From contig JABTVA010000007.1 of assembly GCA_015075075.1 (NCBI GenBank), positions 1 through 64,000 of the forward strand: a DNA stretch of 64,000 bases. Direction: 5' to 3'. Numbering within the stretch: the first letter of the stretch is position 1; every line of letters starts with the position of its first letter. This DNA comes from Deltaproteobacteria bacterium. Its GTDB lineage: Bacteria; Desulfobacterota; GWC2-55-46. Below the pieces are notes generated by a model. That model ran no database searches. It had not been told where the DNA came from and saw nothing but the letters and a program-made list of their open reading frames with translations. Made by a program: the position numbers and the translations under genes. Positions 1-64,000 of the stretch are shown piece by piece.

Positions 1-1
1 C

Positions 2-649
2 TCAGTCCGCTCCTGGATTTTCCACGGCCCCCGAAGGCGCCTTGGCGTCCCTTACGAAAACCCTCCTGCCCCTTACTTCGAGCCTTCCCTCGCTATAAAG
101 CTGTATGGCCCGAGTATATATCCTGTGCTCTTCCGCGAGTATCCGCTTGGAGAGCGACTCGACAGTGTCCTCGTCCTTTACAGGCACGACAGCCTGGACT
201 ATTACGGGCCCGGTGTCCACGCCGTCGTCTACGAAATGGACGGTGCAGCCCGAGAACTTCACACCGTATTCGAGAGCGGCCTTTTGAACCTCAAGGCCGG
301 GGAAGGACGGGAGGAGCGAGGGGTGTATGTTCATGACTTTCATGTGGAACGCGTCCAGGAGGACCCGTGTTATTATCCGCATGAAGCCCGCGAGCACCAC
401 AAGCTCGACGCCGTATTCCTTTAAAACACGAAGCACCTCCGCGTCAAAGGCCTCTTTACCCGGGAAGTCCTTGACCCTTACGACCGCGACAGGGATGTTG
501 TGCTTCCTTGCGCGCTCGAGGGCATAGGCGTCGGCCTTGTTCGAGACGACCACCTTTATGGAGGCGTCGAGCCTTCCGGCCTCTATCTCGTCTATTATCG
601 ACTGGAGGTTCGTGCCGCTCCCGGATACGAGCACCCCTATGTTGACCAT
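2..649 (-). CDS. purN: Phosphoribosylglycinamide formyltransferase (GAR transformylase)
   Basis: Transfers a formyl group from 10-formyl-tetrahydrofolate to GAR, the third step of de novo purine synthesis, in the cytosol. The 215-residue protein has the family's length. It opens with the nucleotide-binding stretch GVLVSGSGTNLQ. The catalytic triad is visible: Asn107 and His109 in NIHPSLLPSFPG, and Asp145 in DDGVDTGP. The stop codon lies at bases 2-4, so the gene is complete. Its ATG shares one base with the purM stop (TAATG), so the two are translationally coupled, a common purMN arrangement. Confidence 0.97.
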   Translation of the reverse strand: MVNIGVLVSGSGTNLQSIIDEIEAGRLDASIKVVVSNKADAYALERARKHNIPVAVVRVKDFPGKEAFDAEVLRVLKEYGVELVVLAGFMRIITRVLLDAFHMKVMNIHPSLLPSFPGLEVQKAALEYGVKFSGCTVHFVDDGVDTGPVIVQAVVPVKDEDTVESLSKRILAEEHRIYTRAIQLYSEGRLEVRGRRVFVRDAKAPSGAVENPGAD

Positions 650-1704
650 TAAATCATACCCGCTTTCCCGGTGAATTCAACCCGGGGCGCGCCTTTGCCC
701 CTGGCAATCTCGCCTATGGTAAAGGCCTTCTCGCCGAGGGCCTTTAGCCTCCTGAGCGCGCGGGCCTCGTCCCCGGCCCTCACGACAATGACAAGCCCTA
801 TGCCGTTATTGAAGGTCCTGAACATCTCGCTTTCATCGACCGGCCCGCCCTCCCTGAGGAGCCTGAATATGGGAGGCACTGGCCAAGAGCCTTTCTCTAT
901 GGCCGCCACAGTGCCTTTTGGCAGCACCCTCGGGATGTTCTCAATAAAGCCGCCGCCGGTTATGTGGGCCATTCCGAGGACCTCGCAGTCCTTCATGAGC
1001 TTCAGGACGGGCTTCACGTATATACGGGTCGGCGCAAGCAGGGCGGTCCCTATGTCGGTCCCGAGGCCCTTCGGCCTGTCGGTCACTTTAAGCCGGAGGG
1101 ACTCGAAGATTATCTTTCTCGCAAGCGAGTAGCCGTTACTGTGGAGGCCGCTGGAGGCAAGCCCTATTATCCTGTCTCCCGGCCTTATCCTGGAGCCGTC
1201 CACCATCTTTTTCCTCTCGACCACGCCGACGGCAAAGCCCGCCAGGTCGTACTCTCCCGGCCTGTAAAGGCCCGGCATCTCGGCGGTCTCGCCGCCTATG
1301 AGGGCGCATCCGGCGAGCTTGCAGCCTTCCGCTATGCCTTTGACGACTTCCGCGCCCCTTTTCGCGTCGAGCCTGCCGGTCGCGAAGTAGTCGAGGAAGA
1401 AGAGAGGCTCGGCCCCGCTTACGAGTATGTCGTTCACGCTCATGGCAACGAGGTCGACCCCGATTGTGTCGTGCCTGTCAGCGGCAAAGGCCACCATGAG
1501 CTTGGTTCCTACCCCGTCGGTCGAGGAGACAAGCACCGGGTCTTTCATGCCCCTGAATTTTCCAGAGAAAAGTGCGCCGAACCCGCCGATGTCTCCCATC
1601 ACCTCTTTCCGGTAGGTCGAGCGCACCGAGGGCTTTATAAGCGTGACGAGCCTGCCGCCTTCGTCGATATTAACTCCGGCTTTCCTGTAGGTAAGTTTTT
1701 TCAT
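649..1704 (-). CDS. purM: Phosphoribosylformylglycinamidine cyclo-ligase (AIR synthetase)
   Basis: ATP-dependent ring closure of FGAM to AIR, the fifth step of purine synthesis. The 351-residue protein carries the PurM signatures: a glycine-rich loop with [11 protein letters not shown] (about 40-50), [10 protein letters not shown] (60-69), and [19 protein letters not shown] (82-100). I chose the ATG at 1704 because homologues begin with a short Lys-rich stretch before AGVNIDEG. An in-frame ATG at 1761 would add 19 unconserved residues. No strong Shine-Dalgarno sequence is seen for either start. First gene of a purM-purN operon, divergent from spoVG across a 390-base gap. Confidence 0.96.
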
Positions 1705-1953
1705 GCGCAATAGATTAATGCAAAGCCTTTTTGAAGTCAACGGGTATGCTGTCCGAATCACCGCCTATATCGTTTTCATCCGGCCTCGTCCGGCCCACCT
1801 GACTTTTTCAGGCCGCATGTTCGTATTATGCACAAATCCATATGCGTTCCTATGGCCACGCGCACAGCAAAATGTGCGGAATTTTCAAGACAGCAACACG
1901 GGCGTTATCCGAATCCTGTTAATTATACTAAATAATTTTTTACATCTATCCAT

Positions 1954-1969
1954 TGGCACATCTGTTGCA
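1954..1969 (+). promoter_or_regulatory. Sigma-54 (RpoN)-type promoter upstream of spoVG
   Basis: The bases TGGCACATCTGTTGCA fit the -24/-12 consensus (TGGCAC, five bases, TTGCA). The GG and GC doublets are exactly 10 bases apart, as sigma-54 requires. Transcription would start near 1981, giving a leader of about 115 bases before spoVG. The purM-spoVG gap (1705-2094) otherwise holds AT-rich sequence and no gene that I can support. No enhancer-binding-protein site was identified. Confidence 0.6.
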
Positions 1970-2094
1970 ATTAAACTCAATGCCTTACGGACTGTCGTCA
2001 GGCATCGGCCAGGCTCATAGGGAAGGCAACGAAAACACACGGGTCGTCACACTGTCTACACTGTCAATCACACAATCAGGGGGGGAGGAAGAAG

Positions 2095-2388
2095 ATGCGC
2101 ATTACCGAGATCAAGGTGCTTCCGGTGGACGGGGATGAAAAGCTCAAGGCCTATGTGACTATCAAGCTCGACGACTGTTTCGTTGTGAGGGACATGAAGG
2201 TGATAAAGGGCAATACCGGGTATTTCGTCGCCATGCCCGCCAAGAAAATGAAGGACGGCACCTACAGGGACCTTGTCCACCCGCTCGATAAGCCCACGAG
2301 GCAGATGCTCGAGGACCAGGTCATGAGCGAATTCAAGAAGGTGATCGCGGAGGAAGACGGCGCCCAGGCCTTTTCCAACGCGGTCTGA
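2095..2388 (+). CDS. spoVG: SpoVG-family RNA/DNA-binding regulator
   Basis: A 97-residue SpoVG homologue. The family is known from Firmicutes (septation and sporulation, virulence regulation, nucleic-acid binding) and also occurs in delta-proteobacteria and spirochaetes. The N-terminal MRITEIKVLPV, the central VRDMKVIKGNTGYFVAMPAK and the PLDKPTRQMLEDQV segment match the family along its whole length. A very strong Shine-Dalgarno sequence (GGGGGGAGGAAG) precedes the ATG. It stands alone, about 110 bases after a sigma-54-type promoter, so it is probably expressed under RpoN control in this organism. Its target here is unknown. Confidence 0.95.
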   Translation: MRITEIKVLPVDGDEKLKAYVTIKLDDCFVVRDMKVIKGNTGYFVAMPAKKMKDGTYRDLVHPLDKPTRQMLEDQVMSEFKKVIAEEDGAQAFSNAV

Positions 2389-2804
2389 AAGCTGAAAAAG
2401 TCCATCTGCATCGAAGGCTGCTTCGCTCGTCATGGGAAAGGAACTGCCGTAAATGCTGCGCGGTCACGACCGCGGGTGAGGTTCCGCCGTGCTACACGGT
2501 CTTCAGCTCGCGGAAGTGGCCGAGCAGACTTCATCCCGGTTTCGGCTCGGCATTCCGTGAGATAGGGGATTTCAGCTGCAACGGCGGTTACCCATCCCTT
2601 GCCGAGAGCGATTTCCTCTATTCGCTCAGGCCCGCCCCGCTATTTCGTGCCGCGATGTCGGGCATGTCCCTGGTTTTCTGAACCGATAGCCTTGCCTTCA
2701 TAAACCCTCCTTAGCCCGCTCCTTTTCCAATTCTCCCGAACCCGTCCCCTTTCTCATCCTGAACCCGCCCTTTGCTCGCCTTTTTCCGGAGCCGGGCCTT
2801 GCAT
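2389..2804 (+). other. Gap with coding-like but unassigned sequence
   Basis: About 415 bases without a supported gene. From roughly 2455 to 2681 one forward frame reads without a stop and with the codon bias of the neighbours (for example CYTVFSSRKWPSRLHPGFGS), ending at a TGA near 2681. It has no start codon with a ribosome-binding site, and upstream stops and frame breaks interrupt it. It may be the remnant of a small cysteine-containing protein or chance. I recognise no family. Confidence 0.25.
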
Positions 2805-2832
2805 TTGACGGCCCAAGATTGTGGATTATACT
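2805..2832 (+). promoter_or_regulatory. Sigma-70-type promoter for the polysaccharide genes
   Basis: TTGACG at 2805-2810 and TATACT at 2827-2832 are separated by 16 bases. It lies about 90 bases before the GTG start of the GT4 glycosyltransferase and is the only good promoter match in the gap. Confidence 0.5.
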
Positions 2833-2923
2833 TTTCAGGGGGCGCGCACGCCCCTTGAGATTCAACCTCCTGACATTAAAAATCCGCAAAAAAGAACGGT
2901 CCGGCATTCGCATGGAGGCTTCT

Positions 2924-4072
2924 GTGAAAGTCGCTCTCGTACATGATTGGCTGACCGGCATGCGCGGCGGGGAAAAGGTACTGGAAGTCTTCTGCGAGCT
3001 CTTCCCCTCGGCTGACCTCTATACCCTTTTCCATGACCGGGGGTCTGTCTCCGGGGTCATTGAAGGCAGGCAGGTGAGGACGTCTTTCATACAGGGCCTG
3101 CCGTTTGCGCGTAGCGCATATAGGCGCTACCTGCCGCTCTTCCCTTCCGCGATCGAGGGGTTGCGACTTAAGGGCTACAGGCTCGTACTCTCGACAAGCC
3201 ACTGCGTGGCAAAGGGGGTGCTGCCCCCGCCCGGCTCCCTGCATATCTCATACATACACACTCCCATGAGGTATGTCTGGGACATGTACCACGAGTATTT
3301 CGGGCAAAAGAAGGGATTGCGGGCGCTTGCGTACCGGGCCGTCGCCCATTACCTGAGGCTCTGGGACGCCGCATCGAGCGCAAGGGTCGACCACTTCATC
3401 GCCAACTCCGCCAATGTCGCGGAGAAGGTCAGGAGGCTTTACAGGAGGAGGGCGGATGTAATACACCCGCCCGTCGACTGCTCGAAATTCGCGATAGGCC
3501 GAAGGCCGGGAAGCTATTACCTCATCATCTCCGCATTTGCACCGTACAAAAGGATAGACCTGGCCATTGAGGCCTTCAACGCGTCTGGGAAAAAACTCGT
3601 CATTGCCGGCTCAGGGCAGGAATGGAAGAGGCTCGTAAAGGCGGCCCGTCCTAATATCGAGTTTCTGGGCTGGAAAACGGACGATGAGCTCAAAGGACTG
3701 TACCAGGGGTGCAGGGCCCTCGTTTTTCCCGGGGAGGAGGACTTCGGGATAGCGCCCCTTGAGGCAATGGCGTCCGGCAGGCCGGTCATAGCCTTCGGCA
3801 GGGGGGGCGCTACGGAAACCGTCATCCCGCCGGGCAGGGGGCGGAACGCGACCGGGGTCTTCTTCATGGAGCAGGCCCCGGCGGCGCTTAACGAGGCAGT
3901 CGATATATTCGAAAAAGCCGGGGGGATTTTCAGCCCCGAGGCCATAAGGGGCCATGCGCTCGCCTTTGACAGGACCATATTCAAGGAAAGGATAAGAAAG
4001 TATATAGAATCGAAGCTTATCGAGTTCAGGGGCGGGAGGGGAAATGCTCAAAAAGCACAGCCAGCTCTTTGA
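2924..4072 (+). CDS. Glycosyltransferase family 4
   Basis: A GT-B fold glycosyltransferase of about 382 residues that probably adds a sugar, possibly mannose, to a lipid-linked polysaccharide precursor on the inner face of the membrane. It starts VKVALVHDWLTGMRGGEKVLE, typical of the N-terminal Rossmann domain. HTPMRYVWD is characteristic of one mannosyltransferase-like GT4 branch, and the C-terminal nucleotide-sugar site EDFGIAPLEAMASGRPVIA holds the family E-x7-E motif. I prefer the GTG at 2924, which has GGAGG six bases upstream. The ATG at 2912 would contain that Shine-Dalgarno sequence. The 3' end overlaps the next gene by 29 bases, so the two are coupled. Exact donor and acceptor are not readable from sequence. 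Confidence 0.85.
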   Translation: MKVALVHDWLTGMRGGEKVLEVFCELFPSADLYTLFHDRGSVSGVIEGRQVRTSFIQGLPFARSAYRRYLPLFPSAIEGLRLKGYRLVLSTSHCVAKGVLPPPGSLHISYIHTPMRYVWDMYHEYFGQKKGLRALAYRAVAHYLRLWDAASSARVDHFIANSANVAEKVRRLYRRRADVIHPPVDCSKFAIGRRPGSYYLIISAFAPYKRIDLAIEAFNASGKKLVIAGSGQEWKRLVKAARPNIEFLGWKTDDELKGLYQGCRALVFPGEEDFGIAPLEAMASGRPVIAFGRGGATETVIPPGRGRNATGVFFMEQAPAALNEAVDIFEKAGGIFSPEAIRGHALAFDRTIFKERIRKYIESKLIEFRGGRGNAQKAQPAL

Positions 4073-5442
4073 GAGCCTCCTTCTCATCGCGGACCTCGTC
4101 ATAATCGCCTCGTCCTGGGCTCTCTCCTTCCATGTCCGTTTCCATTCGGGGCTCTTCGACGCGCCCAGGGGCGTGCCCGATTTTTTCGCGTACAGCCTCC
4201 TCCTTATCCCCATTACGATAATCTGGGCAATCGTCTTCAAGGTCTTCGGCCTGTACAGGCCCAAGAGGATAGGCACCCCGCTTTCCGAGGTTATCGATAT
4301 CGCGAAGGCGTGCGGGGTCTCCATGCTCATATTCATCGCGGTCACCTTCTTCGCAAAGCAGTACGAGTATTCGAGGCTCGTCTTCGTCCTCTTTACCGTC
4401 ATAAATATCGGGGCCCTGAGCCTCGGGAGGTTCGCGTTCAGGAAAACACTCCGGGCGCTCAGGAGGAGGGGCTTTAACCTGCGGTACGCGGTCGTCGTCG
4501 GGACCGGCGAGCCGGCAAGGAGGCTTATTGAAAACATCGAGGACCACCCGGAGGTGGGCATCAAGGTGGAAGGGCTCGTCTCTCCCGAAGAGGGGCAGGC
4601 CGGGAGGCAGGTGTGCGGGGTGAGGGTAGTCGGCTCCATCGGGGACTTAAGGGAACTACTCGGCCTCATGCGCATAGACATGGTCTTTATCGCCCTCGGC
4701 TGGGACCAGCACTCGAAAGTAGCGGAAGCCGTGAAATACATCGGCGACGAGGCCGTGGACATAAAGGTCATACCGGACATGGTAGAGTTCATGACCCTTA
4801 GGGGCGGGGTCGAGGAGTTCGAGGGCATACCCATTTTGAACCTCCGGAACTCGCCCCTTTACGGATGGAACATGGTCCTTAAAAGGGGATTCGACATCGC
4901 GCTCTCGATTGCCGCCCTGGTCGTTTTCTCGCCCCTCATGCTGGCCATAGCAGCGCTCGTGAAGGCTACCTCAGAGGGCCCGGTCCTCTACAGGCAGGAG
5001 AGGATGGGCATAGGCGGGCAGCCCTTCCGGATGCTCAAGTTCAGGACCATGCGGATTGGGGCCGAAGACGATACCGGCGCGGTCTGGGCAAGGCGAGGCG
5101 ACCCCAGGCGCACCATGCTCGGGAGGGTCTTGAGGGCCGCGAGCCTTGACGAGCTTCCGCAGCTCATAAACGTCTTGAGGGGTAACATGTCGCTCGTAGG
5201 CCAAGGCGAGCGGTCTTCATACACGAGAGTTCAGGAGGGAGATACCCAGGTACATGCTCAGGCACAGGATGAAGGCCGGCATCACCGGATGGGCACAGGT
5301 GAACGGCTGGAGGGGGGACACGGACCTCAAAAAAAGGATAGAGCACGACCTGTATTACATAGAGCACTGGTCGCTCGCCCTTGACATGAAGATACTCTTC
5401 CTTACGCTCTGGAAAGGGTTCGTAAACCGGAACGCCTATTGA
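4044..5442 (+). CDS. Polyprenyl glycosylphosphotransferase (WbaP/WcaJ type), frameshifted
   Basis: Initiating sugar-1-phosphate transferase that loads the first sugar onto undecaprenyl phosphate for exopolysaccharide or O-antigen synthesis. The N-terminal half has four hydrophobic segments (about residues 8-110), followed by a CoA-binding-like domain (VVVGTGEPARRLIENI). The catalytic C-terminal domain begins at a fifth membrane segment near residue 285 and carries FRMLKFRTM and SLDELPQLINVLRG. The frame breaks between about 5199 and 5232, where the family has the VGPRPERP motif. The other frame resumes with YMLRHRMKAGITGWAQVNG and ends at 5442. All conserved blocks are present across the break, so this is probably a sequence error in an intact ~466-residue protein. 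Confidence 0.88.
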
Positions 5443-5468
5443 TGGCGGATGGCCCGATTTTTGCGCCC

Positions 5469-5497
5469 TTGACATGGCATCTGCTCGCGATTATACT
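5469..5497 (+). promoter_or_regulatory. Consensus sigma-70 promoter for ugd
   Basis: TTGACA (5469-5474), a 17-base spacer, and TATACT (5492-5497). It lies 105 bases before the ugd ATG and just after the preceding gene ends, so ugd can be transcribed on its own. Confidence 0.65.
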
Positions 5498-5601
5498 GAC
5501 CTTACTCTCTGATTTGGCGAGATTTTTCAAGGGCGTCGGGAGGAGTAGCTGTCGCCGGGCGCGAAGTACATTCCCGCAGACATCCGGAGGTCATCTATCA
5601 C

Positions 5602-6966
5602 ATGAACATCTGCGTAATCGGCACGGGCTATGTGGGCCTCGTGACCGGCACCTGCTTTGCCGACTTCGGCGTTAGCGTCTCCTGCGTTGATAAGGACGCC
5701 GCGAAGATTGCGATGCTCAAGAAAGGGGAGATCCCGATCTTCGAGCCGGGCCTCAAGGAACTCGTAGACAAGAACATTAACGAGAAGAGGCTCACCTTCA
5801 CTACCGACCTCTCCGAGGCCATAAAGAAGTCCCTCGTCATATTCATAGCCGTGGGCACGCCCCCCAAGGGTGACGGCTCTGCTGACCTCTGCTACATAGA
5901 GGAGGTGGCCCGCACCATCGCCCAGAACCTCAACGGCTACAAGGTCATCGTAACGAAGAGCACCGTACCCGTGGGCACGGGGAAGCTCATAGAGGGCATA
6001 ATCGAGAAGGAGCAGGACGGGGAGCACAAGTTCGACGTGGTCTCGAACCCCGAGTTCCTCCGGGAAGGCTCCGCGGTCGAGGACTTCATGAGGCCCAACA
6101 GGGTGGTCCTCGGGGCGCGGAGCGAGCAGGCCATAGCCATTATGAAAGACCTCTACTCACCGCTTTACCTCATTGAAACGCCCTTCGTCATAACCGACAT
6201 AGAGACATCCGAGCTCATAAAATACGCCTCGAACGCCTTCCTTGCCACCAAGGTCTCCTTCATAAACGAGGTCGCGAATATCTGCGAGCGCGTGGGCGCG
6301 GATGTGAAGATGGTCGCCAAGGGCATGGGCCTCGACAACCGCATCGGCCCCAAATTCCTCCACGCCGGCCCCGGCTACGGCGGCTCCTGCTTTCCCAAGG
6401 ACACGATGGCAATAACCAAGATAGCCCGCTCCCACGGCTACGCGTTCAGGATAGTCGAGGCGGTAATCGAGGTGAACCGGGAGCAGAGGGACAGGATGAT
6501 TGAGAAGATAAAGGGCCTTGCCGGGGAGCTTCCCGGCAGGCAGATAGGCATACTCGGCCTTGCCTTCAAGCCCAATACCGACGACATAAGGGAGTCCCCG
6601 GCTATGGACATCGCCGAAAGGCTGATGGCCGAGGGCGCTTCCATAAAGGCATACGACCCTGCGGCCATGGAGAACGCCGGAAAGTCCATGCGCGGGCCCG
6701 TCACCTTCTGCGCCGACGCGTATGAGGTCGCCGACGGGAGCGACGCGCTCGTGATACTCACCGAATGGAACCAGTTCAGGAAACTCGACCTCAACAGGGT
6801 CAAGGGGCTTTTGAAGGCCCCGAAGATACTCGACCTTAGGAACGTCTACGACCCGTCAGACATGAGGAAGATGGGGTTCGAGTACGTCTGCGTCGGAAGG
6901 GGCGAGAAGCACTCGGAGCTATCCTTTGCCGGGCCCCTCAATGCCCCCGCGGCAAAAGCCGAATAG
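5602..6966 (+). CDS. ugd: UDP-glucose 6-dehydrogenase
   Basis: Oxidises UDP-glucose to UDP-glucuronate in two NAD-dependent steps, supplying acidic sugars for surface polysaccharide. The 454-residue protein has the N-terminal NAD-binding loop GTGYVGLVTG (7-16), the substrate-binding FLREGSAVEDF, the catalytic cysteine in GPGYGGSCFPKD (about residue 260), and the C-terminal domain ILGLAFKPNTDDIRESP. It follows two other polysaccharide genes but has its own promoter. A UDP-mannose-type dehydrogenase is less likely given the close match to the Ugd signature. Confidence 0.95.
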   Translation: MNICVIGTGYVGLVTGTCFADFGVSVSCVDKDAAKIAMLKKGEIPIFEPGLKELVDKNINEKRLTFTTDLSEAIKKSLVIFIAVGTPPKGDGSADLCYIEEVARTIAQNLNGYKVIVTKSTVPVGTGKLIEGIIEKEQDGEHKFDVVSNPEFLREGSAVEDFMRPNRVVLGARSEQAIAIMKDLYSPLYLIETPFVITDIETSELIKYASNAFLATKVSFINEVANICERVGADVKMVAKGMGLDNRIGPKFLHAGPGYGGSCFPKDTMAITKIARSHGYAFRIVEAVIEVNREQRDRMIEKIKGLAGELPGRQIGILGLAFKPNTDDIRESPAMDIAERLMAEGASIKAYDPAAMENAGKSMRGPVTFCADAYEVADGSDALVILTEWNQFRKLDLNRVKGLLKAPKILDLRNVYDPSDMRKMGFEYVCVGRGEKHSELSFAGPLNAPAAKAE

Positions 6967-6981
6967 CCCGGAATTATTATA

Positions 6982-7010
6982 TTGACTACGCCTGGCCGAA
7001 ATTGTATACA
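6982..7010 (+). promoter_or_regulatory. Sigma-70-type promoter for the DUF4845-like gene
   Basis: TTGACT (6982-6987), a 17-base spacer, and TATACA (7005-7010). Transcription would begin near 7017, only a few bases before a GTG codon at 7020. Confidence 0.5.
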
Positions 7011-7019
7011 TTTCAGATA

Positions 7020-7409
7020 GTGAACAGGCGGCGGGTAGATAAAGCCGGGTACGTAACGGTCAGGGCTTTATTCTGGTTAACCCTGCTATCGCTTTTCGGG
7101 TACGGCGTGTACAAGCTCGCGCCCCCCTACATCGGGTACATGATGCTCAAGACCGATGTCGGCGAGGAAGCCAAGTTTGCCCACATGCACACCGACGAGG
7201 CGCTGGAGGAACGCATCCTCGCAAAGGCCGCTGCCTGGGACTTGCCGCTCGACAGTACCGGGCTCGTAATCGAGCGGGGCCCTGAAGACATCTACATATA
7301 CGCCGAGTACACTGTCGTCGTGAATTTCCTGGGCAGGTACGAAAAAGAGTTTTTCTACAACGTAGAGGTGCAGAGGCCGCTTAAGCAGACCGGCGCGCCC
7401 CTGCGGTGA
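7020..7409 (+). CDS. Small membrane-anchored protein, DUF4845-like
   Basis: A protein of about 129 residues with one N-terminal transmembrane helix (ALFWLTLLSLFGYGVYKLAPPYI) followed by a soluble domain ending in beta-like segments (YIYAEYTVVVNFLGRYEKEFFYNVEV). The layout resembles DUF4845 proteins, whose function is unknown. The open frame reaches back to a TTG at 7002, but that codon overlaps the predicted -10 box, so GTG 7020 is the first usable start. The leader would then be almost absent. No Shine-Dalgarno sequence is visible. Monocistronic by spacing. Confidence 0.6.
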   Translation: MNRRRVDKAGYVTVRALFWLTLLSLFGYGVYKLAPPYIGYMMLKTDVGEEAKFAHMHTDEALEERILAKAAAWDLPLDSTGLVIERGPEDIYIYAEYTVVVNFLGRYEKEFFYNVEVQRPLKQTGAPLR

Positions 7410-7499
7410 AATAACAGCCTTAAAAAAACAGATAGTTCCGGGGTTAATCCTGAATGCCTGAAAGCCGAGGGGCCTGACCGGAACAAAAACCCTTTTAAT

Positions 7500-8141
<642 letters not shown>

Positions 8142-8154
8142 GACGCATATACGC

Positions 8155-9093
8155 ATGAAGCTTAAAGGAAAAGACCTCTTGGGCATTGAGGGGCTGGACA
8201 GGGAGGAGATTGAGCTCCTCCTTTCGACGGCCGAGTCGTTCAAGGAAGTGTCCGAGAGGGAGATAAAGAAGGTCCCCACCCTGAGGGGAAAGACCATCAT
8301 CAACCTCTTCTACGAGCCTTCCACCCGCACCAGGACCTCGTTCGAGATAGCGGCCAAGCGCATGAGCGCGGACGCCGTGAACATCTCGGTATCGACAAGC
8401 TCGGCCTCGAAGGGCGAAACGCTCAGGGACACGGCCATGAACCTCGGGGCCATGAGGCCGGACTGCATCGTCGTAAGGCATTCATCATCCGGCACGCCTG
8501 AGATGCTCTCAAGGTATCTCTCCTGCCCGGTAGTGAACGCCGGGGACGGGGCGCACGAGCACCCGAGCCAGGCGCTCCTCGACATGCTGACGGTCAGAGA
8601 GAGGAAGGGAGCGATAGAGGGGCTCAAGGTGTCCATAATCGGCGACATAGTCCATTCGAGGGTCGCGCGTTCGAATATATACGGCTTCACCAAAATGGGG
8701 GCCGAGGTGACGGTAGCGGGCCCGCCGACCATGCTCCCTGTCGGCATAGAGAGGCTCGGCTGCAGGGCGACATCGAGCATGGAGGAGGCCGTAAGGGGCG
8801 CTGACGTCATAATGATGCTCCGTATCCAGCTCGAAAGGCAGAGCGAGTCTTTCTTTCCGAGCGCGAGGGAATACTCGCGGCTCTACGGGCTTGACGAGAC
8901 AAAGCTCAAGAACGCGAAAGAGGGCGTGATCATACTCCACCCCGGCCCCATAAACAGGGGGGTCGAGATATCGCCGGAGGTGGCGGACGGCCCGTATTCC
9001 GTGATACTGGACCAGGTGACCAACGGGGTCGCCGTGAGGATGGCGATATTCTATCTCCTTGTCGGCGGCGCAAGGGAAGAGCACCATGTCTGA
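8155..9093 (+). CDS. pyrB: Aspartate carbamoyltransferase catalytic subunit
   Basis: Condenses carbamoyl phosphate and aspartate to N-carbamoyl-aspartate. The 312-residue protein is full length. It has the carbamoyl-phosphate-binding motif STRTRTSFE (56-64), the HPSQALLD motif (about 137-144) and the aspartate-binding [10 protein letters not shown] near residue 260. No pyrI regulatory subunit is in the window, and the downstream partner pyrC follows after 12 bases. The gene order pyrR-pyrB-pyrC matches Bacillus-type operons and many other bacteria. Confidence 0.97.
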
Positions 9094-9105
9094 GGCAGAG
9101 GCGAT

Positions 9106-10395
9106 ATGAACAGGCTCATAATAAAAGGCGGAAGGCTCATAGACCCGGCGGCAGGGACCGACGGACTCTATAATATCTATGTCATGGGCGGGAGGATCGC
9201 CTCAATAAAGAAGGCCGAGTCCGACGACTCCGAGGCAGGCCCTGGTGTTGAGGCCGTGGACGCTACCGGCCTCATTGTCGCCCCGGGCTTCATCGACGCG
9301 CACGCGCATCTCCGCGAGCCTGGGTTCGAGTACAAGGAGGACGTACGGAGCGGCACGCAGGCCGCCTCAGCGGGCGGGTACACGGCAGTCATGTGCATGG
9401 CCAACACCAGGCCCGTAAACGATAACGAGTCGGTCACGAGGTATATACTTAAGAGGGCCGAGGGCGCGGCGGCAAAGGTCTATCCCGTGGGGGCCCTGAG
9501 CGTCGGGCTTAAGGGAGAGCGCCTTACCGAGATGGCGGAGCTTAAGGCCGCAGGGTGCGTTGCCGTTTCGGACGACGGCATGCCGGTCGTAAATAGCGCC
9601 CTTATGAGACGGGCGCTCGAATACTCGAAGATATCGGGGATGCCCGTAATAAGCCATGCCGAGGAACCGGGGCTAGTCAATGCCGGAGTCATGAACGAGG
9701 GGCCTGCAGCCACAAGGCTCGGCCTCAGGGGAATACCTAACGCGGCTGAAGATGTTATGGTCGCAAGGGACATTCACCTTGCCGAGCTTACCGGAGGGAG
9801 GCTTCACGTGGCGCATGTGAGCACGAGGGGCGCAGTCGAGGCGATAAGGGCGGCAAAGGCGAGGGGGGCGAGGGTCACGGCGGAAGCCACGCCGCACCAC
9901 CTGGCCCTTACGGACGAAGCCGTTAAGGGCTATGACACCAGCGCCAAGATGAACCCGCCGCTACGCTCGAGCGAGGACGTCGAGGCCTTGAGGGAAGGCC
10001 TCCGCGACGGCACCATAGACTGCATAGCCACAGACCACGCCCCGCATTCGACCATAGAGAAAGACATAGAGTTCGACAAGGCCTCGAACGGGATAATCGG
10101 CCTTGAGACGGCCTTTTCGGTCGTCTACGGACTTGTCGAGGAAGGGGCCCTGAGCTTCGTGCAGGCTTTGGCGGCCATGTCCGCGAACCCGGCAAAGGCC
10201 TTCGGCCTCGAAGGCGGAAGGCTCACAGTCGGCAGCCCGGCTGATATGGCCATACTGGACCTGAACGGGAAATGGAAGGTCGAGGCGGCCAGGCTCAAAT
10301 CAAGGTCGAAGAATACGCCCTGGGCAGGTAAAGAGCTCAAGGGTATCGTGGTAAAGACGGTCCTTGCCGGGAATGTCGTCTACAGCAGGGAATGA
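9106..10395 (+). CDS. pyrC: Dihydroorotase (class I)
   Basis: Zinc amidohydrolase that closes carbamoyl-aspartate to dihydroorotate. The 429-residue length is typical of class I enzymes. Metal ligands are present: DAHAHLREPG (64-73, His66 and His68), VISHAEEPGL, HVAHVST and ATDHAPHS (about 305-312). The family's carbamylated Lys has no counterpart in class I; here Asp of the DDGMPV stretch is in the corresponding region. It is the last gene of the pyrRBC operon and is followed by an intrinsic terminator. Confidence 0.95.
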   Translation: MNRLIIKGGRLIDPAAGTDGLYNIYVMGGRIASIKKAESDDSEAGPGVEAVDATGLIVAPGFIDAHAHLREPGFEYKEDVRSGTQAASAGGYTAVMCMANTRPVNDNESVTRYILKRAEGAAAKVYPVGALSVGLKGERLTEMAELKAAGCVAVSDDGMPVVNSALMRRALEYSKISGMPVISHAEEPGLVNAGVMNEGPAATRLGLRGIPNAAEDVMVARDIHLAELTGGRLHVAHVSTRGAVEAIRAAKARGARVTAEATPHHLALTDEAVKGYDTSAKMNPPLRSSEDVEALREGLRDGTIDCIATDHAPHSTIEKDIEFDKASNGIIGLETAFSVVYGLVEEGALSFVQALAAMSANPAKAFGLEGGRLTVGSPADMAILDLNGKWKVEAARLKSRSKNTPWAGKELKGIVVKTVLAGNVVYSRE

Positions 10396-10403
10396 GCGGG
10401 AAG

Positions 10404-10429
10404 GTGGGATAGGCTGAATCCCACTTTTC
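10404..10429 (+). terminator. Intrinsic terminator after pyrC
   Basis: Seven-base stem GTGGGAT (10404-10410) and ATCCCAC (10418-10424) with a 7-base loop, followed by TTTTCT. It lies 9 bases after the pyrC stop. A second hairpin (GGTGCGC/GCGCACC) lies around 10458-10475 without a T-run. Confidence 0.6.
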
Positions 10430-10491
10430 TAAAGGGGGACAAAGGGGGATTTATAATGGTGCGCATAGCGCACCCTACAAGATAAGCTCCT

Positions 10492-10668
10492 TAAGGAACC
10501 TCAATTAATTCATGTGTTCGTCATTGCGAGCGTGTGAGCCGATGCCGCGAGCGAAGCGTGGCGGGAAGCAATCTTATCTTTTGAATAACCAAGCACTTTG
10601 AGATTGCTTCGGAGCTAAAGCTCCTCGCAATGACAAACCGAAAACAGAGTTGATCAGACCTTCCTTAA
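10492..10668. repeat. Dispersed inverted-repeat element, GTCATTGCGAG family (copy 1)
   Basis: A non-coding hairpin element of about 175 bases. The inner arms GTCATTGCGAG and CTCGCAATGAC enclose AAGCAATCT and AGATTGCTTC. The outer ends read towards AATTAATT on the left and GATCAGACCTTCCTTAA on the right. A second copy is at 35601-35742. It occupies most of the pyrC-carA gap (10396-10728). No transposase; MITE-like. Confidence 0.7.
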
Positions 10669-10728
10669 TATTAATTATTAACTATTTAATATAACTATTA
10701 TGATTCAAATACTTTTTGAGGTGATGAA

Positions 10729-11856
10729 TTGAGAAAGGCGTATCTTGCGCTCGCAGACGGCACGGTCTTCGAGGGCACGTCATTCGGCGCGGACGGAGAG
10801 GCGACAGGCGAGGTGGTCTTCAATACCTCGCTTTCCGGATACCAGGAGGTTTTGACCGACCCATCCTACAAGAGGCAGATGGTCGTAATGACCTACCCCC
10901 AGCAGGGGAACTACGGCATAAACCCCGAGGACATGGAATCGGTCAGGCCCTGGGCCGAGGGCTTCATCGTAAAAGACCCCTGCCTTTACCCGTCGAGCTG
11001 GCGCTCGACCGAAAGCCTCATGGGATATCTCATGAGGAACCGGATAGTCGGCATATCGGGCATGGACACAAGGGCCCTTACCCGGATAATCAGGGACAAG
11101 GGCGCGATGCAGGGGGTCATCTCCACGAGGGACGGCGACTTCGCCCGCCTTGTGAAGAAGGCTAAGGAGCTGCCGTCCCTCGCCGGGCAGGACCTCGCAA
11201 AGGAGGTCACATGCCGGGAACCTTACGAATGGCACGGCGGCCTCTGGGAGCTTGATAAGGGCGGCTTCCCTCCGGTAGACAAGGGAGAGAAAAAGAGGTT
11301 CAAGGTAGTCGCCTACGACTTCGGCGTAAAGAAGAACATACTCCGTAACTTATCCGCTGTCGGCTGCGCCGTGACAGTCGTGCCAGCGTCCTTCCCCGCG
11401 GAGGATGCGCTCGCGATGAACCCGGACGGCATATTCCTCTCGAACGGCCCAGGCGACCCGGACGCCGTTACCTACGCGAAAGAGACCGTCGGGAAGCTCA
11501 TCGGCAAAAAGCCCGTCTTCGGCATCTGCCTCGGTCACCAGATACTCTCCCTTGCCCTCGGCGGAAGCACCTATAAATTGAAGTTCGGCCACAGGGGCGG
11601 GAACCAGCCCGTACAGGACCTCACGACCGGCAAGGTCGAGATAACCTCCCAGAACCACGGCTTCGCGGTCGACCTCGACTCCCTCAAAGGCAAGGCCGAG
11701 CTTACACACATAAACCTCAATGACAGGACCTGCGAAGGGATCGCGCTAAAGGACAAGCCCGTATTCTCGGTCCAATACCATCCGGAGGCATCTCCCGGCC
11801 CGCACGACTCGCAATACCTCTTCAGGAGGTTCGTGGAGATGATGGAGCGCGCCTGA
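10729..11856 (+). CDS. carA: Carbamoyl-phosphate synthase small (glutaminase) subunit
   Basis: Releases ammonia from glutamine and channels it to CarB for carbamoyl phosphate, the precursor of pyrimidines and arginine. The 375-residue protein has the N-terminal CarA domain ([13 protein letters not shown]) and a class I glutamine amidotransferase domain with the nucleophile in FGICLGHQ (about 265-272) and the His-Glu pair in [12 protein letters not shown]. The start is a TTG at 10729 with GAGGTG placed correctly upstream; the nearby ATG at 10724 is out of frame. carB follows after 63 bases. Confidence 0.96.
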
Positions 11857-11919
11857 GAAGGAATATCGGGGTTTAATCTTAATTATTCGTTATTCAATAG
11901 ATTTCAAGGAGACTGGTAC

Positions 11920-15252
<3,333 letters not shown>

Positions 15253-15253
15253 G

Positions 15254-17047
15254 ATGCGAAGCATAATCAAATCACTCGGCATAGTATATGGCGACATAGG
15301 CACAAGTCCCATATACACCATCACCGTAATCTTCCTCCTCCTCGAGCCCACTTACGACAATGTGAGGGGCGTACTCTCGCTCGTATTCTGGACCATGATA
15401 ATACTCGTCACGGTCCAGTACGCCTGGCTTGCCACGAGCCTCGGGAAGAAAGGCGAGGGGGGCACTATCGTTCTCAGGGAAATACTTGTCTCTTATCTCA
15501 AGAGCGGGCGCAAGGTCGCGTTCATAAGCCTACTTTCCTTCATAGGCGTCTCCCTCCTCATAGGCGACGGCGTAATAACCCCGGCCATATCCATACTGAG
15601 CGCGGTCGAGGGCTCGGTCCTTATACCCGGGTTCGAGGACCTGAGCCAGACACGTATAGTGATAATCGCCGGGCTCATCGCGGTCCTCCTTTTCTTCTTG
15701 CAGAAGAGGGGGACCGAGAAGATGGCCTGGACCTTCGGCCCCGTGATGGTCGTATGGTTCTCGTCTTTGGGCCTTTCGGGCATCGCAGGGATCGCCAACG
15801 CCCCGGAGGTCCTCCTCGGGATAAACCCCTATTACGGCATAAAATTCATGCTGGATAACGGCCTGCTCGGGTTCTTTATCCTCTCGGAGGTCATACTCTG
15901 CGCGACCGGCGGCGAGGCCCTTTACGCCGACATGGGGCACCTCGGCAGGGCCCCCATAGTAAAGGGCTGGCTCATCGTGTTCGTCTTTCTCATAACCAAC
16001 TACATGGGGCAGGGCGCGTTCATATTGACCCACCCCGGGACCAAGAACGTTCTTTTCGAGATGGTAAACAGCCAGGCCCAGATACTCTATGTCCCGTTTC
16101 TACTCTTGAGCATCGCAGCCACCATAATTGCCTCCCAAGCCATGATAAGCGCCATGTTCTCCATAGTCTACCAGGGCATCACGACCCATGTCATGCCGCT
16201 CTTCAGGATTTCGTACACATCCGCTGAAATGAGGAGCCAGATATACATACCCTTCGTCAACTGGTTCCTGCTTGCGGCGGTCCTCTTCATAATGTACATA
16301 TTCCAGGAATCGCACAAGCTCGCGGCGGCCTACGGCCTCGCAGTCACCGGGACGATGCTCCTTACCGGCATCATGATGACATGGATATTCCTGATAAGAA
16401 AAAGGTACATCCTGGTCGGAGTCTCGGTGCTCGTGACCATAGTCGACATCGTTTATTTCCTTTCCAACTCTTTCAAGATACCGCACGGCGGCTATTGGTC
16501 CATCATACTGGCCTCGCTCCCGTTCTGCCTGATCCTCATCTACACGAGGGGCCAGAGGAGGCTCTACAAGGCCATGAGGCCGCTTAACCAGGAGGCCTTC
16601 CTCATAGGGTACAACCAGATTTACAAGGCGCTTCCCAAGATAAGCGGCACGGCCCTCTTCTTCGCAAAGGAATCGAGGGTGATAGCGCCCTATATCGTGC
16701 ACACGATATTCAAGAACAACATCATTTACGAGGACAACATACTCGTCTCGCTCATAAGGACCGAGAAGCCCTTCGGCGTGGAATACCGGTTCACGGAAGA
16801 CCTCGCCCCTGGCCTCCGGGTCTTCGAGCTCAGGATCGGCTACATGGAGGTGGTGGACGTGGAGGCCATATTGAAGGAGGCCGGGATAAACGAGAAGACC
16901 ATATTCTACGGCCTCGAGGAGATAACAACATCCAATTTCATCTGGATGATATTCTCAGTCATAAAGAAGCTCACGCCCTCTTTCCTCGTATTCTATAAGC
17001 TCCCTGCCAACAAGCTCCACGGCGTCATAACCCGCGTCGAGATGTAG
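15254..17047 (+). CDS. kup: KUP-family potassium uptake protein
   Basis: Proton-coupled potassium importer of the inner membrane. The 597-residue protein begins with the family signature SLGIVYGDIGTSPIYT, then GEGGTIVLREI, and has about 12 hydrophobic helices up to residue 430. A cytosolic C-terminal domain of about 160 residues follows, slightly shorter than in E. coli Kup. It starts one base after the carB stop and ends two bases before recG. The position behind pyrimidine genes is unusual in my experience, but there is no sign of transfer in codon use. Confidence 0.93.
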   Translation: MRSIIKSLGIVYGDIGTSPIYTITVIFLLLEPTYDNVRGVLSLVFWTMIILVTVQYAWLATSLGKKGEGGTIVLREILVSYLKSGRKVAFISLLSFIGVSLLIGDGVITPAISILSAVEGSVLIPGFEDLSQTRIVIIAGLIAVLLFFLQKRGTEKMAWTFGPVMVVWFSSLGLSGIAGIANAPEVLLGINPYYGIKFMLDNGLLGFFILSEVILCATGGEALYADMGHLGRAPIVKGWLIVFVFLITNYMGQGAFILTHPGTKNVLFEMVNSQAQILYVPFLLLSIAATIIASQAMISAMFSIVYQGITTHVMPLFRISYTSAEMRSQIYIPFVNWFLLAAVLFIMYIFQESHKLAAAYGLAVTGTMLLTGIMMTWIFLIRKRYILVGVSVLVTIVDIVYFLSNSFKIPHGGYWSIILASLPFCLILIYTRGQRRLYKAMRPLNQEAFLIGYNQIYKALPKISGTALFFAKESRVIAPYIVHTIFKNNIIYEDNILVSLIRTEKPFGVEYRFTEDLAPGLRVFELRIGYMEVVDVEAILKEAGINEKTIFYGLEEITTSNFIWMIFSVIKKLTPSFLVFYKLPANKLHGVITRVEM

Positions 17048-17049
17048 CG

Positions 17050-19491
17050 ATGGAGCGGGGGCTCTCCGAAATCCTCGAAGCGGTATTGAAGCCCCTGAGG
17101 TTCGCATCAAAGGACGACTTCCGGCACCTGGGGGCGCTTAAATCCCTCGAGCCGCTCGCCAACTCTCTCCTGAAGGAAGCCCTTTCCCTGAGAAACCCGC
17201 CGGGCGTAAACGCCGGGCTTGAAGAGCTCTTGCGTATCCTCTCCGGCTTTGATTCCCTCGGCGATTCGTCCAGGAAGGAGAAGGTGCTCGCCGCCCTCGA
17301 TCTAATAGGCTCGATAAGCGGGGAAGTAAGGGCGCGGGCCTTGCCCGCACCCACTCCGGTGCCTTATCTAAGCCCTGTCGAGGCCGAGAGAAGGCTTAAG
17401 GAGCTTAAGACCCCGCTCTCTTTCGTGAAGGGCATAGGGCCGAAGCTCGCGGAGAGGCTCTCGAAGAAGGGCCTTTCGACAGTCGAGGACCTGCTCTATT
17501 TTCTCCCGCTGCGATACGAGGACAGGAGCCGCCTTAAGCGGATACGCGAGCTCACGCCGGGCCTCAGCGAAAGCACCACGGGAGAGGTGCTTGCCATAGG
17601 AGAGGCGCGATATGGGAGAAGGCGCGTCCTCGAGATGGCCGTGGGGGACGGGAGCGACATACTCAAGGTCAAATGGTTCAACTTCGGCCCTCACATTAAA
17701 AAGAGGTTCAGGAACGGGCAGAAACTCATCGTCTTCGGGCAGGTCTCGGTATTCGGCGGCAGGAAGGAGATGGTGCACCCGGATATAGAGCTTGCCGAGG
17801 AGAATGACGAGGCCGGGGCCGCAGGTCCGGATGATTTCGGCAGGATAGTCCCCGTATATTCGCAGGTGGAAAACTTCCACCAGAAGACCATAAGGAAGAT
17901 CGTCCGGTCGGTTGTCGACGGCTACGGCGGCAAGACGGTGGCCGGGGTGCCTTTCGGCATCTCGGAGAGGCACGGGCTCATGGGCCTGGACCAGGCAATG
18001 AGGGAGGCACATCTTCCGTCCGGGGCCGGTACTGCGCTTCTCGCGAAAAAGAGCCTCGCGTTCGACGAGCTATTTCTCCTTGAGACCGGGCTGGCTTTAA
18101 GGAGGGCGGGCATAAAAAAGGAACGTGGCATATCGTTCAGGCCCGAGGGCAGGCTTGAGAGGAGCCTGCGGAATATACTCCCGTTCACGCTTACCGGCGC
18201 GCAGGAGAGGACGCTTTCTGAGATACGGAATGACATGGCCGCTCCGCACCCCATGAACAGGCTCATCCAGGGCGACGTGGGCTCGGGGAAGACGGTCGTG
18301 AGCCTCCTTGCCTCGCTCATGGCCGTTGAGTGCGGGTTCCAGGCGGCGATAATGGCCCCCACCGAAATACTCGCGGAGCAGCACTATCTCCTTACGAGGA
18401 AGTACGCCGAACCGCTGGGCCTTGAGCCCGTCCTCCTTACCGGAGCGCCAGGAAATCGGAAAGGAGGACGCTACGGTCAGTGAGTTATGGGCGGGCAGAC
18501 TTGGTCATAGTAATCTATGCGCCGATACAGAAGGACGGAGTTCAAAAAGCTGGGTTTGGCCGTCATAGACGAGCAGCACAGGTTTGGGGTCGTGCAAAGG
18601 GGGGTTCTGAAGAAGAAAGGCTTCGGCGCGGGCAAAGGGCTTTCGCCGGATATCCTCATAATGACCGCCACACCAATCCCGAGGACCCTCTCCATGACCG
18701 TATTCGGAGACTTGGACGTATCGATAATAGACGAACTGCCGCCAGGTCGAAAGCCGGTGCATACGAAGGTGCTCAGGGAAAAGGAGAGGCAGAAGGCCTA
18801 TGAGACCATCCAGAGAGAGCTTGCCTCTGGCGGCCAGGCCTATATCGTGTACCCGCTCGTCGAGGAATCGAAGGAACTTAGCCTCAGGGACGCTACCAAC
18901 ATGAGGGCGCACCTCGAAAAGGACGTTTTCAGGGACCGCCGGGTGGGCCTCCTCCACGGGAGAATGAAGGCCGACGAAAAAGAGGCGGTCATGAGGGACT
19001 TTAAGGAAAAGAAGATAGACATCCTCGTATCGACCACCGTAATAGAGGTGGGCGTTGACGTGCCTAACGCCTCGGTCATGCTCATAGAGCACGCCGAGAG
19101 GTTCGGCCTTGCCCAGCTCCACCAGCTCCGTGGAAGGGTGGGGAGGGGCGAGAGGAAGTCTTTCTGCCTTCTCATCGCCGGCTGGACCAACTCGGAGGAC
19201 ACATATAAACGCCTCAAGGTCATGGAGGAGACGAACGACGGGTTTAGTATCGCCGAAGAGGACCTCAAGATACGGGGGCCGGGTGATTTTCTCGGCACAA
19301 GGCAGGCGGGGCTGCCTGATTTCAGGACTGACGGCGCGCTTTCAGACCTTAAGCTCTTGAAGACCGCGAGGGAGGAGGCCAATAATTATTTGAAGACAAA
19401 CCCTGGACTCAAGGGCCCCGAAGGCGAAGTGATAAGAAGGGTGCTAAAGGCCAGGTGGCAGGACAGGCTCGAACTCGCGGAGATCGGGTAG
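17050..19491 (+). CDS. recG: ATP-dependent DNA helicase RecG, frameshifted
   Basis: Branch-migration helicase that reverses stalled forks and processes recombination intermediates. The first frame (17050-18483) holds an N-terminal extension, the wedge/OB domain (SFVKGIGPKLAERLSKKG, LPLRYEDRS), Walker A GDVGSGKT and MAPTEILAEQH. The second (18517-19491) holds DEQHRFGV (DEQH box), MTATPIPRTL, STTVIEVGVDVPNA and QLRGRVGRG. The frame is lost between about 18455 and 18545, where the sequence should encode the VIGTHALIQ motif. Several indels and substitutions there read as poor sequence. An intact protein would be about 810 residues. Confidence 0.92.
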
Positions 19492-19800
19492 GCGCGCCGA
19501 CTTAAGACTTGATATTATATTTCTGTTTTAATTATGCGGTTTATCGCTTTTTTTAACTTGTAAACTCCCTGCAGCCCGCCACATGGATACCTGTAAAACC
19601 CTTCCCCTGGATGGGGGAGGGCAGGGTGGGGGTGAAATTGTTTTTTTCACCCTCCCCTATATATCCACTCCCGCCTGATTAAATCATGGGGAGGGGATAG
19701 TAGAACCCTTTTCCCGTTGACAATCGGGTTCCCCTGATAGTAAGCTTATAAATTCCTGATAATTCATTTCAAGGCTTATACTACTCAATATTCCGGGAGC
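19492..19800. other. Intergenic gap with C/G-rich hairpins
   Basis: About 310 bases without a gene. It holds a hairpin CCCTTCCCC/GGGGGAGGG near 19599-19622 and another, GGGTGA/TCACCC around a T-rich loop, near 19624-19655. A GGGGAGGGG tract follows. These look like a dispersed repeat or terminators of recG. No confident promoter for the next gene was found. Confidence 0.4.
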
Positions 19801-19805
19801 ATGTG

Positions 19806-21161
19806 ATGGCAGAAATAATACCGTTCAGGGGCGTACTCTATAATCCCGCAAAAGTCGGTGATCTGAACAAGGTAATGGCACCGCCCTATGACGTGATACC
19901 GCCCGCAAAGCAGGATGAGCTTTACGACCGCCATCCGAACAACGTCATAAGGCTCATCTTCGGGAAGGTCCGTCCCGAGGACAGGGAAGGGAGCGACAGG
20001 TACTCCCGCGCCGCGTCCGATTTCCAGAGGTGGCTGAGCGAAGGCGTTCTCGTCCAGGACGAGAGGCCCTGCATGTACTATTACACCCAGACGTACTCGG
20101 AAAAGGACGGGTCCAGGAAGACCAGGAAGGGGTTCATAGCGCTTTCGAAGCTCATGGACTTCGGAAAGGGGATCCACCCCCACGAGAGGACCCTTTCGGG
20201 GCCGAAGGCCGACAGGCTCAAGCTCATGCAGGCGTCCGACGCCAACTTCTGCTCCATATTCTCCCTCTATTCAGACCCGGCGCTCAAGGCCAACAAGCTC
20301 CTTGATGCGGCCGCTTCCGGAAGGAAGCCCGACATAGACGTTACCGACGACGACGGCACCGTGAACAGGGTATGGAGGGTCGACGACCAGAAGGTCCTCG
20401 ATGTGATAACCGAATCGATGAAGGACAAGGCCCTCTTCATAGCCGACGGCCACCACAGGTATGAGACGGCCCTCAATTACAGGAACATGATGAGGGAGAA
20501 GGCCGGGAACCAGACCGGGAACGAGCCCTATGATTACGTGATGATGTACTTCAGCAACATGGACGACGAGGGCATGACCATATGGCCCACGCACAGGGTC
20601 GTGCACAGCCTCGTTGATTTCAACCCGGACTGTTTCCTCTATAAGTGCTCCGGGTATTTCGACTTGAGGGAGTTCAGCTACGGCATGCCGGACGAGGCGG
20701 CGGTGCGGGAGGCATTTCTGAAGGAGCTTAAAAAGGCCGGGGAGTCGGCGGTCGCCCTCGGGCTGCACATAAGGGCAAGGGACATATATTACCTCCTCAC
20801 CATAAAATCCCAGGACACCATGGACAAGGTCTTCGGCGGAGCAATACCAGAGGTCTTCAAGCGCCTGGACGTGACCGTCCTCCATTCGCTCATATTCGCG
20901 AAGATACTCGGCATGACGCAGGAGGCACAGGAGAGGCAGGAGAACCTCGTCTACGTAAAGAGCTTTGAAGAGGTGATCGCGGCCTGCTCGAACGACAAAA
21001 ACCAGCTGGTTTTCCTCCTCAACAACACCAAGATAGAGCAGGTCAAGGCCGTGGCCGAGGCAGGCTTCGTCATGCCCCAGAAATCTACCTACTTCTACCC
21101 CAAGCTCCTTTCAGGGCTTACGATAAATTTCCACGGGACAAAGGCCGCCCTCAAGGCCTGA
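19806..21161 (+). CDS. DUF1015 family protein
   Basis: A 451-residue cytosolic protein of the DUF1015 family, whose biochemical role is not established. Family features are visible: the N-terminal FRGVLYNPAKVGDLNKVMAPPYDVI, the HPNNVIRLIFGK segment, and FIADGHHRYETALNYR near residue 215, a His-rich motif that may be a catalytic or metal site. The start is ATG 19806, preceded by an in-frame GTG at 19803, with GGGAG about 8 bases upstream. The methyltransferase gene begins 5 bases after its stop. Confidence 0.9.
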   Translation: MAEIIPFRGVLYNPAKVGDLNKVMAPPYDVIPPAKQDELYDRHPNNVIRLIFGKVRPEDREGSDRYSRAASDFQRWLSEGVLVQDERPCMYYYTQTYSEKDGSRKTRKGFIALSKLMDFGKGIHPHERTLSGPKADRLKLMQASDANFCSIFSLYSDPALKANKLLDAAASGRKPDIDVTDDDGTVNRVWRVDDQKVLDVITESMKDKALFIADGHHRYETALNYRNMMREKAGNQTGNEPYDYVMMYFSNMDDEGMTIWPTHRVVHSLVDFNPDCFLYKCSGYFDLREFSYGMPDEAAVREAFLKELKKAGESAVALGLHIRARDIYYLLTIKSQDTMDKVFGGAIPEVFKRLDVTVLHSLIFAKILGMTQEAQERQENLVYVKSFEEVIAACSNDKNQLVFLLNNTKIEQVKAVAEAGFVMPQKSTYFYPKLLSGLTINFHGTKAALKA

Positions 21162-21166
21162 GCCGC

Positions 21167-21850
21167 TTGGAAAGACCCCTTATTTCCGAAGACGAAACGC
21201 TCGAAAAGCTCGGCCCGTACTTCTTCGTTCAGAGGAAGGCGGGCCAGAGGCTTACGGGCGATTCGGTCGAGCTCGCCGAGTTCGCAATCCCGGACCTCAA
21301 TAAAAACGACCGCATAATAGACCTCGGCACGGGCACTGGCGCCATCCCCCTTATGCTTGCATGGAAATCCGGGGCCGGAAAGATAACCGGGGTCGAGATC
21401 GATAGAGAGGCGGCCAGGACCGCGATGAAGAACGTCGAGGCCAACGGGCTTGCCGGACGGGTCGATATCATAAACCGCGACTTAAGGGAATTGAGGGAGT
21501 GCTTTCCGGAGGGCGCGTTCACTGCCGTCGTAAGCAACCCGCCTTACGGCAAGGCCGGGGCCGGGAGGATAAGCCCGAAAACCGAGAGGGCCGCGGCAAG
21601 GGCCGGGCTCCACGGCGGCCTCTCGGATCTCATTTCAATCTCAGCCTATCTCACCGGACGCAAGGGCCGGGTCTTTTACGTCTTCCCCGCGGCAAGGATT
21701 GCGGAGATGCTTGTTGAGCTGGGCAAAGCCGGTTTCAGGCCCGTGCGCATCAGGTTCTTGGGCGGCAAGACTGGCCGCGCCCCCAAACTCTTCCTCATAG
21801 AGGCTGGGAAGGAGGGCGGGATCCCAATAGAGCTGGCCTCCGCGGGATAG
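21167..21850 (+). CDS. N6-adenine methyltransferase, TrmN6-like (tRNA1(Val)-type)
   Basis: SAM-dependent methyltransferase of 227 residues resembling the enzymes that modify A37 of tRNA1(Val). The SAM-binding motif I is IIDLGTGTGAIPLML (about 48-62), the acidic motif II is GVEIDREAA, and the catalytic NPPY motif is SNPPYGKAG. The N-terminal GQRLTGDSVELAEF matches the TrmN6 family, where rRNA or release-factor methylases differ. It starts at TTG 21167 without a clear ribosome-binding site, 5 bases after DUF1015, so it is probably co-translated. RNA substrate is inferred. Confidence 0.8.
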   Translation: MERPLISEDETLEKLGPYFFVQRKAGQRLTGDSVELAEFAIPDLNKNDRIIDLGTGTGAIPLMLAWKSGAGKITGVEIDREAARTAMKNVEANGLAGRVDIINRDLRELRECFPEGAFTAVVSNPPYGKAGAGRISPKTERAAARAGLHGGLSDLISISAYLTGRKGRVFYVFPAARIAEMLVELGKAGFRPVRIRFLGGKTGRAPKLFLIEAGKEGGIPIELASAG

Positions 21851-22002
21851 AGCCCTTAATTTCATAGATACCGCGGCCACAGGGTCGGCAGGTGGACAAC
21901 CGGTACGCCTCCTGCTATAATCTGTCAGTTTTTACCCTTCACTTCTCCTCGACGAAATACTCCTCGGCATACACTTTCAAAAAAAGGCCTTACGGCTTCA
22001 AA

Positions 22003-24144
22003 ATGGGCATGAGGCTATCGCAAAAGCTCCTTTTGTGGATTATCTCTTTCATGGCCGCCGGCATGGGCCTCATGACGGTCTATGTCATTTTCCACAGCAG
22101 GACGCTAATAACCGACATGGGCATGACCGACGCGAAGCGAAGCGCCGGGATGGTATTCGAGGCCCTGTACGCCTCCATGAGCACCGGTGGAGGGCGGGAA
22201 GGTAACAGGGCCATCGTTGAGCGGCTCTCGCAGCTCCAGGACCTGGGAGGGGTCAGGGTGATACACGGCCCTTCGATAAACATGCAGTATGGCATCGAGG
22301 AGGACGAACTCCCTCGCGACGACCTGGACAGGGCCGCGCTCGCCGGGCTGGAGATAAGCCAGGTCGAGCGGGGACTTGACGGAGAAGGCGGCGTAAGGTT
22401 CGTAAAACCCGTATTTGCGGTTGAAGCATGCAAGAGGTGCCATTTCGTAGATGAAGGCGATGTGCTCGGGGCAATTTCCATAACGACATCGCTAAAGAGA
22501 TACGACCGGCAGCTTGCAGCCTCGGCAAGGCAGATCACGATCATGGGAATAGGCATATTGGCCGGGACCATTGCCCTGAGCGTGCTCTTTATCATGCGCG
22601 TGATCATCAGGCCGGTCCGGGAGTTCCAGGAAGCCGCCCGCGCCATTGGCGAAGGGGGGCTCGCATCCGTAATCAAACCGTCCAGCAGCCTTGAGATGAA
22701 CGTGCTCGCGGATGAGTTCAACAGGATGAACTCGTCCCTTAAGGCCATTTCGAGGGAGCTCGAAAAGAAGGTGGAGGAGAGGACCAGGGAGCTCGAGAGG
22801 GAGGTCGAGGTACGGAAGCGCTCGGAAGATGCGGTGAAGCACATGGCGTATCACGACGCCCTCACGGGGCTACCGAACCGCCTGGTGCTCATAGACCGCG
22901 TGAGCCAGGTCCTTGCAAGGGGGCGCTGGCATGGCCGTATTGCCGCGATCATCTACCTCGACCTGGACCGCTTCAAGGTGATAAACGACACGCTCGGACA
23001 CCATGCCGGGGACGAACTGCTGAAGGAAGTCGCCCTGAGGCTCGTGAAATGCGTAAGGTCCGGAGATACCGTGGTCCGGCAGGGCGGGGACGAGTTCATA
23101 ATGCTCCTGCAGGACATAAACAGGATTGAGGACATCACGACCGTGGTCCAGAAGGTCTTCTCGGCATTTGACTCGCATTTCATGCTCGCGGGACGCGAGT
23201 TCGGCATTACGGCCAGCCTGGGTATCAGCATCTACCCGGACGACGGCGAGGACGTGGAGACGCTCTTCAAGAACGCCGACATAGCCATGTACCAGGCAAA
23301 AGAGGAAGGCGGGAACAAGCACAAGTTCTACACCGCAGCGATGAACGAGAAGTTCCTTCAGAGGCTCGACTTTGAAAGGAGGATGCGGAGGGCGCTCGAA
23401 AATGACGAGTTCATCCTTTATTATCAGCCGGAAGTGGACATAGATACTGGCGAGGTCTCGGGGGTCGAGGCGCTCATCAGGTGGCGGGACCCTGAACTGG
23501 GGCTCCTTATGCCCGGCGATTTCATCCCGCTCGCCGAGGACACGGGGCTCATAATACCGATAGGGGAATGGGCGCTCCGCGCCGCCTGCGCGCAGAACAG
23601 GGAATGGCAGGAAAGGGGCTTGAGGCCCGTGATCATGGCCGTCAATCTCTCCATGCGCCAGTTCAGGGAGAACGACTTCATGGGCTCCCTTATGAGAGTA
23701 CTGGAAGAGACAGGCCTTGACCCGAAATGGCTTGAGCTCGAGCTTACGGAGAGCATCATAATGGACAACGCCGAGTCCGTCATAGGCACATTGAGAGAAC
23801 TCAAACTCAATGGGAGGCGCTTACTATCGACGATTTCGGAACAGGGTATTCCTCGCTCGAGTACCTGGAAGAGATGCCCATAAATAAGCTCAAGATCGCT
23901 CAGTCCTTCATAAAGGGCATCACACCGACCCGGACGATGTCAGCCATCGCGAATACCGTCATAAGCATAGGCCACAGCATGAAGATGGAGGTACTGGCCG
24001 AAGGGGTGAGACGGTTGAGCAGCTTTGCCCTGAGGACTCTCGCGCGATAAGGTGCAGGGTTTCCTGATGTCGAGGCCTGTCCTGGCAGGGGCCGAGTCTC
24101 TTCTCGGTAAAAGGGCCGAAAGGCCGCTCTGGTCAGGTGTTTAG
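22003..24144 (+). CDS. Membrane GGDEF-EAL protein with CxxCH sensor domain, frameshifted
   Basis: Cyclic-di-GMP turnover protein. Domain order from the ATG at 22003: membrane helix (7-29), periplasmic domain of about 145 residues containing CKRCH (143-147), a c-type-heme motif as in DUF3365/Tll0287-like sensors, second helix (177-199), HAMP, coiled coil, then GGDEF with an intact GGDEF signature (365-369) and inhibitory-site RSGD (356-359), and EAL with an intact EAL (493-495) and ELTESIIMDN. The main frame stops at 23883. The downstream DNA still encodes EAL residues (DDFGTGYSSLEYL, LAEGV, QGFLMSRP) in other frames to about 24144, with breaks near 23812 and 24005-24055. An upstream GTG at 21892 is possible. 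Confidence 0.85.
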
Positions 24145-25335
24145 GGTTTGCGGGCGCTTTTCGGGGACTTCGGCATCTTTTGCGCCGCCCAATATCCGTG
24201 AAGCTGCAGAAAAGACCTCTTCAACCCCTATTGAATCCATGCACGGCGCCTTTTTGCCGCACGGGAGGAGCTCCTCGTCGAGCACGTGCACGCACGGCGA
24301 GCAGATGAAGTCATTGTAAACCGGCTCCGCGCTGCCGCCTGCAGGAAGGAAGTGCCGGGGGTGCGTCGGCCCGAAGAGGGCTATCGTCGGGGTTTTCATG
24401 AGGACCGCTAAATGGAGCGGCCCGGAATCGTTTGTGATGAAAAGGGCGGCGTTCTTGAGATATCCCATCAGCTCCCGGAGGGTAAGCTTCCCGGCGAGGT
24501 TGACCACGGCATCCTTCCGCGGGTTTTCAAGCCTTTCGATAAAACCCTCAACGACCTGCCGCTCGCTCCGGGAACCTATGAAGCCGATCCTGTTCGGGTA
24601 TGCGTCGAGTAGCTTTAGAACGAGCGCCTTGAACTTTTCTTCCGGCCACCTCCGCGGCGCAAAAAGCTCTCCGGTATTTATGTTCACCAGGACCATGCCG
24701 TCCGCGTCCCTGCTGCCCTCTATCCGAAGGCCCTTGCACTCGCCCCCCCCCGATGAAGTTTTTTCAGGCAAGCCGACGGTCTCTGAAAACATCCTGAAAT
24801 AGAGCTCGCCCGCGTAGCGGAACCTGTTGAAGTAGACGAGGTGTGTGTGGAGGCGCTTCCTGAAGCGGGTGGTGTCGGATACGAACCCGGCCCGGTTCCT
24901 CGCGGCCGTAAGGAGGCAGAGGACCGATGAGAGCTTTGAGTAGGTCTCAAGGTCAAAGGTCCAGTTCGGGCGGAACCTCCATATTCGGATGAGGTTTTTT
25001 GCCAGGGAATAGAGGCTTGTTGCGAGCGTCCTGTCGTCGAGCTCAAGTATCTCGGAAAAAATCCCGAGTTCCCTCGCGAGCTGGTTCGTCTGGCCTGTGC
25101 CCCAGAAGATGAATTGAGAGCCGGGGTACGTCTCCTTGAGGGCCGCGAGCGCCGGATAAGCGCAGGCAAGCGACCCCATGCCGCTGAACTTCATGACCAC
25201 TGCCCTCTCGACGGGAATGTTCCTGTGGTCCCTCCTCAATATATTGCCCACGCAGAAAGCGAGCGCCTCGAAGGACATGGCGAGCGCAAAGCCCAGGTAG
25301 TGGTCTATCTTCCTTTTGAATTTGAGCGAAAGCAT
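24133..25335 (-). CDS. Glycosyltransferase family 9 (heptosyltransferase-like)
   Basis: A 400-residue GT-B enzyme of the ADP-heptose:LPS heptosyltransferase family, expected on the inner face of the membrane in LPS-core or cell-surface glycan synthesis. The signature FITNDSGPLHLAVLMKTPTIALFGPTHP is present in two parts around residues 310-340, and VVMKFSGMGSLACAYPALAAL matches the N-terminal family start. A cysteine cluster near the C-terminus (ICSPCVHV, LPCGKKAPCMD) is typical of many GT9 proteins. It lies directly downstream of two paralogous membrane proteins on the same strand (40-base gap). Its end overlaps the convergent GGDEF-EAL gene by about 12 bases. Sugar specificity is unknown. 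Confidence 0.85.
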   Translation of the reverse strand: MLSLKFKRKIDHYLGFALAMSFEALAFCVGNILRRDHRNIPVERAVVMKFSGMGSLACAYPALAALKETYPGSQFIFWGTGQTNQLARELGIFSEILELDDRTLATSLYSLAKNLIRIWRFRPNWTFDLETYSKLSSVLCLLTAARNRAGFVSDTTRFRKRLHTHLVYFNRFRYAGELYFRMFSETVGLPEKTSSGGGECKGLRIEGSRDADGMVLVNINTGELFAPRRWPEEKFKALVLKLLDAYPNRIGFIGSRSERQVVEGFIERLENPRKDAVVNLAGKLTLRELMGYLKNAALFITNDSGPLHLAVLMKTPTIALFGPTHPRHFLPAGGSAEPVYNDFICSPCVHVLDEELLPCGKKAPCMDSIGVEEVFSAASRILGGAKDAEVPEKRPQTLNT

Positions 25336-25374
25336 AAAATGAGCCTTCTCCCGCGGTTCGTACCCCTTTACGGT

Positions 25375-27447
25375 CTACTGAGGCCCTTTGAGAAGGTAGA
25401 GGTCTCCCAGCCCTGTACGTACCGGGTTTTCCATGTCGAACCTTTCCGAAGCCCATTCGTAATAGAGAGGGAGCCTGTCCCGGTCCGGTATATCATACCA
25501 TGAAAGGCCTGTATTTGACCTCAATATCGCTTTCACCCCGTTTCTTTCGAGTTCGGAGACCATTTCCCGCTGCATCTCCCCGGTAACGGCCAGGCCGATC
25601 TTGTAATATTTCGTCGGGAGCGGATATCCGAGCGCCGGGTATATGAGCGGGGCTGAATTGGTGACCAGCAGTTCTCCTTTATTTATGTTAAAGCGCCTCA
25701 GTTCCTCCTTGAGCCCGCAGACCGCGGCATCGAAATCACGGTAATCATTCCAACGGAGGTTATAACGCGAAAATATCGAATTGGAGCATTGCCAGGGCGT
25801 CGGCGCATGGAAACCGGCAAGGAGCCCGGTTGACGAACTGATAATCCTGCCCTTTGACAAGGAATGGTTGGCCCTGAAGCCTGCCGTCCGGAAATCGAAG
25901 AAAGCGAACAGCGCGATAACCGCGAGCACCTTGAAATACAGCTTGAGCCGTGATACGGCCACGACCCTCATGCAGAAAGCGGCGATGAATATATTCGTCA
26001 GGACGAAGGCGTCGAAGATGTGCGCGTAGTCGCTCCGCCCGAATGCCGTCTTGAGGAGGAGGATGGAAAAGAAAGAGAGCAGCACTGGAAATCTTTCGAT
26101 CTGGAAAGGATGCCGCAGGTTCTTAAGGAGATACCCGGCCAGTATCGCGGCGAAAGTAAGCGTTGTCAGAAGGAACGCGACGCCCGCCCACGCCCACGCC
26201 CCGGCAGGCCCCTGAGGGTATGCGATCGATTTAAGGAAGAGAGGGAAAGGCAACCCCCCTGTGTCCGAATGGTGCCTGGGAAGGACATACAGCGTTGTGG
26301 CGTACCATTCGCGCCCCGGCCAGCCCAGGAGAAGATACATCGTTATCGCTGCGGCGAGGAGGCCCGCGATATAGAGAGAGAACTCCTTGGCTACCCGGCG
26401 CAGGGCAGCGCGCTCGTATATGAGGGAGCCGACGGCCTGGAAGATGAATAACGCGGCGATTGCAGCCAGCACATAGACGCCGAATTCAATCCGGTAGACA
26501 TGTGCAATGAAAGTCAAGGCGCCGGCAGCGAAGAAATGAGACCCGAGCCTTGCCCTCGAGAACGCCACCAAGGCGATGGCGGCGAATAGGAAACTCGATA
26601 GCTGGACCAGGGCCGGCCGGAGCGAAAGCGTCAATACTAAATTCAGGACTATAATGACCGCCATGAGGAGGACCGAATAATAGCCGAGCCGCATCCCGTG
26701 GCAGATGAGCGCCAAGGCCAGGACGCCAAGACTCATTGAAAAGGCCTTGGCCAGCAGCATCGTCGGCACGTCCATCCTGGAAAAAATAAAAAAGAATAAG
26801 GCTGCAATGCCGGTGTCTTCAAGACCATGCGGCCACTGGGACGTTACGAACGGCTTTCCCCCGGAAAGGAGGTCGGCTGCGGTGGTGTACTGCTCTCCGA
26901 AATGATGCACATCAAGCGGGTGCTCGAACCAGTAGGGAAGAGAGAACATGAATATGAGCGACATCCCGGCAGCCGCGGCGGCCAGCATGATAACCGGGCT
27001 GGCCTTTTTGGGGGCCGGGCTGCTGATAGCGGACCTGAAGAAATAATAAAGAAACGAAAGGAGTATGAGGACGTTCGTGAGCTGAAATGCCAGGCCGTCG
27101 AGGTTTTCGAACTCGACGTGCCTCCGGGCTATGAGGAAGGCCACCGGCGCGAGAAGGAGCACGCTTGCGAGCTTGACAAGTCTCGACCTGAACGCCTCGA
27201 AAAAAATGGCCGCGACCCCAGAAGCCAGCACCGAGGCCGCAACGGCAGCATGCTCGACGTTCTTCGGGTATCCGTTGAACGACGGCCATCCCGGCGCAGA
27301 CCATTCCGGCTCCACCGTTTGGACGGAAATATAGGAGGCAATGACCCCGAGAGAGGCAACGCAGACGAGGAGGTGAGCCGTCGCGGCCATGTTTTCGGGT
27401 ATCTTCTTGAACTGCTCTCTTATGTGCATGCGAGTCGGGACGGACAC
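25375..27447 (-). CDS. Polytopic membrane protein, paralogue A (possible GT-C-like)
   Basis: A 690-residue inner-membrane protein I cannot assign to a named family. It has about 12-14 hydrophobic helices and a C-terminal soluble region of about 160 residues (from NSIFSRYNLRWNDYRDF) that should be periplasmic. A conserved polar loop near residue 175-210 reads EHPLDVHHFGEQ and QWPHGLEDTGIAALFF; the acidic/His cluster after a membrane helix resembles the layout of GT-C glycosyltransferases, but that is inference. It is a clear paralogue of the next gene upstream over its whole length and adjoins a GT9 gene. Start at 27447 (GTG) or 27429 (ATG). Confidence 0.65.
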   Translation of the reverse strand: MSVPTRMHIREQFKKIPENMAATAHLLVCVASLGVIASYISVQTVEPEWSAPGWPSFNGYPKNVEHAAVAASVLASGVAAIFFEAFRSRLVKLASVLLLAPVAFLIARRHVEFENLDGLAFQLTNVLILLSFLYYFFRSAISSPAPKKASPVIMLAAAAAGMSLIFMFSLPYWFEHPLDVHHFGEQYTTAADLLSGGKPFVTSQWPHGLEDTGIAALFFFIFSRMDVPTMLLAKAFSMSLGVLALALICHGMRLGYYSVLLMAVIIVLNLVLTLSLRPALVQLSSFLFAAIALVAFSRARLGSHFFAAGALTFIAHVYRIEFGVYVLAAIAALFIFQAVGSLIYERAALRRVAKEFSLYIAGLLAAAITMYLLLGWPGREWYATTLYVLPRHHSDTGGLPFPLFLKSIAYPQGPAGAWAWAGVAFLLTTLTFAAILAGYLLKNLRHPFQIERFPVLLSFFSILLLKTAFGRSDYAHIFDAFVLTNIFIAAFCMRVVAVSRLKLYFKVLAVIALFAFFDFRTAGFRANHSLSKGRIISSSTGLLAGFHAPTPWQCSNSIFSRYNLRWNDYRDFDAAVCGLKEELRRFNINKGELLVTNSAPLIYPALGYPLPTKYYKIGLAVTGEMQREMVSELERNGVKAILRSNTGLSWYDIPDRDRLPLYYEWASERFDMENPVRTGLGDLYLLKGPQ

Positions 27448-27535
27448 CGGCAGGATTGAAGCGCCCGGAAAAGGCCGTCCACTATCGAGATTATAATCAT
27501 GTCGGGTAACGGTTCTCTGCCCAGCGCATGCTTCC

Positions 27536-29605
27536 TTAAGGGCCGTGGTCGAATTGCTGGTTGAGGTCTCTCCGGAGATACAGGGCCCCGAGCCCGGTCC
27601 TTACCGGATTATCCATGTCGAACCTTTCCCTGGCCCATTTGAAATGTACCGGCAGCCTGTCCCAATCCGGGATGTCGTACCACGTGAGGCCGACGTTCGA
27701 CCGGAGGAGCGCCTTGACGCCGTTCCTTTCAAGCTCGGATACCATTTCCTCCTGCATCTCTTCTGTTATTGCGAGACCTATCTTGTAATATTTCGTCGGA
27801 AGTCCATAGCCCAGGGCCGGGTATATGAGGGCGGCGGAATGCATTACCAGCAGCTCCTTCTCATTTATCCCGTAACGCGAAAGTTCCTCTTTCAGCCCGC
27901 ATATGAACCTGTCGAAGGCCTGGTAATCCGGCCTGGCCAGGTTCTGGGCCGAGAATATCGAATTCGAGCATTGCGCCGGAGGAGGCTCGTTATATCCGGA
28001 CAGGTATTCGTATGAGCCCTTGAAAAGGGCCGGGTGCGGCAATAAAGGCTTGTCCGCGAATGAGAGGCGGACCGATTCGAAATTGAAAAATGAGAAAAGG
28101 AGGCCTACTAACAGGATTTTAGCCGGCGCTTTGAGGGGCGACGCTATCAAGACCCTTGAACATGCGAGCACAAGGAGGAACGCAGGGATAAGGAACGCGT
28201 GGTGTATATGGCTGAAGTCGCTCCTTCCGAAGGCGGTCTTGAGCATGAATACCGAAAAAAAGACCAAAAGCACCGGGAACTTGTCTATTTTCCCGGCCTG
28301 CCTGAGATTCCTCATGAGGTATCCGGTTATGATCGCGACCATGGTCAAAATCGTGATTAGGAGCGTTATCCCGGTCCATTCCTTGGGATATCCCTGTCCC
28401 ACGGAATATACATGCGCAATCGATTTGATGAACAGCGGGAACGCCAGGCCGCCGGTATCCGCGTGGTATCTGGGAAGGATGTAAAATACGGTCTTGTACC
28501 ATTCGGGCCCCGGCCAGCCCAGGACAAGGTACATAAAAAACGCGGCTCCCGCAGTTCCGAAAAGATAAAGCGCGGCCTCTCTTGCGGTGCCGCGAAGCCG
28601 CGCGCGGTCGTAAATCAGGGCGCCTGCCGCCTGATACAATAAGAGCGCAATTATCGAGACAAACGCGTATACGCCCAGCTCTATCCGGTAGACGTGGGCT
28701 ATGAAGGTAAGCAGCCCGGCCAGGAAGAACTGATAGCCGCGTGCCGCCCTTGAAAACGCGAGCAGCGCAATGAGGGCGAAGATATAGCTCGTGAGATAGC
28801 CGAAGCCCAGGGCGTAATTAAAGACCGCGACGGCTGCCAGAACGAGGACGGAATAATAGTCGAGCCGCATGCCGTAGCAAAGGAGTAGGATTGTTATCGC
28901 TCCGAGGCCTGTTGCGAAAGCCAGCGAGAGGAGCATGGTAGGCACATCGGTCCGGGAGAACAAGGTAAAAAAGAGCGCGGCAATGCCGGTGTCTTCAAGA
29001 CCGTGCGGCCAATGGAATGTAATGAAAGGCCTGCCGCCGGCGAGCAGGTCGGCAGCTGATGTGAACTGCTCGCCGAAGTGATGCACATCCAGCGGATACT
29101 CGAACCAGTATACGACCGAAAGCATGAAAAAGACCGAGAACCCGGCAATCCCGGCGGCGATGATAACAAGTGGATTGGCTTTTCGCGGTGCCGGAACGGC
29201 ATCGGCCGATTTGAAAAAATAGAAGAGAGAGCTGAGTAGAACGGCGATGTACACGAGTTGTATGGAGCCGCTCATCCCGGAGATATCGACGTTCTTGTAG
29301 ACTATGACGGCCGCAACCGGGACAAGGACGGCCAGGCTTGCGATCTTAATGAGCCTGGCCCTGAACGCCTCGAAAAATAGAGCCGTGAGCGCGGCCCCGA
29401 TTATCGAGGCCATGAGGGCAGCGTTCTCGATATTTTTCGGATACTTGTTAAAGGAGGGCCATCCCGGAGTAGACCAGGCCGGACTTACGGACTGAACGCA
29501 GATATAGGATACGATAACGCCTACAGAGACAACGCAGAGCGCAAGGTGTATCGTCTCAGTCAGGTTTCCAAGAAGCTCCTTTAACGGAATCCTGAACGAT
29601 CTCAT
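27536..29605 (-). CDS. Polytopic membrane protein, paralogue B (possible GT-C-like)
   Basis: A 689-residue paralogue of the preceding protein, collinear from the N-terminal loop (PGWPSFNKYPKNIENAA) through EYPLDVHHFGEQ and HWPHGLEDTGIAALFF to the C-terminal block LIYPALGYGLPTKYYKIGLA and YDIPDWDRLP. By eye more than half of residues match, so this is an old but recognisable tandem duplication. Same strand and about 90 bases apart, so probably one transcription unit ending in the GT9 gene. Function unknown; a lipid-linked sugar transferase or polysaccharide-processing role is a guess from fold-like features and neighbours. Confidence 0.65.
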   Translation of the reverse strand: MRSFRIPLKELLGNLTETIHLALCVVSVGVIVSYICVQSVSPAWSTPGWPSFNKYPKNIENAALMASIIGAALTALFFEAFRARLIKIASLAVLVPVAAVIVYKNVDISGMSGSIQLVYIAVLLSSLFYFFKSADAVPAPRKANPLVIIAAGIAGFSVFFMLSVVYWFEYPLDVHHFGEQFTSAADLLAGGRPFITFHWPHGLEDTGIAALFFTLFSRTDVPTMLLSLAFATGLGAITILLLCYGMRLDYYSVLVLAAVAVFNYALGFGYLTSYIFALIALLAFSRAARGYQFFLAGLLTFIAHVYRIELGVYAFVSIIALLLYQAAGALIYDRARLRGTAREAALYLFGTAGAAFFMYLVLGWPGPEWYKTVFYILPRYHADTGGLAFPLFIKSIAHVYSVGQGYPKEWTGITLLITILTMVAIITGYLMRNLRQAGKIDKFPVLLVFFSVFMLKTAFGRSDFSHIHHAFLIPAFLLVLACSRVLIASPLKAPAKILLVGLLFSFFNFESVRLSFADKPLLPHPALFKGSYEYLSGYNEPPPAQCSNSIFSAQNLARPDYQAFDRFICGLKEELSRYGINEKELLVMHSAALIYPALGYGLPTKYYKIGLAITEEMQEEMVSELERNGVKALLRSNVGLTWYDIPDWDRLPVHFKWARERFDMDNPVRTGLGALYLRRDLNQQFDHGP

Positions 29606-29704
29606 TTTGGAGGTAAGGTGTACTTTGCCGCTTTTTTCATGTACCCGGCATAGACTAAACGGCTAAGGTTGTATTTCCTGCCAGAAGCAAGGATAAGAAC
29701 TGAT

Positions 29705-30187
29705 TTAAGCACATCCCCTCCCTTTTTTCATAACCTTTTCCACAAGGGCCCTAAGTTTCCCGTCCTTTATGGGGCCGGCCGTCTTTTCTATGAAGGACTC
29801 GTCTTCCGGGGTGAGGGGGATTTGCGGGGAAGGGGGCGCGTTGGCCGGCCTGCGGCTTTTCACCGTTCCGGTCCTGAAGACGACGTCGGTTATGGTGCCG
29901 GGGCCGAGCGCCCCGTTAAGCCGTGCGACGATGGAGGCCTTCTGGTAATTGAGCTCGGTCATCCACGGCGAGCTTTCGACAGAGCAGAAGAGGACCGTCC
30001 CTATGAGCCTCTCGGGGCAGGTCCTTCGCGAGATGGCCTCTCCCACGCACCCGGGCCAGAGCTTTTTCGCCCTGTACTCCAGGAGCTTGGCCCCGAGGTT
30101 CAGGTGGCCCAGCGTCGAGCCGAGGACCGAGCTTATCGATGTAGGCGAGCTGCGGGAACCCCGGCGTTCCTTTCCCCTGCCGGACAT
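29705..30187 (-). CDS. DUF721 (DciA-like) protein
   Basis: A 160-residue protein with a DUF721 core, LWPGCVGEAISRRTCPERLIG followed by SVESSPWMTELNYQK (split here; about residues 43-80). DUF721 includes DciA, the replicative-helicase operator of bacteria that lack DnaC or DnaI, so a role in loading DnaB is plausible. A basic, serine-rich N-terminus (MSGRGKERRGSRSS) and a C-terminal helical tail flank the domain. It starts one base after the stop of the small membrane protein gene, so the two are coupled. Confidence 0.75.
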   Translation of the reverse strand: MSGRGKERRGSRSSPTSISSVLGSTLGHLNLGAKLLEYRAKKLWPGCVGEAISRRTCPERLIGTVLFCSVESSPWMTELNYQKASIVARLNGALGPGTITDVVFRTGTVKSRRPANAPPSPQIPLTPEDESFIEKTAGPIKDGKLRALVEKVMKKGRGCA

Positions 30188-30188
30188 T

Positions 30189-30446
30189 TCATGGACCCTT
30201 TCGGTTGAGCTTCCCGCCTATGAGCTGTCCGGCCACCGCGCCGATTATCATAAGCGGGATGAACTTGTAGCCGAGGCCTGCCATGTTCCGGAGGAGAAAT
30301 ATGACCGGGATAGGCAGGTGGATGTACAGGAACCACTTGACAGAGAATTTCCGCGCCTTTACCCTGAAATACCCGAAAGGGAGGTTAAGGACCAGGGCTG
30401 CCAGGGTCAAAAGCGTCAGTAAAGCCGTTAGTTCCAGGGTCGTCAT
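30189..30446 (-). CDS. Small membrane protein of unknown function
   Basis: An 85-residue protein with a first helix (TALLTLLTLAALVLNLPFGY), a basic amphipathic stretch (FRVKARKFSVKW), a second helix (FLYIHLPIPVIFLLRNM) and a third (KFIPLMIIGAVAGQLIGG). Two or three membrane spans are likely. It precedes the DUF721 gene with a one-base gap. I do not recognise a family; the coding bias and the tight spacing support it as real. Confidence 0.65.
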   Translation of the reverse strand: MTTLELTALLTLLTLAALVLNLPFGYFRVKARKFSVKWFLYIHLPIPVIFLLRNMAGLGYKFIPLMIIGAVAGQLIGGKLNRKGP

Positions 30447-30517
30447 CCCCAGTAAGGTAACAGAATAATCTCCCGCGTGTCAACGGGCTACTTTCGAGGC
30501 CCGCTTCGACCGTCCGG

Positions 30518-30566
30518 CTGAAGACCGGGCCGTTTCCCCTTTCGGTGATATCCGCCCGGTCTTCAG
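30518..30566. promoter_or_regulatory. Perfect 13-base inverted repeat between divergent genes
   Basis: CTGAAGACCGGGC (30518-30530) and GCCCGGTCTTCAG (30554-30566) are exact inverted copies 23 bases apart. The site sits just before the ffh promoter and upstream of the divergent small membrane protein. It has no T-run on either side, so an operator or RNA hairpin is as likely as a terminator. Confidence 0.45.
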
Positions 30567-30574
30567 TAAATGTA

Positions 30575-30604
30575 TTGACATACGAGCCGCAAAACCTGTA
30601 TATT
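30575..30604 (+). promoter_or_regulatory. Sigma-70-type promoter for the ffh operon
   Basis: TTGACA (30575-30580) and TATATT (30599-30604) with an 18-base spacer, about 135 bases before the ffh ATG. The remainder of the gap between 30447 and 30739 holds only the inverted repeat and AT-rich leader. Confidence 0.55.
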
Positions 30605-30739
30605 ATTAGAATTTGCGTCTTTCCAGGCGCGTATTAATCGCTTTCCAGGCGGGCGGAAGCGGATTATAATATTTAAGGTATAATTGGACAATGGATACTG
30701 CCGGGCTGTCCGGCGGCCGTTCTTTCCCGGGAATTAAGG

Positions 30740-32062
30740 ATGTTCGAGTCACTTTCCGACAAGTTCAGGAAAATATTAAAGGATGTAAGGGGCCAGGGCA
30801 CCCTGACGGAATCAAACGTCCAGGCGGTCCTTAAAGAGGTCCGGCTCGCCCTCCTGGAAGCTGACGTAAACTTCACGATCGTCAAGGACTTCGTCTCTGC
30901 CGTGAAGGAAAAGGCCATGGGCAAGGAGGTGCTCGAAAGCCTCTCCCCTGGCCAGCAGTTCACCAAGATAGTCTACGACGAGCTTGCGGCGCTCCTCGGC
31001 GGAAGGACGCGGGGCTGGAATTGAAGGGCATGGCCGGCGGTCATCATGCTCGTGGGGCTCAGGGCTCGGGCAAGACCGACGAGCCATGAAGCTCGCGCTT
31101 CACCTGAAGAAAAAGGAGGAACCCCTTCATAGTCCCCGCGGACCTCTTCAGGCTCGCGGCGGTTCTGCAGCTTAAGAAGCTCGCCTCAGAGGTAAAGATA
31201 GACTGCTTTGACAGCGAATCCTACTCGTCTCCCGCCGACATATGCAGGGAGGCTTTCAGGATAGCGGGGCTCAAGGGCTACGACATACTGCTCGTGGACA
31301 CGGCCGGAAGGCTCCATATAGACGACGCGCTCATGACCGAGCTCAAGGCCATGAGGGAGATACTTTCGCCGAGCGAGGTGCTCTTCGTAGCCGACTCCAT
31401 GACCGGACAGGACGCGGTCAACACGGCCAAGGGCTTCAACGAGTCCATAGGCATAACCGGCGTGGTACTCACGAAATTCGACGGGGACGCCAGGGGCGGC
31501 GCGGCCCTCTCCATGAGGGTCACGACGGGGCGTCCCATAAAGTTCATAGGCACGGGCGAGAAGGCGGACGCCCTGGAGGTATTCCACCCATCGAGGCTCG
31601 CCGGCAGGATCCTCGACATGGGCGACGTGCTTACGCTCATCGAGAAGGCCCAGGCCACCTTCGACGAGAAGCAGGCGAAGGAGCTTGAGAAAAAGCTCAA
31701 GAGGGACGAGTTCACGCTCGAGGACTTCAAGGAGCAGCTCCAGCAGATAAAGAAGCTCGGCTCCCTCGATTCCATACTCTCGATGGTCCCTGGCTGACGC
31801 CATCAGAGTCGAAGGACATAAGCATAGACGAGAAGGAAATAGTCCGGATAGAGGCGATAATAAACTCCATGACCAGGGGCGAAAGGTCCGACCCCTCGGT
31901 CCTTAACGCCAGCAGGCGGCAGAGGATAGCGAAGGGGAGCGGCACAAGGGTCCAGGAGGTCAACAAGCTCATGAACCAGTACGCTGACATGCGGAAGATG
32001 ATGAAGAAGCTGAAGAGGCCGGGCCCAGGGGGCTCAAGGGGCTTTTCAACAGGACAATGTAG
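30740..32062 (+). CDS. ffh: Signal recognition particle protein Ffh, frameshifted
   Basis: GTPase that with 4.5S RNA delivers membrane proteins to FtsY. The NG domain starts MFESLSDKFRKILKDVRGQG. The P-loop GLQGSGKTTT region is present but scrambled by indels between about 31010 and 31140. The main frame then gives DTAGRLHIDDALM, TKFDGDARGGAALS and the M-domain helix start to 31797. The M domain continues in another frame (SIDEKEIVRIEAIINSMT, RRQRIAKGSGTRVQEVNKL), with a further shift near 32030 before LFNRTM and a TAG at 32062. Because Ffh is essential, the breaks are most likely sequence errors. First gene of an operon running through rpsP. Confidence 0.92.
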
Positions 32063-32105
32063 CTTTTCTCAAACCAATCACAAAGACGGGAGGTAATACG
32101 GCGGC

Positions 32106-32351
32106 ATGGCGGTAAAGATCAGGTTGACAAGACAGGGAGCCAAGAAGAAGCCTTTTTACAGGATAGTGGTGGCCGACTCAGAGGCCCCGAGGGACGGGGA
32201 TTTCCTCGAGGTTGTCGGCACCTACGACCCGATGGCCGAGCCGGCCCGCGTGGCCCTGAAGGGCGACAGGGTCTCCTATTGGCTCAGCAAGGGCGCGGTC
32301 CCGACGGATACCGTGAGGCAGCTCCTCAAGAAGGCCGCAAAAGCGGCCTGA
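32106..32351 (+). CDS. rpsP: 30S ribosomal protein S16
   Basis: An 81-residue small-subunit protein needed for 30S assembly. It begins [22 protein letters not shown] with ADSEAPRDG and the VGTYDP motif, all diagnostic of S16. An AGGTAATACGGCGGC stretch precedes the ATG. It sits in the standard ffh-rpsP-khpA-rimM-trmD-rplS order. Confidence 0.98.
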
Positions 32352-32425
32352 GACCCGGAGAAGCAGGTCGGACAGCTGGATCGATAAAAGCCGTCACCTA
32401 CGCCAGAACTTCTCGGAGGTATCGC

Positions 32426-32656
32426 ATGAAGGACCTAATCGAGTATATCGCAAAGGCTCTCGTCGATCGTCCGGAGGATGTCAGGGTAAATGAAATCGAA
32501 GGTGAGAGGACGTCTGTCATCGAGCTGTCAGTGGCCAAGGAGGACCTTGGCAAGATAATAGGGAAGCAGGGCAGGACCGCGAGGGCCATAAGGACCATAC
32601 TGACCGCGGCCTCGACGAAACTCAAAAAACGCTCTGTTCTGGAGATAATTGAGTAG
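32426..32656 (+). CDS. khpA: KH-domain RNA-binding protein KhpA
   Basis: A 76-residue single KH-domain protein. The GxxG loop is in [20 protein letters not shown]. KhpA-type proteins bind RNA and affect cell division and translation in Gram-positives; its place between rpsP and rimM is conserved across phyla. The frame is open upstream, but ATG 32426 has GGAGG seven bases before it and starts with the family-typical [14 protein letters not shown]. The gene overlaps rimM by 8 bases. Confidence 0.93.
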
Positions 32657-33167
32657 GGAAGAAGAGCTCGTCCCGATAGCTCGGATAACCGGCGCCCACG
32701 GGATAAAGGGCGAGGTCAAGGCAGCGCCCTACGGCGACCTCGACGACATGGACTGGGAAGCCGTAGCCGTTTTCCTCGCCGGCAAGGGCGGAGCGAGGCC
32801 AGCCAGGGTCACCCGGGCGCGGAGGCACAAGGGTGTCTTCATACTCGAACTCGACGGGGTTGCCGACAGGAACGCGGCGGAGGCGCTCGCCGGCCTCGAC
32901 GTCTCGGTAAGGCGCTCCGACCTCCCCGAGACCGCCGAGGACGAGTATTATTACTTCGAGCTTGTCGGCATGGACGTGTATTCCGAGGACTCGAAGCGCA
33001 TAGGCCGGGTCTCGGACGTGATGGAGACGGGCAGCAACGACGTCCTCGTGGTGGACGGCCCTTATGGCGAGGTCCTCGTCCCGGCCATAGAACAGGTGAT
33101 AGTCAGGGTAGACCCGGATAAGAAGGAAATAATCATCCGCCTTTTGGAAGGCATCCTGCCCGAGTAG
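32649..33167 (+). CDS. rimM: 16S rRNA processing protein RimM
   Basis: Assists maturation of the 30S head, binding S19. The 172-residue protein has the N-terminal RimM barrel ([15 protein letters not shown]) and a C-terminal PRC-type barrel ([31 protein letters not shown], here spanning about residues 100-130). The start is TTG 32649, overlapping the khpA stop, with translational coupling expected. Confidence 0.95.
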
Positions 33168-33211
33168 GCTACCTCTAAAGCGATTGCGCAACACCTCATG
33201 CCGGTACCCTC

Positions 33212-33955
33212 ATGGTCTTCGACATACTTACCCTCTTCCCCGAGTTCTTCTCCTCTACGGTGCGCCACGGCGTCGTCGGCAGGGCCGCGGCAAGCGGGCT
33301 CATAGAGGTCAACGCCCGCAGCCTCCGGGACTATACGGAAGACAGGCACCGGACGACCGACGACTACCCGTACGGCGGCGGGCACGGCATGGTGATGAAG
33401 GTCGAGCCCGTCGTGAAGGGCATAGAGGCCTTGAAGGGAAGCGGCGGGCCCGCGAACGTCGTCCTCACGACCCCGCAGGGCAGGCTCTTTTCCCAGCCCC
33501 TTGCAGAGGAACTCGCGTCAAAGGGCCGCCTGATAATCGTATGCGGCAGGTACGAGGGCTATGACGAGCGCATACGGGAGTTCGCCGACTACGAGATATC
33601 CATCGGAGATTACGTGCTCTCGGGCGGAGAGATACCGGCCCTCGTCATGATAGACGCCGTCTCGCGGCTCGTGCCGGGCGTGCTCGGAGAGCCTGAATCG
33701 GCCAAGTCCGACTCCTTCAGCAGGGGCCTGCTCGAGTATCCCCAGTATACGCGCCCCGAGGAGTTCAGGGGCATGAGGGTCCCGGAGGTGCTCCTTTCGG
33801 GTAACCACGCCGAGATAGAAAAATGGAGGCGGAAGGAGAGCATAAGAAGGACCTGCCTTCGGAGGCCCGACCTCCTGGAAAAGGCTGACATCGCCAACGG
33901 CGACAGGGCCTTTCTTGAGGAGATGATAAAAAAGGGCGGTCCGGGCAGTAGTTGA
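33212..33955 (+). CDS. trmD: tRNA (guanine37-N1)-methyltransferase
   Basis: SPOUT methyltransferase that makes m1G37 in tRNAs reading CNN codons, preventing frameshifts. The 247-residue protein has [30 protein letters not shown], the knot sequence [11 protein letters not shown] and [11 protein letters not shown](I)PALV. The conserved Asp and Arg are retained. It follows rimM after 44 bases and precedes rplS. Confidence 0.97.
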
Positions 33956-33963
33956 CTTTTTTG

Positions 33964-33992
33964 TTGCAATTCCAATTTTTCTGGAGCATAAT
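33964..33992 (+). promoter_or_regulatory. Possible sigma-70-type promoter for rplS
   Basis: TTGCAA (33964-33969), 17 bases, CATAAT (33987-33992), in the AT-rich 83-base gap after trmD. It would allow separate expression of ribosomal protein L19. Confidence 0.4.
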
Positions 33993-34038
33993 TAGCGTTT
34001 AAAAATTTTGAAACTGTCAAGGAATCGCGGAGGATACC

Positions 34039-34380
34039 ATGGGAGTCATGCAGGATATCGAGAAGGACTATATCAGGACGGACATGCCGGAATTCAACCC
34101 GGGCGACACCCTTCTCGTCAGGGTCAAGATCAAGGAAGGCGACAAGGAGAGGGTGCAGCCTTTCGAGGGCATCGTCATAAAGAAGCGCGGCAGCGGCGTA
34201 AGGGCGACGTTCACTCTCAGGAAGATATCCTACGGAGTGGGCGTTGAAAGGATTTTTCCGGTCAACTCCCCGGCTCTCGAATCCGTGAAGGTCCTTTCCA
34301 AGGGTGTCGTAAGGAGGGCGAAGCTCTACTACCTCCGCGACCTTAAGGGCAAGGCCGCCAGGATAAAGACCAAAAGGTAA
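34039..34380 (+). CDS. rplS: 50S ribosomal protein L19
   Basis: A 113-residue large-subunit protein at the 30S/50S interface. It shows [52 protein letters not shown] and the C-terminal [19 protein letters not shown], the full L19 pattern (listed in separate parts). GGAGGATACC precedes the ATG. An intrinsic terminator follows. Confidence 0.98.
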
Positions 34381-34396
34381 ACGGCAGATCCGACAA

Positions 34397-34425
34397 AGCC
34401 CGGCCCGCAAAGGCCGGGCTTTTTT
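34397..34425 (+). terminator. Intrinsic terminator after rplS
   Basis: Nine-base perfect stem AGCCCGGCC (34397-34405) and GGCCGGGCT (34412-34420) with a 6-base loop, followed by a T-run to 34425. It lies 16 bases after the stop codon of rplS. Confidence 0.85.
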
Positions 34426-34467
34426 ATTGAAGCGCACCCCGCGTACAGGGTGGACGTTTTTACGCCA

Positions 34468-34604
34468 GGCAACCTCTAAAAATTAGAGATTTTTCCCGCT
34501 TTTCCCGAAAGGCCAGGAATAAAAAGCGGAGCATATATGACAATATGAGCATTTTTATTCCCGGACCACAGAGTCCGGGAAAAGATCAATTTTTAGAATC
34601 TGAT
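34468..34604. repeat. MITE-like element, GGCAACCTCTAAAAATTA family (copy 1)
   Basis: About 137 bases that match 49785-49927 almost throughout. The left end GGCAACCTCTAAAAATTAGA is identical in both. The middle shows GAATAAAAAGCGGAGCATAT and ATTTTTATTC as nested inverted repeats, plus CCCGGAC/GTCCGGG. The right terminal repeat is worn here (ATCAATTTTTAGAATC). It ends about 10 bases before rnhB. Confidence 0.75.
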
Positions 34605-34615
34605 CCGGCCTCCTA

Positions 34616-35239
34616 ATGGACTTATACGAAAAAGACGCCCGTTCAAAGGGCCTTGCGAACGTAGCAGGGGTAGACGAGGCAGGGCGCGGCCCGCTCGCCG
34701 GCCCGGTTGTGCCGGCAGCCGTCATATTCCCGTTCCCGCCGCCTCTCGGCATCGGCATAAGGGACTCGAAGACAATGACGCACCAGGCCAGGACAGAGGC
34801 CCTTTTCGGCATATACAGGGCGGCACGGGCCGTCGGGGTCGGTATCGTCTGGCCGGAAGAGATAGACAGGATAAATATCCTCAAGGCGTCGCTGAAGGCG
34901 ATGGAGCTCGCCATAGGTAAGCTCGGAGTAGGGCCGGACATGCTCCTTGTAGACGGCAGGGTCCCAATCGACACCGACATCCAGCAGACGCCCATAGTAA
35001 AGGGAGACTCCCTCAGCGTCTCGATAGCCGCAGCGTCTATCGTGGCCAAGACGACGCGGGACGCCATAATGGACGCCTACCACATCCGGTATCCCCGCTA
35101 CAACTTCAGCTCGCATAAGGGTTATCCCACGAGGGAGCACCTTCTTCTCCTTGACGAGCACGGCCCGAGCCCCATCCACAGAAAGACCTTCCGGGGGGTC
35201 ATAAAAGACCTCTTTGCCGGGCCTGCGGGGGCCGGATGA
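34616..35239 (+). CDS. rnhB: Ribonuclease HII
   Basis: Removes ribonucleotides from DNA and RNA primers from hybrids. The 207-residue protein has the first catalytic Asp-Glu in GVDEAGRGPLAGPVV (about 18-32), DSKTM (a DSK motif), and AAASIVAKTTRDAIMD with its metal ligand. The ATG at 34616 lies right after the MITE-like repeat and has little Shine-Dalgarno sequence. The stop overlaps the yraN start (ATGA). Confidence 0.96.
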   Translation: MDLYEKDARSKGLANVAGVDEAGRGPLAGPVVPAAVIFPFPPPLGIGIRDSKTMTHQARTEALFGIYRAARAVGVGIVWPEEIDRINILKASLKAMELAIGKLGVGPDMLLVDGRVPIDTDIQQTPIVKGDSLSVSIAAASIVAKTTRDAIMDAYHIRYPRYNFSSHKGYPTREHLLLLDEHGPSPIHRKTFRGVIKDLFAGPAGAG

Positions 35240-35598
35240 AGAGAAAGGCTTTCGGCAACGCGGGCGAGGACGAGGCCGTCCGTTTCCTCGAAAAAAACGG
35301 CTACAGGATAATCGAGAGGAACTTCCACTGCCGCTACGGCGAGATAGACATAATCGCCAGGGACGGCAGTGCCATTGTATTCGTCGAGGTAAAGACGAGG
35401 GGCGGGGATGCCTTCGGCCCAGCAGCCGCGAGCGTTGACGAAAAGAAGCAGCGGAAGATGACGATAGCCTCCCAGCTCTATCTTGAAAAGGCCGGGGCTT
35501 CCGACCCCGAAGTCCGCTTCGACGTGGTCTGCATTGAGAAGAGGGACGGGAGGCTCGAAATCGAGCTTATAAAAGACGCTTTCGAGGTCGCCGAATAG
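35236..35598 (+). CDS. yraN: UPF0102 (YraN) endonuclease-like protein
   Basis: A 120-residue protein of the UPF0102 family with a restriction-endonuclease-like fold. Its core is GNAGEDEAVRFLEKNGYRI, ERNFHCRYGEIDIIARDG and VFVEVKTRGG, which gives the E-x-D-x(n)-E-x-K metal site. The cellular role is not well defined; some members are linked to competence or DNA repair. It overlaps rnhB by 4 bases, an order seen in many bacteria. Confidence 0.93.
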   Translation: MKRKAFGNAGEDEAVRFLEKNGYRIIERNFHCRYGEIDIIARDGSAIVFVEVKTRGGDAFGPAAASVDEKKQRKMTIASQLYLEKAGASDPEVRFDVVCIEKRDGRLEIELIKDAFEVAE

Positions 35599-35600
35599 TT

Positions 35601-35742
35601 AGGGAAGGTCTGATTAATTCCGTTTCTTGCGGTCATTGCGAGGAGTGAAACGACGAAGCAATCTCAAAGTGCCTGATATTCAAAAGAAGAGTTGCTTCGC
35701 TACGCTCGCAATGACGAATACGAATTAATCAGACCTTCCTTA
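35601..35742. repeat. Dispersed inverted-repeat element, GTCATTGCGAG family (copy 2)
   Basis: 142 bases with near-perfect 19-base ends: GGGAAGGTCTGATTAATTC on the left, and GAATTAATCAGACCTTCC on the right. Inside are GTCATTGCGAGGAG with AAGCAATCTC, answered by GTTGCTTCGC and CTCGCAATGAC. It shares core and ends with 10492-10668. The remaining sequence to 35893 shows no gene. Confidence 0.75.
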
Positions 35743-35893
35743 GTAATCACGGCTCCGCCCGGACTTGTTCCGCCATATCCGTATCCCCTTCATACGATTC
35801 CGTTCACTCCTATGTTTTCGCCGGTTTCTATTGTATCGACCACTTCATAATGCTATAAAAGACTGCAGAAAGAACACGCGAAGGGAAGGTTAA

Positions 35894-38579
35894 ATGCAGG
35901 CAAAGAAGACCAGGCTGGTAATAATCGGGCTCATCGGCTTACTCGTAATCCTGTCGCTCTCGCTCCTTAACATCTATACCGAGTGGCTCTTCTTCAAGAG
36001 ACGGGATACACCGGGATATTCACGAAGACGCTCTCCACCAAGATAGCCCTCGGCGCGGCCTTCAGGCTTTTCTTCCTCGTCTTTGCGACGGTCAATACGA
36101 TAATAGCGAACAGGGCGAGCTTCAGGCCCGTTAAGCTCCACCTCGTCGACAACCTCGCGCTCCAGGTGCAGGGCCTCGAAAGCATCGTGAGGACTGCTGC
36201 CCTTGCCGCAGGGGCCGTCTTCGCCTTTTTCGCGGCGCAGTGGGGGGCGCTGAGGTGGGAGGAGCTGCTTATCTTCATGAACTCCGTCCGCATGGACCTG
36301 GCGGACCCGATACTCGGCGAAGACATTGGTTTTTACCTTTTCAGGCTCCCGTTCATAGAGTCGCTCAAGGGGTTTGCCGGGTTCACGCTCGTCATGACCT
36401 CCCTTATCGTGGGTGCGAACTATTTCCTGAGGGGCGGCCTCGTCCTCTCCAACGCGGGCTTCTATATCGACAGGCAGGTGAGGGCGCATTTCGGGGTCCT
36501 CGGCGGCCTCTTCCTGCTGCTCGCCGCCTTCGGCTTCTACATAGACACCTTCAACCTCCTCCTTACGAAGAACGGCGCCGTATTCGGCGGCGGCTATACC
36601 GACGTGAATACGCGGCTACTCTTCTACAGGATACTCATGGCGGTCACCCCCATAGCCGCGGTCGTGTTCGGAGTTTCCATGCTCCGGGGCGCGTTGAAGG
36701 CGGCCCTGGTCTCGGCGGGCGTGGTCGGCGTCGTCTATTTCGGCGGGCTCGTGCTCTATCCCGGGTTCGTCCAGAAGTTCAAGGTAGAGCCGAACGAGCT
36801 TGTGCTCGAAACACCCTATATAGAGCACAACATAAAGTTCACCCGCATGGGCTATGACCTGGACAGCATTGATGTGATACCGTTCGACGTCGGCTACAAT
36901 CTGACGTCCGGGAACATAGAGGCGAACGATGCGACCATCAAGAACATAAGGCTGTGGGACCACGTCCCGCTCCTTCGGACCTACAGCCAGCTCCAGCAGA
37001 TAAGGACTTACTACAAGTTCGCCGACGTGGACAACGACAGGTACACGATAAACGGCGAGTACATGCAGGTAATGCTCTCGCCGAGGGAGCTCTCCTACGC
37101 TGACCTCCCGAGCAGGTCCTGGATAAACGAGAAGCTCACGTTCACGCACGGCTACGGCCTGGCCTCGGGCCCGTAAGCAGGATAACGCGCGAGGGCCTCC
37201 CGGAGCTTATGGTCCGTGACATACCGCCGGTGAGCTACGGCAATCTCGCTGTAAAGAGGCCGGAGATCTACTACGGGGAGCTCTCGAGCGACTACGTTGT
37301 CGTCAATACAGAAGTCCAGGAGTTCAGCTATCCAACTACCGAAGGGAACGTCTACACGTCCTACGAGGGAGGGGGCGGCGTAAGGCTCGACTCGCTCTTG
37401 AAGAGGGCGCTCTTCGCGCTCAGGTTCAAGACCGAGAAGATACTCCTTTCCTCGGACATAAAGCCGGAAAGCAGGATACTCTACTACAGGAACGCGCTCG
37501 AAAGGGTAAGGACGATCGCGCCTTTCCTCATATTCGACAAGGACCCGTACCTCGTCATCTCCGATTCCGGCAGGCTCGTGTGGATGGTGGACGCGTACAC
37601 CACTTCAAGCAGGTTCCCGTACTCTACGCCCATAGACGGGAGGACGAATTATATAAGGAACTCGGTGAAGGCCGTGGTAGACGCGTACGACGGCACGGTG
37701 AAGTTCTACGTGAGCGACCCCGCTGACCCGGTCCTCAGGGTCTTCTCCGGGATATTCGAGGGCGTATTCGAGCCGCTCGAAGCAATGCCCGACGACCTTG
37801 AGAGGCACATCAGGTATCCGCAGGGGCTCCTGAGCGTGCAGGCCGCCATCTATTCCTCGTACCACATGACCGACCCGCAGGTCTTCTACAACAAGGAGAA
37901 CCTCTGGGAGATACCGGTCTTCTCCGAAAGGACGATGGAGCCCTATTACACCATAATGAAGCTCCCCGGGGAGGACAAGGAGGAATACATACTGCTCCTC
38001 CCGTACACCCCTGCAAAGAGGGACAACCTCGCGGCCTGGCTCGCGGCCAGGTGCGACGTGCCCAACTACGGGAAGCTCGTTGTCTACACCTTCCCGAGGG
38101 ACAGGCTCATATACGGGCCCAAGCAGATAGACGCTCGGATAAACCAGGACTCGTACATCTCGCAGCAGCTGACGCTTTGGGGGCAGAGGGGCTCGCAGGT
38201 CATAAGGGGGAGCCTCCTCGTCATCCCGAGAGAGAATTCGCTCCTTTACGTCCAGCCGCTGTATCTCGCGGCGGTCGACAAGGCCGGGCTTCCGGAGCTC
38301 CGGAGGGTCATAGTCGCCTACGAGAACGAGGTCGTGATGGAGGAGAACCTCGAGCTTGCGCTCGAGCGCCTCTTCGGCGGCAGGAAGGCCGCCAGGGCGC
38401 GCCCCGCCGGGACCGCCGCTCCGGTTGCCAAGCCGGACGAGACCAAAAACACGGAGTTGGCCAGGGAGGCGATGCGCACCTTCGAGCGGGCGCTCGATAA
38501 GCAGAGGAGGGGCGACTGGGCCGGGTACGGCGAGGAGCTTGAAAGACTGGAAGGGATATTAAAGAGGATAGCGAGATAG
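35894..38579 (+). CDS. UPF0182 family membrane protein, frameshifted
   Basis: A large membrane protein of unknown function, about 894 residues if repaired, the usual UPF0182 size. The true start is ATG 35894 (AAGGGAAGGT upstream), encoding helix VIIGLIGLLVILSLSLLNIY and TEWLFFKE. One base is off near 35998. The second frame (to about 37165) gives six more helices and the conserved YIEHNIKFTRMGYDLD. Another base is lost near 37160, and the third frame carries PEIYYGELSSDYVVVNT, FPYSTPIDGRTNYIRNSVK and GPKQIDARINQDSYISQQL. Conserved blocks run through both breaks, so sequencing error is likely. Three bases before cysQ it ends in a helical tail. Confidence 0.9.
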
Positions 38580-38580
38580 G

Positions 38581-39372
38581 ATGCCGATGCTTTCAGAGGT
38601 CGTCGAGCTTGCGAGAAGGGCCGGGAGTGCGGTCATGGAAGTCTACTCCCGTCCTTTTTCAGTAAAGTTCAAAGAGGACTCAACGCCCCTTACCGAGGCT
38701 GACAGCGCCTCCCACCTTTTGATAGCCGCCGGCCTTCCGGCAATCGCCCCGGGCGTGCCCGTGATATCGGAGGAGGGCGAGGGCGTGCCGTTCGAGGCAA
38801 GGCGCGGCTGGAAGAGGTTCTGGCTCGTGGACCCGCTCGACGGCACAAAGGAGTTCATAAGGAGAAACGGGGAGTTCACGGTCAACATCGCCCTTATCGA
38901 AGACGGAGCCCCTGTCCTGGGAGTGGTATACGCCCCGGCTTGCGGGCTTATGTACTATGCCGAAAGGGGCGGAGGCGCTTTCAGGGAAAGGGCGGGCGGG
39001 ACGCCTGAAAGGGTTTGCTCCGGGCTTGCGGGCACAGGGGTCCGCGCGGTCGTAAGCAGGTCGCATCCGGACGCCCATGTGGAGGCTTTCCTCAAGGGCT
39101 ACGATGTGTCGAGCCGGGTGGAGGCCGGGAGCTCGCTAAAGTTCTGCATCGTGGCAGAGGGCAGGGCAGACCTCTACCCGAGGTTCGGCGAGACCTGGGA
39201 ATGGGACACCGCCGCGGGGCACGCCGTCGCAGCCGTGGCAGGTGCGTCGGTTACGCTGCCTGACGGGAGTCCCTTGTTTTACAACAAGGAGAGCCTCAGG
39301 AACCCCGGGTTCATAGCGGCCGCCGCCGGCCTCCATGTGAAACCGTATCAGGCTGCCCAAATAAGCTCTTGA
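38581..39372 (+). CDS. cysQ: 3'(2'),5'-bisphosphate nucleotidase CysQ
   Basis: Mg-dependent, Li-sensitive phosphatase that hydrolyses PAP or PAPS, by-products of sulfate assimilation and acyl-carrier-protein loading. The 263-residue protein has EDSTPLTEADSASH (32-45), the metal site WLVDPLDGTKEF (81-92) and the C-terminal WEWDTAAGHAV. The DGTKEFI form distinguishes CysQ from SuhB-type inositol phosphatases. Its stop overlaps the -35 element of the next promoter. Confidence 0.93.
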   Translation: MPMLSEVVELARRAGSAVMEVYSRPFSVKFKEDSTPLTEADSASHLLIAAGLPAIAPGVPVISEEGEGVPFEARRGWKRFWLVDPLDGTKEFIRRNGEFTVNIALIEDGAPVLGVVYAPACGLMYYAERGGGAFRERAGGTPERVCSGLAGTGVRAVVSRSHPDAHVEAFLKGYDVSSRVEAGSSLKFCIVAEGRADLYPRFGETWEWDTAAGHAVAAVAGASVTLPDGSPLFYNKESLRNPGFIAAAAGLHVKPYQAAQISS

Positions 39373-39397
39373 CAATTTTAATGACTATGATAATTAT
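39369..39397 (+). promoter_or_regulatory. Sigma-70-type promoter for tRNA-Gly and fur
   Basis: TTGACA (39369-39374) and AATTAT (39392-39397) with a 17-base spacer; TATAAT at 39395-39400 is a second -10 choice with a longer spacer. A Fur-box-like site overlaps the -10. No equally good promoter is seen between here and fur. Confidence 0.5.
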
Positions 39398-39407
39398 AAT
39401 CATGTCA
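39389..39407 (+). promoter_or_regulatory. Fur-box-like operator
   Basis: GATAATTATAATCATGTCA matches 14 of 19 positions of the classic Fur consensus GATAATGATAATCATTATC. It covers the -10 region of the promoter in front of tRNA-Gly and fur, so Fur with iron bound would block this promoter. Autoregulation of fur is common. A weaker match near 40123-40141 precedes feoB. Confidence 0.55.
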
Positions 39408-39487
39408 TCGGAACCAGTACGGCATATTTGATGCCTTTCCGGTCCCACCGATTGAAATAAACATAAAAAGCAGGGCGTTTTCTTCAC

Positions 39488-39563
39488 GCGGGAGTAGCTC
39501 AGTTGGTAGAGCGCAACCTTGCCAAGGTTGAGGTCGCGGGTTCGAGACCCGTCTCCCGCTCCA
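39488..39563 (+). tRNA. tRNA-Gly (anticodon GCC)
   Basis: 76 bases with a complete cloverleaf. The acceptor stem pairs GCGGGAG with CTCCCGC. The D arm is GCTC-AGTTGGTA-GAGC, the anticodon stem CAACC/GGTTG encloses loop TTGCCAA (anticodon GCC), and the T arm GCGGG-TTCGAGA-CCCGT holds TTCGA. The CCA end is encoded. It lies between the Fur-box promoter and fur, 48 bases before the fur ATG, so it may be processed from a shared transcript. Confidence 0.97.
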
Positions 39564-39611
39564 TTTCATTTGTACCTCCCGGTCGATCCTCTTGCCCAAG
39601 GTGCGTGGGTT

Positions 39612-40043
39612 ATGCAGCCTGAAAACAAAATTGATATCCTCAAGTCGTACATCGAGGCCAAGGGGCTCAAGTCCACGTCCCAGAGGGACTTCATCGCCGA
39701 TACATTTTTCAGGACCAATACCCACATCTCGCTCGACGAGCTGCTGAAAAAGGTAAAAAGAAAGACGCCGAACATCGGCTACGCCACCGTGTACAGGACC
39801 ATGAAGCTCCTTACCGAGTGCGGCCTCGCCATATCAAGGCAGTTCGGGGACGGGCAGACGAGGTACGAGAACCTGCCCGAGGACGGCCACCACGACCACA
39901 TCATCTGCATCAAATGCTCCCGGATAGCCGAATTCCACAACCAGAAGATAGAGCAGCTGCAGGCCGAGACCGCCAAGAAGCTCGGGTTCACGGTAGTAAA
40001 CCACAAGCTTGAGCTCTACGGCTACTGCCCTGACTGCGCCTGA
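39612..40043 (+). CDS. fur: Fur family transcriptional regulator
   Basis: Metal-sensing repressor of 143 residues. The winged helix spans about residues 15-85 (TSQRDFIADTFFRTNTHISLDELLKKV, IGYATVYRTMKLL). The dimer/metal domain has the HHDHIICIKCSRIAEF segment with a regulatory-site HHDH and CxxC, and the second CPDC at the C-terminus, giving a four-cysteine structural zinc site. The pattern fits Fur best; Zur or PerR cannot be excluded. The start at ATG 39612 excludes the open frame that runs back through the tRNA. feoB follows after 101 bases, supporting iron as the signal. Confidence 0.9.
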   Translation: MQPENKIDILKSYIEAKGLKSTSQRDFIADTFFRTNTHISLDELLKKVKRKTPNIGYATVYRTMKLLTECGLAISRQFGDGQTRYENLPEDGHHDHIICIKCSRIAEFHNQKIEQLQAETAKKLGFTVVNHKLELYGYCPDCA

Positions 40044-40144
40044 CCGGCCCCGGTCGTCCCGCCGCCCCCCTCTGTTTTCCCCCTGCTGTGCCCCCATCAA
40101 GATTTAGCTTGCATGTGAAATTGGATATTATTATCATCTAAGTC

Positions 40145-42198
40145 ATGCGTCATGGCAGCGAGAAGGGAATAGCCCAGGCCCAGGCCGGAGGGTCGCTTGT
40201 GCTCGTCGGCAATCCTAACGTGGGGAAGAGCGTCATCTTCGGCGCGCTCACCGGCAGGTACGCCACTGTCTCCAACTACCCGGGCACCTCCGTGGAGATA
40301 TCCAGGGGGGTCGCGCGCTTCGGCTCAAAAAAACTCGCCATCATTGACAGCCCCGGCGTGAACAGCCTCGTCCCCATGTCAGAGGACGAGCTTGTGACAA
40401 GGGACATCCTGATGACCGGGGAGGTGTCGTCCGCCCTCCAGGTCATGGACTCCAAGAACCTCCGGAGGAGCCTCCTCGTAACTCTCCAGCTGATGGAGAT
40501 GGGCCTTCCCGTGACACTCGCCCTCAACATGTACGACGAGGCGGGGGAGCGGGGTATTTCCATAGACACGGCCGCGCTTGCCTCCACTCTCGGCCTCAAG
40601 GTCATTCCAACCATAGCCACCCAGCGTTGGAACCTCGACAAGCTCGAGGCCGCATTCCATAACCGCGATAAGCCCGCGGACTCCCCGGTTAAATACCCCC
40701 GACAGATAGAGGAAGGCATAAGGGCGGTCGAGCCGCTCCTGCCGAGGTCAAGCATATCGCCGAGGTCGATAGCCATAATGCTCCTTTCCGGGGACGGTAC
40801 GCTTAAGCCCTGGCTCGCGAGGGCCGCGTTCGGCCCCGACGAGATGAGGAGGGTGGAGGAGATAAGGGCCTCGGTGCAGGCAAGGTTCAAGGACCCGGTG
40901 GGCTATATCATAAACCGCGCGAGGCTGAAGGAAGTCGATTCGCTCGTCTTGAAGGTAGTGACGACAGAGGCGAAGGGCAGGGGAAAGGCGTCGGCCTTCA
41001 TAGGCTCGGTCACCATGCACCCTGTCTGGGGCATCCCCGTCCTCCTCGCCGTGCTATTCATCATGTACGAGTTTGTGGGCGTCCTCGGCGCCGGAATAAG
41101 CGTCGATTACCTGGAGCAGATAGTCTTCGGCGAGTTCGTAAACCCCTGGACCAGCCGCATGGTGGGCCGCGTCATCACCCCCGGGAGCCTCATATACGAC
41201 CTCCTGGTGGGAGAATTCGGGATTGTGACAATGGCTTTTACCTACGCCATCGCCATAGTGCTCCCCATCGTCAGCTTCTTTTTCGTGTTCTTCAGCTTTC
41301 TCGAGGACTCGGGGTATCTGCCCAGGCTCGCGGTAATGGTGGACAGGGTCTTCAAGGGCATGGGGCTTAACGGAAAGGCGGTCCTGCCGATGGTCCTCGG
41401 CCTGGGATGCGACACCATGGCCACCATGACGACCAGGATACTCGAGTCCAGGAAGGAACGGGTCATAGTGACGCTCCTCCTTGCCCTCGGGGTGCCGTGC
41501 TCGGCGCAGCTCGGGGTGATACTCGGCATGCTCGGCGCTGTCTCATTTTCAGCCATGGTCCTCTGGGCCGCGATAGTGATGCTCGTCCTTTTCATCGTCG
41601 GCCTCCTTGCGGCAAGGGTCCTTCCCGGGCAGCCCTCGGACTTCATACTCGAGATACCGCCGATGAGGATGCCCCACATCTCGAACATAGTCCTTAAGAC
41701 CCTCGTGCGCGTCCAGTGGTACTTGAAAGAGGCGGTGCCGCTTTTCGTGCTCGGGACGCTCGTGCTCTTCGCGCTCGACAAGCTGAATGCCCTGAATGCC
41801 ATACAAATCGCGGCCTCCCCGGTCATCGCTGGGCTTTTGAGCCTCCCGGCCGAGGCTACCGAGGCCTTCCTCATAGGCTTCTTAAGGAGGGACTACGGGG
41901 CGGCAGGCTTACTGGCCCTGCAGAAGGACGGGATGCTCGATCCGGTCCAGGTGGTCGTGAGCCTCGTTACCATGACCCTTTTTGTCCCTTGCATAGCCAA
42001 CCTCCTTATGATAGTCAAGGGCGGGGGATTGAAGACGGCCATCTGGATGTCCGTATTCATTTTCCCGTTCGCAATACTATCCCGGGATACGTCGTAAACA
42101 TCGGGCTGAGGCTTTCCAGGGGCCTCGCTGGACTAAGGGTTGCTGAAGACTCAAAATCTCATACAGGCTGCTCAAAAGCTCAAGATGCAAGGGAGTGA
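40145..42198 (+). CDS. feoB: Ferrous iron transport protein B, frameshift near the 3' end
   Basis: GTP-dependent inner-membrane Fe(II) importer. The N-terminal G domain has GNPNVGKS (22-29), DSPG and NMYDEAGERG. The membrane part has GLGCDTMATMTTRILESRKER and LGVPCSAQLGVI, typical FeoB gate motifs, and about eight helices. The main frame stops at 42097 (LSRDTS). The neighbouring frame continues with the expected last helix (GYVVNIGLRLSRGLAGL) and runs to 42198 inside a repeat, so a single indel near 42080 probably hides the true C-terminus. Upstream Fur and a downstream FeoA-bearing regulator place it in an iron operon. Confidence 0.93.
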
Positions 42199-42240
42199 AT
42201 TTTGAAGACGACGCAGATTGGGCTTTTCAGCAGTCTGCCA
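42139..42240. repeat. Hairpin element with GTTGCTGAA / TTCAGCAGTC ends
   Basis: About 100 bases whose ends are inverted copies (GTTGCTGAAG, and CTTTTCAGCAGTC). Inside is CAGGCTGCTCAAAAGCTCAA and GACGACGCAG. It resembles the dispersed GCTGCTCAAAAAGCTC-type repeats of delta-proteobacterial genomes (recalled, not searched). It is a single copy here, at the feoB 3' end. Confidence 0.5.
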
Positions 42241-42251
42241 GGTGAAAGAAC

Positions 42252-42888
42252 ATGACGAATGACAAGGCAGTCGACGAGGTCCTCAATTCATAGTCCCAGA
42301 GGGGCTGAGCTCGAGCTCAGTTACGCAGCTCATGGGGATCAAGGAGGTGGCCGAGGTACACACCGCCACCATCGAACGCATGATGAGGACGGGCTCGTTA
42401 CCATAGCCGGCGCACAATCACGCTTACGCCGGCTGGAGAGGCTCACGGAAGCCGCCATACGCCGCCACAGGCTCGCTGAAGGCTCCTTACCGAAGTGCTG
42501 GCAATGGATGAGAGAACGTCGAGCAGAACGCATGCTCTGTCGAGCCACACTCTCGCCGGGTGACAGTTCCATATGCACTCTCCTGGGGCACCCGCCGACC
42601 TGCCCCGGCCTCCCGATCCCCAGGGGCGCATGCGAAGAAGGCGAAGACGGGTGAAGCCCATTGTGCAGCAACTAACGCGTGCTCGAAGTGGGCGACACCG
42701 GCAGGATAATCTTCATCGCCTCAAATTCGCACGTAAGGCTTGACAAGCTCGGCTCCCTCGGCATAGTCCCTGGAAGCACAATAAGGGTGCACCAGAAAAG
42801 GCCCGCCTTCGTAATCCAGCTCGGCGAGACGACCCTTGCCCTCGACCCGGAGATAATAAAGGAGATATACGTAAGGAAGCTCGAGTAG
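42252..42888 (+). CDS. DtxR-type metal-dependent regulator with FeoA domain, frameshifted
   Basis: Three frames together encode one recognisable protein. It begins MTNDKAVDEVL at 42252. A winged-helix part follows (LMGIKEVAEVHTATIERMMR, then GERLTEAAIRRHRLAE-like sequence), then the DtxR dimerisation/metal part (HTLSPGDSSICTLLGHPPTC and LPIPRGACEEG). The last frame (42679-42888) is an intact FeoA/SH3-like domain (GDTGRIIFIASNSHVRLDKL, LGSLGIVPGS). At least four indels lie between 42290 and 42680. The layout matches IdeR/MntR-like regulators with a C-terminal FeoA domain, placed right after feoB. Iron or manganese sensing is inferred. Confidence 0.7.
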
Positions 42889-42899
42889 CGTCCGTCCTC

Positions 42900-43946
42900 T
42901 CAGCGTACGTAAGCCCTTTTTCCGGCCCTTCCGGCCCAGGCCTCGGCTATTTCGATGAATATCCCCTTAAGGTCCCTCGTGACCTCCCAGCCCGGGTAGT
43001 GCGCCTTTGCCTTCGACAGGTCCGAGATGTAGCAGATATGGTCGCCTGAGCGGTTCTCCCCGGAATATTCCCATTCCATCGGGATGCCCGAGACCGACTC
43101 CGCGAGGCTGAGGCCTCAGTATGAATACGGAATTCCCCCCGCCGCCAGGTTGTAGACCTCGGCTGCTCTCAGAGCCCGATGAACCTCATGATGAACCCGA
43201 CCACGTCGTCGAGTGGATATTGTCGCGGACCTGCTTCCCTTATACCCGTAGACCTTGTGTTTTTCTCTCCAGATTGCATTTGACGAGATAGCTCAGGAAA
43301 CCGTGGAGCTCCACCGGAATGGTTGGGGCCGGTAAGGCACCCAACCCTCAAGCAGGCCGTCGGCATCCCGAAATACCTCCGTACTCCTGCCATCAGGTTG
43401 CTGCCGCGGCGCCAGACGCGCCGAATGAGTGCTTCGACCGGTCTATTCTCATGCCTTCCGAGATGCCGTTTTCCGACGCCTCGTCCGCGTAGTCGTATCT
43501 CGTCTCCTTTTCCACAAGGGCAGCTCGTTGGGGCGTCCCCGTAGACCTTCGTCGAGAGGGTGGACGAAAGGGATTCTGGGCAGGCGAGCCTTGCCGCCTC
43601 GAGGAGGTTAATTGTCCTCCGGCGTTCACGTCGAAGTCGTCGAACGGCCTTGACGCCGCCAGGTCATGGCTCGGCTGGGCCGCGGCATGGATTATGGCCG
43701 AGGACGGATGTCGCTCATCGCCCTCATCACCTCTTGCCTGTCCCTTATATCGGCCTCGATGTGCCTGAAGCGCGGGCGCAGCTCCTTAAGCCTCGCGGTT
43801 CCAGCGCGTGTCCCGGCAGGGCCGAAGAAATCGGCCCTCATGTTGTTGTCTATGCCGGCCACCTCCCAGCCCCCCTCGGAGAAACCCTCTACGACCGCGC
43901 TCCCGATAAGGCCGCTCGAACCTGTAACCAGCAGTTTCTTTTTCAT
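42900..43946 (-). pseudogene. NAD-dependent sugar epimerase (CDP-paratose 2-epimerase-like), many frame breaks
   Basis: On the minus strand a short-chain epimerase starts MKKKLLVTGSSGLIGSAVVE at 43946 (Rossmann GxxGxxG). It keeps HIEADIRDRQEVMRAM and, after many frame changes, ends at 42900 with GDHICYISDLSKAKAHYPGW and EIAEAWAGR. That C-terminal pattern is typical of CDP-paratose/CDP-tyvelose 2-epimerase-like enzymes. At least six indels fall in about 1 kb. Codon choice on each side stays normal, so this may be poor sequence rather than a real pseudogene. No intact neighbour of the same pathway is present. Confidence 0.6.
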
Positions 43947-44119
43947 TTTGTTTGACCCTATGCTCTTGAAATTGCGCCATCTGCGCGATTTTCGCCCTAT
44001 AATGAAAAGGTTAGCAGAACTTGCCGCTTGCGCAATCGGGCCCGGGCAGGCCGCGCCAGCGGGAACGGATTTAAAACCCCCTACCAAAACCCCTTGAAAT
44101 ATGGTATTCTTTCCTCCCT

Positions 44120-47100
44120 ATGCACCACGCCAATTTCGTACATCTCCACCTTCATACCCAGTACAGTCTCCTTGACGGGGCGATAAGGCCAGAGGCCCTC
44201 ATATCGCTCGCAAAGGAGCAGAGGATGCCCGCGGTCGCGGTCACTGACCACGGCAACCTCTTCGGGGCCGTTGAGTTCTACCAGAAGGCCATGCAGAAGG
44301 GCGTAAAGCCCATAATAGGCTGCGAGCTCTACGTCGCGCCCGGGAGCCGGCTTGAGAAGACGGCCATAAAGGGCGAGTACGCCTTCCACCTTGTGCTCCT
44401 GGTCAAGAACCTCAAGGGCTACCAGAACCTCTGTAAGCTCCTTTCCAGGGCTTACATAGAGGGTTTTTATTACAAGCCGAGGGTGGATAAGGAGCTTCTC
44501 CGTGAGCATGGCGAGGGGCTCATAGCCCTGAGCGCCTGCCTCCACGGCGAGGTCGCCTATAACATCTCCATCGGCCAGAAGGAGGCCGCTGAAAAGGCCG
44601 CCTCCGAATACAAGGCCATGTTCCCGGACAGGCGGTTCTACCTGGAGATCCAGCATAACGGCATCGATGAGCAGGAGAGGGTGAACCGCGAGCTCATAGC
44701 GCTTGGGAAGAAGCTCGATATACCGCTTGTAGCGACGAACGACTGCCATTACCTCAAGAAAGAGGACTCCAGGGTCCATGACGTCCTCCTCTGCATACAG
44801 ACCGGCACCACCGTGAACGCCCCGAACAGGATGCGCTTCTCTACCGACGAGTTCTATGTGAAGTCCCCGGAGGAGATGAACGAGGCCTTCAGGGACACGC
44901 CCGAGGCCATAGCGAACACCATTGAGATAGCCGAGCGGTGCAACTTCGAACTCACGCTCGGGAAAAACCACCTGCCCGAGTTCCCGGTGCCCGAGGGCGA
45001 GACCCTTGATTCGATGATAGATTCAAGGGCCAGGGCAGGTCTTGAAAAAAGGCTTGATGCCATGCGAAAGCTGGGCGCCGACGTGGAGCCCGTCAAATGG
45101 CAGTATTACGACCGCCTTGAAAAGGAGCTCAAGGTCATAAAGGGCATGGGCTTCCCGGGCTATTTCCTCATCGTCACCGACTTCATCGACTACGCGAAGA
45201 GCAGGGACATACCGGTCGGCCCGGGCAGGGGCTCGGCTGCAGGGAGCCTTGTCGCGTGGTCGCTCGGCATCACCAACCTCGACCCCATAAAATACAACCT
45301 CCTCTTCGAGAGGTTCCTCAACCCCGACAGGATATCGCTCCCCGATATCGACATCGACTTCTGTTTCGAAAGAAGGGACGAAGTCATAAGGTACGTAACC
45401 GGGAAGTACGGGGCGGACAAGGTCACCCAGATAATCACCTTCGGCCAGATGAAGGTCAAGGCCTGCATACGGGACGTGGGGAGGGCGCTCGATATGCCCT
45501 ACGGCGACGTGGACAGGATCGCCAAGCTCGTCCCCAACACCCTGAACATCACCATACAGGAGGCGGTCTCGCAGGAGCCGAGGCTCAAGGAGCTCTACGA
45601 GAAGGACCCGAAGATAAAGGACCTCCTTGATACGGCCGTCGCCCTTGAGGGCCTCCCGCGCCACGCCTCGACCCACGCCGCGGGTGTCGTCATATCGAAC
45701 AGGCCGCTTGACGAGTACATGCCCCTCTACAAGCAGCAGAAGGACGACTCGGTAACGACGCAGTTCACGATGAAGGACGTCGAGAAGGTCGGGCTCGTGA
45801 AGTTCGACTTCCTGGGCCTAAAGACCCTTACCGTCATAGACAAGACCGTAAAGCTCGTGAAATCCAACAGGGGCGTGGACATCGACATCGAAAACCTGCC
45901 CCTCGACGACGCGAAGACCTACGAGCTCGTGGCGAGCGGAAATTCCAACGGCATATTCCAGCTCGAAAGCTCTGGCATGAAGGAGCTTCTGAGGAAGCTG
46001 AAGCCCACGACATTCGAGGACATGGTCGCCGCTGTCGCCCTCTACAGGCCGGGCCCGCTCCAGAGCGGCATGGTCGACGACTTCATAAACAGGAAACACA
46101 AAAGGACGGCGATCGTCTACGAGGTGCCGGAATTGAAGGGCATACTCGAGAACACCTACGGCGTCATGGTCTACCAGGAGCAGGTCATGGAAATAGCCAA
46201 GGTGCTCGCCGGCTACACGCCAGGGGACGCGGACGTCCTCCGGAAAGCGATGGGCAAGAAGCTCCCTGAGGAGATGCTCGACCAGAGGAAGAAGTTCCTC
46301 GACGGCTCGATTAAAAAGAAGATAGACCAGAAAAAGGCCGAGAAGATATTCGACCTGATGGCAAAGTTCGCGGGCTACGGCTTCAACAAGAGCCACAGCG
46401 CGGCCTACGCCCTCATAGCCTACCAGACGGCGTATCTCAAGGCCCACTACACGGTCGAGTTCATGGCCGCGCTCCTGGGCTCGGACATGGGCAATACAGA
46501 CCAGGTCGTGAAATACATAAACGAGTGCAAGGAAACCGGGATAGCCGTGGCCCCGCCCGACCTGAACGAGAGCTCTATGGAGTTCACCGTCTCGGGCAGC
46601 AGGATAAGGTTCGGCCTCGCGGCGATAAAGAACGTCGGCGCGTCCGCGATAGAGGAGATGCTGAGAGTCAGGGAGGAGGAGAAGTTCACCTCGTTCATCG
46701 ATTTCCTTTCCAGGGTCGATTCGAGGAAGGTAAACAAGAAAGTCGTCGAGAGCCTCATAAAATGCGGGGCCTTCGACTTTACCGGAGAGAAGAGGGCCGC
46801 TCTCGCGGCAGGGCTCGATTCCGCGATGGACGCGGCGCAGTCCATGCAGCGGGACAGGGAACAGGGGCAGTCGTCCCTTTTCGACGCGATGGGCGGCGGC
46901 GCTCCCTCTCCCGTAAGGGCGGCTTCCGGCTCGCCGAATGTGGAGGAGTGGGGGAATAAGGAGCTCCTTGCCTATGAAAAGGAGACCCTGGGCTTTTACT
47001 TCTCGTCGCACCCGCTCGCCGGGTACAGGCGCGAGCTCGCCCTCTACGCCCTTCCCATAGAGGCCCTTTCCGAGAAAAACAACGAAGACGAGGTCACGGT

Positions 47101-47592
47101 AGGCGGCATAATAGCCGAGATGAAGGAGATAACGACGAAGAAGGGCGACCGCATGGCGTTCGCCAGGATAGAAGACCTTACAGGCTCGGTCGAGGCGGTC
47201 ATCTTCTCTGACCTCTACAGGAAGGCCAAGGACGTCATAGCCGGCGGGTCGCCCCTTATAGTGACGGGCAGGCTCGACAAGGAAGAGGACGAGATGAAGC
47301 TCATCGCCTCGGATATCTCCTCCATCGAGGACGCGGCGCTATGGAGAAGAAATTACGGCCAGGAACACGCACATACACGCGCCCGCGGACGGGCTGTCCG
47401 GAAAAGCTCAACGGGCTCAAGAAGATAATACAGGAGAACCCCGGCACCTCGCAGGTCATACTCCACCTCGTGTACGAGGACAACGGAGAGGTGATAATCG
47501 GGGTGAACGAGCAGTTGAGACTGAGCCCGCTCGGCCCGGCCATTTCGAGGATAAAGGAACTTATAGACGGGGCCGAGGTAAAAATAATATAG
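44120..47592 (+). CDS. dnaE: DNA polymerase III alpha subunit, frameshift near the 3' end
   Basis: Replicative polymerase, about 1157 residues. The PHP domain opens with [17 protein letters not shown] and VTDHGNLFG. The palm has [14 protein letters not shown] and the catalytic [15 protein letters not shown]. Then come the tandem HhH ([33 protein letters not shown]), the OB fold ([20 protein letters not shown]) and a C-terminal domain. The main frame ends at 47428 in nonsense. Two indels near 47345 and 47400 restore [17 protein letters not shown] and [19 protein letters not shown], ending at 47592. As dnaE is essential, these are taken as sequence errors. Confidence 0.95.
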
Positions 47593-47621
47593 TAGCGCGG
47601 AAAGGAGACTGGGCCAAGACC

Positions 47622-48587
47622 ATGTACAGGCACTGGCTTGAATTTGAAAAGCCCGTTGAGGAGCTCGAAAAGAAGATTGACGAGCTCAGGGCTTTCGAGG
47701 CTTCCGGCAACGCCCGCTCGTCCGAGGACATAGCCAAGCTCGAAAAGAAGACGAAGGCACTTTTGAAGGAGCTTTACGGCAAGCTCACGCCGCAGCAGAT
47801 AACGCAGGTGGCGAGGCACCCTTACAGGCCGTATACGCTCGACTACATCCAGAACGTCTTCGAGGACTTCATTGAGCTTCACGGCGACAGGACCTTCAGG
47901 GACGACCCGGCCATAGCAGGAGGACTCGCGCGGCTCGAGGGCGAGGCCGTGGTGGTGCTGGGCCAGCAAAAGGGGCGGAACACCAAGGAAAAGGTCCACA
48001 GGAACTTCGGGATGCCGAACCCCGAGGGCTACAGGAAGGCAAAAAGGCTTTTTGAGCTCGCCGAGAGGTTCAATCTCCCGGTATTCACCTTTATCGACAC
48101 ACCCGGCGCGTACCCCGGTATTGGCGCCGAGGAGAGGGGGCAGTCCGAGGCCATAGCGACGAACCTCATGGTCATGTCAAGGCTCAAGGTGCCTGTCATT
48201 GCGACGGTCATCGGCGAGGGCGGGAGCGGCGGCGCGCTCGCCATAGGGGTGGCCGACAGGGTGAACATGATGGAGTTCTCGACTTATTCCGTCATATCGC
48301 CGGAGGGCTGCGCCGCTATACTCTGGAAAGACGGCGGGAAGGCAGACCTGGCGGCAAAGGCCCTCAAGATAGATGCCGGGGAGCTATTGAAGCTCGGGGT
48401 AATCGACAAGATAGTAAAGGAGCCGATAGGTGGCGCGCACAGGGACCCGGCTGCCGCGTTCAAGGGCCTCAAATCAGCCATATTGCCGCAGTTGAAGGAG
48501 CTTAAGGAGATTGACGCGGCCTCGCTCGTGGAGGCGAGATACAGGAAATTCCGTTCGATGGGCTTCTTCGCGGAGCCCAGGAAATGA
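47622..48587 (+). CDS. accA: Acetyl-CoA carboxylase carboxyltransferase subunit alpha
   Basis: Transfers carboxyl from carboxybiotin to acetyl-CoA, giving malonyl-CoA, together with AccD. The 321-residue protein starts with a helical region ([18 protein letters not shown]), then [49 protein letters not shown] and [18 protein letters not shown], all hallmarks of AccA. It follows dnaE by 29 bases; dnaE-accA adjacency is frequent in Proteobacteria. accD is not in the window. Confidence 0.97.
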
Positions 48588-48621
48588 GCGTCTGACCCCG
48601 GCATCCGAAAATAAATATCAT

Positions 48622-48650
48622 TTGATTTTTTTCAGGGAATACATTACGCT
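48622..48650 (+). promoter_or_regulatory. Possible promoter for the aromatic amino acid genes
   Basis: TTGATT (48622-48627), 17 bases, TACGCT (48645-48650), in the AT-rich 95-base gap before pheA. A modest match. No leader peptide or T-box was seen. Confidence 0.35.
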
Positions 48651-48682
48651 ATCCACTTAAAATTCAGGAATTTCAAATATAT

Positions 48683-49765
48683 ATGCCTGCAACCAAAAGC
48701 ATACCGGAGCTCAGGGACGAAATCGACGCGATCGACCTCGAAATACTCGCGCTCCTAAACAGGAGAGCGGGCTTCGTCATCGAGATCGGCAAGCTCAAGG
48801 AGCGCGAGGGCAAAGACTTTTACGTGCCTGAAAGGGAGCAGGAGGTCCTAAAAAAGCTCATGGAAAGAAATACCGGCCCGCTCCCGGAACAGGCCATAAA
48901 GAACGTCTTCAGGGAGATAATGAGCGCGTCCCTCTCGCTTGAGAAGCCGCTCAGGGTCGCCTTCCTCGGGCCTGTCGCCACATTCACTCACCAGGCCTGC
49001 ATACAGCACTTCGGCCTCTCCGGCGAGTTCACCCCGAAAAAGGACATAGCCGACGTCTTCGAGGACGTGGAAAAGGGAAGGGCCGTCTTCGGGGTCGTTC
49101 CGATAGAGAATTCGACCGAGGGCGTCGTAAGCCACACCCTCGACATGTTCGTTGGCTCCAACCTCAAGATCTACGCCGAGGTGATGCTCGAGATATCTCT
49201 TGCGCTCCTCAATAAGTCCGGGAAGTTATCGGACATAGCCAAGATATGCTCTCACCCGCACGCGATAGCGCAGTGCAAGAACTGGGTCAAGGGGAACCTC
49301 CCGAACGCCCTGGTCTTCGACGTCTCGTCGACCGCGCTGGCCGCCAAGATGGCCGCGGAGGACCCGTCTACGGCGGCCGTGGCGTCCATCGCCGCCGCAA
49401 GCCTCTACGACCTCCGTGTCATAGAAAAGAACATCGAGGACAGCCCGAACAACTTCACCCGCTTCCTCGTAATAGGCAAGAACTTCGCCAGGAAGACCGG
49501 ACGGGACAAGACCTCCATAATGTTCGCCATAAAGGACGCGCCCGGGGCCCTCTACACGATGCTCAAGCCCTTCGCTTCGAGGGGGATTAACCTCACGAAG
49601 ATAGAGTCGCGGCCCCTCAAGACAAAGGCCTGGGAGTACGTCTTTTTCGTTGACCTCGACGGCCACATATCCGACGAGCCGGTGAGGGACGCGATAGCCG
49701 AGCTCGAAAAGTCATGCTCGTTCCTTAAAACGCTCGGCTCGTACCCGAAATCGCAGCAGTCGTGA
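48683..49765 (+). CDS. pheA: Bifunctional chorismate mutase / prephenate dehydratase
   Basis: Converts chorismate to prephenate and then to phenylpyruvate for phenylalanine synthesis. The 360-residue protein has an AroQ-type mutase domain (ELRDEIDAIDLEILALLNRR, about residues 8-85), a dehydratase domain (VAFLGPVATFTHQA, VPIENSTEGVV, and NNFTRFLVIG with the catalytic TRF), and a C-terminal ACT domain (GALYTMLKPFASRGINLTKI, ESRP), which usually binds phenylalanine for feedback inhibition. First gene of the aromatic cluster. Confidence 0.96.
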   Translation: MPATKSIPELRDEIDAIDLEILALLNRRAGFVIEIGKLKEREGKDFYVPEREQEVLKKLMERNTGPLPEQAIKNVFREIMSASLSLEKPLRVAFLGPVATFTHQACIQHFGLSGEFTPKKDIADVFEDVEKGRAVFGVVPIENSTEGVVSHTLDMFVGSNLKIYAEVMLEISLALLNKSGKLSDIAKICSHPHAIAQCKNWVKGNLPNALVFDVSSTALAAKMAAEDPSTAAVASIAAASLYDLRVIEKNIEDSPNNFTRFLVIGKNFARKTGRDKTSIMFAIKDAPGALYTMLKPFASRGINLTKIESRPLKTKAWEYVFFVDLDGHISDEPVRDAIAELEKSCSFLKTLGSYPKSQQS

Positions 49766-49784
49766 CTCTGCGTAACGTTCTAAA

Positions 49785-49927
49785 GGCAACCTCTAAAAAT
49801 TAGAGGTTTTCACGCTTTTCCCGGAAGGCCGGGAATAAAAAGCGGAGCATATATGGCAATATGTGAGCATTTTTATTCACGTAACTACGCAGAGTCCGGG
49901 GAAAAGATAAATTTTTTAGAGGTTGCC
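49785..49927. repeat. MITE-like element, GGCAACCTCTAAAAATTA family (copy 2)
   Basis: 143 bases with well preserved terminal inverted repeats: GGCAACCTCTAAAAATTA at the left, TAAATTTTTTAGAGGTTGCC at the right. Inside are CCCGG(A)AGGCCGGG, GAATAAAAAGCGGAGCATAT and ATTTTTATTC, shared with the copy at 34468. It fills the pheA-hisC gap and ends 38 bases before hisC. No open reading frame. Confidence 0.8.
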
Positions 49928-49965
49928 AAAATAAACGGAGGCCCCTACTGAGCTCTCTAATCGAC

Positions 49966-51063
49966 ATGCGGAAACTCAACTTACAGGTCCCTCAGAACAT
50001 AAGCTCACTCGTCCCGTATCCTCCGGGCAAGCCCATTGAGGAGCTCGAGCGAGAGCTCGGCATAACGGGCTCGATAAAGCTCGCCTCCAACGAGAACCCG
50101 CTCGGGCCTTCCAAAAAGGCGATAGAGGCGGCTTCCAGGGCGCTCGCCGGACTGCACAGGTACCCGGACGGCTCCTGCTACTATTTGAAGGAAAAGCTCT
50201 CGTCCATGCTCGGCGTATCCGGCGAGATGATAACCTTCGGGAACGGCTCGAACGAGATAATCGAGCTCCTTATTCGCGCATTCCTGAGGCCCGGCGACGA
50301 GGCCGTCATGGGAGAGCCCTCTTTCGCGGTCTACCCAATAGCCATAAAGGCCGCCGGGGGCGCGGCAAGGCCCGTGCCGCTTAAAGATATGAGACACGAC
50401 CTCAAGGCGATGGCCGCCGCCATAACAAGCAAGACCAGGCTCGTCTTCATCGCGAACCCGAATAACCCTACGGGCACAATGGTCTCTGGGGCCGAGTTCG
50501 CCGAGTTCATGGGGAAGGTGCCGGATGGCGTAATCGTCTGCGTGGACGAGGCCTATTACGAATTCGTGAGGGGCGGGGACTTCCCTGACACGCTCTCGTA
50601 CATAAACGAGGGGCGCGCCGTTCTGATGCTCCGGACCTTCTCCAAGATATACGGCCTTGCGGGCCTCCGGATAGGCTACGGGGTCGCGCACCCGGAGCTA
50701 ATCGGCTTCATGGACAGGGTGCGCCAGCCGTTCAACGTAAACACGCTCGCGCAGGTAGCGGCCATCGCCGCGCTCGACGACAGCGAGCACCTCGAAAAAA
50801 CGAGGGAGAATAACGCCCGCGGGCTCCAGCACCTCATGGGCGAGCTCCGGGGCATGGGCTACGAGTGCGTGGACACGGAGGCGAACTTCTTCCTCGTAAG
50901 GGTCGGCGACGGGAAGGGCGTCTACGAGTCGCTTCTGAGGAAAGGCGTAATCGTGAGGCCGATGGCAAGCTACGGCATGCCTGAATACATACGGATAACA
51001 GTGGGCCTTCCCGAGGAGAACAGGAGATTTCTTGGTGCGTTCAGGGAAGCAGTCCGCCGATAG
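49966..51063 (+). CDS. hisC: HisC-type aminotransferase (histidinol-phosphate / aromatic)
   Basis: PLP-dependent fold-type I aminotransferase of 365 residues. The N-terminal IKLASNENPLGPSKKAI, the PLP-binding FIANPNNPTGTMV and DEAYYEFV, and the Schiff-base lysine in RTFSKIYGLAGLRIGYG are all HisC-like. In this setting, between pheA and aroF-tyrA and far from any his gene, it may work as the phenylalanine/tyrosine aminotransferase, as HisC homologues do in several bacteria. That is inference; the sequence family alone says histidinol-phosphate aminotransferase. Confidence 0.9.
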   Translation: MRKLNLQVPQNISSLVPYPPGKPIEELERELGITGSIKLASNENPLGPSKKAIEAASRALAGLHRYPDGSCYYLKEKLSSMLGVSGEMITFGNGSNEIIELLIRAFLRPGDEAVMGEPSFAVYPIAIKAAGGAARPVPLKDMRHDLKAMAAAITSKTRLVFIANPNNPTGTMVSGAEFAEFMGKVPDGVIVCVDEAYYEFVRGGDFPDTLSYINEGRAVLMLRTFSKIYGLAGLRIGYGVAHPELIGFMDRVRQPFNVNTLAQVAAIAALDDSEHLEKTRENNARGLQHLMGELRGMGYECVDTEANFFLVRVGDGKGVYESLLRKGVIVRPMASYGMPEYIRITVGLPEENRRFLGAFREAVRR

Positions 51064-51090
51064 GCGCATAAATGCATGGGGGAATTCGCT

Positions 51091-52104
51091 ATGATAATCG
51101 TTCTTAAGAAAGACGCTGCAGAGGACACCGTCGAGCACGTGGTCGAGAAGATAAAGGGGGCCGGCCTCTCGGTCCACATATCAAAGGGCAAGGAGAGGAC
51201 CATTATAGGCGCGATCGGCGACGAGGCGCTCCTTGCAGGCATCTCCCTCGAGGCCCTGCCCGGGGTCGAGAGCGTTATGCCGATATTGAAGCCCTACAAG
51301 CTCGTAAGCCGCGAGTTCAGCAAGGAAGGCACGGTCATAGACGTAGGCGGCGTGAAGATTGGCGATACGGAGCTCCAGGTCATAGCCGGCCCGTGCAGCG
51401 TCGAGAGCATCGACTCAATCGTGAGCTGCGCAACAGCGGTCCAGGCCGCGGGCGCCAGGATACTCCGGGGCGGGGCCTTCAAGCCCAGGACGTCGCCGTA
51501 CGACTTCCAGGGCCTGGGCGCGGACGGCTTGAAGCTCCTGGCCGAGGCCAGGAAAAAGACCGGGCTTCCCATAATAAGCGAGCTCATGGACCCGAGGGAC
51601 ACCGAGCTCCTCTGCGAATACGTTGACATAGTGCAGATAGGCGCGCGGAACATGCAGAACTTCCGGCTCCTCACCGAGGTGGGCAGGGCCAAGAAGCCGG
51701 TGCTACTCAAAAGGGGCCTCTCCGCGACGATAAAAGAGTTCCTCATGTCCGCCGAGTACATAGCCTCTCAGGGCAACTCCCAGATAATACTCTGCGAGCG
51801 CGGCATAAGGACCTTCGAGACCTCGACAAGGAACACTCTTGACTTGAGCGCCGTGCCCGTATTGAAAGAGGAGACGCACCTCCCGGTCTTCATAGACCCG
51901 AGCCACGGGGCCGGCAGGTGGGGGCTCGTGGCCCCGCTCGCCAAGGCGGCGGTCGCGGTCGGCGCCGACGGCCTCATGATAGAGGTCCACACCGACCCCG
52001 AGAACGCGCTCTGCGACGGCGCCCAGTCGCTTAAGCCCAGCAAGTTCGCCCTCCTCATGAACGACCTGAGAAAAGTAGCGGTCGCCGTGGGCAGGACTCT
52101 ATAG
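51091..52104 (+). CDS. aroF: 3-deoxy-7-phosphoheptulonate synthase (type I-beta) with regulatory N-domain
   Basis: Condenses PEP and erythrose 4-phosphate, the entry step to the shikimate pathway. The 337-residue protein has an N-terminal ferredoxin-like/ACT-type domain ([20 protein letters not shown]) as in Thermotoga DAHP synthase, where it gives tyrosine/phenylalanine feedback control. The barrel shows [41 protein letters not shown] and [10 protein letters not shown] with the metal ligands. I place the start at ATG 51091, with GGGGGAAT upstream, five codons after an in-frame ATG at 51076. Confidence 0.94.
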
Positions 52105-52117
52105 CGGGATACTGAAA

Positions 52118-52222
52118 AAAAACTATTGAGAGAACCTTTTTGTAAAAAGTTTTAGAGCCGATGGATGCAATAAAGGCTCAGGTGGCTTATAGCCTAAAGC
52201 ACCACAGTCGCATCCATCGGAC
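52118..52222 (-). CDS. Candidate 34-codon cysteine-containing small protein
   Basis: On the minus strand ATG 52222-52220 follows GGAGAGAGTGTT and encodes [20 protein letters not shown] with a further 13 residues ([13 protein letters not shown]), stopping at a TAG inside the terminal repeat. It has a CDC motif and two adjacent prolines. Its codons also form the arms of a long hairpin, so it could be chance. It sits downstream of a structured region and a terminator on the same strand, like a riboswitch-controlled leader. I recognise no family. Confidence 0.25.
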
Positions 52223-52256
52223 ATAACACTCTCTCCAAAAACTTTCAGTTCTTCCT

Positions 52257-52282
52257 GAAAAAAACCCCGTAATCAGTGGGGT
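52257..52282 (-). terminator. Intrinsic terminator on the minus strand inside the element
   Basis: Read on the minus strand: ACCCC, a 9-base loop, GGGGT, then seven or more T. It lies between the multi-stem region (52284-52385) and the candidate small reading frame, an arrangement that would suit a premature-termination switch. Confidence 0.5.
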
Positions 52283-52309
52283 CTCAGGAACTAAAAGTCT
52301 CTGAAGGGG

Positions 52310-52385
52310 GTCAACTGAGGATGCGAGCCTAAGGGGTTGATAATTCCCCGACGGACCAAGAGCCGCTTTGGTTCGCAATCCCAGC
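52310..52385 (-). ncRNA. Candidate structured RNA, three-way junction (unassigned)
   Basis: Read on the minus strand, GGATTGCGA (52382-52374) can pair with TCGCATCC (about 52326-52319), with one bulge. This encloses two hairpins: ACCAA/TTGGT around AGCGGCTC, and GGGG/CCCC around AATTATCAA. A further hairpin (TCAGAGACT/AGTTCCTGA) follows before the terminator. I tried purine, ZTP, cobalamin, SAM, TPP, fluoride, glycine and c-di-GMP consensus patterns from memory, and none fits. This is a fold drawn by eye only. Confidence 0.3.
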
Positions 52386-52566
52386 TAAAACCTTTCTACA
52401 GAAAGTTTCCCCCCAAAAGTTTTTTCAGCATCCTGCTAAAAAGAAGCGGGAGGGGCCGGCGGGCCCCAGCTTCCTTCCTTTAAAATAATCCATAAGCCAA
52501 GGAGCGCCCCTGAAGGCAAAGGCCTGATTTTGCCGGGCGCTTTTCGGGTTTGCAGGGGTTCGATTC

Positions 52567-53458
52567 ATGGGTCTCTATTTCAAAAAGGCTGCCATCATCG
52601 GAGTCGGGCTCATCGGCGGCTCCCTTGCCATGGTCTTGAGGCAAAAGGGGATAGCCTCCGAGATAGTCGGCATAGGGAGGGGCCTTAAGAACCTCGAAGC
52701 GGCCAAACGGCTCGGGGTAGTGGACTCGTTCACTACCGACCCCGTTCATGGCGTAAGGGGCGCAGGCCTCGTGGTCGTCGCGGTCCCGGTATTGAAGATA
52801 GCCGAGACGGTCAGGAACGCGGCTCCGGGGCTCGAGCCCGGCTGCATAGTAACCGACGCCGGGAGCGTAAAGGGCGCCGTTATCAGGGAAGTCGCGCCCT
52901 TCATGCCAAAAGGCGTGCATTTCGTCCCCGGCCATCCCATAGCCGGGACAGAGCACTCTGGCGTCGAGGCCGCCTTCCCGGAGCTGTATATCGACAGGAA
53001 GTGCATACTCACCCCGCGCCCGAGACGGACAGGGACGCCCTCGAAAAAGTGAAGGCCGTGTAGGGGCGGCAGGCTCGACGGTAGTCGTCATGGACGCGCT
53101 CGCGCATGACATGATATTCGCCGCCGTAAGCCACCTCCCGCACATGATAGCCTACACTCTCGTGAACGCGGTCGCTGACATGGAAGAGGCGTCCGGCGCT
53201 GACGTAATAAGCTACTCGGCTGGCGGGTTCAAGGACTTCACCCGGATTGCCTCGAGCTCCCCGGAGATGTGGAGCGACATCTGCGCCATGAACCGGGCGG
53301 AGATACTGAAGGCCATAGACGGCTTTACCGGCAGGCTCGGGAGGCTCCGGGCCCTCATCGAGAAGGGCGACCAGGGGAACCTCAGGGCCGAGTTCGAGAG
53401 GGCAAAGGGCATAAGGGACTCCCTTGTGAAAGGCGCCCTGAGAGGAGAAAAGGAGTGA
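52567..53458 (+). CDS. tyrA: Prephenate dehydrogenase, frameshifted
   Basis: NAD(P)-dependent oxidative decarboxylation of prephenate to 4-hydroxyphenylpyruvate for tyrosine. The first frame has the Rossmann motif IIGVGLIGGSLAMVLR (about 10-25), DAGSVKGAV and FVPGHPIAGTEHSGVEAAFP. The frame is lost between about 53025 and 53085. The second frame resumes at DALAHDMIFAAVSHLPHMIA and ends with SYSAGGFKDFTRIASSSPEM and a helical tail at 53458. Two indels in the span ILTPRPETDRDALEKVKAVW-like would restore a protein of about 296 residues. Its stop overlaps the aroA start. Confidence 0.9.
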
Positions 53459-54774
53459 TACAGGCAAAGGACATATTCTCCGGGACCGAACGCGTGCTCC
53501 CGGGTGGCGGCTTGAAGGGCGAGATAACAGTCCCAGGCGACAAGTCCATATCCCACAGGGCCGTCATACTCGGGTCCATAGCCGAAGGCCCGACCGAGAT
53601 AGAAGGCTTTCTCGAAGGCGAGGACAACCTTTCGACAATCGAGGCCTTCCGGCTCATGGGCGTCGGCATAGAAAGGGACGGCGGAAGGGTAAGCGTTCTC
53701 GGCAGGGGGATCGAAGGCCTCTCGGAGCCGGATGACGTCATAAACGCCGGGAACTCGGGGACCACAACGAGGCTCCTCCTGGGGCTACTTGCCGGCAGGC
53801 CCTTCTTTTCAGCCATAACCGGCGACGCGTCGCTCAGGAAGCGGCCTATGAAGAGGGTAGTCGACCCGCTCCGTAAGATGGGCGCGTTAATAACAGGAAG
53901 AAATGACGGCGGGCTTCTTCCCATAGCCGTCTTCGGGAGGAGGCTCAAGGGCATCGAATACAGGACGCCCGTTGCCAGCGCGCAGCTTAAGTCCGCGCTT
54001 CTCCTGGCGGGCCTTTCCGCGGACGGCGAGACCGTCATCGAGGAGCCGGAGAAGAGCCGCGACCATACCGAAAGGATGCTCGAGCTCTTCGGCGCGGACA
54101 TAAAGAGCTCCGGCAATGCGGTCTCCCTCAAGTCGACAAACCGCCTCAAGGGGTGTAAAATAATTGTACCCGGGGACATCTCGTCAGCCGCTTTCTTTCT
54201 GACAGGAGCAGCTCTCGCGCCAGGGTCGGAACTCCTTATCCGCCAGGTCGGCATAAACCCCCCCAGGGTCGGAATTATCGACCTCCTCCGAAAGATGGGC
54301 GGCTCGATAGAGGTGGACGCCGGAAGCGTTGCTTCCGGCGAGCCGGCGGGGAATATCCTTGTCAGGGGCTCGCGCCTCCGCGGAGTCGAGATAACGGGGC
54401 CCGAGCTCCTCCCGGCCATAGACGAGTTCCCGATACTGTGCGTTGCCGCGGCATTCGCCGAGGGCACGACAAGGATAAGCGGCGCAATGGAGCTCAGGGT
54501 AAAGGAGAGCGACAGGATAGCCGCAATGTCCGAGTGCCTCTCGGCCATCGGCGTCCGTAATACCGAGACTGAAGACGGCATGATAATCGAGGGCACTGGC
54601 GGGAAGAGGGCCAGGGGCGGCTCGATAAGGAGCAGGGGGGACCACAGGATAGCGATGGCAATGGCGATAGCGGCCCTAATGACCGAGGAGGGCGTGAATA
54701 TCGAAGGCGCGGGGAGCGTGGACGTCTCCTTCCCGGGGTTCTTCGGGCTCTTAGGCAGGACGAGGGTCGGATGA
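53455..54774 (+). CDS. aroA: 3-phosphoshikimate 1-carboxyvinyltransferase (EPSP synthase)
   Basis: Joins PEP and shikimate 3-phosphate, the sixth step of the shikimate pathway. The 439-residue protein has GEITVPGDKSISHRAVILGS (about 23-42), NAGNSGTTTRLLLGLL, the RPMKRVVDPLRKMGA segment and the C-terminal ESDRIAAMSECL and GDHRIAMAMAIAA. The start is GTG 53455, overlapping the tyrA TGA, with AGAGGAG 12 bases upstream; the frame is open further back but not conserved. The stop overlaps cmk (ATGA). Confidence 0.95.
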   Translation: MIQAKDIFSGTERVLPGGGLKGEITVPGDKSISHRAVILGSIAEGPTEIEGFLEGEDNLSTIEAFRLMGVGIERDGGRVSVLGRGIEGLSEPDDVINAGNSGTTTRLLLGLLAGRPFFSAITGDASLRKRPMKRVVDPLRKMGALITGRNDGGLLPIAVFGRRLKGIEYRTPVASAQLKSALLLAGLSADGETVIEEPEKSRDHTERMLELFGADIKSSGNAVSLKSTNRLKGCKIIVPGDISSAAFFLTGAALAPGSELLIRQVGINPPRVGIIDLLRKMGGSIEVDAGSVASGEPAGNILVRGSRLRGVEITGPELLPAIDEFPILCVAAAFAEGTTRISGAMELRVKESDRIAAMSECLSAIGVRNTETEDGMIIEGTGGKRARGGSIRSRGDHRIAMAMAIAALMTEEGVNIEGAGSVDVSFPGFFGLLGRTRVG

Positions 54775-55454
54775 AGCGGGGGCCGGTCATAGCCATAGAC
54801 GGCCCGGGCGGGGTCGGGAAGACGACGGTATCGAAGAAGGTCGCCGAGAAGCTCGGCTTTACCTACGTCAATACCGGCGCGATGTACCGGGCGCTCGCGC
54901 TCGCGGCAAAGGAGTCGTGGGTCGACCTTTCGAGCGACGCTGTCCTGAAGGACTTCTGCACGGGCATAGACTTCAGGTACGATACCGGGAGCGGCAGGGT
55001 GGCGGTAGACGGGGTCGATTATACAGAGAGGCTCTGGACGCAGGAGGCGGGCGAGCTGGCATCGAAGGTGTCAGTGAAAAAGTCGGTGCGCGAGTTCCTC
55101 GTCTCTTACCAGAGGGGCATCGGCGAGGCTGGCCGGGTCGTAATGGAAGGAAGGGACATCGGCACCGCCGTATTCCCTGACGCTGACGTAAAGATATTCC
55201 TCGACGCCTCCCCTGAGATACGGGCCGAGAGGCGCCGCCTCGAGCTTATGGAAAAGGGCGCTCAAGCGGCAAAGGAAGTCGGCAGGGAACTCGAAGAGAG
55301 GGACAGGCGCGACACCGAGCGTGCGGTCTCTCCGCTCAAGATGGCGGACGACGCCGTAATGGTAGATACAGGCGCGATGGGCATTGAAGAAGTCGTGAAG
55401 CAGGTCGTAAACGTAATAAATGAAAGGTTGAGGATTGGAGATACTCGTAGCTAA
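54771..55454 (+). CDS. cmk: Cytidylate kinase
   Basis: Phosphorylates CMP and dCMP. The 227-residue protein has the P-loop IDGPGGVGKTTVSKKVA (about 9-25), NTGAMYRALAL, the substrate-binding VMEGRDIGTAVFPDADVKIF and the lid helix RAERRRLE. It overlaps aroA by 4 bases and ispH by 20 bases. The order aroA-cmk-ispH-rpsA is widely conserved. Confidence 0.96.
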   Translation: MKRGPVIAIDGPGGVGKTTVSKKVAEKLGFTYVNTGAMYRALALAAKESWVDLSSDAVLKDFCTGIDFRYDTGSGRVAVDGVDYTERLWTQEAGELASKVSVKKSVREFLVSYQRGIGEAGRVVMEGRDIGTAVFPDADVKIFLDASPEIRAERRRLELMEKGAQAAKEVGRELEERDRRDTERAVSPLKMADDAVMVDTGAMGIEEVVKQVVNVINERLRIGDTRS

Positions 55455-56283
55455 ATCGTCGGGCTTCTGCTTCGGCGTAAAGAGGGCCATAAACATGGCC
55501 GGCAAATGCGCCTCTGACGAGAAAAAAGGGGACGGCATACATACGCTGGGCCCGATAATCCACAACCCCCAGGTCGTAAAGATGCTGGAGGAGTCACGGG
55601 TCTATGCGAAAAACGACCTTTCCGAGATAGACTCTGGTACGGTCATAATAAGGTCCCACGGCGTGACCTTCGAGGAATACAAGGAGGCGAGGGAAAAGGG
55701 GCTGAATATCGTTGACGCCACCTGCCCCTTTGTCAAGACCGCCCAGGAGCTCGTCTCCCGCCTTACCGACGAAGGCTACCAGGTCATAGTGGCCGGGGAA
55801 AAGGACCACCCGGAGGTCAAGGGGCTAATGAGCTACGGCGACAACAAGGTGCGGGTCGTAAGCGGCATAGCCGAGCTCGTGGACATGCCGAGGGTTTCAA
55901 AGCTCGGCATAGTCGCGCAGACCACGCTACGGATGGAGATGCTCGAAGATATTGTCAGTTTCTGTTTACACAAGGCTTCGGAACTGAAAGTATTCAACAC
56001 CATATGTAACGCCACCTCGACAAGGCAGACCGAGAGCGCCGCGCTCGCCAAGGAGGTCGATGTCATGGTGGTAGTGGGCGGAAAGAATAGCGCCAATACG
56101 AGGAGGCTTGCCGAGGTCTGCAGGGCCATACGGCCCGAGACTTATCATATCGAGACGGCTTCCGAATTGTGCCCCGAATGGTTCGATGGAAAAAGGCGCG
56201 CGGGGGTCACTTCCGGGGCCTCGACCCCAGAGTGGCTGATAGAGGAGGTAGTTTTGCGGATGAAGGAGATTTCCTCGAAATGA
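55435..56283 (+). CDS. ispH: 4-hydroxy-3-methylbut-2-enyl diphosphate reductase
   Basis: Last enzyme of the MEP isoprenoid pathway, making IPP and DMAPP, with an oxygen-sensitive Fe-S cluster. The 282-residue protein carries the three cluster cysteines in SGFCFGVKRAI (Cys12), DATCPFVK (about 98) and NTICNATSTRQ (about 190). It also has GPIIHNPQVV, SHGV and TSGASTPEWLI. The start is a TTG at 55435 inside the cmk 3' end. The presence of IspH shows that this organism uses the MEP route. Confidence 0.95.
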   Translation: MEILVAKSSGFCFGVKRAINMAGKCASDEKKGDGIHTLGPIIHNPQVVKMLEESRVYAKNDLSEIDSGTVIIRSHGVTFEEYKEAREKGLNIVDATCPFVKTAQELVSRLTDEGYQVIVAGEKDHPEVKGLMSYGDNKVRVVSGIAELVDMPRVSKLGIVAQTTLRMEMLEDIVSFCLHKASELKVFNTICNATSTRQTESAALAKEVDVMVVVGGKNSANTRRLAEVCRAIRPETYHIETASELCPEWFDGKRRAGVTSGASTPEWLIEEVVLRMKEISSK

Positions 56284-56284
56284 T

Positions 56285-56313
56285 TTGCACTTTGAAACGC
56301 TGTATGATATGGT
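56285..56313 (+). promoter_or_regulatory. Possible promoter for rpsA
   Basis: TTGCAC (56285-56290), 17 bases, TATGGT (56308-56313), in the 71-base AT-rich gap before rpsA. GGGGAGG follows as the rpsA ribosome-binding site. Confidence 0.35.
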
Positions 56314-56354
56314 TTTTATTCAAAGAATAAGAGCAGGGGAGGATCGGCATCTAA

Positions 56355-57980
56355 ATGATAGGGAGAGAGGAAAAATCCCGCGCGGGTGATACTTCCAGGT
56401 CGGATTTCGAGGAGCTTTTCGAAAGCCGGCTCAAGGAGCTCCAGGAAGGGGATATCACCAGGGGCAGGGTCGTCCAGATAACCCAGGACTCTGTCATGAT
56501 AGACATCGGGTACAAGTCCGAGGGGCAGGTGCCGCTGCGGGAGTTCCTTGACAAGGACGGGCAGCCCACCATCAAGGTCGGGGACGAGGTCGCCGTGCTC
56601 ATAGAAAGGCGCGAGGACGAGAACGGCATCGTCCGCCTCTCCAAGGCAAAGGCCGATCATTTCAAGGTCTGGGACAGGATAGTCGAGGCCTGCGAAAAGG
56701 GCGAGCCCATGGAGGGCACCATCTCCCAGCGGATAAAAGGCGGCTTTTACGCGGACATAGAAGGGGTTACGGCCTTTCTGCCGGGCTCACAGGTCGACCT
56801 TAAGCCCGTAAGGAACCCGGACAAGCTCATAGGCCAGAAGTTCAAGTTCAGGGTGCTCAAATATAACAGGCGCAAAAACAACGTCATCGTCTCAAGGAGG
56901 GTGCTCCTCGAAGAGGAGAGGGAGGTCCTCCGGAAGACCACCCTCGAGACCCTCGCCGAGGGCGCGGTCATCGAGGGGACGGTAAAGAACATAACCGACT
57001 ACGGCGCCTTCATCGACCTCGGGGGCATAGACGGGCTCGTGCACCTCACGGACCTGTCCTGGGGCAAGGTCACCCACCCTTCGCAGCTCCTGAAGATCGG
57101 CGACACCGTGAAGGTTATGGTATTGAAGTTCAACAGGGAGGAGAACAAGATATCCCTCGGCATGAAGCAGACGGTCGAGGACCCCTGGATAAAGGCGGGG
57201 GAGAAGTTCTCGCCCGGCACCCGGACCGCCGGCACAGTCGTCAACATCACCGACTACGGCGCCTTCGTCGAGCTCGAGCCGGGGCTCGAAGGGCTGGTGC
57301 ACATCTCCGAGATGTCATGGACCAAGCTCAAGCACCCCTCGCAGAAGGTCAAGGTAGGGGACAGGATAGAGGTCGAGGTCCTTGACCTCGACCCCGCAAG
57401 CAAGAGGATATCCCTGGGCATGAAACAGACCGAGTCCAACCCGTGGATAGAGGCGGAGGCACGCTATCCCAAGGGCTCCAGGGTCTCGGGGGTCGTCATG
57501 AACATAACCGATTTCGGCGCCTTCATCGGCATAGAGGAAGGGATCGACGGCCTCGTCCATATATCCGACCTCTCCTGGAAAAAGGTGAAGCACCCCTCGG
57601 AGCTCTTCAGGAAGGGGCAGGAGGTCGAGGCCGTGGTGCTCAACATAGACGCCGCCAACAGGAGGTTCTCCCTCTCGACCAAGCTCCTTGAGAAAAACCC
57701 CTGGCAGGGCGTCGAGGAGCGCTACAAGCCCGGCATGATAGTGGACGGCAGGGTGACGAGTGTCGCCGACTTCGGCGCTTTCGTCGAGCTCGAGGCCGGG
57801 CTCGAAGGGCTGGTGCACGTATCGGAATTGAGCCGCGGCAAAAAGCGCGGTGCGGACATAAAGGAAGGAGACATCGTCGAGGTCGAGGTCCTTAACGTGG
57901 ACCCCGAGGACAACAAGATCGGCCTCTCCGTAAGGGAGATAAAGGTCCAGGCCGAGCAGGCGCGTGAAGGTAATCCCTGA
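56355..57980 (+). CDS. rpsA: 30S ribosomal protein S1
   Basis: Binds mRNA on the 30S subunit and helps start translation of structured messages. The 541-residue protein holds six S1 (OB-fold) repeats. Repeats 3-6 are very alike, each with a KVTHPSQ- or KVKHPSE-like block (KHPSQKVKVGDRIEVEVLDL, KHPSELFRKGQEVEAVVLNI) and ISLGMKQT; the first two (GDITRGRVVQITQDSVMIDI and PMEGTISQRIKGGFYADIEG) are more divergent, as in E. coli S1. Its TGA overlaps the sppA ATG (TGATG). Confidence 0.97.
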   Translation: MIGREEKSRAGDTSRSDFEELFESRLKELQEGDITRGRVVQITQDSVMIDIGYKSEGQVPLREFLDKDGQPTIKVGDEVAVLIERREDENGIVRLSKAKADHFKVWDRIVEACEKGEPMEGTISQRIKGGFYADIEGVTAFLPGSQVDLKPVRNPDKLIGQKFKFRVLKYNRRKNNVIVSRRVLLEEEREVLRKTTLETLAEGAVIEGTVKNITDYGAFIDLGGIDGLVHLTDLSWGKVTHPSQLLKIGDTVKVMVLKFNREENKISLGMKQTVEDPWIKAGEKFSPGTRTAGTVVNITDYGAFVELEPGLEGLVHISEMSWTKLKHPSQKVKVGDRIEVEVLDLDPASKRISLGMKQTESNPWIEAEARYPKGSRVSGVVMNITDFGAFIGIEEGIDGLVHISDLSWKKVKHPSELFRKGQEVEAVVLNIDAANRRFSLSTKLLEKNPWQGVEERYKPGMIVDGRVTSVADFGAFVELEAGLEGLVHVSELSRGKKRGADIKEGDIVEVEVLNVDPEDNKIGLSVREIKVQAEQAREGNP

Positions 57981-58867
57981 TGCCCGGGCGGAAAGGGGAG
58001 TTCCTGAGGAACCTCCTTGCGGCCTTCGGGGCCGTCTTCATAGCCGTAATACTCATCTCCATAGCCGTGGGCGTCATCGCTGGACGGGGCATAGGCGCTG
58101 ACAAGGTAGCGGTAGTGGAACTCGACGGCATACTCGCCGAACCGAACGATTTCACCAGAGAGCTGCGCGAGCTCGGGGAAAGGGAAGACGTAAAGGCCGT
58201 GGTGCTCCGCATAGATTCGCCGGGCGGCGCGGTGGGGCCCTCGCAGGAGATACACAGGGAGATAGAGCGGCTAAGAAAAACTAAGACGGTAGTCGCCTCG
58301 ATGGGCACTATCGCCGCCTCGGGCGGGTACTACGCGGCGGTCGCGGCCCATAAGATTGTCGCCAACCCGGGGACCATAACGGGCTCGATAGGCGTCATAA
58401 TAGAGTTTTTCAACGTGCAGGAGCTCCTCGGGAAGCTCGGCCTCAAGGGGTATGTCGTCAAGAGCGGCAGGTTCAAGGACGTAGGCTCGCCGCTGCGCGA
58501 GATGGACGAGGAGGAAAGAGAGCTCCTCCAATCGGTCATAGACGACGTTAACAGCCAGTTCGTGGAGGCCGTTGCCGAGGGCAGGGGGCTCGCACCCGAG
58601 GCCGTAAAGAGGCTCGCGGACGGCCGGATATTCACGGGCGCGCAGGCCAAGGCAGCAGGGCTCGTGGACGAGCTCGGCGGCCTCCATGACGCCATAGAGC
58701 TCGGCGCCCGCCTTGCAGGGATCGAAGGCGAACCCGAGGTGATATATCCGAGGAAGAAGAGCGTCGGCTTCTGGAAGGCGTTGATGGGGGAGGCTTCGGT
58801 GGACAAGCTCACCGAGCTCCTTTCAGGCCTTAGGTTGATGTATCTCATGCCAAATCCAGCCAGGTAA
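57980..58867 (+). CDS. sppA: Signal peptide peptidase SppA (36K type)
   Basis: Membrane-bound serine protease that degrades cleaved signal peptides. The 295-residue single-domain form has one N-terminal helix (LLAAFGAVFIAVILISIAVG), the oxyanion region VLRIDSPGGAVGPSQEI, the nucleophile serine in GTIAASGGYYAA (about 112-123) and the general-base lysine in YVVKSGRFKDVGSPLREM. It is translationally coupled to rpsA and followed after 18 bases by ihfB. Confidence 0.93.
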   Translation: MPGRKGEFLRNLLAAFGAVFIAVILISIAVGVIAGRGIGADKVAVVELDGILAEPNDFTRELRELGEREDVKAVVLRIDSPGGAVGPSQEIHREIERLRKTKTVVASMGTIAASGGYYAAVAAHKIVANPGTITGSIGVIIEFFNVQELLGKLGLKGYVVKSGRFKDVGSPLREMDEEERELLQSVIDDVNSQFVEAVAEGRGLAPEAVKRLADGRIFTGAQAKAAGLVDELGGLHDAIELGARLAGIEGEPEVIYPRKKSVGFWKALMGEASVDKLTELLSGLRLMYLMPNPAR

Positions 58868-58885
58868 AAGGAGGCAGAAAGCAAC

Positions 58886-59170
58886 ATGACCAAGAGTGAG
58901 CTGATCGAGGCCGTAGCCGCAAAGATCACCAACTTCTCGAGGAGGGACGTGGAGATAATCGTCGACACCCTGTTCGAGTCAATGGCCCAGAGCCTGTCAA
59001 AGGGCGACAAGGTGGAGATACGCGGGTTCGGCAGCTTCAAGATCAAGGAACGCGACGGCCGGCAGGGCCGCAACCCCAAGTCAGGCGAGAACATCTTCAT
59101 CGACGCCAAGAAGGTGCCCTTCTTCAAGGCCGGCAAGGAGATACGGGAAAGGATAAACGACGGGAACTGA
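58886..59170 (+). CDS. ihfB: Integration host factor beta / HU-family DNA-bending protein
   Basis: A 94-residue nucleoid protein with the HU/IHF fold. It starts MTKSELIEAVAAKI, has IEIRGFGSF-type EIRGFGSFKI and the DNA-arm GRNPKSGENIFIDAKKVPFF. The MTKSELIE start and the position after rpsA favour IhfB over HU. IHF works with sigma-54 promoters, one of which is proposed upstream of spoVG in this window. AGGAGGCAG precedes the ATG, and the stop overlaps the next start by one base. Confidence 0.88.
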   Translation: MTKSELIEAVAAKITNFSRRDVEIIVDTLFESMAQSLSKGDKVEIRGFGSFKIKERDGRQGRNPKSGENIFIDAKKVPFFKAGKEIRERINDGN

Positions 59171-59652
59171 TGAAACGCCTGTGGGCCCCCTGGCGCCTCG
59201 AATACGTCAAGTCAGGCAAGGAGAAGGGCTGCGTATTCTGCAAGGCCGGGACCTGCAGGCCCGGAGAGGGGCTTCTCCTGTACAGTGGAAGGCATTCCCT
59301 GGCCGTGCTGAACAAATACCCCTACAATAACGGCCACCTCATGGTAGCGCCCCTCCGCCACGTCCCGGATATCGAGTCCCTTACGGGAGAAGAATCGGCT
59401 GATATCTTCCGCCTCCTGGCCCATTCCACGAGGATACTCACGGAATCAATGGCCCCCGGCGGCTTCAACATAGGCATGAACATAGGGAAGGCGGCAGGGG
59501 CGGGAATAGACGACCACCTTCATTTGCACGTCGTGCCCAGGTGGCCGGGCGACGCCAACTTCATGCCGGTCCTCGCCGACGTAAAGGTCATGCCGGAACA
59601 CCTCACGGACACCCTCGCAAGGCTACTCCCGCACTACCAATCCATAGGCTGA
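59170..59652 (+). CDS. HIT-family nucleotide hydrolase / AP4A phosphorylase-like
   Basis: A 160-residue histidine-triad protein. It starts LWAPWRLEYV with a CVFCKAG cysteine pair (Zn-binding in this subfamily), has NKYPYNNGHLMVAPLRHV, and ends with the triad DDHLHLHVVPRW (about 116-127), whose middle His is the nucleophile. The LWAPWR...C-x2-C start is typical of the HIT subgroup related to AP4A phosphorylases. It follows ihfB directly; substrate is not certain. Confidence 0.9.
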   Translation: MKRLWAPWRLEYVKSGKEKGCVFCKAGTCRPGEGLLLYSGRHSLAVLNKYPYNNGHLMVAPLRHVPDIESLTGEESADIFRLLAHSTRILTESMAPGGFNIGMNIGKAAGAGIDDHLHLHVVPRWPGDANFMPVLADVKVMPEHLTDTLARLLPHYQSIG

Positions 59653-59692
59653 AAAAGCCCGAAACGCTACGGAAAAGACCGCCAAAAAAGGC

Positions 59693-59721
59693 TTGACAAA
59701 AACCCCTTCTTGTCCTACACT
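59693..59721 (+). promoter_or_regulatory. Consensus sigma-70 promoter for the idh-acl operon
   Basis: TTGACA (59693-59698), a 17-base spacer, TACACT (59716-59721). Transcription would start near 59728, about 90 bases before the ZTP riboswitch core. Confidence 0.7.
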
Positions 59722-59746
59722 TCTCAAGCCTTAGAGATAGGCCTGA

Positions 59747-59815
59747 CAGTTCGCTAAAAAACTTTTGGGAGAAACTTTTTACAAAAAGGTCCTCTCAAAG
59801 AATTTCAGCGAACTG
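59747..59815. repeat. Hairpin repeat related to the ends of the 52103 element
   Basis: 69 bases bounded by CAGTTCGCT and AGCGAACTG. The left part (GCTAAAAAACTTTTGGGAGA, then AACTTTTTACAAAAAGGT) matches the terminal repeats at 52103 and 52385. It lies between the promoter and the riboswitch and would be in the idh leader RNA. Confidence 0.55.
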
Positions 59816-59820
59816 CAGGT

Positions 59821-59903
59821 CAAAATCCCGTAACTGACGGAATAAAGGTGGGCACCACCGGGGAGCGGGGTTTCCGAATATGAAAGCCGACCGTCTGGGC
59901 AAT
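59821..59903 (+). ncRNA. ZTP (pfl-type) riboswitch aptamer
   Basis: All parts of the ZTP/ZMP-sensing consensus are present in order. P1 pairs AAATCCCG (59823-59830) with CGGGGTTT (59866-59873). The conserved TAACTGACGG follows P1. P2 is GGTGG/CCACC (59847-59851, 59855-59859), then the invariant GGGGAGC (59860-59866). The 3' subdomain GCCGACCGTCTGGGCA closes it (to about 59901). This RNA class senses AICAR phosphates (ZMP, ZTP), signals of 10-formyl-folate shortage, and usually controls purine or one-carbon genes. Here the next gene is isocitrate dehydrogenase, 162 bases beyond the terminator. Confidence 0.85.
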
Positions 59904-59950
59904 CGACTCGGGTTTTGAAGACCCGCATCTTTTGCCTTGGCGGTTTTTTT
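59891..59950 (+). terminator. Riboswitch-overlapping intrinsic terminator
   Basis: CCGTCTGGGCAA (59891-59902), part of the aptamer's conserved 3' subdomain, can pair with TTGCCTTGGCGG (59932-59943) with one mismatch and two G-U pairs. An inner hairpin CGGGT/ACCCG lies in the loop and seven T (59944-59950) follow. Aptamer folding and this terminator exclude each other, so ligand binding should allow read-through (an ON switch). Confidence 0.8.
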
Positions 59951-60111
59951 ATGCCGCGCCCGGGTGTGGCGGGGCCGAGTCCGAACGGACCAGCCCGGAA
60001 GCAGACTCTTTGACAACCGCTTGCGATAGCGAGAGAACTCAGAAAAACCTGTTATTACAGGACCACATACAGTATTATCTTAAAACCTTTCAGAAGGAAC
60101 AGGAGGATACA

Positions 60112-62314
<2,203 letters not shown>

Positions 62315-62337
62315 AAACCTGGCCGATATAAATACCG

Positions 62338-62369
62338 GGCCGCCCCCGGGATTTATTGCGGGGGCGGCC
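62338..62369 (+). promoter_or_regulatory. Stable hairpin between idh and aclB
   Basis: Perfect 10-base stem GGCCGCCCCC (62338-62347) and GGGGGCGGCC (62360-62369) with a 12-base loop, 24 bases after the idh stop and 33 bases before aclB. There is no T-run, so it is more likely a processing or mRNA-stability element, or a weak terminator, than an efficient stop. Confidence 0.5.
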
Positions 62370-62401
62370 ATCAACCCTATCGGCAAAGAACGGAGGTAGT
62401 T

Positions 62402-63715
62402 ATGCAGCTCACAGGCCTTTACTGGGGGCACAAGCTCCTTAAAAGGGTCGAGTACCCTCACGCCGAGGTCCTCGGGCCTGAAGCGAGCGTGGACGAGATA
62501 AAGGACCTCATCAGGAAGTGCGGGCAGGTCTTCATAAAGCCCATATTCAAGGGCGGGGTCGGCAAAAAGGGCAAGGCGGGCCTCATCGGCAGGGCCAAGG
62601 ACATAGCGACCGCCCTCAAGGAGAAGGAGAGGCTCTACTTCATAGAGCACACCTTCGGGACCACCTCGGTCAAGGCCGACGGCGTCACCTTCGAGGGGGG
62701 CGTGCCGGCGGAGCACGAGGTCTATTTCTCTATAACCGACTCGACGCTCTACCGCGCCCCGATGATGACCATAACGCACCACGGCGGCATGGACATAGAG
62801 GAGCTCCCCAAGGACAAGATACGGGAGATACCCTTTGACCCGCTTACGGGCCTCAAGAGCTTCCACATATCGAACGCGCTTACCGAGCTCGGCGCGCCGG
62901 GCGAGATAATAAGCCCGCTCGTGCAGAACCTCCCGAAGCTCTGGACTCTTTACAACAACTACGGGCTGAGCACCCTGGAATTGAACCCCATACGCATGTC
63001 GCCGGACAGCAAGGGGAGGCTTACGCCGGTCGCCTGCGACTTCAAGTGCTCCTTCGACATCGACAACCCGTCCTGGAAGAGGCTCGACCTCCCGGCCCAC
63101 CTCTTCGCCTCGGACTACTCCGAGTTCGAGCAGGAGATAAACCAGCTCCGTACCTACCAGGGGCAGAGCGACGTCTTCGTCATGAACCCCAAGGGCACGA
63201 TAACCGCGCCGACCTTCGGCGGCGGCGCAAACGCGCTCGTTACAGAGCTCTTAGGCGAGAGGGCCACCATATCCTCCGACTTCGGCGGCAACCCGCCTTA
63301 TGAGAAGATGTTCCAGATATCGAGGATAGTCTTCAAGTACTGGCTCAGGCAGTCCAACGTCCTCTTCATCATCGGCGGCAAGGCCAACAACACCGACATA
63401 TACGAGACCTTCAGGGCCATGGCCGACGCCTTGCGGGACTACTTCGTCACCAAGGGCCCCACGCCGCTCTACGTCGTCATAGGCAGGGGAGGCCCGAACC
63501 TCATCCGCGGCATGGCGTACATGAGGGACACCCTTGAGAACCTTAAGCTCCCTTACAGGATATTCGGCCACGACAGCGCCATGAGCGAGGTCGTGAACTA
63601 CGCCCTCAACGTCGACAAGTGGATGGAGAGGGAAGGGAGGGCGCTCGTAGCCGGGGCCCTCGGCCTGGAAACGGCGAAGGCCGGAGGAACGAAAACGGCG
63701 GCGGCTGCCAGGTAA
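62402..63715 (+). CDS. aclB: ATP-citrate lyase beta (ATP-grasp) subunit
   Basis: Small subunit of ATP-citrate lyase, which cleaves citrate with ATP and CoA to acetyl-CoA and oxaloacetate and drives the reductive TCA cycle. The 437-residue protein matches the N-terminal part of the animal enzyme: a lysine-rich ATP-grasp start (KPIFKGGVGKKGKAGLIGRA), the LELNPIRM metal-binding segment, TAPTFGGGANALVTELLG, the NNTDIYETFRAMADALRDYF helix and VIGRGGPNLIRGMAYMRD. Its closest wider relative is the succinyl-CoA synthetase beta subunit, which lacks the extra C-terminal citrate-binding part. CGGAGGTAGTT precedes the ATG. It follows idh and precedes aclA. Confidence 0.9.
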   Translation: MQLTGLYWGHKLLKRVEYPHAEVLGPEASVDEIKDLIRKCGQVFIKPIFKGGVGKKGKAGLIGRAKDIATALKEKERLYFIEHTFGTTSVKADGVTFEGGVPAEHEVYFSITDSTLYRAPMMTITHHGGMDIEELPKDKIREIPFDPLTGLKSFHISNALTELGAPGEIISPLVQNLPKLWTLYNNYGLSTLELNPIRMSPDSKGRLTPVACDFKCSFDIDNPSWKRLDLPAHLFASDYSEFEQEINQLRTYQGQSDVFVMNPKGTITAPTFGGGANALVTELLGERATISSDFGGNPPYEKMFQISRIVFKYWLRQSNVLFIIGGKANNTDIYETFRAMADALRDYFVTKGPTPLYVVIGRGGPNLIRGMAYMRDTLENLKLPYRIFGHDSAMSEVVNYALNVDKWMEREGRALVAGALGLETAKAGGTKTAAAAR

Positions 63716-63761
63716 CAGGAATAACGAAAAGCTACCCTAAAAACAAGACAAGGTGAGCGAT

Positions 63762-64000
63762 ATGCACAAGCAAGGAGTAAAGGACTTCCCGTACTATGTC
63801 GGTATAAAATCGCTTGGCGAGATAGCCACGCGCGAGGACCGCGTGTGCGTGCTGAACATACTCGGAAACGAAAGCCGGACGGTAACGCCGGTGAGCCACA
63901 TATACTCAGGCGGGAACGTCGTCTTCGGGACCATGCCGGGCAGGACCGGGCAGTCGCTCGAGACCAAGCTCGGCAACATCCCGGTCTATAACTCCGTAAA
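63762..64000 (+). CDS. aclA: ATP-citrate lyase alpha subunit (5' part, cut by the window end)
   Basis: The first 79 residues of the large catalytic subunit, which bears the phosphohistidine and the citrate-synthase-like domain further on (outside the window). The visible N-terminus (FPYYVGIKSLGEIATREDRV, CVLNILGNESRTVTPVSHIY, SGGNVVFGTMPGRTGQSLE) is the CoA-binding domain start seen in bacterial AclA. AAGGTGAG precedes ATG 63762. The gap to aclB is 46 bases, so both subunits are co-expressed. Confidence 0.85.
   Translation, partial: MHKQGVKDFPYYVGIKSLGEIATREDRVCVLNILGNESRTVTPVSHIYSGGNVVFGTMPGRTGQSLETKLGNIPVYNSV

What the first reader, a model, noticed from the sequence alone, without database searches (positions are those of the whole stretch)
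25375..29605. Tandem paralogous ~690-residue membrane proteins of no known family next to a GT9 enzyme
Two collinear proteins share the loop DVHHFGEQ, the motif WPHGLEDTGIAALFF and a periplasmic C-terminal block with PTKYYKIGLA and YDIPD. Helix count plus a C-terminal soluble domain resembles GT-C glycosyltransferases, yet no standard motif is obvious. The duplication and the adjacent GT9 gene suggest a surface-glycan system not covered by standard annotations.
Basis: partly seen in the sequence, partly recalled or inferred. Interest (0 to 1): 0.5.

Follow-up and report, generated by a model that had tools for sequence, protein, structure and literature searches.

The report
Divergent membrane glycosyltransferases with altered site
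Two neighbouring membrane proteins that no family database recognises look like distant relatives of sugar-transferring enzymes of the bacterial cell surface, but with a histidine where the textbook enzymes have a key acidic residue, and they travel with a second sugar-transferring enzyme that also seems to have lost its usual key acidic residue.

Summary
In detail: two tandem minus-strand genes (window 25375-27447, 27536-29605; 690 and 689 aa, 57% identical) share every motif quoted, have no Pfam or NCBIfam family, and precede a GT9 gene (24133-25335). The GT-C guess is supported. Profile links run from this family through unannotated relatives to PMT_2 (PF13231) enzymes (direct link weak; reversed controls negative). 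A 30-sequence AlphaFold2 model (pLDDT 85.4, pTM 0.89) matches GT-C structures: VIA-align rows 1-48 are GT-C fold (Z 17.0-6.8), the next 4.2; Foldseek TM-scores are low. Two features are unusual. (1) The catalytic-Asp column is Asp in 18, His in 11 and Glu in 1 of 30 chosen rows; both window proteins have His, coupled to His201 and Asp173. (2) The GT9 partner has Ser where heptosyltransferases have Asp13. A GT9 of at least 53% identity occurs in exactly the four genomes (of 59) that hold this GT-C. GT9 and such GT-Cs share a cluster in six genomes, three with a methyltransferase. Best reading: periplasmic, polyprenyl-phosphate-sugar-dependent GT-C enzymes of an envelope-glycan module, duplicated here. 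Activity is inferred, not shown. New variant of a known kind.

The parts
27536..29605 (-). GT-C-like membrane protein P0002 (689 aa); four extra N-terminal helices, GT-C core from about residue 141, C-terminal soluble domain
25375..27447 (-). paralogue P0001 (690 aa), 57% identical
24133..25335 (-). GT9 family protein P0003 (400 aa); Ser55 at the position of HepI Asp13
29069..29089 (-). P0002 first-outer-loop motif D173-V-H-H176-F-G-E179; H176 sits in the GT-C catalytic-Asp column
26893..26913 (-). same motif in P0001 (residues 179-185)
28208..28228 (-). P0002 GRSDxxH motif (460-466); H466 conserved in 30 of 30 aligned relatives
26020..26040 (-). same motif in P0001 (GRSDYAH)
25171..25173 (-). 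GT9 Ser55 codon (GMGS, where HepI reads SMGD13)

Best explanation
P0001 and P0002 are divergent GT-CA-fold glycosyltransferases of the PMT_2/ArnT type. Shown by computation: the homology chain, a predicted GT-C core, and a conserved gene cluster with a GT9. Inferred: they sit in the inner membrane with the active site facing the periplasm, take a monosaccharide from a polyprenyl-phosphate carrier, with H466 helping to hold the phosphate, and transfer it to an envelope glycan (LPS core or another lipid-linked glycan) whose cytoplasmic steps involve the adjacent GT9 and, in relatives, a methyltransferase. The usual catalytic Asp of the first outer loop is His here (H176), with D173 three residues upstream, so the base is either the His or D173. 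The tandem pair would be two enzymes for related acceptors or linkages. The tree suggests that the duplication is older than the split from G002, which keeps one copy.
For: Profile of the 5 family members finds P0004 (E 7.0e-6, columns 353-502) and P0005 (E 5.7e-5, columns 418-512). With these two added it finds L024 (E 1.5e-11) and, over the C-terminal domain only (columns 578-681), L025-L028 (E 2.4e-6 to 7.0e-6); of these L026 and L028 were scanned and carry PMT_2 (2.7e-11, 1.9e-14). hhalign: family vs P0004/P0005 group 99.8%, E 1.2e-28; that group vs eight PMT_2-type proteins 98.3%, E 2.5e-14; all reversed-alignment controls at most 0.6%. AF2 on 30 rows: pLDDT 85.4, pTM 0.89. Foldseek: all 6 PDB matches with E<=0.001 are GT-C enzymes. 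VIA-align: of 50 entries shown, rows 1-48 are GT-C fold by their titles (four of them GPI-transamidase subunits; two translocon chains taken by me as the OST catalytic subunit), Z 17.0-6.8, row 49 Z 4.2. A model helix runs 176-188, as PimE D58 lies at the tip of JM1 (PMC12041525, passages). GT9s of 53% identity or more in exactly the same 4 of 59 genomes as the GT-C. GT9-methyltransferase-GT-C order in L003, L019 and L017. LpxB in the genome, and 12 matches to a GT2 query from beside a PMT_2 gene.
Against: Direct comparison of this family with the PMT_2-type proteins alone is weak (55.4%, E 1.2e-4). Profiles A1, A5 and A6 find no GT-C chain by sequence in the PDB. The family-only alignment (5 rows) gave a poor model (pLDDT 47.9), so the good model leans on my choice of rows. 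Foldseek TM-scores are low (0.30-0.39 for the top six). The expected Asp is absent in both GT-C proteins, and the GT9 partner seems to lack its Asp too, so activity cannot be taken for granted. No donor, acceptor or activity is known.
Confidence: 0.7

Rival explanations
1. Catalytically dead GT-C-fold proteins that serve as scaffold or lipid/sugar-binding subunits, as PIGU does in the GPI transamidase; the GT9 partner would be a non-enzyme too.
For: Catalytic-Asp column reads His in the GT-C and HepI Asp13 aligns with Ser in the GT9. Four GPI-transamidase rows match at Z 10.4-11.2. In PimE, D58A and D58N abolish activity (PMC12041525); HepI D13A falls 4688-fold (PMC5713226).
Against: The substituted site is itself conserved: D173 and H201 in 11 of 11 His rows, and H466 in 30 of 30, though several of the 11 are close relatives. 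A dead site would be expected to drift. DPY19 shows that the base can change (Glu71; PMC10154233).
Confidence: 0.2
2. A membrane transporter, flippase or O-antigen polymerase/ligase rather than a GT-C of the lipid-phosphate type.
For: Many helices and no database family.
Against: Among the 50 entries shown, no chain without the GT-C fold exceeds Z 4.2; the C-terminal domain and first outer loop align with PMT_2 proteins.
Confidence: 0.04
3. A version of the best explanation (not exclusive of it): a GT-C transferase that uses D173 as base, so the His is a minor local shift and the chemistry is ordinary.
For: D173 is present in 11 of 11 His rows; PimE has acidic residues at the same spacing (D55 and D58; PMC12041525); L093 reads DEFHEGE.
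Against: Spacing to the invariant Gly190 puts His, not D173, in the Asp column: 14 residues in 30 of 30 rows. In PimE the residue three upstream (D55) is dispensable.
Confidence: 0.4

Closest known systems
PMT_2 (PF13231) bacterial GT-C proteins
   Same: position of the first-outer-loop motif, Gly 14 residues later, conserved loop His, C-terminal soluble domain
   Different: window proteins not recognised by PF13231; Asp to His and Lys to His in the first outer loop; four extra N-terminal helices; GRSDxxH where most PMT_2-type rows read FRxHY
ArnT (GT83, PDB 5F15/5EZM)
   Same: best Foldseek hit (5F15, E 9.6e-5); VIA Z 13.9 and 13.0
   Different: ArnT has D55/E56 (PMC7801869); no sequence match found
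Protein O-mannosyltransferases Pmt1-Pmt2 and Pmt4 (GT39)
   Same: top three VIA rows, Z 17.0-16.4 over 337-343 residues
   Different: Pmt1 has D77/E78 (PMC7801869); eukaryotic; no sequence match
PimE mannosyltransferase (PDB 9DM5)
   Same: fold match Z 11.1; D58 at the tip of JM1 and H322 at the phosphate are plausible counterparts of H176 and H466
   Different: Asp base; mycobacterial glycolipid; the counterpart assignment is my inference
LPS heptosyltransferases (GT9; HepI, HepII)
   Same: P0003 carries PF01075 and aligns with 3TOV, 1PSW and 2GT1
   Different: Ser55 at HepI Asp13; scores far below the HepI-III equivalog cut-offs

Membership tests
GT-C (GT-CA) fold superfamily | GT-C structural core (in a predicted model) | tested here: met
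   VIA rows 1-48 of 50 shown are GT-C fold, Z 17.0-6.8
GT-C (GT-CA) fold superfamily | catalytic Asp/Glu in first outer loop | tested here: not met
   column 176 is His in P0001/P0002 and in 11 of 30 rows; D173 nearby could serve
GT-C (GT-CA) fold superfamily | glycosyl transfer from a lipid-phosphate sugar | not testable with these tools
   needs an assay
Pfam PMT_2 (PF13231) | score over the gathering threshold | tested here: not met
   no match for P0001/P0002; 15 of 30 A5 members match at E<=0.01
ArnT / GT83 | sequence similarity detectable by HMMER | tested here: not met
   no ArnT chain among PDB sequences (at E<=10, 80 at E<=1)
CAZy GT families 22, 39, 50, 53, 57, 66, 136 | sequence similarity to a founding member | not tested
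   CAZy models are not held; only PDB sequences were searched
GT9 (P0003) | PF01075 over threshold | tested here: met
   99.1 bits against 22
LPS heptosyltransferase I/II/III (P0003) | NCBIfam equivalog cut-off | tested here: not met
   II 75.6 of 134.6, III 54.4 of 170.2, I 50 of 185.3 bits
LPS heptosyltransferase I/II/III (P0003) | catalytic Asp13 | tested here: not met
   Ser55 aligned with HepI Asp13; that stretch of the alignment alone is weak (2.8 bits)

The most novel reading that the evidence does not exclude
A conserved glycan module in which both glycosyltransferases have traded their textbook catalytic Asp: a GT-C with a His-based (possibly metal-binding: D173, H176, E179, H201, H466) site, or Glu in a related lineage (P0005 and its G034 relative), paired with a Ser-type GT9. 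It would add a His-dependent catalytic class to the GT-C superfamily.
Probability: 0.27. Interest if true: 0.7.

Novelty: new variant of a known kind. Interest (0 to 1): 0.48.

Why it matters
GT-C enzymes build LPS decorations, glycoproteins and mycobacterial walls, and the acidic residue in their first outer loop is treated as indispensable: one paper (PMC7801869, passages) says that every homologue in its search had that aspartate, and DPY19 has Glu there (PMC10154233, passages). A clade with a conserved His at that place is a natural test of how far the rule holds. It escapes Pfam and NCBIfam, so such proteins would be annotated as hypothetical. The linked Ser-type GT9 gives a second such test in the same cluster.

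Tried and rejected
Transporter, polymerase or unknown fold: rejected on the fold search. Mobile or phage origin: no tblastn match in phages or plasmids for P0002, and none in plasmids for P0004 or P0005. The viral-contig scan with A2 gave 77 pattern hits and no relative. Sequence search of the PDB gave only chance-level matches for P0001, A5 and A6 and none for A1 or the L101 protein. A first AF2 job with only the 5 family rows was poor and its model was not searched. In one search the PMT_2 group by mistake held 5 other ORFs from the same loci beside 9 intended rows; I repeated it with eight intended rows and rely on that (family vs PMT_2 group: 72.5%, E 4e-6; 55.4%, E 1.2e-4). Promoter/terminator scan: counts within about 1.5 sd of shuffles, not used. 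A radical SAM gene lies beside the trio in L017 and was not pursued.

Papers: only passages or search listings were seen, no whole text. Passages: PMC11127046, PMC12041525, PMC7801869, PMC10154233, PMC10920833, PMC5713226. I found no report of a His in the GT-C catalytic-Asp position or of this gene module in searches; these saw at most listings, and most subscription papers are not held.

Not done: no coordinates of the model are available here, so distances among D173, H176, H201 and H466 were not measured. Other phyla were not searched beyond the single scan. CAZy models are not held. The window's species was not identified.
Full report
Observation. The two proteins, their motifs, the 57% identity and the GT9 neighbour are all as described. 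They are on the minus strand in the order P0002 (27536-29605), P0001 (25375-27447), GT9 (24133-25335), with gaps of 88 and 39 bp. A DciA gene lies upstream on the same strand (29705-30187). By eye the flanks are mostly housekeeping genes, not a glycan cluster.

Distribution. P0002 relatives occur in 4 of 97 genomes searched, the window's own included (G000 with two copies, G002, G007, G038), and 4 of 48 of the order. One locus was found in the named genome collection (JADFVP010000006.1, L003, which holds the same genes as G038). In the phylum sample the 5-row profile found 4 of 395 genomes, one of them (G381) only by a distant relative. No match in phages or plasmids, and no relative in viral contigs.

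What family. No Pfam or NCBIfam model applies. The family profile A1 found two distant relatives: P0004 in the window's own genome (E 7.0e-6, columns 353-502) and P0005 in G381 (E 5.7e-5, columns 418-512). The seven-row profile A2 then found L024 (E 1.5e-11) and, over the C-terminal domain only, L025 to L028 (E 2.4e-6 to 7.0e-6). L026 and L028 carry PMT_2 over its threshold; L024 reaches 19.9 of 26.1 bits; L025 and L027 were not scanned in that call. Group-against-group hhalign: family vs P0004/P0005 group 99.8%, E 1.2e-28; that group vs eight PMT_2-type proteins 98.3%, E 2.5e-14; family vs the PMT_2-type proteins directly 55.4%, E 1.2e-4; reversed alignments 0.1 to 0.6%. So the link to PMT_2 is transitive and only weakly direct.

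Fold. With 5 rows AF2 failed (pLDDT 47.9). With 30 rows (A5) it gave pLDDT 85.4 and pTM 0.89. I chose the rows from the hits; others (for instance L047, L048, L094, L097, L100, L102) were left out. Foldseek: six PDB matches with E<=0.001 (ArnT, three AglB entries, AftA, yeast OST), all GT-C, but TM-scores of only 0.30 to 0.39. VIA-align: of 50 entries shown the first 48 are GT-C fold by title, including four GPI-transamidase subunits and two translocon chains that I take to be the OST catalytic subunit, Z 17.0 to 6.8; the next is an Rh protein at 4.2. The matched part begins near residue 141, so four N-terminal helices are extra.

Active-site columns. In A5, position 176 is Asp in 18, His in 11 and Glu in 1 of 30 rows; Gly190 and His466 are in 30 of 30. 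The distance from 176 to Gly190 is 14 residues in 30 of 30 rows. Separate profile alignments put HEGE opposite DEGE without a gap (the local alignment begins at that pair) and the window's HFGE opposite HEGE. His176 goes with His201 and Asp173 in 11 of 11 His rows and in 0 of 19 others, though 15 of those 19 have a gap at 173. PMC7801869 (passages) aligns this Asp with ArnT D55 and Pmt1 D77 and says that every homologue in its search has it. In PimE, D58 at the tip of JM1 is the proposed base and D58A/N abolish activity, while H322 binds the donor phosphate (PMC12041525, passages). In the model a helix runs 176-188. Equating H466 with PimE H322 is my inference. DPY19 uses Glu at this place (PMC10154233, passages), so the base can vary. 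A tree built without the first-outer-loop columns needs two changes between His and non-His; one origin is not ruled out, and long branches make it unsure. The 11 His rows come from eight genomes: G000, G002, G003, G005, G007, G038, G151, G426.

Partners. A GT9 search with P0003 matched 6 of 59 genomes at E<=1e-30: four at 53% identity or more (G000, G002, G007, G038; 52-53% for the last two by BLASTP), exactly the four of those 59 that hold the GT-C, and two at 29% (G034, G028). Relatedness of the genomes makes a probability meaningless. GT9, methyltransferase and GT-C are consecutive or overlapping in L003 (G038), L019 (G007) and L017 (G381). G000 and G002 show no such methyltransferase in the cluster. 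In G034 the GT9 lies between two GT-Cs, one of P0005 type with Glu at the base position (EQGE). P0003 aligns Ser55 with HepI Asp13 (a weak local stretch). GS is read in the six GT9s clustered with such GT-Cs (G000, G002, G007, G038, G381, G034), while the one other GT9 examined, L108, reads GD. HepI D13 is the proposed base, present in all heptosyltransferases compared there, and D13A falls 4688-fold (PMC5713226, passages).

P0004-type paralogues have another partner: a PRK07208-type flavoprotein gene, distantly like UDP-galactopyranose mutase, overlaps or abuts them in L034, L035, L036 and L067. The first three were identified with NCBIfam, L067's by eye. None is seen beside P0004 in the window's genome (15-kb stretch) nor in L037.

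Mechanism. Most likely a periplasm-facing transferase taking a sugar from a polyprenyl-phosphate carrier, as GT39, GT53, GT57 and GT83 do (table in PMC10920833), with an unusual base, acting on an envelope glycan. The genome has LpxB and 12 matches to a GT2 query that I take to be DPM1-like, so acceptor lipid and donor class are plausible. Which sugar and acceptor is unknown. The tree puts P0002 with G002's single copy (91/84) and P0001 outside, suggesting an older duplication and a loss in G002, with moderate support.

Verdict. New here is the conserved His in the catalytic-Asp column and its pairing with a Ser-type GT9. Whether these proteins are active is open.

Noticed in passing
window 17050-18483 and 18517-19491: recG (named by eye) is in two ORFs here but one 815-aa ORF in G002 (L018:14297-16744); a frameshift or assembly error in the window.
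   Followed up: partly
window 35983-37176 and 37209-38579: What looks like a UPF0182-type protein (recalled, not scanned) is split into two ORFs, again suggesting an indel.
   Followed up: no
window 21892-23883: A GGDEF/EAL-like protein (by eye) ends in an out-of-frame-looking tail; only 279 bases separate the GT9 and the next gene at that place in G002 (L018:11703-11982), so it is absent there.
   Followed up: no
L036 (G002:C1:1586625-1587176): The P0004-type GT-C of G002 is cut to a 202-aa ORF, apparently decayed.
   Followed up: no
L034, L035, L036, L067: P0004-type GT-Cs overlap or abut a PRK07208-type flavoprotein gene distantly like UDP-galactopyranose mutase; possibly a furanose-transfer pair.
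   Followed up: partly
L118 (G034): GS-type GT9 flanked by two GT-Cs; the convergent one is 734 aa with EQGE and GRSDGFH motifs, like P0005.
   Followed up: partly
L017 (G381): A B12-binding radical SAM gene directly precedes the GT9-methyltransferase-GT-C trio.
   Followed up: no
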